Assembly: GCA_007116145.1 (NCBI GenBank)
Contig: SKJB01000032.1
Coordinates: 1 to 45,594, forward strand
Reading direction: 5' to 3'
DNA: 45,594 bases
From: Limnochordia bacterium
GTDB taxonomy: Bacteria > Bacillota > Limnochordia > Darwinibacteriales > DTU012
The position numbers and the translations under genes were made by a program. The stretch's first letter is position 1; the number at the start of each line of letters is the position of its first letter. Of the stretch, positions 1-45,594 are shown piece after piece. The notes beneath the pieces are model-generated. The model did not search any database. It had not been told where the DNA came from and worked only from the letters and a program-made list of their open reading frames with translations.

Positions 1-1376
1 ATTTTGACCAATCCACTTTTTCTATAGCTGGAATACAGCTAGAACGCGATACGGAGCTCGAGATAATGGTTAAGGTTGATGCAGTGGATGTATCTTTCGA
101 CACGCTTGATATTACTTTAGATTTAGAGTTAGAGAATATTGTTATTAGTGAATTTGTCGCCAAGGTTAAACAAGAAATCGATATTAGCGAGATGGATCTG
201 TTTGTAACTGATGACTATAATCTCGAATCATTGACCATTAATGATGGTGTGATTGAGATGCGGTTTATTGAACCTGAAACGGGTCTTGCGCTAGATGTCA
301 CGAAGTTAATAGTGACTAGTCTAGAATTAGGGCTAGAATCAGATCAAGATGCAACACCTTTGCCAGGTGATCCTATCCAGCTGCAAGGTGTGGTACTACG
401 ACCGGATTCTATATTACACATAGAGGCTAATGTTACAGGCTCAGATATTGATGTCGAAACGACGAAGACGATTCGTATCGAGGCAGAACTTGCAGAACTA
501 GAATTAGGTCTCTTCAGTGGAAATATTAAGCAAACTCTATCTGCAACAGAACTGAATCTAGATAAACTTGAACTTGATTATGAGATTCCCGAGGAACTGG
601 ATGGATTGCTCGATAGCCTTAGTTGGATTGATATTATGCTCGAATTAGAAGTGGATAATTCGACAGGTATTCCATTAAATATGGCAGGATTAGCGGTTGA
701 ATTTGAGAACGAAGCTGGTCAAACGCAAATGGTAAGCTTGCCGCAACCCAATGAAGCAGGAAATTATGTCTTACGACCAGATCCTGCTAATCCAAATGAT
801 CCCATTATGGCTGCGATAAAGTTGAAGCCTGTACATGCAGAGGTAGTTGGAGATTTCATTGTGGGTAGTGACGATAAAATTGTAGATGGTGATTTATCTC
901 AAGAGCTTACAATACGTGTTGCTTTTACCTTAAATGGCAGTATTGCCATTAATATCGAGGATTTAGATCCAATCGTAAGCCGTGTCCAGACTATTGCACC
1001 AAGTAAGGAAGCCACCGATGCGCTCAAGGATTACACAAGTGATCTAAAGCTGTTTGTCAATGTTGATAACCATCTTCCGGTTGGTGCTAAGCTGTCTGTT
1101 GAGTTTTCAACCAGTGATAAATCGGGTGATGCCTATAAAGTGGAGATTGCTGAGATTGCGTCTGGGATTAAAAAGGATGGTATAGTTGTTGAGGAGCAAC
1201 GCAGTGAGTTAGTCATTAGTGTTGACGAAACCATGCGTGAGTATATCAGTAGTGGTGCAGACATTCAGGCATCCATCGTACTGCTTGGTGAAGATCAAGA
1301 ATTATTCACCATGAGGGCTACAGACTATCTTAAGGTACAGATGTGGGCTGAAGTCACACTTAAGGTCAATCACTAG
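1..1376 (+). CDS. Beta-rich protein of unknown function, 5' end outside the window
   Basis: The reading frame is open from the window edge (first full codon at base 3) through to TAG at 1374-1376, so the Met at base 66 is probably internal and the gene begins upstream. About 458 residues are visible. They are rich in Asp, Glu, Ile, Leu and Val, contain no Cys, and consist of alternating hydrophobic and charged strands of the type xLxLELEL, as in all-beta surface or periplasmic proteins. No signal peptide or membrane segment can be seen in the visible part. I do not recognise a family. It lies 12 bp before a signal-peptide-bearing barrel protein on the same strand, so the two are probably co-transcribed, and an envelope role is likely by association only. 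Confidence 0.75.
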   Translation, partial: FDQSTFSIAGIQLERDTELEIMVKVDAVDVSFDTLDITLDLELENIVISEFVAKVKQEIDISEMDLFVTDDYNLESLTINDGVIEMRFIEPETGLALDVTKLIVTSLELGLESDQDATPLPGDPIQLQGVVLRPDSILHIEANVTGSDIDVETTKTIRIEAELAELELGLFSGNIKQTLSATELNLDKLELDYEIPEELDGLLDSLSWIDIMLELEVDNSTGIPLNMAGLAVEFENEAGQTQMVSLPQPNEAGNYVLRPDPANPNDPIMAAIKLKPVHAEVVGDFIVGSDDKIVDGDLSQELTIRVAFTLNGSIAINIEDLDPIVSRVQTIAPSKEATDALKDYTSDLKLFVNVDNHLPVGAKLSVEFSTSDKSGDAYKVEIAEIASGIKKDGIVVEEQRSELVISVDETMREYISSGADIQASIVLLGEDQELFTMRATDYLKVQMWAEVTLKVNH

Positions 1377-1388
1377 GGGGGGATCAAG

Positions 1389-2666
1389 ATGAAAAAACTT
1401 AATTTAGCTTTACTGATTGTGTTAGTCCTATCGTTTTCTGGACAGGCGGCATTCTCGGGGCAGGAATTAGCTTTGGGGGATGTTTATCCGAATACTGCTG
1501 AGGGTATCTCGGGGGTTTTGTATAATCCAGCCAACCTAATCACAGATGAAGGTGGTAGTTTCTATCTTTCTGTCGGTGCGAAGGCTGATCTCGATTCCTT
1601 TAATCTTGGTCTCCTACAGATCCTAAATGCCGAATGGGATGAGCAACAACGCCAAGATATAGTCCATGGAGTGTCAGGTAGCGCTGTCTCCATATCTGGC
1701 CATGCAGTCCCAACGTTTGGAGTCCGCATAGGAAAGTTTGGTCTAATTGGTGGTGGGCAAGCTCAAGTCACAGGGAGCATGCCTAAACAGTTTGTGGAGT
1801 TAGCTATGTTTGGTATAGATGGAAAAACACTGATGGACGGGGAGTCACTGCATTACTCTCTCAATAACCTCGATGCTCTTGGTGTGGGCTATGGCGAGGG
1901 TGGAGTTAGCTTTGCCTATGATTTTAGTCCGGCAGGTAGCATAGATAGAGTTCAGCTTGGTGTTACGGGTAAGTACTTGTATGGTGCCGCGTATGAGCAG
2001 GTTCGATCGGATGGTGATGTTAGGTTAGCGTATGAGAATAACATAAGCTCGATCACTGCTACTGATATTGCTGTCCAGCGGTTATCGAGTCGATCCGGAA
2101 CTGGTTATGCAGTCGATTTCGGTAGTAAAATGACTATGGGCAACTTAACGGTGGATGCGAGTATGCTAAATATAGGTAAAATGACTTGGAATAATGTGGA
2201 GGAATCACGTTATTACCGCGACGGTAGTCATAAGCTACTTGAGTTTGGTTTTGATTTAGATAACTTTGCTTTAGTGTTTGAATCTGAGGACTTTGACAAG
2301 TTCTTGCAAGAAGAGACCAATTCTATCTCGGCGATGGAGTGGCAATTACCACGAATAATCCGTGTTGGTCTAGCCTATGAACACACGCAGAAGATCACAC
2401 TGTTTGGTGAGATTAAGCGTACGGAATATTTTGCGCCCACAGAGTCTGTATCGTTTTTGTTAGTCGGTGGAGCGGAGTTACGTCCATTCTCGGCTGTACC
2501 TATCCGAGTGGCGTTGCGTAGCTTAGACGGAGCACTGTCTATGGATGGTGGCTTGGGTATGCATGTCGGTGCGATGCGTATTGATGCAGGCATACGAGGT
2601 CTAGGTGGACTTTTAGGTTACGGTAATGGATTTGGTGTGGGAGTTAATCTATCGTTTATCTTCTAA
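1389..2666 (+). CDS. Outer-membrane beta-barrel-like protein (DUF5723/TraF-like)
   Basis: A 425-residue protein opening with a clear signal peptide (Lys-Lys, then a hydrophobic run to about residue 20). The mature part begins with a segment around ALGDVYPNTAEGISGVLYNP, like the 'YNPA' motif at the N terminus of FadL/PorV/TraF-type barrels. The rest is Gly- and aromatic-rich with amphipathic strands, and the last residues end in Phe, as outer-membrane barrels do for recognition by the BAM machinery. DUF5723 is my best family assignment; the exact function (assembly factor, lipid transport or scaffold) is not evident. An SD-like GGGGGG lies upstream of the ATG, 12 bp after the preceding gene. 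If correct it implies an outer membrane. A strong terminator follows. Confidence 0.7.
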   Translation: MKKLNLALLIVLVLSFSGQAAFSGQELALGDVYPNTAEGISGVLYNPANLITDEGGSFYLSVGAKADLDSFNLGLLQILNAEWDEQQRQDIVHGVSGSAVSISGHAVPTFGVRIGKFGLIGGGQAQVTGSMPKQFVELAMFGIDGKTLMDGESLHYSLNNLDALGVGYGEGGVSFAYDFSPAGSIDRVQLGVTGKYLYGAAYEQVRSDGDVRLAYENNISSITATDIAVQRLSSRSGTGYAVDFGSKMTMGNLTVDASMLNIGKMTWNNVEESRYYRDGSHKLLEFGFDLDNFALVFESEDFDKFLQEETNSISAMEWQLPRIIRVGLAYEHTQKITLFGEIKRTEYFAPTESVSFLLVGGAELRPFSAVPIRVALRSLDGALSMDGGLGMHVGAMRIDAGIRGLGGLLGYGNGFGVGVNLSFIF

Positions 2667-2672
2667 TTAAAC

Positions 2673-2710
2673 AAAAAGAGCGGATGAATAGCATTCACCC
2701 GCTCTTTTTT
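2673..2710. terminator. Bidirectional intrinsic terminator
   Basis: A 15-bp stem (2675-2689 with 2693-2707, one mismatch, 3-nt loop) is flanked by A-runs on the left and T-runs on the right. It therefore works for the barrel gene on + and for the uronate-isomerase-like gene, which ends at 2719 on -. Confidence 0.9.
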
Positions 2711-2718
2711 ACTATTTG

Positions 2719-3960
2719 TTATTTATTATGACCTAAGAATTGCCAGAAATTGTTGCTAAATAGGTCTTCCACATCGCGTTTTATTTCTGCTTCAGTTAAT
2801 CCCCAATCTGCGTCGAGGATATCACTGTACTTGTCAATCAGAACTTCAGCAATCAGGGCGCGTGAGTGGGTCCACTTATAAATCAACTGATCCAATACCC
2901 GGGCGTCGGAGTGTTGAGGTATAAATGATAAGCCTAAGGTCTCCATACGCATCCGTGTAATTTCATCGATAATACTTGGATTATTTAAGTACCACCAGCA
3001 GCCGAAAACCATCAAGTTTCTAAACTTTCTAGCTGTAATCGCTAGTTCATGTTGGTTTTCTTTCGCTAGCATTGTGACCATAAATTTATTGTCAGGGTAG
3101 TTCTTACATAAGTATTCCACGACACCTACATTTGATTTTCCTAAAGAATCTCCAGCTAAACCTAACTTGAAGTTGACTTGTTTATTAACACCAATCATCA
3201 TTGCAAAGGGGACGTCTTCCTCACGGCTGACAGGAATAACACATTGTTCAATTATTCTTGAACGCAGTGAATCCTCAGGAACCATAAAGGTTGGTGGCAA
3301 TGAAACGGCTAAATACAGTGCATTCATTTTTGTAATCCATTCGGACAGAAAACGCTTTATTTCACCGATCGATTGTTGATCTAAGTCTTTGGATACTTTA
3401 TATCCCCATTTTTGTAATTGGATGTAGGATCTTTCATAGTTATTTAGCAATGGATCTATGCGGAGAGCAGCTTTAAAGCGTGAATCGCTATAACCAATCT
3501 TATCCCAGATCTGTTTTTCTGCGGCATCAAACGGATCATTAGTCATGACAACCTCTTTTACACCTGCAACTTCAAAAACCTTGTTAATATAGTCCGTTGT
3601 CGACATGCTAGCGAAATATTTGCGATAGCTATTAAGATCTCTTGTGGACACGTCTAGACCAAGCTTAGCTAAAACAGTTAAAACCCCTCTTTGGGCTTCA
3701 CTCACAGGGGAGTGCTCAATAAAGAGCTTTTGCCAAATTAGATCAGCTTGTTGCTGCTTGGATAGTGCAAAAAAGTCTGCATATGCCATGTCTGAGTATC
3801 GAAAGTACTCGGCAATCAGATAGTGGTAGGTGACTAATTCATCAATACCCCATAGTAGTAGGTCTCGGAAGTTTTCAGCGTAGAGATGGGTATGAACGTC
3901 AGTAATTTGCACACGATTTACCTCATGTACAACCACTTCGCGTAGTTGCTGTTTGTCCAT
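2719..3960 (-). CDS. Uronate isomerase-like protein (amidohydrolase fold)
   Basis: A 413-residue protein. The N-terminal VHTHLY (His23-x-His25) matches the first metal-ligand pair of the amidohydrolase superfamily. A late segment with FGCWWY, followed by HSDAR (Asp352, Arg354), resembles the GWWF...TDSR end of glucuronate isomerase (UxaC), which interconverts glucuronate/galacturonate and fructuronate/tagaturonate. At 413 residues it is clearly shorter than classical UxaC (about 470), so it belongs to a divergent branch whose substrate may differ. No other hexuronate gene (uxaA, uxaB, kdgK) lies beside it. SD GGAGGAG precedes the ATG at a normal distance. The about 390-bp region upstream carries a candidate structured RNA that could be its leader. 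Family call fairly sure; substrate uncertain. Confidence 0.7.
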   Translation of the reverse strand: MDKQQLREVVVHEVNRVQITDVHTHLYAENFRDLLLWGIDELVTYHYLIAEYFRYSDMAYADFFALSKQQQADLIWQKLFIEHSPVSEAQRGVLTVLAKLGLDVSTRDLNSYRKYFASMSTTDYINKVFEVAGVKEVVMTNDPFDAAEKQIWDKIGYSDSRFKAALRIDPLLNNYERSYIQLQKWGYKVSKDLDQQSIGEIKRFLSEWITKMNALYLAVSLPPTFMVPEDSLRSRIIEQCVIPVSREEDVPFAMMIGVNKQVNFKLGLAGDSLGKSNVGVVEYLCKNYPDNKFMVTMLAKENQHELAITARKFRNLMVFGCWWYLNNPSIIDEITRMRMETLGLSFIPQHSDARVLDQLIYKWTHSRALIAEVLIDKYSDILDADWGLTEAEIKRDVEDLFSNNFWQFLGHNK

Positions 3961-4032
3961 AATTTATACTCCTCCTTTGTGTTTAGTAAATCTAAAAACG
4001 TACCAATGCGAATTTTGAACTTCATCTGCACC

Positions 4033-4301
4033 GAACCCTTGCTAAGGGTATGAGTCTCTGTGGAAATGCCACTCTCCAACCATGGATACATTTCGGCCCT
4101 CCTTACGCTTTATTTAGAGAGTAATTCCACTTTTCAATCCATAGGAACAAGAGAGGGGAGCCGCTACCATATCACTGAACGCATGATTCACCACAACTTG
4201 GCACACGGTAGCTACGAGACTGGTTCCACCTTTTTCTGTACACCTTATGATTTATCTTTGAAGGTCGTAATTCCTTCTTCTTTTTTTCCGAAGAAGGAAT
4301 T
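4033..4301 (-). ncRNA. Candidate structured RNA or leader (strand uncertain)
   Basis: The gap between the nadC terminator and the uronate-isomerase-like gene has many complementary segments (plus-strand positions): hairpin ACCCTT/AAGGGT (4035-4040, 4044-4049); ACTCTC/GAGAGT (4071-4076, 4117-4122) interleaved with ATGGAT/ATCCAT (4082-4087, 4137-4142), which is a pseudoknot arrangement; GCTACC/GGTAGC (4163-4168, 4207-4212) nested inside GGAAC/GTTCC (4144-4148, 4223-4227); and a perfect 12-bp hairpin (4269-4280, 4290-4301). Minus orientation would make it a leader of the downstream gene, but complementarity alone does not decide the strand. No known riboswitch consensus was recognised. The size and pseudoknot recall large ncRNA classes such as raiA, a suggestion I cannot verify by eye. 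Confidence 0.45.
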
Positions 4302-4325
4302 AATTGCATCGATATTTGGTCAAGC

Positions 4326-4353
4326 AAAAAATCAGTCTCGATCAGACTGATTT
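4326..4353 (-). terminator. Intrinsic terminator of nadABC
   Basis: A perfect 10-bp stem (4344-4353 with 4329-4338, 5-nt loop), read on the minus strand, is followed by a U-run. The top of the stem overlaps the nadC stop codon (4352-4354), so the last codon is part of the hairpin. Confidence 0.88.
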
Positions 4354-5194
4354 ATAATATAATATTCATACTAAGATCAAATGCTTGCACAGAGTGAGTG
4401 AGGGCCCCGACAGAAATGTAATCGGCCCCTAGATTAGCGAGCTGTGGGAGAGATTCCAACGATACATTGCCAGAGATTTCAACTTTTGCTTGCCCCCCAA
4501 TTGTTTCAATGCCAGCCTTAATGGCGGCCAAATGCATATTGTCGAGCATAATAATATCAGCGTGGGCAGCTAAGGCTTGGAGTATTTCTGCTTGGTTAGT
4601 CACTTCTACTTCGATTTTTGCTGTAATCGGAATCTGATTACGAACTCGTTCTACCGCACTGATAATACCTCCTGCACCTTTAATATGATTATCTTTAATC
4701 ATGACTGCATCGGATAAGCTTAAGCGATGATTCCATCCGCCGCCTACTGTGACGGCATATTTGTCTAAATAACGCCAGCCTGGCAGCGTTTTACGTGTAT
4801 CAACAATCTTCGTTTTGCTCGAGGTCAAAAGTTGAACATATTGATAAGTGGCAGTTGCAATTCCGCTGAGGCGTTGGAGAACATTAAGGCATATGCGTTC
4901 ACCCTGTAATAATCCAACCATAGATCCTTGGATGGTAGCAATACTAGTACCTTTGTCCACCAAGTCGCCTTCACTTACATGCAGTTGGATGGAGATTTGC
5001 GAATCGAGTTTGTGAAATATGTGTTGAATGAGGGGAAGCCCTGCAATAATTCCGTGCTCTTTGGCTGTAATCCGAGCAGTGGCGGTTTCCTTAGAAAAAA
5101 TGCTGTTAGTGGTAATGTCGCCAGCAGGAAGGTCTTCATTTAAGGCTAGATCAAGTAATTTCTCTACTAGTTTTGGATCCAGTCTAGCTGGCAT
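4352..5194 (-). CDS. nadC: Nicotinate-nucleotide pyrophosphorylase (quinolinate phosphoribosyltransferase)
   Basis: Converts quinolinate and PRPP to nicotinate mononucleotide, the third step of de novo NAD synthesis. Family motifs are present: the RKTLPGWR segment with the following KYAVTVGGGWNHR, then LSDAVMIKDNHI, the VEVTN strand, IMLDNM, and a C-terminal EISGNVSLES and ISVGALTHS. I start it at the ATG at 5194 (280 aa, usual length), preceded by GAGGTG; the frame runs further upstream but only into nadB. It overlaps the end of nadB by 11 bp, which suggests translational coupling. Last gene of nadABC, closed by a strong terminator. Confidence 0.95.
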   Translation of the reverse strand: MPARLDPKLVEKLLDLALNEDLPAGDITTNSIFSKETATARITAKEHGIIAGLPLIQHIFHKLDSQISIQLHVSEGDLVDKGTSIATIQGSMVGLLQGERICLNVLQRLSGIATATYQYVQLLTSSKTKIVDTRKTLPGWRYLDKYAVTVGGGWNHRLSLSDAVMIKDNHIKGAGGIISAVERVRNQIPITAKIEVEVTNQAEILQALAAHADIIMLDNMHLAAIKAGIETIGGQAKVEISGNVSLESLPQLANLGADYISVGALTHSVQAFDLSMNIIL

Positions 5195-6710
5195 AGATGA
5201 CACCTCGTTTCTGGTTCTCGCTAAAATAGTGACAACCAATACTTGTTGGCCGTTGCAAGGCTGCAGCGGCGATGAGACCGGCTACGGTGGTTTTGTTAAG
5301 TGTCTGATAGTAATACGCGGAACAGGTATAATGATTCGTTAAAGTGCTCTTTAGAGATGCCAACTCTTGCTGGGCTAAGCGTATCTGTTCATAGGAGCGA
5401 TAAATTCCTAGACTTTCATTGACGATGGTGCTAACCCGTTGGTTAATGGCCTCTGTTTCTTGGTGGCTAATTGGGCTTTTTGTGTTGTTCCAATACTGGA
5501 TTTGGGGCATTTTGTTATGGGTAACCTGCATTGCAACCATTTGTTTGGCTGCACGTTTGGCAAAGACTAGGCATTCTAGTAATGAGTTACTAGCTAAGCG
5601 ATTGGCGCCGTGGACCCCTGTCCTAGCAACTTCACCAGCGGCCCATAGTTGATGCACACTTGTTTGGCCGAATGAATTCGTTGTTATCCCTCCGATCGAA
5701 TAATGGGCTCCCGGTTTCACTGGTATGGGATCAGAGTTTAGATCAATCCCAAGTTCCCTACACCTTTGCGTAATCATGGGAAAACGTTGGGTAAAGTGGG
5801 GCTGAAGTCGAGTTACATCTAAGTACACATAAGAAATGGCACTATTCTGGATTTCGCGATATATCGCTCGACTTACGATATCCCGTGGGGCTAATTCTCC
5901 TAACGGATGATAGTTTGGCATAAACCGCTGTCCCCGTTCGTTTATCAGCAGTGCTCCTTCACCACGAACAGCCTCTGAAATTAGAAATCCTTTAATGGTA
6001 GGATGTGCAAGGGTTGTGGGGTGAAACTGAATAAACTCCAAATCCTGTAGGTTGACTCCAGCTCGGTGGCCCGCTGCAATTCCGTCTCCGTTGATCGTCA
6101 CATTATTTGTGCTATCTGGGTAAATTCCACTGTAGCCTCCAGAGGCTAGTAAGGTAGAAGAAGCTGTGAACGAAACGGTTTGATCATTATGCAAAGCAAG
6201 ACACCCGTAACAGTGATTTTCGGAGACACTCAATTCAATCACCATGTGCTCAGGGATAATAGTAATGTTAGATTGGGCTCCAACAAGTTGGGCTAAGTGA
6301 CTACAAATTCGTTGCCCCGTTTGGTCACCTCCAGCATGAATAATACGGGCATGACTATGGGATCCTTCTCTTGCTAGATGCAGCTGGGATCCGTCATCTA
6401 GTCTGTCAAATTCCACTCCTAAGTCGATGAGTTGGCGCACAGCTGTTGGTGCTTGATCGATCAAGATCTGCGTATGATGTGGGTGGTTAAAGAAACTACC
6501 AGCTTTTAATGTGTCTTGATAGTGCGATAGAAAGCTATCCTCTAAATTCAAACAGACCGCAATTCCCCCTTGGGCAAGAGCTGAATTGCTTTCTTTGAGA
6601 GATGCTTTGGTAACAAGATTGACAGATCCATATTTTGCTAGTTCTAAGGCTGCAACTAGACCTGCTATACCCGCACCGATTATCAAGAAATCGCTGTGAT
6701 TGGTTTGCAT
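5184..6710 (-). CDS. nadB: L-aspartate oxidase
   Basis: A 508-residue FAD enzyme that oxidises L-aspartate to iminoaspartate, the first step of bacterial de novo NAD synthesis. The N-terminal dinucleotide-binding motif IIGAGIAGLVAALE is followed by SNSALAQGGIA. The middle contains the substrate and active-site stretch FHPTTL, ISEAVRGEGA and PRDIVSRAI, and then TGVHGANRLASNSLLECLVF, typical of the NadB/succinate-dehydrogenase flavoprotein family. The absence of any sdhB or sdhC neighbour and the flanking nadA and nadC make NadB the clear choice. It starts 11 bp after nadA and overlaps nadC by 11 bp. Length matches the family. Confidence 0.96.
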   Translation of the reverse strand: MQTNHSDFLIIGAGIAGLVAALELAKYGSVNLVTKASLKESNSALAQGGIAVCLNLEDSFLSHYQDTLKAGSFFNHPHHTQILIDQAPTAVRQLIDLGVEFDRLDDGSQLHLAREGSHSHARIIHAGGDQTGQRICSHLAQLVGAQSNITIIPEHMVIELSVSENHCYGCLALHNDQTVSFTASSTLLASGGYSGIYPDSTNNVTINGDGIAAGHRAGVNLQDLEFIQFHPTTLAHPTIKGFLISEAVRGEGALLINERGQRFMPNYHPLGELAPRDIVSRAIYREIQNSAISYVYLDVTRLQPHFTQRFPMITQRCRELGIDLNSDPIPVKPGAHYSIGGITTNSFGQTSVHQLWAAGEVARTGVHGANRLASNSLLECLVFAKRAAKQMVAMQVTHNKMPQIQYWNNTKSPISHQETEAINQRVSTIVNESLGIYRSYEQIRLAQQELASLKSTLTNHYTCSAYYYQTLNKTTVAGLIAAAALQRPTSIGCHYFSENQKRGVIYAS

Positions 6711-6721
6711 GAAACGATCAC

Positions 6722-7639
6722 CTACTTATAGGTTAGCATTCGCTCTAAAGCAGTTTTCGCTTGAATTCGAATGTCTTCAGATACTGTTATCTTTGTTTCC
6801 ATATGTATCAATGCTTTTTCTATGCTCTGCAGACGTGTTTTCTTCATGTTTGGACAGACGAGACCGGGTGCAAGTAAGTAGAATGTCTTTGTCGGACACT
6901 TTGCCTTTAATTGAGTTACCACACCCATTTCGGTGCCAATTACAACTTTGGTCTGCGTACATGAAACGGCATATTGTATGATCGCCGTCGTACTACCTAC
7001 GAAGTCAGCTTGGTCGACAATTTCTGGTTCACATTCAGGATGAACAGCGATTACTGCATCAGGGTGATGCTGACGAATGAGAGCTACATCGTTTAAGGAG
7101 ACGCGTTGGTGTGTTACACAGGCGCCAGCCCAAGGAATAATCTGTTTCTTGGTATGTTGTGCCACGTAGTGGGCTAGATTTTTATCGGGCACAAAGAGAA
7201 TTTGATCATTATCGACTCCTGTAATTACCTGCAAAGCATTGCTCGATGTGCAACAGATATCACTAATTGATTTCACTTTAGCACTAGAGTTAATGTAGCA
7301 TACCACAGTAGCATTGGGGTATTGTGCTTTCGCAGCTTGTAACCCTTCGTAATCGATGGTGTCGGCCAATGGACATCCTGCTGTTTTCTCTGGAAGAAGG
7401 ATAGTTTTATGTGGAGCGAGAATATAGGCACTTTCAGCCATAAAATGTACCCCACAAAAGACAACCACTTGGGCACTGTTTTCCTTGGCTTGCACGCTAA
7501 GACCAAAGGAATCACCTACATAATCAGCTATCTGCTGGACTTCCTCAGATTGATAACTGTGCGCAAGAATAATTGCTTGCCGTTTTTCTTTTAAACGGAG
7601 AATATTCGCAAAGACTTTTGAATCCATATTCGTTGCCAT
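6722..7639 (-). CDS. nadA: Quinolinate synthase (4Fe-4S)
   Basis: Condenses iminoaspartate with dihydroxyacetone phosphate to quinolinate. Segments typical of NadA are visible: AIILAHSYQSEEVQQIADYV near the N terminus, FCGVHFMAESA with a cluster Cys, the HPECEPEIV region, GTEMGVV, and a C-terminal CPNMKKT with the last cluster Cys. The frame is open 75 nt further upstream, but the ATG at 7639 has AAGGAG at ideal spacing, and the extension would cross the palindrome and give a non-family N terminus. 305 residues is the usual size of the short NadA form. First gene of nadABC. Confidence 0.95.
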   Translation of the reverse strand: MATNMDSKVFANILRLKEKRQAIILAHSYQSEEVQQIADYVGDSFGLSVQAKENSAQVVVFCGVHFMAESAYILAPHKTILLPEKTAGCPLADTIDYEGLQAAKAQYPNATVVCYINSSAKVKSISDICCTSSNALQVITGVDNDQILFVPDKNLAHYVAQHTKKQIIPWAGACVTHQRVSLNDVALIRQHHPDAVIAVHPECEPEIVDQADFVGSTTAIIQYAVSCTQTKVVIGTEMGVVTQLKAKCPTKTFYLLAPGLVCPNMKKTRLQSIEKALIHMETKITVSEDIRIQAKTALERMLTYK

Positions 7640-7655
7640 ATCAAGCTCCTTTTTA

Positions 7656-7679
7656 GTGTATATACATATGTATTTACAC
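7656..7679. promoter_or_regulatory. 24-bp palindrome in the nadA leader, candidate operator
   Basis: A nearly perfect inverted repeat: the half site GTGTATATACAT at 7656-7667 is mirrored by 7668-7679 with one mismatch. It sits between the predicted -10 box and the nadA SD, a classical repressor position. Which regulator binds is unknown; NAD-responsive repressors (NiaR, NrtR, NadQ) are candidates, but I do not recognise their consensus in it. Confidence 0.5.
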
Positions 7680-7712
7680 TGTGAGGTAAAAAAATACCCG
7701 CTGACACGGATC

Positions 7713-7741
7713 ATTATAGTATAGTTTAGATTAATTGGCGA
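7713..7741 (-). promoter_or_regulatory. Sigma-A-type promoter of nadABC
   Basis: On the minus strand, TCGCCA (-35, four of six matches) is followed after 17 bp by a perfect TATAAT (7713-7718). The transcript would carry the 24-bp palindrome in its leader. Confidence 0.5.
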
Positions 7742-7786
7742 GAAAAAGCAAGGGTAGTTACGTTAAATTTTAAGGAGTGGTTTCAC

Positions 7787-8827
7787 ATGCACAACTATCA
7801 GATGATGCCCAAAGTAAATCTACATCATCATTTAGAAGGAGCTGTTCGTCCCGCCACATTTTGGGAAGTATGTCAACAGTATGGGTTAGGTACTCCGGTG
7901 AGTAGCGTGGAGGAAGCCCAGACATACTTACAGGTATCTGGGGAAGAAGCAACGCTTGCTGCCTTTCTTGATCGAATTCATCGTAGTTTTCTCATTTCCT
8001 CTTATCCTGGTGTTATGCATCGGATCGCCTACGAATCAGTAGCCGACGCTGCAAAGCAGAATATCGCCTATCTGGAGGTTCGCTTCGGACCATCGTTACA
8101 CGGGACACAAGGACGTTCGCTAGAAGCGACGATGGAGGAGGTGTTGCAAGGAATTAGTGAGGGCGAACGCGACTTTGGCACACAGACGCGGTTAATTGTC
8201 TGTGCCCTTCGCCATCTTTCTTTTTCCGAAAACAATGAGATTTTGCGAGTCGCCACGAAATACAGAGATTGTGGAGTGGTGGGTTTTGACATCGCCGGTG
8301 ACGAAGAATGCTATGGAGCTGACCAATTCCGTAGCCTATTCCATCGAGCTCAAGATGGGGGTCTAGGAATTACAGTACATGCTGGTGAAGTTGGGACAGC
8401 CGACAATATAGTGGCTGCTATTACTAAACTTGGAGCATCGCGCATTGGTCATGGTATTGCATTAGTCCATCGTCCTGACCTTGTTGAGCCGATTAACGCC
8501 TCTGGAATTACGCTTGAAGTCTGTCCTACGAGTAACGTGCATACTGCTGCCGTTAGTTCATTGGCTGAGCATCCTGTGCGCTGGCTTTTTGATCAGGGTG
8601 TGAAACTAACAATCGGGGACGATGATCCTACGACCTCAGGGATAAGTCTCTCTAGTGAATACCAGCTTTTGAGCGATTATTTTGAGTTTAGTGATGAGGT
8701 ATTATCAGAGTTTGTCTTAAACGGAGCAAGAGCATCCTTTCTACATTCCATAGAAAAACAGAAATTAATGGATACGCTAGAAAGTGCACTGCTACAGTGG
8801 AGAGCGAATCCAACGCGTGGTTATTAA
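7787..8827 (+). CDS. add: Adenosine deaminase
   Basis: A 346-residue zinc enzyme hydrolysing adenosine or deoxyadenosine to inosine and ammonia (purine salvage). All family signatures are visible: the metal motif LHHHLEGA (His13, His15), VHAGE with the catalytic Glu near residue 199, RIGHG, EVCPTSNV, and the DDDPTTSG metal/substrate Asp pair near 279-286. SD AAGGAG lies ahead of the ATG. It is divergent from nadA and followed by a hairpin, so it is probably monocistronic. Related adenine or aminodeoxyfutalosine deaminases share the fold, so the exact purine substrate is a family-level inference. Confidence 0.88.
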   Translation: MHNYQMMPKVNLHHHLEGAVRPATFWEVCQQYGLGTPVSSVEEAQTYLQVSGEEATLAAFLDRIHRSFLISSYPGVMHRIAYESVADAAKQNIAYLEVRFGPSLHGTQGRSLEATMEEVLQGISEGERDFGTQTRLIVCALRHLSFSENNEILRVATKYRDCGVVGFDIAGDEECYGADQFRSLFHRAQDGGLGITVHAGEVGTADNIVAAITKLGASRIGHGIALVHRPDLVEPINASGITLEVCPTSNVHTAAVSSLAEHPVRWLFDQGVKLTIGDDDPTTSGISLSSEYQLLSDYFEFSDEVLSEFVLNGARASFLHSIEKQKLMDTLESALLQWRANPTRGY

Positions 8828-8869
8828 GCCTCTCTATGATCCAACATTTCAGGTAGAGTTGATGTAAAA

Positions 8870-8908
8870 AAGCTTTGGTCTTACGGACTCGTGGACCAAG
8901 GCTTATTT
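8870..8908 (+). terminator. Probable terminator after add
   Basis: An 11-bp stem (8870-8880 with 8894-8904, one G:U pair, 13-nt loop) is followed by only a short T-rich stretch, so termination may be partial. Confidence 0.5.
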
Positions 8909-8948
8909 GCGATATCAGAAAGTATGGTCTATGTTCTGTGTAAAAAAA

Positions 8949-8957
8949 TGGTATAAT
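8949..8957 (+). promoter_or_regulatory. Extended -10 promoter of the TerB/BrxD/helicase operon
   Basis: TGGTATAAT matches the extended -10 consensus TGnTATAAT. No good -35 hexamer lies 16-18 bp upstream, which fits an extended -10 promoter. It is about 40 bp before the first start codon of the cassette. Confidence 0.5.
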
Positions 8958-8999
8958 AGAAGAGGTGTGGTCAAATAAACCACTTAGGAGGCTAAGGAT

Positions 9000-11243
9000 G
9001 TGCTAGAGATGCATAATGGAATTCGCACACTACATGGTGAATATGTAATATCGTTGTCAAGGCTCAATAGCCGTTTGATCATTGTAGCCTATCGTGGTAA
9101 AAATCGCATCCTATTGAGTTGGATGAAAACGCGGTTTGTGCAATTACGGCCCTTATTTGCCTGTACCACTTTATCCGATAATACCATATATGTGTCGTTA
9201 GCGAAATTAGAACAAGTTAAAGCTGTGCTAGATTCTTTAACGGATACCAACTTAATTGTTGATATCGAACCCGCAATTACAGAGCTAGTTCCAATTACCT
9301 TGCCCTCTAGTTTCATTATTAGCTATCGTTGGAGCCCTTCGAAGGGCGCGTTGACTCTCTGTCTTGACGGGGCTACGTATGCTGGTGGAGGTTGGTTTAT
9401 TAACGGAAACACCTATTTCCAGCTTCCCATCTTGCAGCTCTCGGATGATATTTACCTGGACAAGCCCGAGATTAGCGGTCAGGATCTGATTACTTTCTTA
9501 ACAAAAGTGCTGCCAGGGTGGCATAAGCGTGGGGTGCCGGTTCATTGTGAGCTTACATTTAGTAAGGACCCTCTATTGGGGGTTACGGTTAAGGGGACAT
9601 CTGAGTCTAAATTGACGCTAGATATCTGCTGGAATAAACGCCCCCATTCCTATCAAGCATTACAGTTTGTCGAAGAGTATGTAATCGATGGTCAAGTGGT
9701 GCAACCAGGGCCAGCTGTTCATCAGTTGCCTCCAGAATTTCTAGCTAGTGAAGGGGTTACAGTGTATGAAGGCAGCGCGATCCATTGGTTTTTAGACAAG
9801 GTTTATCTCTGGATCAAGCCGTGGGTAATCGGTGATATTAAGGTTCCTGCAAAAATTAGAGTTCCTACAAGCACGAAGGTCCCTACAATCATAATGGATC
9901 CAGAGGATGAAAGGATGCATGCAAAATCAGAGGAACTTGAATTTATTGCAAAGGCGAATGAGTATGCTGATGTGACGCAAGAGCGAGCTGGGTATCTGCC
10001 TTATTGGTCTATGTATCCCAACTATGCCTATATGAGTAAGTCGCAATTATCATGGTACTTTTATTGGCGAAATATGACAAGACAGCAGAACTATTTGCCG
10101 ACGGACATGGCCTATGTTTTACTCTACATCTTCGAGTTAATTCATCAAGTCGGAGTCAAGAGCCCTGAGGAAGGTTATGAGGCTTTGGTGTCTTTGTGGA
10201 GACATTATAGAGGACATTTCCGGCTACTAGACGAATATGTGATAGAATGGTTAGTCGATTATCGGATCGTATATAACTTGCCTAATCCCCTCGAGATTTA
10301 TGAGGTGTGTATGGAAGAAAAGATAATTCCTTATTACCCCGAGATAATTTTGGAGAGATACTATCCAGATCATTTAGATCAGGTGCCTCTAAGTTTACTA
10401 GCGAAATTTATCGATTATGATATCTTTAAAGGACGTTTTTATCAGCAGAATGAAGCATTAGTAGACAAAAGCGTTCCCATTGTTATTCACTATGTTAGTC
10501 GTTGCTTGCAACGAACTAGGGGGAAAGGATTGTTTGACCAAATACCCCTTGCGTCCCATATCGTTAGGCGCCCTTTGTTTGAAGGAGTATGGTGTTTTGC
10601 TGGTCCTAAGGAACCAGTCACCATTACCACCATTCGACCTTATTCGAACCATCAACCTTTTAGGCAGTATCTTACTGCAATTATTCGCTATATCGAAAAT
10701 AAGCTTCGCAGCAATCAGGGATACAGTAGTTTACTAAGAGTGCGCTACCTCGATGCTATGGTGCAAAAGCGCATTGATGAGTACTTTACTCTTTGTGCTG
10801 ACAAAATGGATCCGGATGTTCTTGAAAATCAGGAAGTAAAGATTGATTTTTCTGTAGTGACAAAACTCCGTGCAGACTCCGAAAAAATCGCCGAACTACT
10901 TTTAACAGAAAGCGAACGCATGGAGCAAGAGGAATGCGAGCAAAAGCGAATAAAACTCCCTGCTGTAAATCCTCTTGAGGGAACGCCAGAGGAATTTACA
11001 GACGCATTAAATGAGTACCATGTAACAGCGCTACTAGTTATTTATGAGGGCTGTGATGTAGAGCTACGCTTGCGGGAATTAGCAGCAACTCAATTAGAGA
11101 TGGTGGACATGCTTGTGGATACGATCAATGAAATTGCCCTAGATGTTCTTGGTGATATTATCATTGAATGTACAGATACGCTGGAAATAAATGGAGAGTA
11201 CTTGGATATACTAGTGTGGTTAAAAGGCAAAAGAGGTGAGTGA
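9000..11243 (+). CDS. TerB-N/TerB-C domain protein
   Basis: A 747-residue protein. Residues about 318-480 match a TerB-N domain: YLPYWSMYPNYAYMSKSQ, then WYFYWRN and AYVLLYIFELIH. Residues about 590-745 look like TerB-C, acidic and helical, with TPEEFTDALNEYHV. The first about 300 residues are beta-rich with a GGGWFINGNTYF segment I cannot assign. No catalytic motif is visible. GTG at 9000 is the start because AGGAGG lies 8 nt upstream; the ATG at 8998 hits a stop after one codon. Comparative-genomic work on Ter systems linked TerB-N/TerB-C proteins to helicases and ATPases in DNA-processing contexts. Here it heads a three-gene operon with exactly those partners and may be the sensor or scaffold (inference). 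Confidence 0.75.
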   Translation: MLEMHNGIRTLHGEYVISLSRLNSRLIIVAYRGKNRILLSWMKTRFVQLRPLFACTTLSDNTIYVSLAKLEQVKAVLDSLTDTNLIVDIEPAITELVPITLPSSFIISYRWSPSKGALTLCLDGATYAGGGWFINGNTYFQLPILQLSDDIYLDKPEISGQDLITFLTKVLPGWHKRGVPVHCELTFSKDPLLGVTVKGTSESKLTLDICWNKRPHSYQALQFVEEYVIDGQVVQPGPAVHQLPPEFLASEGVTVYEGSAIHWFLDKVYLWIKPWVIGDIKVPAKIRVPTSTKVPTIIMDPEDERMHAKSEELEFIAKANEYADVTQERAGYLPYWSMYPNYAYMSKSQLSWYFYWRNMTRQQNYLPTDMAYVLLYIFELIHQVGVKSPEEGYEALVSLWRHYRGHFRLLDEYVIEWLVDYRIVYNLPNPLEIYEVCMEEKIIPYYPEIILERYYPDHLDQVPLSLLAKFIDYDIFKGRFYQQNEALVDKSVPIVIHYVSRCLQRTRGKGLFDQIPLASHIVRRPLFEGVWCFAGPKEPVTITTIRPYSNHQPFRQYLTAIIRYIENKLRSNQGYSSLLRVRYLDAMVQKRIDEYFTLCADKMDPDVLENQEVKIDFSVVTKLRADSEKIAELLLTESERMEQEECEQKRIKLPAVNPLEGTPEEFTDALNEYHVTALLVIYEGCDVELRLRELAATQLEMVDMLVDTINEIALDVLGDIIIECTDTLEINGEYLDILVWLKGKRGE

Positions 11244-11247
11244 AACA

Positions 11248-12573
11248 ATGGTGGCAAAAATTCCGAAACGGGTATCGACAGCAATTTTAAATTCGTTAAG
11301 AGCTGGTGTGGTACCGCGCATTGGTTTACCCTATATTGCGGTTGGTCGGACAAAGGAGACGGAAACTTTAGTCAATGATCTAACGAACATAAGTGCTGGA
11401 GGGGCATGTTTTCGGTTTGTCGTTGGTCGGTATGGATCAGGGAAAAGCTTTATGTTGCAACTAATTCGTAATAATGCACTGGATAGAAATTTTGTGGTTC
11501 TAGATGGCGATCTCTCGCCCGAGCGTCGTCTCGCAGGTGGAAAAGGACAGGGTTTAGCAACATACCGCGAGTTGATGCAAAATATCGCGACGAAGACGCG
11601 GCCTGAGGGTGGAGCATTAGGAGCAATCCTCGAACGTTGGATTAGCGGGGTGCAAAGTCAGGTACTACAGGAAACGGGGTTACGACCGAGTGATGCAGGC
11701 TTTAATCGCAGGGTAGAAACCCAGATCCATACAGTCATTGACTCGATGGAGGGGTTGGTTCACGGGTTTGATTTTGCTAATGTGCTCACAACCTATTGGA
11801 ATGGATACCAAACGGATAATGATGTGCAAAAAAATGCAGCTCTGCGCTGGTTACGTGGTGAATACTCCACAAAGACAGAAGCCCGTCAATATTTAGAGGT
11901 GCGAGTGATAATCGATGATGATAGTTGGTATGATTACTTAAAACTTATAGCCCGTTTTATTGTTTCCATTGGTTACGAGGGTTTGGTTGTTCTCATTGAT
12001 GAAGCTGTGAATCTCTATAAAATAAATCATTCTGTTACTCGCCAAATGAACTATGAAAAGGTGCTGACACTCTTTAATGACACGATGCAGGGGCGAGCAG
12101 AAAACTTAGGCATTATAATGGGGGGGACACCTCAATTTCTTGAAGATGAGCGGCGAGGTCTCTATAGCTATGACGCTTTACGAACTCGTTTGGTTAAGTC
12201 AAGGTTTGCAGATGACCAGGTATTTGATGGCTCTGATCCAGTTATTCATCTTCAATCTCTTACGCAGGATGAAATATTTTTGCTGCTCCAAAAAATAGCC
12301 GAAATACATCGAATACATTATCAGTATGAAACACAAGTGAGCAGTGACGATTTAGTCGAGTTTATGCAAGTTATTGTCAATGTACTTGGGGCTAACCAAC
12401 TGCTTACTCCTCGAGATGTGGTCAAGGACTTTTTAACGCTCCTTTATATTTGGCAAGAATCCAATGGAGCGAGCTTTACTAGTTTGTTGCAGAGTTCTAA
12501 GTTCCAACCCGCTGCACCTCTCACTAGCTTGGATCAGGATGAGGATGATGAGTTTGCTGAGTTTACATTATGA
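11248..12573 (+). CDS. BrxD-like P-loop ATPase (DUF2791)
   Basis: A 441-residue ATPase. Walker A GRYGSGKS is at about residues 60-67 and Walker B VVLIDEA at about 247-253. The hallmark of the BrxD/DUF2791 family, GGTPQFLEDERRGLYSYDAL, is near 292-311 and is followed by RTRL with likely Arg fingers. An upstream GTG (11236) is in frame, but the ATG at 11248 has GAGGTGAG at good spacing and follows the TerB stop by 4 bp. BrxD is an ATPase of type 2 BREX phage defence whose mechanism is poorly known. Here there is no BrxC, PglX or PglZ, so the gene works in a different assembly, presumably coupled to the next gene's helicase. Confidence 0.85.
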   Translation: MVAKIPKRVSTAILNSLRAGVVPRIGLPYIAVGRTKETETLVNDLTNISAGGACFRFVVGRYGSGKSFMLQLIRNNALDRNFVVLDGDLSPERRLAGGKGQGLATYRELMQNIATKTRPEGGALGAILERWISGVQSQVLQETGLRPSDAGFNRRVETQIHTVIDSMEGLVHGFDFANVLTTYWNGYQTDNDVQKNAALRWLRGEYSTKTEARQYLEVRVIIDDDSWYDYLKLIARFIVSIGYEGLVVLIDEAVNLYKINHSVTRQMNYEKVLTLFNDTMQGRAENLGIIMGGTPQFLEDERRGLYSYDALRTRLVKSRFADDQVFDGSDPVIHLQSLTQDEIFLLLQKIAEIHRIHYQYETQVSSDDLVEFMQVIVNVLGANQLLTPRDVVKDFLTLLYIWQESNGASFTSLLQSSKFQPAAPLTSLDQDEDDEFAEFTL

Positions 12574-14741
12574 GTGTTCACTCGTTTGAGCGCCTATCGC
12601 CTTTTATTCAAGAATACATTTATAAATACCGTTGGGATGAATTGCGAGAGATTCAGATTGCCGCTTGTAACATTATTTTTGACACAAAGCATCATTTGCT
12701 ATTAGCAAGTGGTACTGCTTCTGGTAAAACTGAAGCGGCTTTTTTGCCTGTGTTAACCGTATTGCAACACAACCCCGCTAAAAGTATTGGCGTTTTATAT
12801 ATTGGCCCTCTTAAGGCTCTAATCAATGATCAGTTTCATCGGCTCTCCCATCTGTTACAAGAAGCTAGTATCCCGGTTTGGCATTGGCATGGTGATGTCT
12901 CGTATAGTCATAAGCAAAAGCTGATCCAGCAACCTGAAGGTGTGTTACAGACTACGCCTGAGTCTCTAGAGAGTTTATTAGTGAATCATCACCAGGATTT
13001 ACCCAGGATGTTTGGAGATTTACGCTACATAATTATTGATGAGATTCATGTATTTATGGGGACCGACCGGGGAAGTCAGGTTCTCTGTTTATTAGAACGC
13101 TTAGAACGGTGTTGTGGGACAGCACCGAGGCGTATTGGGTTATCTGCGACCCTAGGAGATTATACGATAGCCAAAGCTTGGCTGAGGGGGAATACGCAGC
13201 CCGTAGTTGAAGCACCACCAGTATCTTTAGGGGGGCAGCGAATCCGCTTGCGCTTAGAACACTTTGTCAACCCCGCAGATCATGAAGTAGAGTATACGGA
13301 CTATTTGTTTCGGCACAGTCAATTAGCACAAGGAAAGTGTTTAATCTTTAGTAATAATCGTGCAGAGACAGAGAGTGTAATTGCTAAACTGCGAAGAGTA
13401 GCCCAAGAACGCAAAACGGGAGATATCTACTATGTCCATCATGGTAGTGTCGCTGCTACCTTGCGTAAAGAGGCTGAACGGGCGATGGCTGATCCAGATA
13501 AAGCAGCTGTGATAGCTGCTACAGTTACCTTGGAATTAGGTATTGATATTGGTCGGTTAGAGCGTATTATTCAGTTAGAGTCGCCATTTTCGGTGGCTAG
13601 TTTTTTGCAGCGATTAGGGCGTTCAGGACGGCGACATAATGCATCAGAAATGCAGATAGTAACAACAGAGGCAACCGATGATAATCAATGGATTGCTGAC
13701 TCCTTTCCCTGGCAACTATTACAGGCTATCGCAATTATTCAACTCTATCTAGAGGAGCGATGGATTGAACCGCCATCGGAGAATTACTATCCTGTTAGTC
13801 TGCTTTACCACCAGACCATGAGTACTCTGCTTGCGAATAGTGGGTTAACCCCTGCTCAGTTAGGGCGACGGGTTCTTACTCTAGCTCCATTTCGTCAGAT
13901 AACGCAAGCCGATTACAGGCAGTTTTTACGCCATTTGCTAGAACTCGATCACATTGAGTTAATGGAAGATGGAAGTTTAGCCATTGGACTGACAGCGGAT
14001 CCAATTGTCCATACATATCGCTTTTATGCTGTCTTCCAGGAGCAGACAGAATACATTGTTCGGGAAGGGACGACCGAAGTGGGGAGTATTCTCACACTGC
14101 CGCTCCCAGGAGTGTGCTTTGTGCTAGCGGGACGGGCGTGGGAAGTTTTGGAAATCGACGATAGCCGCCGTATTGTCTTTGTAAAGTCCGTGGAATATGG
14201 AGGCAACTTAGTATGGTCCGGTGGAGCAAGCAGTGTCCATATCCGGATTATGCAGAAAGTCTGGGAGATTTTGTTGGCTAACGATGACTATCCCTATCTC
14301 CAAAAAAGAGCCCAAGAACGGTTGAAACAAGCCCGTGCTATCGCCCAGGATTTATCGTTAGCAACGGAGCGAATTGTTCCCATCAACGATAATCAATTCT
14401 GTTTGTTTCCGTGGTTTGGTACGAAAGAATTCCGAACACTAGAGCGGTTTTTCCGAATTTGTTGTCGCGAGCAGCTAGATATCAAATCGATGAGTGTTAA
14501 AAACCCCTATTATTTAGTGTTGCAATTTGGGTGTGATGGGCGGCACGCCATGAAAGAGGCCATGCACCTCTTACAAGGTCTCCGTTCAGGATCACAATTA
14601 CTAGCGAGGGAAGAGATCCCCCGCACTAGTAAATTTGATGCATTTGTACACCAGGATCTAGTGCGCAAGGCGTATGTACTTGATTACTTAGCTTTGGATA
14701 CAGTCAAAAGTGCAGTCAAAAGCTGGACGCACCCAAGCTAG
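12570..14741 (+). CDS. DEAD/DEAH-box helicase, Lhr/BrxHI-like
   Basis: A 723-residue superfamily 2 helicase. Visible motifs in order: Q-motif-like REIQ (about 27-30), motif I SGTASGKTEA (about 47-56), motif II DEIH (157-160), motif III SAT (about 191-193), and motif VI QRLGRSGRR (about 345-353). A long C-terminal region (360-723) follows, as in Lhr-type helicases and BREX BrxHI. The start ATG overlaps the ATPase stop (ATGA), so the two are translationally coupled. No nuclease domain is evident. Likely an ATP-driven translocase or unwinding enzyme acting on DNA together with the two preceding proteins. Confidence 0.88.
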   Translation: MSVHSFERLSPFIQEYIYKYRWDELREIQIAACNIIFDTKHHLLLASGTASGKTEAAFLPVLTVLQHNPAKSIGVLYIGPLKALINDQFHRLSHLLQEASIPVWHWHGDVSYSHKQKLIQQPEGVLQTTPESLESLLVNHHQDLPRMFGDLRYIIIDEIHVFMGTDRGSQVLCLLERLERCCGTAPRRIGLSATLGDYTIAKAWLRGNTQPVVEAPPVSLGGQRIRLRLEHFVNPADHEVEYTDYLFRHSQLAQGKCLIFSNNRAETESVIAKLRRVAQERKTGDIYYVHHGSVAATLRKEAERAMADPDKAAVIAATVTLELGIDIGRLERIIQLESPFSVASFLQRLGRSGRRHNASEMQIVTTEATDDNQWIADSFPWQLLQAIAIIQLYLEERWIEPPSENYYPVSLLYHQTMSTLLANSGLTPAQLGRRVLTLAPFRQITQADYRQFLRHLLELDHIELMEDGSLAIGLTADPIVHTYRFYAVFQEQTEYIVREGTTEVGSILTLPLPGVCFVLAGRAWEVLEIDDSRRIVFVKSVEYGGNLVWSGGASSVHIRIMQKVWEILLANDDYPYLQKRAQERLKQARAIAQDLSLATERIVPINDNQFCLFPWFGTKEFRTLERFFRICCREQLDIKSMSVKNPYYLVLQFGCDGRHAMKEAMHLLQGLRSGSQLLAREEIPRTSKFDAFVHQDLVRKAYVLDYLALDTVKSAVKSWTHPS

Positions 14742-14803
14742 GAGTAAAACTAACTGTTCAGACACACACAGTGTTCAATTAGGGAAATGGAAGTGACGAT
14801 TAG

Positions 14804-15766
14804 ATGCAAGTTTTTCTTCATATAGTGGGTAATAATATTGTGCCCATTTTTATTCTGATAGCATTTGGGTATATGCTGAGTCGATATTTTCCATTAGATA
14901 TATTTACCCTTAGTAAATTAAATTTCTATATTTTTGTCCCGATTTTTGTCTTTGTAAATCTGTATTCGACAACGATTGAGTTTGAGTTAATCCAGGCTGT
15001 TTTGTTCACATTGTTGTTATTAAGCGCTAATATGCTCGTTGGATCACTCTTGGCAAGAGTACGTGGGTATGATTTAGCATTAAAGAATGCCTTTAAGAAC
15101 TCCATTATGTTTTACAATTCAGGCAATATTGGAGTGCCATTAATAACTCTTGTGTTTAGTAGTTCCCCTTATATTGTTGATGGACAAACACCCTATTTGT
15201 TTGTGGCTGTGGCTACACAAGTAATGGTTTTAGTTGTTCAAAATGTCACCACAAATACAATAGGTTTTTTTAATGCAGGCCGAGCACAAATGGACTGGCG
15301 AGAGTCAATAGCAAAAATCTTCCGAATGCCAACCGTATATGCTATTCCGGTTGCGCTTGTATTGAAAGCGTTGCCCATAGAAATTGCAAACAGTCCGATT
15401 TGGCCAGCATTACAATTTGTGCGACAGGGTCTGATTCCTCTTGCCCTCATAACCCTCGGTGTACAGCTCTCGCGCACCACATTTGATTTTGGTGATAAAG
15501 AGGTGTTTTTAGCGGTTTTCACACGCTTAATCGGAGGGCCGATCTTAGCGATCATACTGTTAATGACCTTCAGGTTAGATGGTATCCTTGCACAAACTCT
15601 AATGATTTCTTCAGCGGTTCCCACATCGGTAAATAGTGCGCTAATTGCCGTAGAGTATCGTAATCGACCAGATTTTGCGTCCCAAGCAGTTATGTTATCG
15701 ACATTACTTAGTGCCCTTACTCTGACAGGGGTGATTTCTGCTGCAAGGATAATTTTCCCAATATAG
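14804..15766 (+). CDS. AEC family transporter (auxin efflux carrier/malate permease type)
   Basis: A 320-residue integral membrane protein with about ten hydrophobic segments and the AEC features: an N-terminal VPIFILIAFGYMLSR, the central FYNSGNIGVPL (family NxGNxGxP motif), and a C-terminal SAVPTSVNSALIAVEY. Family members export or exchange organic acids, amino acids or small anions; the substrate cannot be read from sequence. It lies 62 bp after the helicase with no terminator in between, so some read-through from the defence-like operon is possible. It is followed by the AlaR/AlaT-like pair, which makes an amino-acid or organic-acid substrate plausible. Confidence 0.85.
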   Translation: MQVFLHIVGNNIVPIFILIAFGYMLSRYFPLDIFTLSKLNFYIFVPIFVFVNLYSTTIEFELIQAVLFTLLLLSANMLVGSLLARVRGYDLALKNAFKNSIMFYNSGNIGVPLITLVFSSSPYIVDGQTPYLFVAVATQVMVLVVQNVTTNTIGFFNAGRAQMDWRESIAKIFRMPTVYAIPVALVLKALPIEIANSPIWPALQFVRQGLIPLALITLGVQLSRTTFDFGDKEVFLAVFTRLIGGPILAIILLMTFRLDGILAQTLMISSAVPTSVNSALIAVEYRNRPDFASQAVMLSTLLSALTLTGVISAARIIFPI

Positions 15767-15803
15767 GGTTGTCCTGAGTGTGAATTTAAGGTTAAATCAT
15801 TGC

Positions 15804-15817
15804 AAAACAGCTGTTTT
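15804..15817. promoter_or_regulatory. 14-bp perfect palindrome before the Lrp-type regulator
   Basis: AAAACAGCTGTTTT, extended by further Ts, lies about 60 bp before the regulator's start, near a TATACT (15835-15840) that could be a -10 box. Autoregulation by the Lrp-type protein would fit, but the site has not been matched to a known consensus. Confidence 0.3.
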
Positions 15818-15875
15818 TTTTGTTCTAGATCCGATATACTATATAGAAATACGTTTTTATATTAGAGGGAATTTG

Positions 15876-16373
15876 ATGGGAGGCATGGGTGTGCAGCAGA
15901 AAATTTTAGCGCTCTTAGAAACGAACGCTCGGATATCTACCGAGCAAATTGGAATTGTCTTGGGAATTTCCCAAGCAGAAGTGGAAGCAGAGATTAAGAA
16001 GCTAGAAGCGGATCATACAATATTAGGCTACAATACTATTGTGAATTGGGAAAAGACGGATCGCGAAGTTGTAACGGCTTTAATTGAGGTCAAAGTTACG
16101 CCCCAACGAGGTATCGGGTTTGACAAGATTGCCGAACGAGTGTATCAGTATCCTGAGGTAACCTCTGTGTATTTAATGTCCGGTGGCTTTGATCTAACGG
16201 TAGTTATTGAAGGCAAGTCCATGAAGGAAGTAGCCCTATTTGTCTCCCAGAAACTTGCTCCTATGGATTCAATCTTAAGTTGTGCCACCCATTTTGTGTT
16301 AAAAAAGTATAAGCAGAATGGTTTTGTATATACACCAGATGAGAAAGATCAAAGGGCGGCGATTTGGTTATGA
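15876..16373 (+). CDS. Lrp/AsnC-family transcriptional regulator (AlaR-like)
   Basis: About 165 residues: an N-terminal winged helix-turn-helix (QQKILALLETNARIS..., with the recognition part near GISQAEVEAEIKKLEADH) and a C-terminal RAM/ligand-binding domain (VYLMSGGFDLTVVIEGKSM). The frame extends 96 nt further upstream, but the ATG at 15876 has AGAGGG at 8-nt spacing and gives a family-sized protein; the ATG at 15885 is an alternative. Its stop overlaps the start of the aminotransferase gene, the same arrangement as alaR-alaT (yugG-yugH) in Bacillus subtilis, where the regulator activates the aminotransferase in response to alanine. The same logic is inferred here. Confidence 0.85.
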   Translation: MGGMGVQQKILALLETNARISTEQIGIVLGISQAEVEAEIKKLEADHTILGYNTIVNWEKTDREVVTALIEVKVTPQRGIGFDKIAERVYQYPEVTSVYLMSGGFDLTVVIEGKSMKEVALFVSQKLAPMDSILSCATHFVLKKYKQNGFVYTPDEKDQRAAIWL

Positions 16374-17539
16374 TGGAGTCAATGATTAGTTCACGGATTG
16401 ACATAATTAAGCCCTCGGGCATTCGAAAGTTCTTTGATATTGTTACGCAAATGGAAGATGTGATTTCCTTAGGTGTGGGCGAACCTGATTTTGCCACCCC
16501 TTGGCATGTACGTGAAGAAGCAATCTACGCTTTAGAAAAAGGTCGGACTAACTATACGTCCAACTCTGGTCTGCTGGAATTGCGCCAAGAGATCAGTCGA
16601 TATCTAGCGACGAGTTATCAGATTAATTATAAGCCGGAGACGGAAGTCTTGGTAACAGTTGGAGCAAGTGAAGCCATAGATTTAGCCATGCGGGCCCTCA
16701 TTAATCCTGGAGATGAGGTCCTGATTCCGGAACCGTCGTACGTCTCTTATTCACCATGTGTAATATTAGCTGGTGGAGTACCTGTTGCGGTTCCTACTAC
16801 AGAAAAAACGGATTTTCGCTTAACGAGTGCGGATTTGGCCAGTTGTATTACGGACAAGACAAAGATTCTTATTTTGCCGTATCCGAATAATCCAACAGGC
16901 GCCATCATGGATCGCGAAAACCTAATTGATATTGCGCAAGTATTGCGGCAACACAATATTTTGATCATTTCGGATGAGATCTATAGTGAGCTTACCTACG
17001 ATGGAGAACACGTCTCCATTGCTGCAATCGAAGGAATGTATGATAGGACTCTTGTAATTAATGGATTTTCAAAATCATTTGCGATGACAGGGTGGCGACT
17101 CGGTTATGCAGCTGGACCAGAAGTGCTAATTGCCGCAATGACCAAAATCCATCAATACGCGATTATGTGTTGTCCAACGATTAGCCAGTATGCAGCTGTG
17201 GAAGCATTACGAAATGGTATGGATTCTGTTAAACGGATGCAAGAAGAATATGATCGACGACGAAAACTGCTTGTTCATGGCTTTAACGAAATAGGACTCG
17301 AATGTTTTGAACCTAAAGGCGCTTTTTATGTTTTTCCCTGTATTCGATCCTTGAACATGACTTCTGAGGAGTTTTGCGATCAGTTATTGAAGACAGAGCG
17401 AGTTGCAGTTGTCCCAGGCAATGCGTTTGGGGATAGTGGTGAGGGATATATCCGGTGCTCATATGCCTATTCACTGGCTAACCTACAGACTGCTTTAGAG
17501 AGAATTGGCCGGTTTGTTGCCCGTGTTAAACAGGCATAA
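16370..17539 (+). CDS. Class I/II pyridoxal-phosphate aminotransferase (AlaT-like)
   Basis: About 389 residues, fold-type I. Visible motifs: GVGEPDFATPWHV near the N terminus, the GASEAIDLAMRALINPGDEV segment, PYPNNPTGAIM, SDEIYSELTYDG, and NGFSKSFAMTGWRLGY with the PLP-binding Lys, plus a C-terminal GEGYIRCSYA. Best fit is the AlaT/PatA-type group (alanine or aspartate as amino donor), strengthened by the overlapping Lrp regulator. The start is ambiguous between ATG 16370 (ATGA overlap with the regulator) and ATG 16373; an upstream in-frame TTG lacks a good SD. Confidence 0.85.
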   Translation: MMESMISSRIDIIKPSGIRKFFDIVTQMEDVISLGVGEPDFATPWHVREEAIYALEKGRTNYTSNSGLLELRQEISRYLATSYQINYKPETEVLVTVGASEAIDLAMRALINPGDEVLIPEPSYVSYSPCVILAGGVPVAVPTTEKTDFRLTSADLASCITDKTKILILPYPNNPTGAIMDRENLIDIAQVLRQHNILIISDEIYSELTYDGEHVSIAAIEGMYDRTLVINGFSKSFAMTGWRLGYAAGPEVLIAAMTKIHQYAIMCCPTISQYAAVEALRNGMDSVKRMQEEYDRRRKLLVHGFNEIGLECFEPKGAFYVFPCIRSLNMTSEEFCDQLLKTERVAVVPGNAFGDSGEGYIRCSYAYSLANLQTALERIGRFVARVKQA

Positions 17540-17572
17540 TTTTATTGTTACTGGATAGTAGGAGGTTTAGTT

Positions 17573-18889
17573 ATGGGTATTAAAGTGGCCAAGTTTGGTG
17601 GTAGCTCTTTAGCTTGTGCCAAGTCTTTCCAGCGAGTATTTGCTATTGTGATGGCTGATCCTAGTCGCTGTTATGTGGTGCCATCCGCACCTGGGAAACG
17701 GTTTAGTCAAGATGATAAAGTGACTGACTTACTCTATGTATGTCATGATCATGTTCAGCGTTCCTTGCCCTTTAGCGATGTATTCAAGCAAATTAGCCAG
17801 CGGTATTTAGGGATTGTTAAGGAGCTAGATTTGGATTTAGATCTAACACCTGAGTTGCAATTAATCGAAAGCAACATGCAAAAGCAAAGCACTGCTGATT
17901 ATGCGGCTAGTCGTGGAGAATATCTTAACGGAATTATCTTAGCCGCTTATTTGGGATTTGATTTTGTCGATCCTGCTCTGGCTGTTTCTTTTGATCAAAA
18001 CGGCTGTTTTAACTTAAAAAGAACAGAGGAGAAATTGGTTGAGGTATTAGCAAGTCACCCGCGTGCTGTGATACCTGGATTCTATGGTGCAATGCCAAAT
18101 GGATCTATTAAGACGTTTACTCGTGGTGGTTCAGATATTACAGGATCAATTATTGCCCGGAGTATCAAGGCGGATTTATATGAAAACTGGACTGATGTTT
18201 CTGGTTTCTTGATGGCTGATCCACGGATCGTATCGAATCCGAAACCAATTAGTGTGATTACGTATAGTGAACTTCGTGAATTAGCTTATAATGGAGCAAA
18301 TGTGTTACATGAAGCAGCAATATTCCCTGTTCGGCAAGTGGGGATACCAATAAACATTCGAAATACTAATGAACCGGATAATCCTGGTACTATGATCGTG
18401 CGTCAGGTGGACAATGTAGACTCCATTGGAGATATTACAGGTATAGCTGGTCGCAAGGATTTTGTGATTGTGTCGATTGAAAAGGCACTGATGAATTCCG
18501 AACTCGGTTTTGTGCGCAGACTCCTCTCTATTATTGAAGATCATAATGTCTCTTTTGAGCATCTTCCCTCAGGGATTGATATCGTCTCCTTAGTAATCAT
18601 AGAGAGTCAATTAGCAGGCAAGCTCGATCAGATTATTGCTGAGATTCGCCAGCAACTTCACCCAGATAAGGTAGAAGTATTTCATGACATTGCTTTGATT
18701 GCGACAGTAGGTCAAAGTATGGCTTATCGTTCAGGAATTGCTGTGAAACTCTTTCGCGCATTAGCGGACGCCAAAATAAACGTACGAATGATTGATCAAG
18801 GTTCTAGCGAGATGAATATTATTGTCGGTATTGAAAATAAGGACTTTGAAAAGGCGATTACTGCAATTTACCAAGCCTATAATTCGTAA
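17573..18889 (+). CDS. Aspartate kinase
   Basis: A 438-residue monofunctional aspartokinase, the first step of the aspartate family pathway (lysine, threonine, methionine). The N terminus has VAKFGGSSLA, the mid-domain FTRGGSDITGS and ENWTDVSGFLMADPRIV, and the last about 130 residues carry two ACT repeats (IVSIEKALMNSELGFV and VGQSMAYRSGIAVKLFRAL) for allosteric control. SD AGGAGG precedes the ATG. It lies 33 bp behind the aminotransferase and may be co-transcribed; a terminator follows. Feedback specificity (Lys, Thr or other) cannot be told; hom-thrCB lies elsewhere in the window on the other strand. Confidence 0.93.
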   Translation: MGIKVAKFGGSSLACAKSFQRVFAIVMADPSRCYVVPSAPGKRFSQDDKVTDLLYVCHDHVQRSLPFSDVFKQISQRYLGIVKELDLDLDLTPELQLIESNMQKQSTADYAASRGEYLNGIILAAYLGFDFVDPALAVSFDQNGCFNLKRTEEKLVEVLASHPRAVIPGFYGAMPNGSIKTFTRGGSDITGSIIARSIKADLYENWTDVSGFLMADPRIVSNPKPISVITYSELRELAYNGANVLHEAAIFPVRQVGIPINIRNTNEPDNPGTMIVRQVDNVDSIGDITGIAGRKDFVIVSIEKALMNSELGFVRRLLSIIEDHNVSFEHLPSGIDIVSLVIIESQLAGKLDQIIAEIRQQLHPDKVEVFHDIALIATVGQSMAYRSGIAVKLFRALADAKINVRMIDQGSSEMNIIVGIENKDFEKAITAIYQAYNS

Positions 18890-18896
18890 CTAGACG

Positions 18897-18930
18897 AGAG
18901 CGATGTAAACTTGCATTGCTCTTTTAATTT
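18897..18930 (+). terminator. Intrinsic terminator after aspartate kinase
   Basis: A 9-bp stem (18897-18905 with 18914-18922, one G:U pair, 8-nt loop) is followed by a T-rich tail. It closes the 14804-18889 gene run. Confidence 0.8.
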
Positions 18931-19048
18931 GCCTAATTATGTAACATAGGAGCGCAATACTATCACCAAAGCGGTGTGCTGCAATAAGATATAGTGATAA
19001 GCGCAGTCATCCATGACTAGCTTAAATTTGTCCATAAGGAGGGTTTAT

Positions 19049-19825
19049 ATGAGTGGACGCGTACCAGCATCGTGCCCACCGAATTTCTCTGGTCGGTATA
19101 CAGTACGATCGGGGGATACGATGTTTCTTATTGCTCAGCGTTTTGGAGTTAGTCTAGATGCTTTGATTGCCGCGAACTCGCATATTTCCAACCCAGCTAG
19201 GATTTTTCCCGATGACGTACTATGTGTACCAGGACCAGTCACACCCCCACCACGAGTGCCAGTATCTTGTCCGCCAGGATTCCAAGGGCGTTATACAGTG
19301 CAATCAGGAGACACCATGTTTCTTGTCGCTCAACGCTTTGGCGTCAGCTTAGATGCATTGATTGCAGCCAATCCTCATATATCGAATCCCAACACGATAT
19401 TTCCTGGTGATGTTCTTTGTGTCCCTGCTGTAGTTCCAAGCGCAATACCCTGTTGTGTTTTACTGCGACCACAGCTAGGAATTATCAGTGATGCACTAGG
19501 AACAGCAATGATTCGCTTGCTAGCAACTAACCAGCGCTCTGTTAGTGTACTTGCAACAGGAATTCCGCTTCCATCACAGTTAGGAGCCTTCAATGCATAC
19601 CAAGTGGTTGTTGCTTTCCCACCACCAGAAGCCACTCAATTTACATTCTTTATAACACCGGCAGCAACCGTTCCTGGCCAACCAGCCACATGGGCCGGTA
19701 CGCTAGCTTTTGTTCCAGGGCAAGGATTCACTCCAGATACTCTAATTGTTGTCCGCCCGATTAACACAGCAACAGGAGTAACAGGTAATGCAGTCTTAGT
19801 TGGGACCCTTAGTGCCTGTTTTTAA
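19049..19825 (+). CDS. Protein with two LysM domains, possible spore-coat/cortex or wall-binding protein
   Basis: About 258 residues without a signal peptide. Two LysM repeats of about 48 residues (roughly 15-62 and 78-125) each begin GRYTV.SGDTMFL and end VLCVPG/VLCVPA, separated by a Pro-rich linker. The LysM fold binds N-acetylglucosamine polymers such as peptidoglycan. A third part (about 133-258) starts with a Cys pair, PCCVLLRP, is beta-rich, and ends in Cys-Phe; I do not recognise it. The ATG at 19049 has AAGGAGGG at ideal spacing, so the in-frame start 36 nt upstream is rejected. Lack of a signal peptide and the regular Cys residues recall LysM proteins of the spore surface (SafA-like), but this is inference. 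Own terminator follows. Confidence 0.85.
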   Translation: MSGRVPASCPPNFSGRYTVRSGDTMFLIAQRFGVSLDALIAANSHISNPARIFPDDVLCVPGPVTPPPRVPVSCPPGFQGRYTVQSGDTMFLVAQRFGVSLDALIAANPHISNPNTIFPGDVLCVPAVVPSAIPCCVLLRPQLGIISDALGTAMIRLLATNQRSVSVLATGIPLPSQLGAFNAYQVVVAFPPPEATQFTFFITPAATVPGQPATWAGTLAFVPGQGFTPDTLIVVRPINTATGVTGNAVLVGTLSACF

Positions 19826-19841
19826 GGTAAGTTAGTCACAC

Positions 19842-19878
19842 AAAGGAGTAGGGGGAACTTCGAACCTGCTCCTTTATT
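19842..19878 (+). terminator. Intrinsic terminator after the LysM gene
   Basis: An 11-bp stem (19842-19852 with 19865-19875, one G:U pair) with a 12-nt loop, followed by a short T-rich stretch. Confidence 0.65.
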
Positions 19879-19956
19879 GTGGCAGGGATTTCCAAGCATA
19901 TGTGGAAGTATAGATATAGGTAACTAGCCTATAATCTGTAATGAGGAGCTTTTCGG

Positions 19957-20940
19957 ATGGATACTATTAGTGAGTTCCAAGATCGTCTGTTTACTGGCAG
20001 TGTGAGTATTCAAAAGATGCAGGGGGGGATAGTACCAGTTCGTTTTAGTCAGAATCAGCTTCTAGAATATGGGAAAACTGATAACTATCGTACTCGGAGT
20101 TTCTGTCCAACAGGGATTTCTCTTAGTTGTCTAACCGACTCTCCCTTTATACGGGTTACGTACTCTGTGTGGGAAAAGGTGCGTAATTGGGGTTTTTTCG
20201 ATATCTATATTAATGATCAATTTGTCGATACCGTTGAGATGGAGCCCGCCCTAAGGCATGTCTCCGAACTATATTATAAACTTCCAGTGGTTGGAAGTAA
20301 GCTTAAATCGGTCAAGATTTATTTTCCACATATTGCGAAGATAATTATCTTAGATATTCAGTTTTCAGAGGATGTAGTCGTTGAGTTTCCTGCTTCACAA
20401 AAAAGCAATCTACTTTGTCTCGGTGATTCGATTACCCAAGGTATGGATGCAAGGCATCCCTCAACTACCTATCCTGTGTTGTTATCCCGATCTTTAGAAG
20501 TAGATTTGCTAAATCAGGGAGTGGGAGGTTATGTTTTTAATGCCAGAAGCCTCGATCAAGAATTGACCTACCAACCAGATATTATCACCGTTGCGTATGG
20601 CACGAATGACTGGGGTCGCTATCTAAGTATTGAAGAGCTGCGAGTGCGTTGTGCAGAGTATCTAGAGGTGTTAACCAGGATCTATCCAAATGCAGCAATT
20701 TTTGTGATTACTCCTTTTTGGCGAGAGGACGCAATCAAACCCCAACCTATGGGTAGCTTTGATGAGTTGTCCGAACTGATTACTGATTTGTGCCAGCCTT
20801 ACTCGAGTATTACAGTGATTAATGGTCTCGAGTTAGTGCCTCATTTGCCCACTCTATTTACGGATGGACTTCATCCTACTGACCAGGGTTTTTTGCATTT
20901 AGCCCATAATCTAGCTCGCAAGATTCGTAAGCACTTGTAA
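19957..20940 (+). CDS. SGNH/GDSL hydrolase, two-domain (carbohydrate-esterase-like)
   Basis: A 327-residue cytoplasmic protein (no signal peptide). The N-terminal about 140 residues form a beta-rich domain like the jelly-roll of two-domain SGNH esterases (CE2-like). The C-terminal part has the SGNH blocks: GDSITQG with the nucleophilic Ser, NQGVGG (block II Gly), YGTNDWG (block III Asn), and DGLHPTDQG with the catalytic Asp and His. Probably removes acetyl or other acyl groups from a saccharide. GAGGAG precedes the ATG. It sits 155 bp before L-rhamnose isomerase on the same strand, which would suit deacylation of plant or microbial sugars, though the link is only positional. Confidence 0.85.
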   Translation: MDTISEFQDRLFTGSVSIQKMQGGIVPVRFSQNQLLEYGKTDNYRTRSFCPTGISLSCLTDSPFIRVTYSVWEKVRNWGFFDIYINDQFVDTVEMEPALRHVSELYYKLPVVGSKLKSVKIYFPHIAKIIILDIQFSEDVVVEFPASQKSNLLCLGDSITQGMDARHPSTTYPVLLSRSLEVDLLNQGVGGYVFNARSLDQELTYQPDIITVAYGTNDWGRYLSIEELRVRCAEYLEVLTRIYPNAAIFVITPFWREDAIKPQPMGSFDELSELITDLCQPYSSITVINGLELVPHLPTLFTDGLHPTDQGFLHLAHNLARKIRKHL

Positions 20941-21095
20941 TGCTTACTACTTTAGACGATTGGAGGGGATTTTAGAATCACAAGGAAAAGAAAGCCAACA
21001 CCATTATTGTGCTACACGTGAAGATGAACGCTGAAATCCATTTTGCGTGCAGAATGATAAAGTAAACACAATTAACGAAAGTAGGGATTTTTATT

Positions 21096-22361
21096 ATGCC
21101 AACGATTGATCATGTACTCGAACAAAACTATCGAAATGCTAAGGATGTATATGCTCGTTTCGGAGTGGATACAGACGAGGTTTTAACAAAGTTAAGTACT
21201 ATAGCTATTTCGCTGCATTGCTGGCAAGGGGATGATGTATCTGGATTTGAAGGATCTGGGGATTTAACTGGAGGCATTCAAGTAACTGGAAGTTATCCTG
21301 GTAGAGCAAGAAATCCGCAGGAATTACGGCAGGATATTGAACAGGCCTTGTCTTTAATTCCAGGCAAGCTACGCTTAAACCTACATGCTCTTTACGCAGA
21401 AACAGAAGGCGAAAGAGTGGAGCGTAATCAACTTCAACCAAAACACTTTGAAAACTGGGTTCAGTGGGCTAAAACTCATAAGCTTGGTCTGGATTTTAAT
21501 CCTAGTTTTTTTTCACACCCTTTAAGTAATGATGGATTTACCTTAAGTCACCCAGATCCCGCCATCCGCAGTTTCTGGATTGAGCATGGACAAGCATGTC
21601 GGAGGATCGGTGGGTATTTTGGGAAGGAACTAGGTGTTCCCTGTGTGACAAATATTTGGATACCCGATGGATACAAGGACATACCTATTGATCGCGTGGC
21701 TCCGCGCCAACGATTGTTAGAAGCACTTGATACGATTTTAGCAGAACCTATTTCTAAAGCACATAATTTAGATGCAGTAGAGAGCAAGCTCTTTGGGATA
21801 GGTTCTGAAAGCTATGTTGTTGGATCCCATGAGTTTTACTTAGGATATGCAACAAGAAATAATACACTACTTTGTTTAGATTCTGGTCATTTCCATCCGA
21901 CAGAGGTGATCTCTAATAAAATCTCTGCAGCTTTGTTATTTTTGGATCAGATACTATTACACGTTAGCCGCCCAGTTCGTTGGGATAGTGATCATGTTGT
22001 CGTATTTGATGACGAGTTGCAAGCAATAATGGAAGAAATTGTTCGAGGTGATTTTCTCGAACGGACCCATTTAGGTTTGGATTTCTTCGATGCAAGTATT
22101 AATCGCATTGCGGCTTGGGTTATTGGGACGCGTAATGCACAAAAGGCTTTATTAAAGGCACTGCTTGAGCCAACGAGTATGTTAAGGGAGCTTGAGTTGG
22201 CTGGCGATCTGACTGCACGTTTGGCATTAAGTGAAGAGCTGAAAGCATATCCGTGGAGCGCGGTGTGGGATTACTACTGTGCAACGCAGAATGTGCCCAT
22301 CCGGGAAGCATGGTTACAAGAGGTAAGAAATTATGAGCAGCGCGAACTGAGTAACCGATAG
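21096..22361 (+). CDS. rhaA: L-rhamnose isomerase
   Basis: A 421-residue TIM-barrel metal enzyme interconverting L-rhamnose and L-rhamnulose. Typical elements: [16 protein letters not shown] at the N terminus, [34 protein letters not shown] with metal-site residues, and [18 protein letters not shown], then RWDSDHVV. Length matches the family (about 420). The SD is weak (AGTAGGG, distant), so expression may be modest. Neither rhamnulokinase (rhaB) nor rhamnulose-1-P aldolase (rhaD) is in the window, so the rest of the pathway must be elsewhere or the enzyme acts on other deoxy or rare sugars. Confidence 0.92.
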
Positions 22362-22452
22362 CATACGATAAACCTTGGACACCATAGGAACAGGGTGATG
22401 GCAGAGAGAACGGGCGGAACACGTAATGTGCTCCGTCCGTTAGCATTCGCAG

Positions 22453-22481
22453 TGGATATTTTCCGTAAACCCTGATATAAT
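22453..22481 (+). promoter_or_regulatory. Promoter of the copper ATPase gene
   Basis: TGGATA (-35, four of six matches), 17 bp, then TATAAT preceded by TGA (extended -10), about 35 bp before the ATG. An imperfect hairpin with complementary arms near 22409-22440 lies just upstream but has no T-tail. Confidence 0.55.
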
Positions 22482-22516
22482 GTGGTTAAGCTCTTATAGG
22501 TATAGGGGGTATATGT

Positions 22517-24790
22517 ATGTCTGGCGATGTTAAACAGAGAGCACAGCAGCTTGCGAAAATTGAGGTTAAGATTGGTGGTATGACTTGTGCTGCTTGTTCA
22601 TCTCGGGTGGAGCGGATGGTAAACAGACAAGCAGGTGTTGAAGAGTGTAGTGTTAATTTGGCCACAGAAAAGGCTTTTGTGCACTACGACTCAACCAAAA
22701 TATCGCAAGTGCAAATCGAAGCAACAATTATAAAAACGGGTTATCAGATAGTAAAACAGAATTTGGTTACCAATGAGGAACAGGAAAAATATGAAAGAGC
22801 GCGCAAACGGATGATATGGGCTTGGGGTTTTACGCTACCAGTCATTGTTTGGATGCTTCTAGAGATGCTTTTTGGTGCGGGTCATGGCCACAATCACGGC
22901 CACTTAGGCCGACAGGTCGGATGGTATGGTATCGGTATGGTAGTGCTCTCGGCGCCGGTGGTGTTCTGGGTTGGGTTAGCCACCTTAAAATCCGGTCTTC
23001 GGGCGCTATATCAGCGCAACCCAAATATGGATTCGCTGATAATGCTCGGTACTGTGGCCGCCTATCTCACCGGTCCAGCTATGTTTTTTACCACAATTGA
23101 AAACTATGCAGGAGTTGCAGCAATGATCATGGCCTTCCACTTAACTGGTCGATTTATTGAAGCTAAAGCACGTGGTAGAGCATCTGAGGCTATTAAAAAG
23201 CTGTTAGAATTAGGAGCAAAAACAGCGCGCATACTTGTGGATAACCAAGAACAAGAGATCGCGATTGAGCAGTTAAAAACGGGAGACATCATGGTAATTC
23301 GCCCAGGCGAGAAGGTTCCCACTGATGGTGAAATACTGCGTGGAACGACGTCCGTTGATGAATCGATGGCAACCGGTGAGTCCATGCCTGTCAATAAACA
23401 GGTTGGTGATGAGGTTATTGGGGCTACTTTAAACCAACAAGGATTAATTCAGGTCCGAGCTACCAAGGTTGGGGAAGACACTTTTTTATCGCAAGTGATT
23501 CAACTGGTGGAGGAATGCCAGGGATCTAAGGTGCCAATTCAGGAATTTGCGGATCGCGTGACAAGTATCTTTGTGCCGACTGTTATCGGAATTGCAATTT
23601 TTACCTTTCTCCTGTGGATGCTTATTCCGAACCAATTAACGCAGATACTGCTGTTTGCCCAACCGTGGTTACCTTGGGTTAATCCACATTTAAATCCTGT
23701 AACCCTAGCCTTTTTTGCGACCATTGCGGTTCTAGTGATTGCTTGTCCCTGCGCACTTGGACTTGCCACACCGACAGCATTAATGGTGGGTAGTGGCTTA
23801 GGAGCAGAAAATGGAATCCTCATTCGCACAGGTGAAGCAATTCAAGTATTGAAGGATGCGCAGGTTGTTGTTTTTGATAAAACAGGGACGATTACCAAAG
23901 GGCAACCAGAAGTAACGGATATTGTTACGTTGGGAAGTTCCAAGGAAGAGGACGTATTACAATTCGCAGCTTCTGTGGAAGCCGGTAGCGAACATCCATT
24001 AGCGAACGCGTTTATCCAACGGGCGCAAAAACAGGGAATTATGTTGTTACCGTTAACGGACTTTCAGTCTGTTACTGGGCAGGGAGTAGTTGCTACGGTT
24101 GACGCTCATCAGGTTTTTGTCGGATCTAGGCGGCTTATGCAGTCTATCGGGATCGCTAGTATTCCTGAAGACACACTCATTGCCTTGGAGTCGCAAGGAA
24201 AAACTGCAATGCTAATCGCTAAAGACCAACAGTTAATGGGTATCGTGGCTGTTGCCGATACGGTGAAAGAAGACTCAGCTGCGGCAATTGCACAATTAAA
24301 GGCGATGGGACTGCAGACCGTGATGATCACAGGTGATAATCTGCGTACCGCGCAAGCCATCGCAGCAGAAGTGGGTATTGACCGGGTTGTGGCAGACGTT
24401 TTGCCTGATGGTAAGGTGAATGAAGTGCGCCGGCTTCAACAGGAGTTTGGGACTTTAGCTTTTGTGGGTGATGGGATTAACGATGCCCCAGCTCTAACAC
24501 AAGCCGATATTGGTATCGCTATTGGTACGGGGACAGATATTGCCATTGAGTCCTCTGATGTGACTTTGGTACGGGGACAGCTGACAAGTGTTGTTAGTGC
24601 CGTTCGTCTGTCTCAGGCCACGTTTCATAAAATTAAAACAAACTTGTTCTGGGCTTTTGTTTATAACTTTGTGGCAATTCCCCTTGCGGTGCTTGGGCTG
24701 CTTCATCCAGTCATTGCGGAAATTGCCATGGCAACAAGCTCTATAAGTGTTGTGACCAATGCTAATTTATTGCGGAGGGTGAAACTATAG
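22517..24790 (+). CDS. copA: Copper-translocating P1B-type ATPase
   Basis: A 757-residue P-type ATPase exporting Cu(I) from the cytoplasm. One N-terminal heavy-metal-associated domain with GMTCAAC (Cys24, Cys27); a His-rich GHGHNHGH stretch in the first extracytoplasmic loop (about residues 119-126); actuator-domain TGE (ATGES); the membrane metal site CPC (410-412); phosphorylation motif DKTGT (Asp454); the SEHP motif (about 490-493); and the hinge GDGIND (651-656). CPC with one HMA domain is the Cu+ subgroup (P1B-1). Neither CopZ nor a CsoR/CopY regulator gene is adjacent. SD GGGGG precedes the ATG. It probably shares a transcript with the Nudix gene 52 bp downstream. Confidence 0.93.
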
Positions 24791-24842
24791 AGCGTTTTTT
24801 CTCCACTAGCCCTGACTGGTGCTTATTTGAAGGAGGGATCGG

Positions 24843-25322
24843 ATGTTTCGTTTTACCACAAAGGATGTTTTCGTCAATGGGCAGATGAGGGAATACAAAA
24901 TCGTTGATCATCCAGGCGGTGCCGGGATTCTTGTAGTAGAAGCAGGAAGAGTACTACTAATAAAGCAATACCGACCAGCAGTTAGAGAATATATCTGGGA
25001 GGTGCCTGCTGGTATTCTTGACACAGATGAAGAGCCGTTGGTAGCGGCTAAACGAGAACTTGCGGAAGAAACAGGCTACACGGCCAAGAATTGGAAATCT
25101 ATGGGTAGGATGTATCCAACGCCTGGCTACACCTCTGAAATTCTACATCTATTCGTAGCACAGGATTTAATACCTGGCGAACAGCATCTCGACGACGGCG
25201 AAGAGCTAGAGGTGCATTGGTTTACTTGGGATGAAGTAAAATCTATGCTAGCAAATGGACAGATCATGGATGGGAAAACGGTCTTGTTACTATTACAGTA
25301 TGAATTATTGCAGAGCAAGTAG
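24843..25322 (+). CDS. nudF: ADP-ribose pyrophosphatase (Nudix hydrolase)
   Basis: A 159-residue Nudix protein. The box GX5EX7REUXEEXGU is intact: it starts at GILDTDEEP and continues through AAKRELAEETGY. The preceding YRPAVREYIWEVPAG and the following YPTPGYTSEILHLFVA are typical of the ADP-ribose pyrophosphatase (NudF/YqkG) subgroup, which splits ADP-ribose into AMP and ribose-5-phosphate. Strong SD GGAGGG. It is followed by a hairpin and is convergent with the DUF1015 gene. Confidence 0.88.
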   Translation: MFRFTTKDVFVNGQMREYKIVDHPGGAGILVVEAGRVLLIKQYRPAVREYIWEVPAGILDTDEEPLVAAKRELAEETGYTAKNWKSMGRMYPTPGYTSEILHLFVAQDLIPGEQHLDDGEELEVHWFTWDEVKSMLANGQIMDGKTVLLLLQYELLQSK

Positions 25323-25328
25323 AACCAG

Positions 25329-25372
25329 TCACGGTGCTAAGGGGAGATCCTCAGCACCGTGATTATTAATTA
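25329..25372 (+). terminator. Terminator after nudF
   Basis: A perfect 10-bp GC-rich stem (25329-25338 with 25353-25362) is followed by an A/T-rich tail. The 14-nt loop and the interrupted T-run make it somewhat weaker than the others. Confidence 0.6.
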
Positions 25373-26614
25373 GTCTAGTAAATGAATAAAAATGCCACTA
25401 CGGAGTTTTGGTTCAAACCACGTAGATTTTGGTGGCATTACTTTATTCGCATCTGCTACGTCCATTACTTCTGTAATCGCTGTCGGATATAAGGAAAAGG
25501 CCACTTTCATATCTTGGTTCACTCGATGCTCTAATTCTTTTGTTCCGCGAATTCCACCTACGAACTGAATTCGTTGATCTGTTCTCGGATCGAGAATATT
25601 CAGGATTGGGTGCAATAAGCAATCCTGGAGGATTGCAACATCCAATTGCTTTACAGGATCGGAAGGGCTGCAAGCTTCTGGTTTTGGCGTCAGCTTATAC
25701 CACATTCCAGCTAAAAACATGCCATAGGTCTGCTTTTCATCTGGTTGATATGGCTGGTTCGGAGCTATTTCCACGACAAAGTTTTCGCGAACTCGTTGTA
25801 AGAATTGATCATCGGATAAACCCGCTAAATCGGAAACCACGCGGTTATACGGTAGAATCTTTAATTCAGTCTCTGGGAAGAGCACAGATAAGAAGTAGTT
25901 ATATTCTTCACGACCGCTCCATTGCTTGTTACTCTCTCGCCGTTTTAAGCCGACTTTCAAGGCTGCAGCAGAACGATGATGGCCATCAGCAATATATAAG
26001 TTCTCTACTTGCTCAAATGATGCAACTAATTGTTTAATGGTGTCCTCACAGTTGATCACCCAACAAATATGACTCACACCATCCTCCGCCATAAAGTCAT
26101 AAATAGGAGTATGTTGGGTGGTCCAGACTCGGATAATCTCTTCGATCACAGGCTGGGTTTTATAGGTTTGGAAAATTGGTCCAGTATGAGCTTGGGTCGT
26201 ATCAATGTGATCGATGCGGTCCTGTTCTTTGTCGGGGCGCGTATGTTCATGTTTCTTTATGATGTCATTGAGATAATCATCGATGGAAGTGCTACAGACT
26301 AGTCCTGTTTGTTTGCGGCCGTCCATAATTTGTTGATAAATATAGAAGCAATCGTTTTCATCCTGTTGATACACTTTATCGGCAATCATCTGCAATAAGA
26401 TTTCACGAGCTTTGCTATACACGCTTGGGTGGTGTACATCGATTGGTTCTGGAAAATTTACTTCTGCGCGATCTATGCGCAAGAAGGAAGTGAGATTGTC
26501 TTTTACCATCACACGTGCTTCATCACTACTCATGACGTCATAAGGTAGAGCAGCTACCTTCGCTACTAATTTACTATCGGGCCTAAGGGCGCGAAACGGT
26601 CGTACTACAGCCAT
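25370..26614 (-). CDS. DUF1015 family protein
   Basis: A 414-residue cytoplasmic protein of the DUF1015 (COG4198) family. Seen: an N-terminal VRPFRALRPD followed by AALPYDVMSSDEAR, a central IADGHHRSAAALK, and a C-terminal PPKSTWFEPKLRSGIFIH. The conserved GHHR stretch suggests a catalytic or phosphate-binding site, but the function is not known to me. Members are often next to serine-biosynthesis genes, and this one is divergent from serC, so a role around phosphoserine or phosphohydroxypyruvate metabolism is a reasonable guess. SD AAAGGAGAG. Confidence 0.88.
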   Translation of the reverse strand: MAVVRPFRALRPDSKLVAKVAALPYDVMSSDEARVMVKDNLTSFLRIDRAEVNFPEPIDVHHPSVYSKAREILLQMIADKVYQQDENDCFYIYQQIMDGRKQTGLVCSTSIDDYLNDIIKKHEHTRPDKEQDRIDHIDTTQAHTGPIFQTYKTQPVIEEIIRVWTTQHTPIYDFMAEDGVSHICWVINCEDTIKQLVASFEQVENLYIADGHHRSAAALKVGLKRRESNKQWSGREEYNYFLSVLFPETELKILPYNRVVSDLAGLSDDQFLQRVRENFVVEIAPNQPYQPDEKQTYGMFLAGMWYKLTPKPEACSPSDPVKQLDVAILQDCLLHPILNILDPRTDQRIQFVGGIRGTKELEHRVNQDMKVAFSLYPTAITEVMDVADANKVMPPKSTWFEPKLRSGIFIHLLD

Positions 26615-26650
26615 TGGGACTCTCCTTTATACAATACTAGATTTGGTACT

Positions 26651-26679
26651 ATTATACCATAGGCAAGCTGCGAATTAAA
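26651..26679 (-). promoter_or_regulatory. Promoter of the DUF1015 gene
   Basis: The minus strand has TGGTATAAT (extended -10, TATAAT at 26651-26656) with a weak TTTAAT -35 at 17-bp spacing, about 37 bp before the ATG. Confidence 0.5.
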
Positions 26680-26789
26680 GTTCTCTTTACCAGTGTGCTA
26701 TACCTCTTTTAAGCAGGAATTAGGGGTGAACCAGAGAAATAATGGGAAAAGGGAATATTTGTTTTCAAGTTTACGGAGGTGTGGAAGTA

Positions 26790-27872
26790 GTGAAGCAAGT
26801 ATATAATTTTAATGCTGGTCCTGCTGCTTTACCAGCAACAGTATTAGCGCAAGCACAAGCTGAATTATTGGATTTTAATCAGACAGGTATGTCTGTTATG
26901 GAGTTGAGTCATCGCGGACTTGATTACGAAGGGGTACATAATGAAGCGCAACATCTATTGCGCGAATTACTAGCGATTCCTGATGATTATGCAGTATTAT
27001 TCTTGCAAGGTGGGGCAAGCTTGCAGTTTTCGATGATTCCAATGAATTTCTTAACAAACGCCCAATGTGGGAATTATGTTTTAACTGGAGTTTGGTCTGA
27101 AAAAGCATTAGCTGAAGGGGATTTGTTAGGTGACACCTTTGTGGGTGCTAGTAGTAAGGAGATCAACTACACCAAGATTCCTAACCTAAATGAGATCGTC
27201 GTCCGTGATCAAGATGCGTATGTACATATTACCACCAATAATACGATTTATGGGACCCAGTGGCACCAATATCCGAATTTTACCACCGCCCCACTACTAG
27301 CAGATATGTCGAGTGATATTTTAAGTAAACCCATTCCGATCAATCAATTTGGATTGATCTATGCAGGAGCGCAGAAAAATCTCGGGCCATCAGGAGTAAC
27401 CGTAGTCATTGTCAAGCAGGAGCTGTTAAACAATAGGGCCACGGCTATCCCTACGATGTTAAAGTACCGAACATATTTTGATAATAATTCGATGTATAAT
27501 ACTCCTCCGACATTTGGGATTTACGTATTAGGCTTGGTGCTCAAAGACGCACAAGCAAAGGGTGGGCTTGCAGTAATTGCTAAAGAAAACAAGATCAAAG
27601 CCCAGTTGTTATATGAAGTAATTGACGGCAGTAATGGGTTTTACCAAGGTCATGCTAAGTCTTGTAGTCGTTCTTTGATGAATGTAACGTTTACCTTGCC
27701 AACGGAGACTTTAACGCAAGACTTTTTAGCGAAGGCGACTGCTGCTGGTTTTGTCGGGCTAAACGGGCATCGGCTCGTGGGTGGCTGTCGAGCATCGACG
27801 TATAATGCAGTGCCGTTAGCAACCTGTGAGGCTCTTCGTGATTTTATGCTTGCTTTTCACAAGCAATCTTGA
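26790..27872 (+). CDS. serC: Phosphoserine aminotransferase
   Basis: Converts 3-phosphohydroxypyruvate and glutamate to phosphoserine (serine synthesis; also used in pyridoxal synthesis in some bacteria). Class V aminotransferase: QVYNFNAGPAALP at the start, SVMELSHRG, FLQGGASLQFSMIPMN, and the PLP-lysine region YAGAQKNLGPSG, then the C-terminal GHRLVGGCRASTYNA. I take GTG at 26790 as the start: GGAGGT lies 9 nt upstream and the protein is then 360 aa, exactly family size; the ATG 48 nt upstream adds a non-family extension. No serA follows, which is unusual; a strong SD with no real gene comes 46 bp downstream. Confidence 0.93.
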   Translation: MKQVYNFNAGPAALPATVLAQAQAELLDFNQTGMSVMELSHRGLDYEGVHNEAQHLLRELLAIPDDYAVLFLQGGASLQFSMIPMNFLTNAQCGNYVLTGVWSEKALAEGDLLGDTFVGASSKEINYTKIPNLNEIVVRDQDAYVHITTNNTIYGTQWHQYPNFTTAPLLADMSSDILSKPIPINQFGLIYAGAQKNLGPSGVTVVIVKQELLNNRATAIPTMLKYRTYFDNNSMYNTPPTFGIYVLGLVLKDAQAKGGLAVIAKENKIKAQLLYEVIDGSNGFYQGHAKSCSRSLMNVTFTLPTETLTQDFLAKATAAGFVGLNGHRLVGGCRASTYNAVPLATCEALRDFMLAFHKQS

Positions 27873-27945
27873 TGGGAGAATTAGGCAAGGATTAGCACTT
27901 ATTGTAGTACTATTTTGGTAAGGAGAGGAAACCTTGTTTAAAGCG

Positions 27946-28371
27946 TTACAACGATTTTCGCATGGTTTTGTGAGGGATACCAGCATCTTGGTATATCTCC
28001 CCTTCTGTGATAAAACCCGCTTTTTTGTAAAAGGGTATGGCATGGGTTTGTGAACTAAGGTAGGCTTGCGTTAGGTTTATTGCCTGACAATGGCGGACAA
28101 TTTCTCCTAATAGGGCTAGACCAATTCCTGATCCTCGGTAGGCTTTCAATACAGCCATGCGACCAATTTTACCCTTGTCTCCATCAATGATTAAGCGACC
28201 AGTTGCCACCATTAAATCTCCCACAAAGGCACCAAAGTGGATGGCAGTGTCGTCATACGTGTCGCGTTCTTCCTCTAAGGGTACTTTCTGTTCATCGACA
28301 AAAACGGTAAGGCGAATCGCTAAGGCCTGCTCAAATTCGGCTTTTGATAGGATATTACATGTTATGTCCAT
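27946..28371 (-). CDS. GNAT-family N-acetyltransferase
   Basis: A 141-residue single-domain acetyltransferase. The acetyl-CoA-binding motif A is seen at IGRMAVLKAYRGSGIGLALL (RxxGxG/A), preceded by the core strand MVATGRLII, with YLSSQTHAIPFYKKAGF toward the C terminus. It resembles the ElaA/YjcF-type group (early RLTVFVDEQKV). The substrate is unknown. SD AAGGAG before the ATG. It is convergent with serC, and its 3' end overlaps a region with a strong SD on the other strand. Confidence 0.87.
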   Translation of the reverse strand: MDITCNILSKAEFEQALAIRLTVFVDEQKVPLEEERDTYDDTAIHFGAFVGDLMVATGRLIIDGDKGKIGRMAVLKAYRGSGIGLALLGEIVRHCQAINLTQAYLSSQTHAIPFYKKAGFITEGEIYQDAGIPHKTMRKSL

Positions 28372-28472
28372 TGGTTTCGCTCCTTACTGTTTTGCTTGAA
28401 AGGGAATCCATCACTACCATTATTCGTTGTTTATTGCTTCATATCCTGCCGTATCGCTTAGGATAGAACTGC

Positions 28473-28500
28473 TTGCAATTTGCGAGTATAGTGGTAAACT
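28473..28500 (+). promoter_or_regulatory. Candidate promoter of luxS
   Basis: TTGCAA, 16 bp, TAAACT, about 32 bp before the luxS ATG. Both boxes match the sigma-A consensus in four of six positions. Confidence 0.4.
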
Positions 28501-28532
28501 AAAGCTATTATGGTAAAGGGAGTGATAGAAAA

Positions 28533-28970
28533 ATGGAAAAAGTAGTCGTGGAGAGTTTCACCCTAGACCACACCCAAGTTCAAGCACCGTTCGTACGCCA
28601 ATGTGGACGAATTCTAACTGCAAAGGGTGATGTTATAACCAAGTATGACCTGCGTTTTACCCAGCCTAACGGAGATACGATGCCAACTGGAGTGGTACAT
28701 GCACTCGAACACTTACTGGCTGGGTTTATGCGTGAGGAACTAGCAGATATTGTCGATATATCCCCGATGGGATGTCGTACTGGATTTTATTTAATCCTGA
28801 TAGGGGAACAGCAAGTCGAAAGCGTAAAGCAGGCCTTGGTAACAAGCCTAAACAAGGTATTAGCTGTGGATGAAGTGCCAGCTGCTAATGCTGTACAGTG
28901 TGGAAATTTTAGAGATATGTCCTTATTTGGTGCTAAAGAGTATGCGAAGGAAGTATTAGCCAAACTCTAG
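28533..28970 (+). CDS. luxS: S-ribosylhomocysteine lyase
   Basis: A 145-residue metalloenzyme splitting S-ribosylhomocysteine to homocysteine and the AI-2 precursor DPD, in the activated methyl cycle. The metal ligands are in place: HALEH (His56, His60) with the catalytic Glu59, and QCGN (Cys123); the catalytic Cys81 is in MGCRTGFY. The end of the site reads RDMSLFGAKEY where many homologues have DHSL. No mtnN or metE neighbour; probably monocistronic, between GNAT and the trp leader. No clear terminator is seen before the trp promoter. Confidence 0.95.
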   Translation: MEKVVVESFTLDHTQVQAPFVRQCGRILTAKGDVITKYDLRFTQPNGDTMPTGVVHALEHLLAGFMREELADIVDISPMGCRTGFYLILIGEQQVESVKQALVTSLNKVLAVDEVPAANAVQCGNFRDMSLFGAKEYAKEVLAKL

Positions 28971-28997
28971 CAGGATCAGCCCCCAAAAAAATTACTC

Positions 28998-29025
28998 TTG
29001 ACATTTGCTTATTCTATGGTAAGAT
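28998..29025 (+). promoter_or_regulatory. Promoter of the trp operon
   Basis: A perfect TTGACA (28998-29003), 16 bp, then TAAGAT (29020-29025). Transcription would begin about 10 bp further on, directly ahead of the T-box leader. Confidence 0.75.
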
Positions 29026-29044
29026 AAAGTAAATCAATTAATAA

Positions 29045-29327
29045 ATTCTGTGACAGGAAAGAGTAGATAAGTTGCAAAGGTATAGCGAGCTGGGGACGGT
29101 GGAAGCCTGGACTGAAGTGCTTATTGAATGGTTCCTTGAGAAGCAGTGCGAAGTCAGGTACACTGATGTAGCATGCGCCGTGATTCTCACGTTATAGGGA
29201 TAGGATATCGAAATGTAATGTATTTCCGTATCTGAAAAAGTGAGATAGGTTTCTTCTATCTAAAACTAGGTGGCAACGCGGAGTTAAAAACACTTCGTCC
29301 TATAAGGGACAGAGGTGTTTTTTTTAT
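29045..29327 (+). ncRNA. T-box riboswitch of the trp operon: Stem I and first expression platform
   Basis: A tRNA-sensing leader. The Stem I region has the typical AGCGAGCTGGGGACGGTGG run near 29085-29103 and a candidate Trp specifier codon TGG at 29129-29131, in the context GAATGGTTCCTTGAG. The T-box sequence AGGTGGCAACGCGG is at 29268-29281 and is followed by a terminator hairpin (29286-29327). Uncharged tRNA-Trp should pair with the specifier and with the T-box bulge and allow read-through. The specifier choice is inferred from context and from the downstream genes. Confidence 0.88.
29286..29327 (+). terminator. First T-box terminator
   Basis: A hairpin with arms AAAACAC...CGTCC and GGGAC...GTGTTTT, followed by a run of T. 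It shares bases with the first T-box antiterminator. Confidence 0.85.
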
Positions 29328-29339
29328 AGATTGCGTTAC

Positions 29340-29433
29340 TACGGGTAATAGATAGCAAGAACAATCTAATGAGGGTGGTACCGCGGAATCTAGATATTTC
29401 GTCCTTTGTATAGGGATGATATGTCTTTTTTTG
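29340..29433 (+). ncRNA. Second T-box expression platform without its own Stem I
   Basis: A second canonical T-box sequence, AGGGTGGTACCGCGG (29372-29386), is followed by its own terminator (29392-29432). Only about 45 nt separate the first terminator from this T-box, far too short for a Stem I with a specifier loop. The module therefore probably relies on the upstream Stem I, or acts as a second gate. See findings. Confidence 0.8.
29392..29432 (+). terminator. Second T-box terminator
   Basis: A hairpin with arms around AGATATTTCGTCC and GGGATGATATGTCT, followed by a run of seven or more T, about 30 bp before trpE. Confidence 0.8.
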
Positions 29434-29463
29434 TACACAAATTGAGGAGAGTGAGCGGAGACT

Positions 29464-30951
29464 ATGTATCCAAGCAGAGCTGAGTTTTGTGAGTTAGCAA
29501 AAGCAAATAAGTTTATTCCTGTTTCTCTTAGTTTGCAGGGTGATTTGGAAACCCCGATTAACCTGTTTATGAAGCTGGGTGAGCAACCCAATTCCTATCT
29601 GTTGGAGAGTGTAGAAGGGGGCGAAAAGTGGGCTCGGTATTCGTATATTGGGCGCAATCCCATTGCCACGATTATCGCTCATGAGAATCGGGTCACGATT
29701 ACTAGTCGTGAGGGGGATCGGAACGAGCAAACAGGTGATGTTTTAGCCATTATCAAGGAGTATCTCGCCAAGTTTCAAGTAGTTGATGTACCAGGCTTGC
29801 CCGACTTTTTAGGTGGAGCGGTCGGGTATTTAGGCTATGACCTCATTCGTAACTATGAACGGCTTCCAAATGTGAATCAAGATACTCTGCAGATGCCTGA
29901 TGTCCACTTACTCGTTAGTGATGAGGTTATTGTCTATGATCATCTGAAACAGACTATTCAATTGATCGCCCTTGTGCATCCAGGGTGTGACAGTGAATTA
30001 GCGTATCAGCAGGTAACGAATCGTTTGCAAGTAATGCGAGATGATATCCGCAAAATAGTCATTAGTCCGCATCCGGTACAAGTAGCGAAACAGCCGGTTT
30101 CAGTCTATGACTCGACAGAAACGAAAGTAAGTTTCATGGAAAAAGTAAAGTGTGCTAAAGAGTATATCCGTCAAGGTGATATCTTTCAGGTTGTTTTATC
30201 ACAACGTTTATCTGTACCAACAAGCATTTCTCCCTTAGAGGCGTATCGTAGTCTCAGGAGCATTAATCCATCACCCTATTTGTTTTTTATTGATTATGGA
30301 GAGTATCAGTTAGTTGGAGCGTCGCCAGAATTGCTAGTTAAGGTGAAGGGTGATGCTGTCGAGACGTGCCCGATTGCAGGTACCCGGCCAAGAGGAGCTA
30401 CTCCCCTAGAGGATGAAAGCTTGGCCACTGAGTTATTAGCCGATGAGAAAGAACAGGCTGAACACTTGATGCTTGTGGACTTAGGCCGTAACGATTTGGG
30501 AAAGATAGCTGAGTTTGGCACCGTTGAGACCAAGAATTTAATGCACATTGAAAAGTACTCCCATGTGATGCACATTGTCACTAATGTAGTGGGTCAATTA
30601 CGCAAGGATCAATCGATGTATACTGCACTCCAGTCTTGTTTGCCAGCAGGCACTGTCTCTGGGGCGCCGAAAATCCGAGCTATGGAGATTATTGATGAGT
30701 TAGAGAGTGAAAAGCGAGGTGTCTATGCGGGGGCGGTTGGATATCTAGGTTTCAATGGCAATATGGATGTTTGCATTACTATTCGGACTTTCGTTTTTAA
30801 AGATGGATATGCCCACGTGCAAGCGGGCGCAGGTATTGTTGCAGATTCCAACCCAGAGAGTGAGTACGAGGAGACATTAAGAAAAGCCCGGGCTTTGATT
30901 GAGGCCCTCAGACGAGCAGAGCAAGGTAGTTTTAAGGAGGGGTTAGCATGA
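29464..30951 (+). CDS. trpE: Anthranilate synthase component I
   Basis: A 495-residue chorismate-utilising enzyme making anthranilate with the glutamine amidotransferase subunit TrpG. The N-terminal LLESVEGGEKWARYS is the Trp feedback-binding element. The catalytic C-terminal half shows VVLSQRL, SPYLFFIDYG, GASPELLV, CPIAGTRPRG, DLGRNDLG, and PAGTVSGAPKIRAMEII, then AGAGIVADS. The ATG at 29464 has GAGGAGAG upstream. First gene of trpEGDCFBA under T-box control. Its stop overlaps the trpG start (ATGA). Confidence 0.96.
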   Translation: MYPSRAEFCELAKANKFIPVSLSLQGDLETPINLFMKLGEQPNSYLLESVEGGEKWARYSYIGRNPIATIIAHENRVTITSREGDRNEQTGDVLAIIKEYLAKFQVVDVPGLPDFLGGAVGYLGYDLIRNYERLPNVNQDTLQMPDVHLLVSDEVIVYDHLKQTIQLIALVHPGCDSELAYQQVTNRLQVMRDDIRKIVISPHPVQVAKQPVSVYDSTETKVSFMEKVKCAKEYIRQGDIFQVVLSQRLSVPTSISPLEAYRSLRSINPSPYLFFIDYGEYQLVGASPELLVKVKGDAVETCPIAGTRPRGATPLEDESLATELLADEKEQAEHLMLVDLGRNDLGKIAEFGTVETKNLMHIEKYSHVMHIVTNVVGQLRKDQSMYTALQSCLPAGTVSGAPKIRAMEIIDELESEKRGVYAGAVGYLGFNGNMDVCITIRTFVFKDGYAHVQAGAGIVADSNPESEYEETLRKARALIEALRRAEQGSFKEGLA

Positions 30952-31550
30952 TTGTGATTATTGACAACTATGATTCATTTACCTATAATCTATATCAATA
31001 CATCGGGGAAATGCAACCGAATGTAGTGGTATTCCGTAATGATGAGATTAGTATTACAGAGTTAGGGAAATTAGCTATTGAGCAAATTATCATTTCTCCA
31101 GGACCAGGGTATCCAAGCAAGGCGGGTATTTCTTCTGAAGTGATGCGGGTTTTTGGAAAAACCATTCCAATTCTGGGGGTTTGCCTTGGTCATCAAGGGC
31201 TAGCCCATGCTTTTGGAGGTAAAATAATTGAAGCGCCTGAGATTGTCCATGGTAAAACCTCAATGATTGATCATAACGGTCAAGGAATTTTTGCCGGATT
31301 GCCGAATCCGTTACAAGCCATGCGTTACCATTCCTTAATTGTGAGTGAAGAAGCGCTCCCAGCGGAACTAGAGGTAACAGCGCGTACCCAGACAGGTGAA
31401 ATCATGGGTCTCTCCCATAAAGAGTATCCGATTTTTGGCGTCCAGTTTCATCCGGAATCCATCAAAACAGTAGATGGTAAGCAACTATTGCAAAACTTTC
31501 TAGCGATGCAAGGAAACGGGGGTTGTGGAAATGTTGCAGTCAGCGCTTGA
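30948..31550 (+). CDS. trpG: Anthranilate synthase component II (glutamine amidotransferase)
   Basis: A 200-residue class I glutamine amidotransferase supplying ammonia to TrpE. Visible: IIDNYDSFTYNLYQYIGE at the start, the oxyanion stretch IISPGPGYP, nucleophile GVCLGHQG (Cys near 79), and the His/Glu pair in VQFHPESI. It may also serve PabB (p-aminobenzoate), as in Bacillus, since no separate pabA is visible. It overlaps trpE by 4 bp and trpD by about 20 bp. Confidence 0.95.
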   Translation: MIVIIDNYDSFTYNLYQYIGEMQPNVVVFRNDEISITELGKLAIEQIIISPGPGYPSKAGISSEVMRVFGKTIPILGVCLGHQGLAHAFGGKIIEAPEIVHGKTSMIDHNGQGIFAGLPNPLQAMRYHSLIVSEEALPAELEVTARTQTGEIMGLSHKEYPIFGVQFHPESIKTVDGKQLLQNFLAMQGNGGCGNVAVSA

Positions 31551-32553
31551 GATCCTATATCAGCAGAAGAACCTCTCAGAAGATCAAATGGCAAGGAGCA
31601 TGGAGTACATTATGGACGGGAATGGGACTCCTTCGCAGATTGGAGCATTTCTTGCAGCCTTAAAAATCAAAGGCGAAACAGTAGCTGAAATCACAGGAGG
31701 AGCTCGAGTAATGCGTAAGATGGCCTTACCCGTGGAACTTGATGGGTTGTATGCCATTGATACCTGTGGAACCGGTGGAGATGGTTCGCTGAGTTTTAAC
31801 ATTTCCACTGCGGTTGCCTTTGTGGCAGCAGCAGCAGGTGTACCTGTGGTAAAACATGGGAACCGATCGGTGTCGAGCCAATGTGGAAGTGCGGATGTTC
31901 TCGAACAGCTTGGGGTAAATATTGCTCTTAATCCACTAGACGTTGCCCAATCTGTCCGAAGGATTGGAATCGGGTTTATGTTTGCGCCAGGCTACCATGG
32001 AGCGATGAAGCATGTGGCCCAATCTCGCAAAGAGCTTGCAGTGCGCACCATTTTTAACCTACTAGGTCCGTTAACGAACCCTGCCCAGGTTAAAGGCCAA
32101 GTACTCGGTGTGTTTGCGCTCGAATTGACGGAATTAATGGCTGGAGTTCTGCGCAGGTTAGGTAGTGAGCGAGCCATGGTAGTACATGGACTAGACGGAC
32201 TAGACGAAATAACACTCACGACAAAAACCCAGGTCAGTGAATTAAAGTCTGGAGAAATCACCACCTATTTGCTAGATCCGACTGTATACGGATTTCGCTC
32301 TGTAAGTGCCGAAGAATTTCGAGGTGGTGATGTTAACGAAAACGCTGCCATTATTCGTGATGTGTTACAGGGAGCCCGCGGTGCAAAGCGAGATATTGTT
32401 GTGATAAACGCAGCTGCAGCCATCTATGTAGGCAAACAGGCAGCTAGTTTGGAACAAGGAATAGAGCAAGCCAAACAGATGCTAGATCAAGGTTTAGCCC
32501 TGCGTAAGCTAGAACAACTCATTCAATTTAGTCAGGAGTGCCAAACGACATGA
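31531..32553 (+). CDS. trpD: Anthranilate phosphoribosyltransferase
   Basis: About 340 residues. Transfers phosphoribose from PRPP to anthranilate. Motifs: DTCGTGGDGSLSFNIST (PRPP-binding), VVKHGNRSVSSQCGSADVLE, and FMFAPGYHGAMKHV, then RTIFNLLGPLTNPA, all typical. I use the ATG at 31531 (GGGGG 8 nt upstream); an in-frame GTG at 31525 is possible. It begins inside the end of trpG. Confidence 0.95.
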   Translation: MLQSALEILYQQKNLSEDQMARSMEYIMDGNGTPSQIGAFLAALKIKGETVAEITGGARVMRKMALPVELDGLYAIDTCGTGGDGSLSFNISTAVAFVAAAAGVPVVKHGNRSVSSQCGSADVLEQLGVNIALNPLDVAQSVRRIGIGFMFAPGYHGAMKHVAQSRKELAVRTIFNLLGPLTNPAQVKGQVLGVFALELTELMAGVLRRLGSERAMVVHGLDGLDEITLTTKTQVSELKSGEITTYLLDPTVYGFRSVSAEEFRGGDVNENAAIIRDVLQGARGAKRDIVVINAAAAIYVGKQAASLEQGIEQAKQMLDQGLALRKLEQLIQFSQECQTT

Positions 32554-33344
32554 TTCTTGATCAGATTATTGCAGCAAAACAACAGCAGTTGCAGTTAGAA
32601 ATGGAGACCACCCCCCAGGCGGATCTTATGACACAGTTAGACGAGATTGAGTACTGTCCCACGTCATTTAGGCATGCCCTGTTAGGCCAAGAAAAACTGG
32701 CTATCATTGCTGAAGTAAAGAAAGCATCTCCTTCAAAGGGAGTCATTAAAGTAGATTTTAACCCCGTAGCCATTGCCCAAGAGTATGCACAAAACCAGGT
32801 AGCTGCCATCTCTGTTTTAACGGAGTCCCAGTTCTTTCTAGGAAGTAATGCGTATTTACGAGAGATTCGATCCAGTGTCCGTTTGCCCTTGTTACGCAAA
32901 GACTTTATTATCCATCCGTATCAAGTGTATCAATCTCGACTGCTAGGGGCTGATTGTATTCTCTTAATTGTAGCGGTCTTACAGAAGCAGAGGCTGCAGG
33001 AACTATTGCAACTAGCCAAGAGCATCGCCTTGCAGTGCTTAGTAGAAGTCCACAATCATAGGGAGTTAATGGTGGCCTTAGAATGCCAGGCAGAAATGAT
33101 TGGCATTAACAATCGCAATCTGCAGACGTTTGTGACTGAGCTCCAAACCACAGAGCAGTTAATGCAAGAGATGCCGAAAAATCAGGTGGTGGTTAGTGAA
33201 AGTGGAATTCATACCTTGAAGGATCTAATGTATTTACAATCCATCGGGGTGCATGGTGTGTTAATTGGTGAGAGCTTGATGCGCTCCCCATCGATTACTC
33301 ATAAACTTATGGAGTTGCGGGGTGAGAATATTGGTGAGAGTTAA
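32550..33344 (+). CDS. trpC: Indole-3-glycerol phosphate synthase
   Basis: A 264-residue beta/alpha-barrel enzyme closing the indole ring. Family elements: IAEVKKASPSKGVI (catalytic Lys), ISVLTESQFFLGS, LLRKDFIIHPYQVYQS, LVEVHNHREL, IGINNRNLQTF, and VVSESGI. The start ATG overlaps the trpD stop (ATGA); an earlier in-frame GTG (32538) lies within the SD and is not used. Confidence 0.95.
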   Translation: MILDQIIAAKQQQLQLEMETTPQADLMTQLDEIEYCPTSFRHALLGQEKLAIIAEVKKASPSKGVIKVDFNPVAIAQEYAQNQVAAISVLTESQFFLGSNAYLREIRSSVRLPLLRKDFIIHPYQVYQSRLLGADCILLIVAVLQKQRLQELLQLAKSIALQCLVEVHNHRELMVALECQAEMIGINNRNLQTFVTELQTTEQLMQEMPKNQVVVSESGIHTLKDLMYLQSIGVHGVLIGESLMRSPSITHKLMELRGENIGES

Positions 33345-33936
33345 AGTTTGTGGCTTAACCACTATTCAGGAGATATTCTATGCGAATGATACAAGCCCCG
33401 ATTACGTTGGCTTTGTGTTCGCCAAAAGCAAACGGCAGATAACTGTGGAGCAAGCTAGGGAACTTTGCTTTTATCTAAAACCTGGAATCAAAAAAGTAGG
33501 TGTATTTGTGGACGCTCTTGCAAGTGAAGTGGAGTATACAGCCAAGCAGTGTGATTTGGATATTTTACAGTTTCACGGAACCGAAGATCCTCTCTATTGC
33601 AAGAGTTTCTCGAGGCAGGTCTGGAAAGCTTTTCGTATCGAAAATGAGGCTAGCCTAAAGCCAATCTCTTTGTATCAAGTGGATGGATTATTGCTCGACA
33701 GTTATCAAACGGGACAAATGGGTGGCTCTGGTACCTGCTTTGATTGGCAAATTGCATCTGGGTTAACCGTGGGTAGACCACTAATTCTTGCTGGGGGATT
33801 AAGTGTAATTAATGTTGAACAAGCTGTCTCTGCGCTTAGCCCAGTCGTTGTTGATGTCAGCAGCGGTGTCGAGGTCGACGGGCACAAAGATATCACTAAG
33901 ATGCAGGAATTTATTCAGAAAGTGAGGAGTTTGTGA
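33334..33936 (+). CDS. trpF: Phosphoribosylanthranilate isomerase
   Basis: About 200 residues, a barrel enzyme performing the Amadori rearrangement before TrpC. VKVCGLT at the N terminus carries the catalytic Cys; then [35 protein letters not shown] and [10 protein letters not shown] follow, with a C-terminal VVDVSSGVE. The gene starts within the end of trpC. The start codon is GTG 33334 or TTG 33331, both downstream of GGGGTGAG; an upstream GTG (33322) lies within the SD. Confidence 0.93.
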
Positions 33937-35126
33937 TGAGTACCCAAGTAGCAACGGGTCGCTTTGGTCAGTTTGGCGGCCAATTTGTCCCAGAAACACT
34001 AATGAATGCACTAATTGCATTAGAAAAAGAGTTTACCATAATTGGTGACGATCCGCAATTTCAAGCTGAATATCTGGATTATCTGAAACAATATACTGGG
34101 CGACCCACGCCGTTATACTTTGCGAAAAACCTAACGGAGCAGCTTGGTGGGGCTAGGATCTATTTGAAGCGTGAAGATCTAAATCATACCGGAGCGCATA
34201 AGATTAATAATGTGGTGGGACAAATTCTATTAGCAAAGCGCATGGGAAAAAAGCGAATTATCGCAGAAACGGGAGCGGGACAACACGGAGTGGCTACAGC
34301 TACAGTGTGCGCCATGTTTGGTTTGCCCTGTGAAGTCTATATGGGAGAAGAGGATGTTCGGCGGCAGTCTCTGAATGTATTTCGGATGGAACTACTCGGA
34401 GCAACGGTTCATACGGTATCATCAGGAACATGCACGTTAAAAGATGCTACTAACGAGGCCATTCGTGACTGGGTAGCTAATGTGGATGAAACCTTTTATG
34501 TGATTGGTTCAGTGGTAGGTCCTCATCCCTATCCAACGATGGTGCGTGATTTCCAACGGATTATTGGCGACGAGGCGAGGCGGCAAATCTTGGAGGCCGA
34601 AGGACGCTTACCCGATTATTTAGTAGCCTGTGTTGGTGGTGGAAGTAATGCCATGGGTCTTTTTTATCCTTTTAGTCAAGATTATAATGTGAGGTTTATT
34701 GGGGTAGAAGCAGCTGGACATGGGATCGACACAGCGCAACATGCTGCCACGATCACCAAAGGTTCTGTCGGTGTTCTTCATGGTATGTTAACCTATTTAC
34801 TGCAAGATAAAGAAGGCCAAATTCTACCTGTACACTCAATCTCAGCTGGGCTTGATTATCCTGGAATTGGTCCGGAGCATGCGCATTACCACGAAACCAA
34901 TCGAGCTAGCTATGTCTCTATTACCGATCAAGAAGCATTAGGTGGATTTTACAAGCTCTGTCGTATTGAAGGGATTATCCCAGCTCTCGAGAGTGCACAT
35001 GCCTTAGCGTATTTAGAAAAATTAGTACCAAAGACCAACGCCGACCAATTGATCATCCTTAATCTGTCTGGTCGAGGCGATAAGGACGTCCATACTGTAG
35101 CAGATGCTACCGGAGGTGTTAAGTAG
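33936..35126 (+). CDS. trpB: Tryptophan synthase beta chain
   Basis: A 396-residue PLP enzyme condensing indole with serine. [16 protein letters not shown] at the start, [14 protein letters not shown] with PLP-Lys89, [23 protein letters not shown] (phosphate cup) and [11 protein letters not shown] at the end are all classical TrpB1 features. The ATG at 33936 shares one base with the trpF stop and has GAGGAG 6 nt upstream. Confidence 0.96.
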
Positions 35127-35954
35127 ATGATACGAATCCAACAGAGTCGAATTCAACAAACGTTTGAGAAACTAACTGCGTCGCACAAAAAGGCGCTTAT
35201 AACGTATGTAACAGCAGGTGATCCCTCGTTAGCGGTAACAGAGCAACTCGTTCTCGCAATGGAGGAGGGTGGAGCTGATATTATTGAGTTGGGGATTCCT
35301 TATTCGGATCCCTTAGCCGATGGGCCCGTCATCCAACGTGCAGCAAAACGCGCCTTGCAGGCAGGAACGAAAATCGATGACATTTTTGCGCTTGTGGCAA
35401 ATATCCGCAGCAAAACGCAAGTGCCTTTAGTATTTCTAGTGTATTTTAATCCAGTACTACAATATGGATTGCAGAAATTCTTGACTACATGCCATCACAG
35501 TGGTGTGGATGGGCTGATTATCCCTGATTTGCCTTTGGAGGAACGATCCCAACTCCAAGAAATCCTGACATCCACAGGGTATCCAATTGACCTTATTCCT
35601 TTAGTCGCCCCTACGTCCGCACAGCGGGTTCCCGCTCTTGTTGCCAAAGGCTCTGGCTTTGTTTACTGCATCGCTGCCATGGGGGTAACTGGTCAACGTG
35701 AAGAATTCTTCTTAGGTTTAGAGGAGTTTGTGCACGGAATTAAAGCGCATACTGCCACTCCAGTAGCTTTAGGATTTGGTATCGGTAGTCCAAAAGCTGT
35801 GCACACACTACGTGACTATGCAGATGGCTTGATCGTCGGTAGTGCGATTATCCAGAGAATTGAGGACTGTATCACAAATAAAAAAACCCCTGAAATTTCA
35901 AGGGTTGTCACCGATTTTGTCCGGGAATTGCGCGTAGCGTTAGATAGTTTTTAA
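35127..35954 (+). CDS. trpA: Tryptophan synthase alpha chain
   Basis: A 275-residue barrel releasing indole from indole-3-glycerol phosphate. The catalytic Glu54 (IIELGIPYSDP) and Asp65-region (LADGPVIQ) are present, as are FLVYFNPVLQYG, DGLIIPDLPLEE, YCIAAMGVTG, and GFGIGSPKAV. The ATG directly abuts the trpB stop. The 3' end contains the terminator of the opposite-strand thr operon and overlaps the thrB stop by 4 bp. No terminator for the trp operon itself is seen. Confidence 0.96.
   Translation: MIRIQQSRIQQTFEKLTASHKKALITYVTAGDPSLAVTEQLVLAMEEGGADIIELGIPYSDPLADGPVIQRAAKRALQAGTKIDDIFALVANIRSKTQVPLVFLVYFNPVLQYGLQKFLTTCHHSGVDGLIIPDLPLEERSQLQEILTSTGYPIDLIPLVAPTSAQRVPALVAKGSGFVYCIAAMGVTGQREEFFLGLEEFVHGIKAHTATPVALGFGIGSPKAVHTLRDYADGLIVGSAIIQRIEDCITNKKTPEISRVVTDFVRELRVALDSF
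35880..35906 (-). terminator. Terminator of hom-thrC-thrB, inside trpA
   Basis: Read on the minus strand, a stem of up to 11 bp (35896-35906 with 35885-35895, one U:G pair) is followed by seven U. It lies about 45 bp past the thrB stop, within trpA codons. Confidence 0.8.
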
Positions 35955-36847
35955 GAAATTCTTACCGTGCCCTGCGTGTTAATATCCGTATAAATTACCT
36001 GACTAGCTACGCCGTGGGTCTTAAAAGCAAGTTGCATAGCCTCTCCCACAGTCGCCGAATCACCAGTTGTAAACGCGATGACCGAAGGTCCGGCTCCACT
36101 GAGAGCGGCACCTAGGCCTCCACTCGTAGTGACGGCTTCAATGACGGAGATTAATCCAGGTACCAGTGAGGCGCGATAGGGTTGGTGGAGCTTGTCGTGG
36201 CAAGCCCAACGCAGGTGGGAGTAGTCGCCAGTGCAGAAGGCACTAACGAGTAAGGCGGCGCGACCAACATTATGGGTAGCATCACGAAAGGATACTTTAG
36301 CAGGTAAAACATTCCTAGCCTTTTTGGTACTAAGGTGAAATGCAGGGATTGCCACAACCATATTTAATGGTTTTGTCGGTTTAATGGCAATATATTTCAC
36401 CGCGCTCCCCTGCATACAGGCTGCAACTAAACCACCAAACAAGGCTGGTGCTACATTATCGGGATGCCCCTCCATCTCAGTAGCCATATCGAGCAGTTGA
36501 TCTGGGGTAAAGGGTTGTCCCACCAAGTGGTTAGCAGCAACTAAACCACCAATAATCGCAGCAGCACTGCTTCCTAGTCCGCGGGACAAAGGAATATTAT
36601 TTTCCTGCTTAATCCGGAGACCTGGAGTTTGACCGACTCGTTTAAAAACCTTAGTAGCCGCTTTATAGACGAGGTTTCCTTTATCAAGGGGTAATTCATT
36701 GGTTCCCTCACCCCGGACTGCGATTTCTAAGCCTGTAGGTATTCGTTCCATTTCGAGATAATTATAGATATTTAAAGCTAGGCCCAGAGCATCAAAACCA
36801 GGGCCTAGATTAGCGGTAGTGGCGGGTATTCTTAACCTAACGTTCAT
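35951..36847 (-). CDS. thrB: Homoserine kinase
   Basis: A 298-residue GHMP-superfamily kinase phosphorylating homoserine. RIPATTANLGPGFDALGLAL at the start, the ATP-binding motif PLSRGLGSSAAAIIGG, and a C-terminal GGLGAALSGAGPSVIAF are the family signatures. It follows thrC by 25 bp and is last in the hom-thrC-thrB operon. Its stop codon overlaps that of the convergent trpA. Confidence 0.95.
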   Translation of the reverse strand: MNVRLRIPATTANLGPGFDALGLALNIYNYLEMERIPTGLEIAVRGEGTNELPLDKGNLVYKAATKVFKRVGQTPGLRIKQENNIPLSRGLGSSAAAIIGGLVAANHLVGQPFTPDQLLDMATEMEGHPDNVAPALFGGLVAACMQGSAVKYIAIKPTKPLNMVVAIPAFHLSTKKARNVLPAKVSFRDATHNVGRAALLVSAFCTGDYSHLRWACHDKLHQPYRASLVPGLISVIEAVTTSGGLGAALSGAGPSVIAFTTGDSATVGEAMQLAFKTHGVASQVIYTDINTQGTVRIS

Positions 36848-36872
36848 GCGGTCTCCTCCATATCTACAGACA

Positions 36873-37928
36873 TCAGCGGGTCATTTCTTGCTCGATTGCA
36901 CTCAATGTAGCAGGCACTTTGCGTGGCCTGGTGCCGACAGAAATCGCTGTGTCAGGATCTTTTAATCCGTTGCCTGTTAATACACAGACGAGTTTTGAAC
37001 CTGGCTTAAAGTAATTCGTCTTAGCAAGTTTGATGACGCCTGCAAGTGAAGCTGCTGAGCCCGGTTCGGCGAAAACCCCTTCTTGGTTAGCTAGGAGTTG
37101 ATATGCAGCTAAAATTTCCTCGTCCGTTACCATGTCAATCAATCCACCACTTTCATCACGAGCAGCTTCCGCCTGTTTCCAACTCGCGGGATTACCTATG
37201 CGAATGGCCGTTGCGATTGTTTCTGGTTTCGTGACCACGTGTCCTAACACAATTGGAGCGGCCCCTGCTGCCTGGAAACCAAGCATTGTGGGTAGAGAAT
37301 TTGTGACCCCTTTGTCCTTGTATTCTTGAAATCCTTTCCAGTAAGCAGTGATATTACCAGCATTGCCAACGGGAACGGCTAAATAGTCCGGCGCAGCGCC
37401 TAATTGTTCACAAATCTCAAAGGCGGCAGTTTTTTGTCCCTCAATCCGGAAGGGATTAACAGAATTAACAAGTGTTATCGGATACGTCTCCGAAATAGTG
37501 CGAACAAGCGACAAGGCGTCGTCAAAATTACCCTCAATGGCTAGGATTTGCGCCCCGTAGGTAATCGCTTGTGCTAACTTACCAAGGGCGATTGCATTGT
37601 CAGGAATTAGTACTAAGCACTTTATCTTGGCGCGTGCAGCATAGGCTGCTGCTGCTGCTGAAGTGTTGCCAGTTGAAGCGCAAACTATCGCTTGGGAACC
37701 TGCTTCAACTGCTTTCGTAACAGCCATCGTCATTCCGCGATCTTTAAATGAGCCAGTGGGATTTTGCCCCTCGTACTTGAGATAAATCTCCAGATCCAGT
37801 CCTAACTCCTTTTGCAGATTATCGGCTTTTAATAATAAGGTGTTTCCTTCGTTTAGAGTAATCACACGTGTTTTGTCACTAACTGGCAAAAACTCCCGGT
37901 AACGATTTATTAACCCAGTCCAGGCCAT
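36873..37928 (-). CDS. thrC: Threonine synthase
   Basis: A 351-residue PLP enzyme making threonine from O-phosphohomoserine. LNEGNTLLL near the N terminus, [11 protein letters not shown] with PLP-Lys62, [18 protein letters not shown], and [15 protein letters not shown] (phosphate-binding loop), then LTGNGLKD at the end. The ATG at 37928 has AAGGGG upstream and lies 4 bp after the hom stop; the longer open frame overlaps hom and is not used. Confidence 0.95.
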
Positions 37929-37932
37929 AATT

Positions 37933-39228
37933 CTAACCCCTTTCCAATACTCGGATGACATTACTTAAATTACGAATGCTAACTAGCGACTGGATTTTAG
38001 CCAGAGCTTTGTAGAATTGAGCTTCATTTACATCATGGGTAACTAGGACGATTTCAGCCACGTTAAAATCGCGGCGTTTCTGCAAGATCATATCGAGACT
38101 GATTTGTTCTTCTCCAAAGGCCATGGCCACACTGCCGAACACTCCCGATTGATCATTTGCTTTCATGCGCACATAAAAACGAGAGACGCGCTCTTCGTTG
38201 CAAACCATGGATTTGCGGGGAAAGGTGGTTTCCATGGAGCTGTTCTCAACCTGGTTATTAATATTACGCACCACATCGATAATGTCAGATACAATAGCAC
38301 TACCCGTTGGGAGGGAACCAGCCCCTCGTCCATAAAACATAACTTCGCCGACAGCATCACCAGTTAGGTAAAGAGCGTTAAATTCGTTATTAACAGAAGC
38401 CAATGGATGCCCAATCGGAACGAGAGTGGGATGGACTCGCAAGGATAACCCGTGCTCAGTTTCTTCTCCGACAGCTAGTAACTTGATAACAAAACCTAAC
38501 TCTTTGGCGTACATAATATCACGTGAACTAATCTCGGTAATACTTTCTGTATAGATCTGTGACACATCAACCTTGCTATTAAAAGCCAGGGATGAAAGAA
38601 TGGCCAGTTTGTACGCGGTATCCCGTCCTTCAAGATCAGATGACGGATCCTGTTCAGCGAAACCTTTAGCTTGTGCTTCGGCTAAAGCTTCCGAAAACTC
38701 TTTTTCAGCTACGCTCATTTGTGTTAAAATGTAGTTGGTTGTTCCATTGATAATTCCCATTAGGCTCTTAATGCGATTTGCTGCTAAACAGTGCTTGAAT
38801 GGGCGAATTAAGGGAATGCCTCCACCTACACTAGCTTCGTAAAAAATGCTTCGCTTGTGGGCTTTCGCGATTTCAAATAAGGATTCTCCGTGCTGTGCCA
38901 GTAGATCCTTATTCGCTGTAACCACATATTTTCCGTTTTCCAGCGCTTTGATAATATATTCTTTCGCTAATCCAATACCACCCATTACTTCGACGATAAT
39001 ATCGATGTCTGGATCTTCAAGCACGGATTGGGGATTCGTGGTTAATTGGATCCCTTCCGTCTTCACTAGCCTGGGTTGATTCAAATTGCGGACTAGTGCT
39101 TTGGTAATTTGGATTGTACTGCCAGTTTTTTTCAAGAATTCTTCTCGGTTTTTTTGGATTATCTCTACTGTACCGCACCCGACAGTACCTAATCCTAGCA
39201 AACCGACTCTGATATGTTCTTTATACAT
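37933..39228 (-). CDS. hom: Homoserine dehydrogenase
   Basis: A 431-residue enzyme reducing aspartate semialdehyde to homoserine. N-terminal NAD(P)-binding [16 protein letters not shown], then [23 protein letters not shown], and [11 protein letters not shown], with the catalytic region [18 protein letters not shown]. The last about 80 residues form an ACT domain ([20 protein letters not shown]), so feedback control by threonine is likely. First gene of hom-thrC-thrB. Confidence 0.95.
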
Positions 39229-39252
39229 GGTGGTAACACCTTCCTCGCTTTG

Positions 39253-39268
39253 TGTACTCTCAGGTACA
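39253..39268. promoter_or_regulatory. Short inverted repeat in the hom leader
   Basis: TGTAC, 6 bp, GTACA, between the hom promoter and its SD. It could be an operator or a small RNA hairpin. No T-box or known threonine attenuator is apparent. Confidence 0.25.
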
Positions 39269-39278
39269 GCTTTTTCCT

Positions 39279-39307
39279 AGTATAGCACAAAAGCCGGGGA
39301 TTGTTGA
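39279..39307 (-). promoter_or_regulatory. Promoter of hom-thrC-thrB
   Basis: On the minus strand, TCAACA (-35, four of six) then 17 bp, then TATACT (-10, five of six), about 50 bp before the hom ATG. Confidence 0.55.
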
Positions 39308-39432
39308 GTAGATTTCGTGTTTTTATTGTTTTGTTAACGCAGATCATCACTTAATTCGACATTTTTAGGAAGGATTGCGATAGTGTAAAGGAGAATCTAG
39401 ATAGCGTAGATTAATATTTAAGGAGTGAGCGT

Positions 39433-40563
39433 ATGTATTCAGAACTTAATCCACCGCAAAGAATACTAATGGGACCTGGACCAAGTGATGTGGCGCCTCA
39501 GGTTCTAAAGGCAATGGCCACCCCATTGTTAGGGCATTTGGATCCACAATTCTTAACAATTATGAATGATGTAATGGAAATGCTGCGAGAAGTGTTTCAA
39601 ACTAAAAACCAAATGACCATCCCGATGTCGGGTACAGGTAGTGCTGGTATGGAAACAGTGTTTGTTAACTTAGTAGAACCTGGAGATAAAGTAATTATTG
39701 GGGTTAAGGGTTTATTTGGACAGCGCATGGTTGATGTTGCTAAGCGTTGTGGCGCGGAAGTGATTGCTGTAGAAGCAGAGTGGGGAACCATCATTGAACC
39801 TGCACAAATCAAAGAAGCGTTAGAAGCAAATCCTGGAGTAAAAGTAGTGGCTTTAGTCCATGCCGAAACCTCGACGGGAGTACTTCAACCGCTACAGGAA
39901 ATATCGCAGATGACTCATAGCGCTGGCGCACTGTTTGTTGTGGATGCGGTAACATCCTTGGGAGGTATTGAAGTCGGTATTGATAAAAATCAAATAGATG
40001 CTTGCTATAGTGGAACGCAGAAGTGTCTGAGCGCACCTCCTGGATTAGCACCAGTAACCTTTAGTCCCCGCGCTGGTGAAGTCATTGCTAATCGTAAGAC
40101 ACCGGTTCAGAGTTGGTATCTTGATTTATCGATGATTCAAAGCTATTGGGGTAAAGAGCGATTATATCATCATACTGCCCCGATCACGATGAATTATGCT
40201 CTGCGCGAAACGTTGCGTTTAGTGTTAGCCGAAGGATTAGAGAATGCATTTACCCGCCACCAGACTTTAGGCAGTGAGCTACAGGCTGGGCTTGTGAATA
40301 TGGGGTTGAAATTGGTGGTGGATGCAGAATATCGTTTGCCACAACTAACAGCGGTTTATATTCCAGAAGGGGTAGATGATCTAAGTGTCCGTAAGCAGCT
40401 ACTCGAGAAGTATAGTATTGAAATCGGTGGCGGTTTAGGTGCTTTTAAAGGGAAGGTATGGCGCGTTGGGTTAATGGGTTATGCTTGTAATCGACGAAAT
40501 GTTACCGTTTTCCTTGCAGCTTTAGAGCAGGTATTAAAGGAGCAAGGTTACCGAAAACCGTAA
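39433..40563 (+). CDS. Class V aminotransferase (alanine-glyoxylate/serine-pyruvate type)
   Basis: A 376-residue PLP enzyme. LMGPGPSDV at the N terminus, the [20 protein letters not shown] segment, [21 protein letters not shown], and [16 protein letters not shown] with the PLP-Lys define the AGXT/serine-glyoxylate aminotransferase group. Bacterial relatives include PucG (ureidoglycine-glyoxylate aminotransferase) and serine- or alanine-glyoxylate transaminases; the amino donor cannot be decided from sequence, and no purine-catabolic genes lie next to it. SD AAGGAG. Only 43 bp separate it from the flavin oxidoreductase, so the two are likely co-transcribed. Confidence 0.88.
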
Positions 40564-40606
40564 GCAAGTAGAGACTACAGAGATATATAGAATAGGTGGT
40601 TTATTC

Positions 40607-41926
40607 ATGGAAAAATTTAAGTTCAATTACCGAACTGTAACTGACTTAGAAAAGGATATCGCAAAATATAAGCTGGAATTACCATGGCAGCAAGATTTGC
40701 AGTCACTGAAAGAACCAATATCTGTTGGTGCAGGTGTCGTTCCTAATCGTTTAGCCATTCATCCGATGGAAGGATGTGACAGTCAAATCGACGGCTCACC
40801 TAGTGAACTGACCACGAGGCGTTATATCCGCTTTGCTCAAGGGGGTTCAGGTTTGATCTGGTTTGAAGCTGTTGCCGTTAGCGAAGAAGGGCGAGGTAAA
40901 TCCAATCAATTATATATTAACGATCATACGGTGGAGAGTTTTCGGATTTTAGTCGAAAAAACACGACAAGCGGCTCTGGAAACCAATGGTATAGACCCCT
41001 ATCTTGTATTGCAGTTAACGCATGCGGGACGGTATGGAGACAATAAAATTATTGGCGTTCATGAAGAGGAGTTAGATCGTAGAGCTAAAGTAGATCCGAG
41101 TAAACCCGTGGTAACAGATGCCCAATTAGCAAAACTCGAAGATGACTTGGTAAAGGGTGCAAAGTTGGCGCAGCAGGCGGGTTTTAATGCTGTAGATATC
41201 AAGAGTTGTCACCGTTATCTCACGAACGAAATTTTAGGTGCTCACGACCGAACAGGGTTGTATGGAGGAAGTTATGAGAATCGCACTCGATTAATCAAAA
41301 ATGTGATCCAAAAGATTAAAGCTGAGAAGATTGCTATTGAGATCACAGTGCGGATTAATAGTTATGATGCTGTTAAGTATCCCTATGGCTGGGGGACGGA
41401 TAAAGATGGTAACATTGATCTTGCAGAGCCGAAAAAGCTTGTGCAGGAATTAGGGGATCTAGGCATCAACATGATTAATATCACGGCTAGCACCCCCTAT
41501 TTGGCGCCGCATCTGTCTCGACCATATGACCAACCTACCAAGCTAGGATATATCGCGCCCGAGCATCCGCTGCTTGGGGTCGATCGTTTGATTCACTTAG
41601 CAAAAGCGATGCAACAGACAGTTCCCGATGTTGTTATTGTTGGCACTGGCTATAGTTGGCTACGTCAGTTTGCACCGTACATCGCAGCGGGCGTGGTCAA
41701 TGCAGGCTGGGCTAAAATAGTAGGGTTTGGCCGCCAAGCATTTGCCTATCCAGATTTTGCCAGAGATATTATTAAAGAAAATAAAATGGCAACGAAAAGA
41801 GTCTGCGTAAGCTGTAGCAAGTGCTCCGAATTAAAAGCAAAAGCGCGTCTGACAGGGTGTGTGGTCCGAGATAATCAGGTATATATCCCTCCTTATTTAG
41901 AGTTAATGAAGGAGATGCAACAGTAG
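40607..41926 (+). CDS. Old-Yellow-Enzyme-family flavin oxidoreductase with C-terminal Cys cluster
   Basis: A 439-residue TIM-barrel flavoprotein. VPNRLAIHPMEGCD near the start, GGSGLIWFEAVAV, LQLTHAGRYG, GFNAVDIKSCHRYL, GGSYENRTRL, and IVGFGRQAFAYPDFA are OYE/enoate-reductase core features. Near the C terminus four Cys are arranged C-x2-C-x2-C-x11-C (about residues 400, 403, 406, 418), close to the C-x2-C-x3-C-x11-C 4Fe-4S site of 2,4-dienoyl-CoA reductase. The Rossmann NAD(P)H/FAD domains that follow the cluster in that enzyme are absent, so electrons must come from elsewhere. Substrate unknown. SD is weak (AGGTGG). Confidence 0.85.
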   Translation: MEKFKFNYRTVTDLEKDIAKYKLELPWQQDLQSLKEPISVGAGVVPNRLAIHPMEGCDSQIDGSPSELTTRRYIRFAQGGSGLIWFEAVAVSEEGRGKSNQLYINDHTVESFRILVEKTRQAALETNGIDPYLVLQLTHAGRYGDNKIIGVHEEELDRRAKVDPSKPVVTDAQLAKLEDDLVKGAKLAQQAGFNAVDIKSCHRYLTNEILGAHDRTGLYGGSYENRTRLIKNVIQKIKAEKIAIEITVRINSYDAVKYPYGWGTDKDGNIDLAEPKKLVQELGDLGINMINITASTPYLAPHLSRPYDQPTKLGYIAPEHPLLGVDRLIHLAKAMQQTVPDVVIVGTGYSWLRQFAPYIAAGVVNAGWAKIVGFGRQAFAYPDFARDIIKENKMATKRVCVSCSKCSELKAKARLTGCVVRDNQVYIPPYLELMKEMQQ

Positions 41927-42279
41927 TCGGTTTAGCACCAACGATTGTACGATTATCGGTTGTATGGATCCGAGTGGTCTGTAGCAGGACTTTTAATCTC
42001 TAAAGGAGAACTAATAGAAAACAGACAGATTCAGGTTCTTGGATGTTAAGGTATTTCATAATTATTGCTTACTATTTTTTTGCTTTTTAGGAGGAATACG
42101 TAAAATTTCGGTGAATAATTGTTTTTATGGAGTCAATAAGGTAACGTAAAGGGGGAATGCTCTAGTTTTAATTTTAGTTTTAGTTTTGTTACTCCAAAGA
42201 AGGTGAGCCATCTTTGGTGCAAGAGTGGAAGTACATTTAGCCGAGTCAGCTGTTTATTTGTTAGTTGGGAGGGAACGAT
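41927..42279 (+). other. Long AT-rich intergenic leader
   Basis: About 350 bp without a credible gene. It holds AGCAGGA (41983-41989) followed 18 nt later by GAACTAATAGAA, T-rich runs including three TTTTAG/TTTTAA units (about 42165-42187), and a 7-bp hairpin CCAAAGA/TCTTTGG (42194-42217). An AGGAGG near 42091 is not followed by a start codon of any useful ORF. I find no clear promoter or riboswitch; it probably contains the promoter of the NHL-Yip1 gene. Confidence 0.4.
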
Positions 42280-44439
42280 TTGAAATTTAAGAATGGAATT
42301 ACGACAGCACTTATTTTACTTGCATTGTTATTGGTGCTTAGTACTAGTCAAGCAGATGCAGTGATGTACAAGAGCTATATTTATGACGGTTGGGGTTTAG
42401 ATGTACCTACGCCGCATCCTTATCTCCCTGTACAGGTAATCCATGGTAAGGATTTAGGTCTTACGGCACTAAACAACCCTCAAGATCTATTTGTAGCTAG
42501 CGATAACACCCTATACATTGTAGATTCGGGTAACAATCGGATTATTCGTACAGATGATCAGTTTCAGGTCCTAAATATTTATGACAATTTTGAACGTGAT
42601 GGGCAGATAGATACTTTTAATAATCCCCAAGGCATCTTTATCACACCAACCGGTCATATGTTTATTGCTGATCGCGATAATGCCCGTATCGTTCGGTTAG
42701 ATGAGCATGGTGAGTTTGTCATGCAGATTAGTGAGCCCGAATCGGATATTCCAGGAGCATTTCCGGACCACTTCCGCTTTAGGCCACGAAAAGTTGCTGT
42801 TGACCCTGCCAATCGAGTTTATATTATTGCAGATGGTTTATACGAAGGTCTTTTAGAACTAGATATCGATGGTAACTTCCGCGGTTTTGTAGGAGCTCCT
42901 AGAGTTTCTCCGAATCCGATTGATTGGTTTTGGAGTATGATTGCATCAGATGAACAAAGACAGCGGATGCGCTTATTCCTTCCAACGGAGTACAGTAACA
43001 TGGATTTGGATGATCGAGGCTTTATTTATACAACAGTAAGAAGTGGAGGCGCTCATGCCGATCAACGCATTCGTCGCTTAAATCCGTCTGGAATGGATAT
43101 TCTGACACGAGAAGGCACCACAACCCCCATGGGTGATATTCATGCTCCACAATGGGGTACTAGTATTGTAGGCGAATCGGTTTTGGTCGATATTGTTAGC
43201 CGACCAGGAAACATGTATTCTGTTCTCGACTCCAAACGTGGTCGGATTTTTACCTACGATGGTAGCGGTAATCTGCTCTACATCTTTGGCGGTATAGGAC
43301 ATGGTATTGGTCTAACCCTCAACCCGATCTCTCTAACTGCTATCGGAGAGCAATTATTAGTGTTAGATAATCGTGCAGGTCGAATTACCGTGTTTGATCC
43401 GACAGAATATGCATTATTGATTCATGAAGCGATTTACTATTATAACCGTGGTCGCTATCATCAGGCTACAGAAGCTTGGAAGCAAGTTTTGATGCGTAAT
43501 GCTAACTATGAGCTTGCTTACAATGGTATTGCCACTGCATATTTACGGCAAAATGCCTATGAAGAAGCTATGGCCAATTTCTACCTAGGTAATAATCGAA
43601 GCGGATACTCCGATGCATTTGAGCGCTATCGCCGTGAGCGAATCGGGGATAACTTTGGTACGATTATGACTGTGATTTTACTCTCGGTGTTGGGTATTTT
43701 CTTAGCCTATCGCTTTAAGCTAGGAACGATATTATCAAGGAAGTGGAGTAACACGGAGGTTGCTGCTACCATTAGTTCTGATCGCGTGCAAAACAATCGA
43801 GTCTTTGCATACTGCAAAACTACTTTTGGTGCATTATGGTACGCTATTCATGTTATTTTCCACCCGTATGATGGTTTCTGGGATCTTAAGTTTGAAAAGC
43901 GCGGCACTACCTCCGCGGCTACGATTTTGCTTGGTTTAGTTATTACATCTTTTGTTTTCATGCGGCAGTACACTGGCTTTATTTTGAACTATAATCGGCC
44001 AGAGCATCTAAACATAATTGTTGAGATAACGAGTATTGTATTACCATTTATGTTATGGGTATTAGTGAATTGGGCACTCACTACATTGATGGAAGGTAAA
44101 GGTACAATTAAGGATATTTATCTAGCCACAGCGTATTCCTTAACCCCTTTAATTCTCATTAATATTCCTGCTACGATTCTGAGTAATTATATTACCGTGG
44201 CAGAAGTGTCTTTCTTTGCCTTTTTCATTTCTTTGGCTGTATTTTGGTCTATGGGCCTCATGGTTTTAGGAACATCGATTACCCATGACTATGATATGAC
44301 AAAGACAGTACTAACCATATTTGCGATTATAGTCGGAATGGGAACTGTGCTCTTTGTAGGATTACTATTCTTTAACGTAATAGACCGGATGCTTCGGTTT
44401 ATTCAAGAGATATACACAGAATTTGCCTTTAGGTTGTGA
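42280..44439 (+). CDS. Secreted/membrane protein: NHL repeats, TPR, Yip1-like membrane domain
   Basis: About 719 residues. A signal peptide (LKFKNGITTALILLALLLVL...) ends near SQADA. Residues about 60-370 form NHL-type beta-propeller blades (NNPQDLFVASDNTLYIVDSG, NNPQGIFITPTGHMFIADRD and later ones). About 375-450 is a TPR pair (YYYNRGRYHQATEAWKQVL, AYNGIATAYLRQNAYEEAM). A membrane helix near 465-480 and then four or five more helices make up a Yip1-like C-terminal domain. The propeller and TPR would face outside, the Yip1 part sits in the membrane. TTG at 42280 is the start because GGGAGGG lies just upstream; an earlier in-frame TTG overlaps that SD. It precedes a DUF5696-like secreted gene; such pairs often accompany sugar ABC transporters. 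Function unknown. Confidence 0.82.
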   Translation: MKFKNGITTALILLALLLVLSTSQADAVMYKSYIYDGWGLDVPTPHPYLPVQVIHGKDLGLTALNNPQDLFVASDNTLYIVDSGNNRIIRTDDQFQVLNIYDNFERDGQIDTFNNPQGIFITPTGHMFIADRDNARIVRLDEHGEFVMQISEPESDIPGAFPDHFRFRPRKVAVDPANRVYIIADGLYEGLLELDIDGNFRGFVGAPRVSPNPIDWFWSMIASDEQRQRMRLFLPTEYSNMDLDDRGFIYTTVRSGGAHADQRIRRLNPSGMDILTREGTTTPMGDIHAPQWGTSIVGESVLVDIVSRPGNMYSVLDSKRGRIFTYDGSGNLLYIFGGIGHGIGLTLNPISLTAIGEQLLVLDNRAGRITVFDPTEYALLIHEAIYYYNRGRYHQATEAWKQVLMRNANYELAYNGIATAYLRQNAYEEAMANFYLGNNRSGYSDAFERYRRERIGDNFGTIMTVILLSVLGIFLAYRFKLGTILSRKWSNTEVAATISSDRVQNNRVFAYCKTTFGALWYAIHVIFHPYDGFWDLKFEKRGTTSAATILLGLVITSFVFMRQYTGFILNYNRPEHLNIIVEITSIVLPFMLWVLVNWALTTLMEGKGTIKDIYLATAYSLTPLILINIPATILSNYITVAEVSFFAFFISLAVFWSMGLMVLGTSITHDYDMTKTVLTIFAIIVGMGTVLFVGLLFFNVIDRMLRFIQEIYTEFAFRL

Positions 44440-44506
44440 TGATGCAACTAGTTCAAGTAGGCAAAAACAGTGTTTGCTGCGATTATGACAAAGGGAGAGA
44501 TCGATA

Positions 44507-45594
44507 TTGAATACCCGACAATTAGTTTTTAAGAATGCTCTAGTTGGCCTAATGGTGCTGAGCCTACTATTGGCGGGCAATCTAACAGCTAGCGCTCAGT
44601 TAAGAGGGTTTGATGTTGTTGCTGAGAATGAATATCTGCGACTACACCTTCATCCTAGGACAACAGAAATTGCAGTCGAGGATTTAAGGAATGACGTAAT
44701 GTGGTTTTCCAATCCCCAGGATCGTAATAGACAAAGAGGTCGGATTCTCGAGCGTTTGAGTAGCCAACTTACGATTCGCCATGATCCCAATGGGGTGTTG
44801 AAGAATAATGGCCGCTTTAGTATCCCTTATAATCAATTTGAAATAAATTCAATTGATCAAGGTGTACGAATCGATTATCGAATTGTAGAAGAATGGCGGC
44901 CGGAACACTATGTTCCACACATGGTTTCCTATGATAACTTGCATGAGAATATTATCTCTAAAATTGTACGAGATAGAGATAGAGATGACGTAATCGATCA
45001 ATATGATCTTATTATGTTAACACCTCTAGGTGACGGCACACGAATGGAATTGCCCGGTCTAACTAAAGACCAGCTTTTTGGTGATTATACGGTAGCTATC
45101 CTAAATCAGGATTATAAAGACCGTATAGCCAGACTATCAGAATTACAGACAGAGTTAGCTGAAGTTGAAAAGCAGATTGCACAAAGTAGTACAGATGAAC
45201 TAACCAGTCTTAAAACGAGATTAGAACGCGATATCCGCAACAATATTTCACAAAGCGAACGCCAACGAACAGATATTATTTGGCGGTTAGTGTATAAGGT
45301 TCAAGGATTTCGATTGGATCTAGAGAGAATCGATGATGTTAGGTTTGATGATATAGCACAGCTTGTTGACACTCCTACCTATCTGTTAAAAGATATACCT
45401 CGTTTTATAATGAGTGATTTACAGCAAATTATTACGAGAACGGGTTACACACCCATAGAAGCAACTGAAGATCATTTGGAGAATAATTTAGATCCTCATC
45501 TTCCTAACCTTCAGACATTTACGGTGCCAATGGAGTATAGTCTAGATGGACCGAACTTGGTTGTTCGCATTCCCTCTGGTGAGATAGAATACCC
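44507..45594 (+). CDS. DUF5696-like secreted protein, 3' end outside the window
   Basis: The frame starts at TTG 44507 (GGGAGAG 8 nt upstream) and is open to the window edge, 362 residues so far. A signal peptide is clear (NTRQLVFKNALVGLMVLSLL..., cleavage near TASAQ). The mature part opens with VVAENEYLRLHLHPRTTEIAV and a following WF, typical of the N-terminal beta domain of large DUF5696 proteins. Residues about 204-245 are a charged coiled coil (ELQTELAEVEKQIAQ). Family assignment is from resemblance only. It follows the NHL-Yip1 gene by 67 bp and is probably in its operon. Confidence 0.7.
   Translation, partial: MNTRQLVFKNALVGLMVLSLLLAGNLTASAQLRGFDVVAENEYLRLHLHPRTTEIAVEDLRNDVMWFSNPQDRNRQRGRILERLSSQLTIRHDPNGVLKNNGRFSIPYNQFEINSIDQGVRIDYRIVEEWRPEHYVPHMVSYDNLHENIISKIVRDRDRDDVIDQYDLIMLTPLGDGTRMELPGLTKDQLFGDYTVAILNQDYKDRIARLSELQTELAEVEKQIAQSSTDELTSLKTRLERDIRNNISQSERQRTDIIWRLVYKVQGFRLDLERIDDVRFDDIAQLVDTPTYLLKDIPRFIMSDLQQIITRTGYTPIEATEDHLENNLDPHLPNLQTFTVPMEYSLDGPNLVVRIPSGEIEY

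What the first reader, a model, noticed from the sequence alone, without database searches (positions are those of the whole stretch)
9000..14741. Stand-alone TerB-N/C + BrxD-like ATPase + Lhr/BrxHI-like helicase operon
Seen: three long genes with 4-bp spacing and then a 4-bp overlap, one extended -10 promoter, intact Walker A/B, DEIH, SAT and GRSGRR motifs, and the DUF2791 GGTPxFL...RRGLYSY signature. Known: BrxD and BrxHI are parts of type 2 BREX, and TerB-N/TerB-C proteins have been linked to helicases and ATPases in Ter-related DNA-processing systems. Inference: this is a complete minimal system in which a TerB-like sensor or scaffold replaces the BREX methylase/phosphatase core. It sits between ordinary metabolic genes with no PglX, PglZ, BrxC, BrxL or nuclease nearby.
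Basis: partly seen in the sequence, partly recalled or inferred. Interest (0 to 1): 0.72.

Follow-up and report, generated by a model that had tools for sequence, protein, structure and literature searches.

The report
A Shango anti-phage defence operon
The three genes are a complete copy of Shango, a bacterial anti-phage system published in 2022-2023, here in a little-studied Limnochordia-like bacterium, and the only unusual part is an extra 285-residue module at the front of its TerB protein.

Summary
In detail: three intact, tightly packed genes at 9000-14741 encode a TerB_N/TerB_C protein, a BrxC/BrxD-family ATPase and an Lhr/BrxHI-like SF2 helicase. The claim of novelty is not. The trio is Shango (SngA-SngB-SngC). 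PADLOC models give SngB 623 bits and SngC 761 bits over full length, against 176 for BrxD and 448 for BrxHI, and SngA 228 bits over residues 301-738. Gene order matches the published P. aeruginosa PA14 Shango, which protects against several phages (PMC10250203). No PglZ or second BrxC/D protein was found in the 97%-complete genome, so it is not BREX. The operon sits alone among metabolic genes. It is patchy (2 of 73 class genomes), and relatives carry a histidine kinase in the same slot, so it looks like gained or exchanged cargo. New detail: SngA residues 1-285 form a confidently folded module (N1) outside the SngA model. N1 is fused to a second module (N2) in Desulfobacca and Paenibacillus SngAs. 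N2, absent here, has an SNF2 ATPase lobe-1 fold (Z about 13) with Walker lysine and DExx aspartate lost. Shango's mechanism remains unknown; I propose ATP-driven sensing and remodelling of phage DNA without cleavage.

The parts
9000..11243 (+). sngA: TerB_N/TerB_C protein, 747 aa
   Evidence: PADLOC SngA 228 bits over residues 301-738; Pfam TerB_N and TerB_C
9000..9854 (+). SngA N-terminal module N1 (residues 1-285), outside the SngA model; AF2 pLDDT mostly 85-95
   Evidence: No Pfam/NCBIfam hit; homologous to the N-termini of SngA in L003, L020, L086 and partly L018; model
10983..11240 (+). SngA C-terminal region (residues 662-747, in TerB_C), predicted winged-helix-like fold
   Evidence: VIA-align Z about 6-7 to MarR/LysR DNA-binding domains, rmsd about 3, 74-78 residues; below the Z 8 caution line, so suggestive
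11248..12573 (+). sngB: BrxC/BrxD-family P-loop ATPase (ORF opens at GTG 11236; ATG 11248 is the likelier start)
   Evidence: PADLOC SngB 623 bits over 7-445 against BrxD 176; Walker A/B intact
12570..14741 (+). sngC: SF2 DEAD/DEAH helicase of the Lhr/BrxHI/SngC clade, 723 aa
   Evidence: PADLOC SngC 761 bits over 3-716 against BrxHI 448; motifs intact
8949..8957 (+). possible extended -10 element TGGTATAAT
   Evidence: read directly; no -35 match, scan negative

Best explanation
This is a complete Shango defence operon. Shown: the family membership of all three proteins, the operon structure, intact motor motifs, absence of PglZ and BrxC, patchy presence, and occupation of an exchangeable slot. 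Inferred: SngA (TerB_N/TerB_C, here with module N1) is a DNA-binding scaffold or sensor; SngB is an AAA+-type ATPase that loads or switches the complex; SngC is a DNA translocase. Together they recognise and remodel phage replication intermediates or phage DNA-protein complexes, blocking phage replication without a nuclease of their own. N1 is taken to tune recognition or partner binding, as a relic of an SNF2-type N-terminal fusion that survives whole (N1 plus a dead ATPase lobe N2) in some relatives.
For: PADLOC scores and Pfam; same order in E. coli and Paenibacillus Shango plasmid loci with SngB 39% and SngC 32% identity to the E. coli plasmid copy; PA14 Shango has the same three domains and gives 10-100-fold protection (PMC10250203); SngC, BrxHI, DruE and DpdJ form a defence helicase clade (PMC12278908); conserved motor residues; no PglZ and one BrxC/D protein; patchy in class; same slot filled by a histidine kinase in relatives; winged-helix-like C-terminus; 692 plasmid records carry an SngB relative, 542 of them predicted conjugative.
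Against: No phage assay for this copy. SngA is divergent: a direct BLASTP with the E. coli plasmid SngA gives only E=0.02, and the SngA model does not cover its first 300 residues. It is not in a defence island. Nothing in the data tests the DNA-remodelling step or excludes an uncharacterised nuclease activity.
Confidence: 0.93

Rival explanations
1. It is a reduced BREX type 2 remnant in which BrxD and BrxHI survive without PglX/PglZ/BrxC.
For: SngB matches BrxD (176 bits) and SngC matches BrxHI (448 bits); Pfam names the ATPase family BrxC_BrxD.
Against: Shango models score far higher on both; NCBIfam BrxD cut-off of 350 is missed at 176; no PglZ in the genome; the same trio with a TerB protein recurs across phyla without BREX core.
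Confidence: 0.02
2. Housekeeping DNA-repair or stress module that defends only incidentally.
For: It lies alone between nadA/adenosine deaminase and transporter/aminotransferase genes; in Nostocales a TerB_C protein plus SngB is near-constant among the loci found, with SngC in all 16 genomes checked.
Against: Present in only 2 of 73 genomes of the class; relatives have another gene in the slot; carried on hundreds of plasmids; published anti-phage activity.
Confidence: 0.05
3. Shango acting by abortive infection or anti-plasmid activity rather than by direct block of phage DNA.
For: Mechanism unpublished in the papers I could read; systems with the same helicase clade differ in outcome.
Against: [quoted passage not shown]
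Confidence: 0.3

Closest known systems
Shango (SngABC) of Pseudomonas aeruginosa PA14 and Escherichia coli (Millman et al. 2022; Johnson et al. 2023, PMC10250203)
   Same: Three genes in order TerB protein, ATPase, DEAD/DEAH helicase; full-length SngB and SngC model matches; SngA model match
   Different: SngA carries N-terminal module N1 and has no membrane helix, whereas the E. coli plasmid SngA starts with what reads as one; not in a defence hotspot
Shango of Limnochordia MAG SKHL01000217 (L003/G001)
   Same: 73% identical SngB, SngA with the same N1 module (42% over the whole protein), next to nadA as here
   Different: Adenosine deaminase between nadA and Shango is missing; SngC runs off the contig
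BREX type 2 BrxD and BrxHI
   Same: Related ATPase and helicase families
   Different: Scores well below Shango models; no PglZ, no BrxC; TerB protein not a BREX part
SngA of Desulfobacca (L020) and Paenibacillus peoriae plasmid (L086)
   Same: N1 module at the N-terminus, TerB_N/TerB_C at the C-terminus
   Different: They also hold module N2, an inactive SNF2 lobe-1 fold, between N1 and TerB_N

Membership tests
Shango | SngB ATPase | tested here: met
   623 bits, residues 7-445 of 445
Shango | SngC SF2 helicase | tested here: met
   760.5 bits, residues 3-716 of 723
Shango | SngA with TerB-type domains | tested here: met
   228 bits over residues 301-738, TerB_N and TerB_C; residues 1-300 outside the model
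Shango | Three genes adjacent, A-B-C order | tested here: met
   same order in L005, L010, L011, L020, L086, L087, L127
Shango | Protects against phages | not testable with these tools
   shown for PA14 and E. coli systems only
BREX (type 2) | PglZ phosphatase | tested here: not met
   no PF08665 match in the 96.6%-complete genome
BREX (type 2) | BrxC and BrxD both present | tested here: not met
   a single PF10923 protein in the genome
BREX (type 2) | BrxD equivalog score | tested here: not met
   176 bits against cut-off 350
BREX (type 2) | PglX methylase | not tested
   not searched genome-wide; none among the ten flanking genes tested
SNF2-type ATPase (for the N-terminal part of SngA) | lobe-1 RecA fold in the window's own SngA | tested here: inconclusive
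   N2 absent from the window protein; N1 gave no trusted PDB match
SNF2-type ATPase (N2 of L011 SngA) | lobe-1 RecA fold | tested here: met
   Foldseek prob 1.00 to 1z63 (E 0.003); VIA Z about 13 over about 149 residues to BAF/ISWI/INO80 ATPases
SNF2-type ATPase (N2 of L011 SngA) | Walker A lysine and DExx box | tested here: not met
   by-eye reading of the alignment: at the GKT position GTP, GVP, GVP, VDA, SEP; at DExH INVD, INAD, VNAH, LEAD, LEPD

The most novel reading that the evidence does not exclude
Shango's SngA is a modular scaffold descended in part from an SNF2-type ATPase that lost catalysis: some SngAs hold N1 plus an inactive SNF2 lobe 1, others N2 only, this one N1 only, most none. 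The dead lobe and N1 would give the complex its DNA or nucleoprotein recognition, making SngA a swappable sensor on a fixed SngB-SngC motor.
Probability: 0.35. Interest if true: 0.5.

Novelty: new member of a known kind. Interest (0 to 1): 0.27.

Why it matters
It extends Shango to a Limnochordia-like lineage. The modular N-termini of SngA, including a dead SNF2 lobe in relatives, offer a concrete handle on Shango's unknown mechanism, since they can be deleted or swapped without touching the motor proteins.

Tried and rejected
BREX remnant: rejected on scores and missing PglZ/BrxC. Defence island: ten flanking genes show metabolic functions only. Virus-borne origin: no SngB match in the phage collection and none confirmed in viral contigs; module N1 none in viral contigs. 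Known family for N1: no Pfam or NCBIfam match even at E=10, no PDB sequence match for SngA, no trusted Foldseek match (best E 0.09, prob 0.14); the second look covered mostly residues 662-747, so N1's fold is undecided, not new. N1 outside SngA: a profile of N1+N2 found only the SngA genes in 15 genomes or records. First alignment A1 misaligned the L020 N1 row and was replaced by A2. Base composition does not mark the operon as foreign. The original Shango paper (Millman 2022) is not held, so what it says on SngA domains was not read.

Full report
What is there. An AGGAGG lies before the first start. The TGGTATAAT box at 8949-8957 is real as letters, but the consensus scan found no promoter with a -35, and no terminator was found downstream.

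What it is. Pfam finds TerB_N and TerB_C in gene 1, BrxC_BrxD over the whole of gene 2, and DEAD plus Helicase_C in gene 3. PADLOC names them directly: SngA 228 bits, SngB 623 bits, SngC 760.5 bits; the next families are BrxD at 176 and BrxHI at 448. This is Shango. Johnson et al. (PMC10250203) describe the PA14 system as TerB-like protein, ATPase and DEAD/DEAH helicase, cloned into PAO1, with 10-100-fold lower plating of many phages and strong protection in liquid, and say that another report (Millman et al. 2022) found it in E. coli too. The Hachiman paper (PMC12278908) groups SngC with BrxHI, DruE and DpdJ in a clade of defence helicases.

Not BREX. The genome (2.76 Mb, 96.6% complete) has no PglZ and just one PF10923 protein; the NCBIfam BrxD cut-off is missed.

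Surroundings and inheritance. The flanks are nadA-type, adenosine deaminase, a membrane transporter, an AsnC regulator, an aminotransferase and an amino-acid kinase, none a defence gene. SngB is found in 2 of 9 family genomes and 2 of 73 class genomes at full length; a third match in the class is a 29% BrxC/D-like protein. In three relatives (G004, G006, G007) the deaminase and transporter orthologues are also neighbours, but between them lies a sensor histidine kinase on the opposite strand, where this window has Shango. In the other carrier (G001), Shango lies next to nadA without the deaminase, and the transporter's end starts another contig, so the same site is likely. SngB relatives in cyanobacteria, Paenibacillus, Heimdallarchaeota and Desulfobacca have similar identities (55-63%), and the SngB tree joins the window only with L003 with strong support, the deeper order being open. 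Shango is common on plasmids: 692 records, mostly Klebsiella and Salmonella, 542 predicted conjugative. Together this supports gain and loss as cargo, though the direction at this site is inferred. Base composition does not stand out.

Motors. Over 81 SngB the Walker A lysine, Walker B aspartate/glutamate and the RRGL arginines are invariant; over 24 SngC the lysine of motif I, DExH, SAT and the QRxGRxGR arginines are invariant. The motors are expected to be active.

The unusual part. The SngA model leaves residues 1-300 uncovered. This stretch (module N1) is shared with L003 (277 bits by phmmer) and Desulfobacca L020 (88 bits), and by profile with a Paenibacillus peoriae plasmid SngA (L086, E about 1e-20) and partly with L018. 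L020 and L086 have a second module, N2, between N1 and TerB_N; L007, L011 and L017 have N2 without N1; most Paenibacillus SngAs have neither. AlphaFold2 folds N1 with pLDDT mostly 85-95, but no trusted PDB match was found. N2, predicted in L011 SngA, matches SF2 and above all SNF2 ATPase lobe 1 (Foldseek prob 1.00 for 1z63; VIA Z about 13 over about 149 residues), while the Walker lysine and the DExx aspartate are replaced in all five N2 sequences (my reading of the alignment). L011's N2 has pLDDT about 70-89 in its core and low values before residue 160. N2 is thus a predicted dead SNF2 lobe; that N1 derives from the same SNF2-type fusion is inference from their adjacency. The window's C-terminal 86 residues resemble winged-helix domains at Z about 7, below the level at which the tool advises trust.

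How it likely works. Shown by sequence: two active motors and a TerB scaffold, no recognisable nuclease. Inferred: SngA binds DNA or partners, SngB loads or switches the complex, SngC translocates on DNA, and phage DNA replication is blocked. Published work I could read gives no mechanism for Shango. I hold the identity with 0.93 confidence and the proposed mechanism with roughly 0.4.

Verdict. Observation confirmed; identity already known; the N-terminal modules of SngA are an unreported detail as far as the held literature goes, with Millman 2022 unread.

Noticed in passing
L004, L019-L082 (Nostocales loci, about 60 species): A roughly 445-aa TerB_C protein with coiled coil (and in L023 an apparent N-terminal membrane segment) sits just upstream of an SngB relative (about 55% identical) in 61 of 63 cyanobacterial-set loci, with a further ~450-aa ORF upstream in 58; SngC is often not adjacent but was found elsewhere in all 16 genomes checked. 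It looks vertically kept and may be a Shango-related housekeeping or derived system.
   Followed up: partly
L007, L011, L017, L020, L086: SngA proteins with an inactive SNF2 lobe-1 module (N2) before TerB_N.
   Followed up: partly
L015:4482-13836: A Heimdallarchaeota locus encodes an SngA with two TerB_N matches (1160 aa), SngB and two tandem SngC-like helicases.
   Followed up: no
G004:C66, G006:C45, G007:C104 between deaminase and transporter genes: A sensor histidine kinase occupies the slot that holds Shango in the window.
   Followed up: yes
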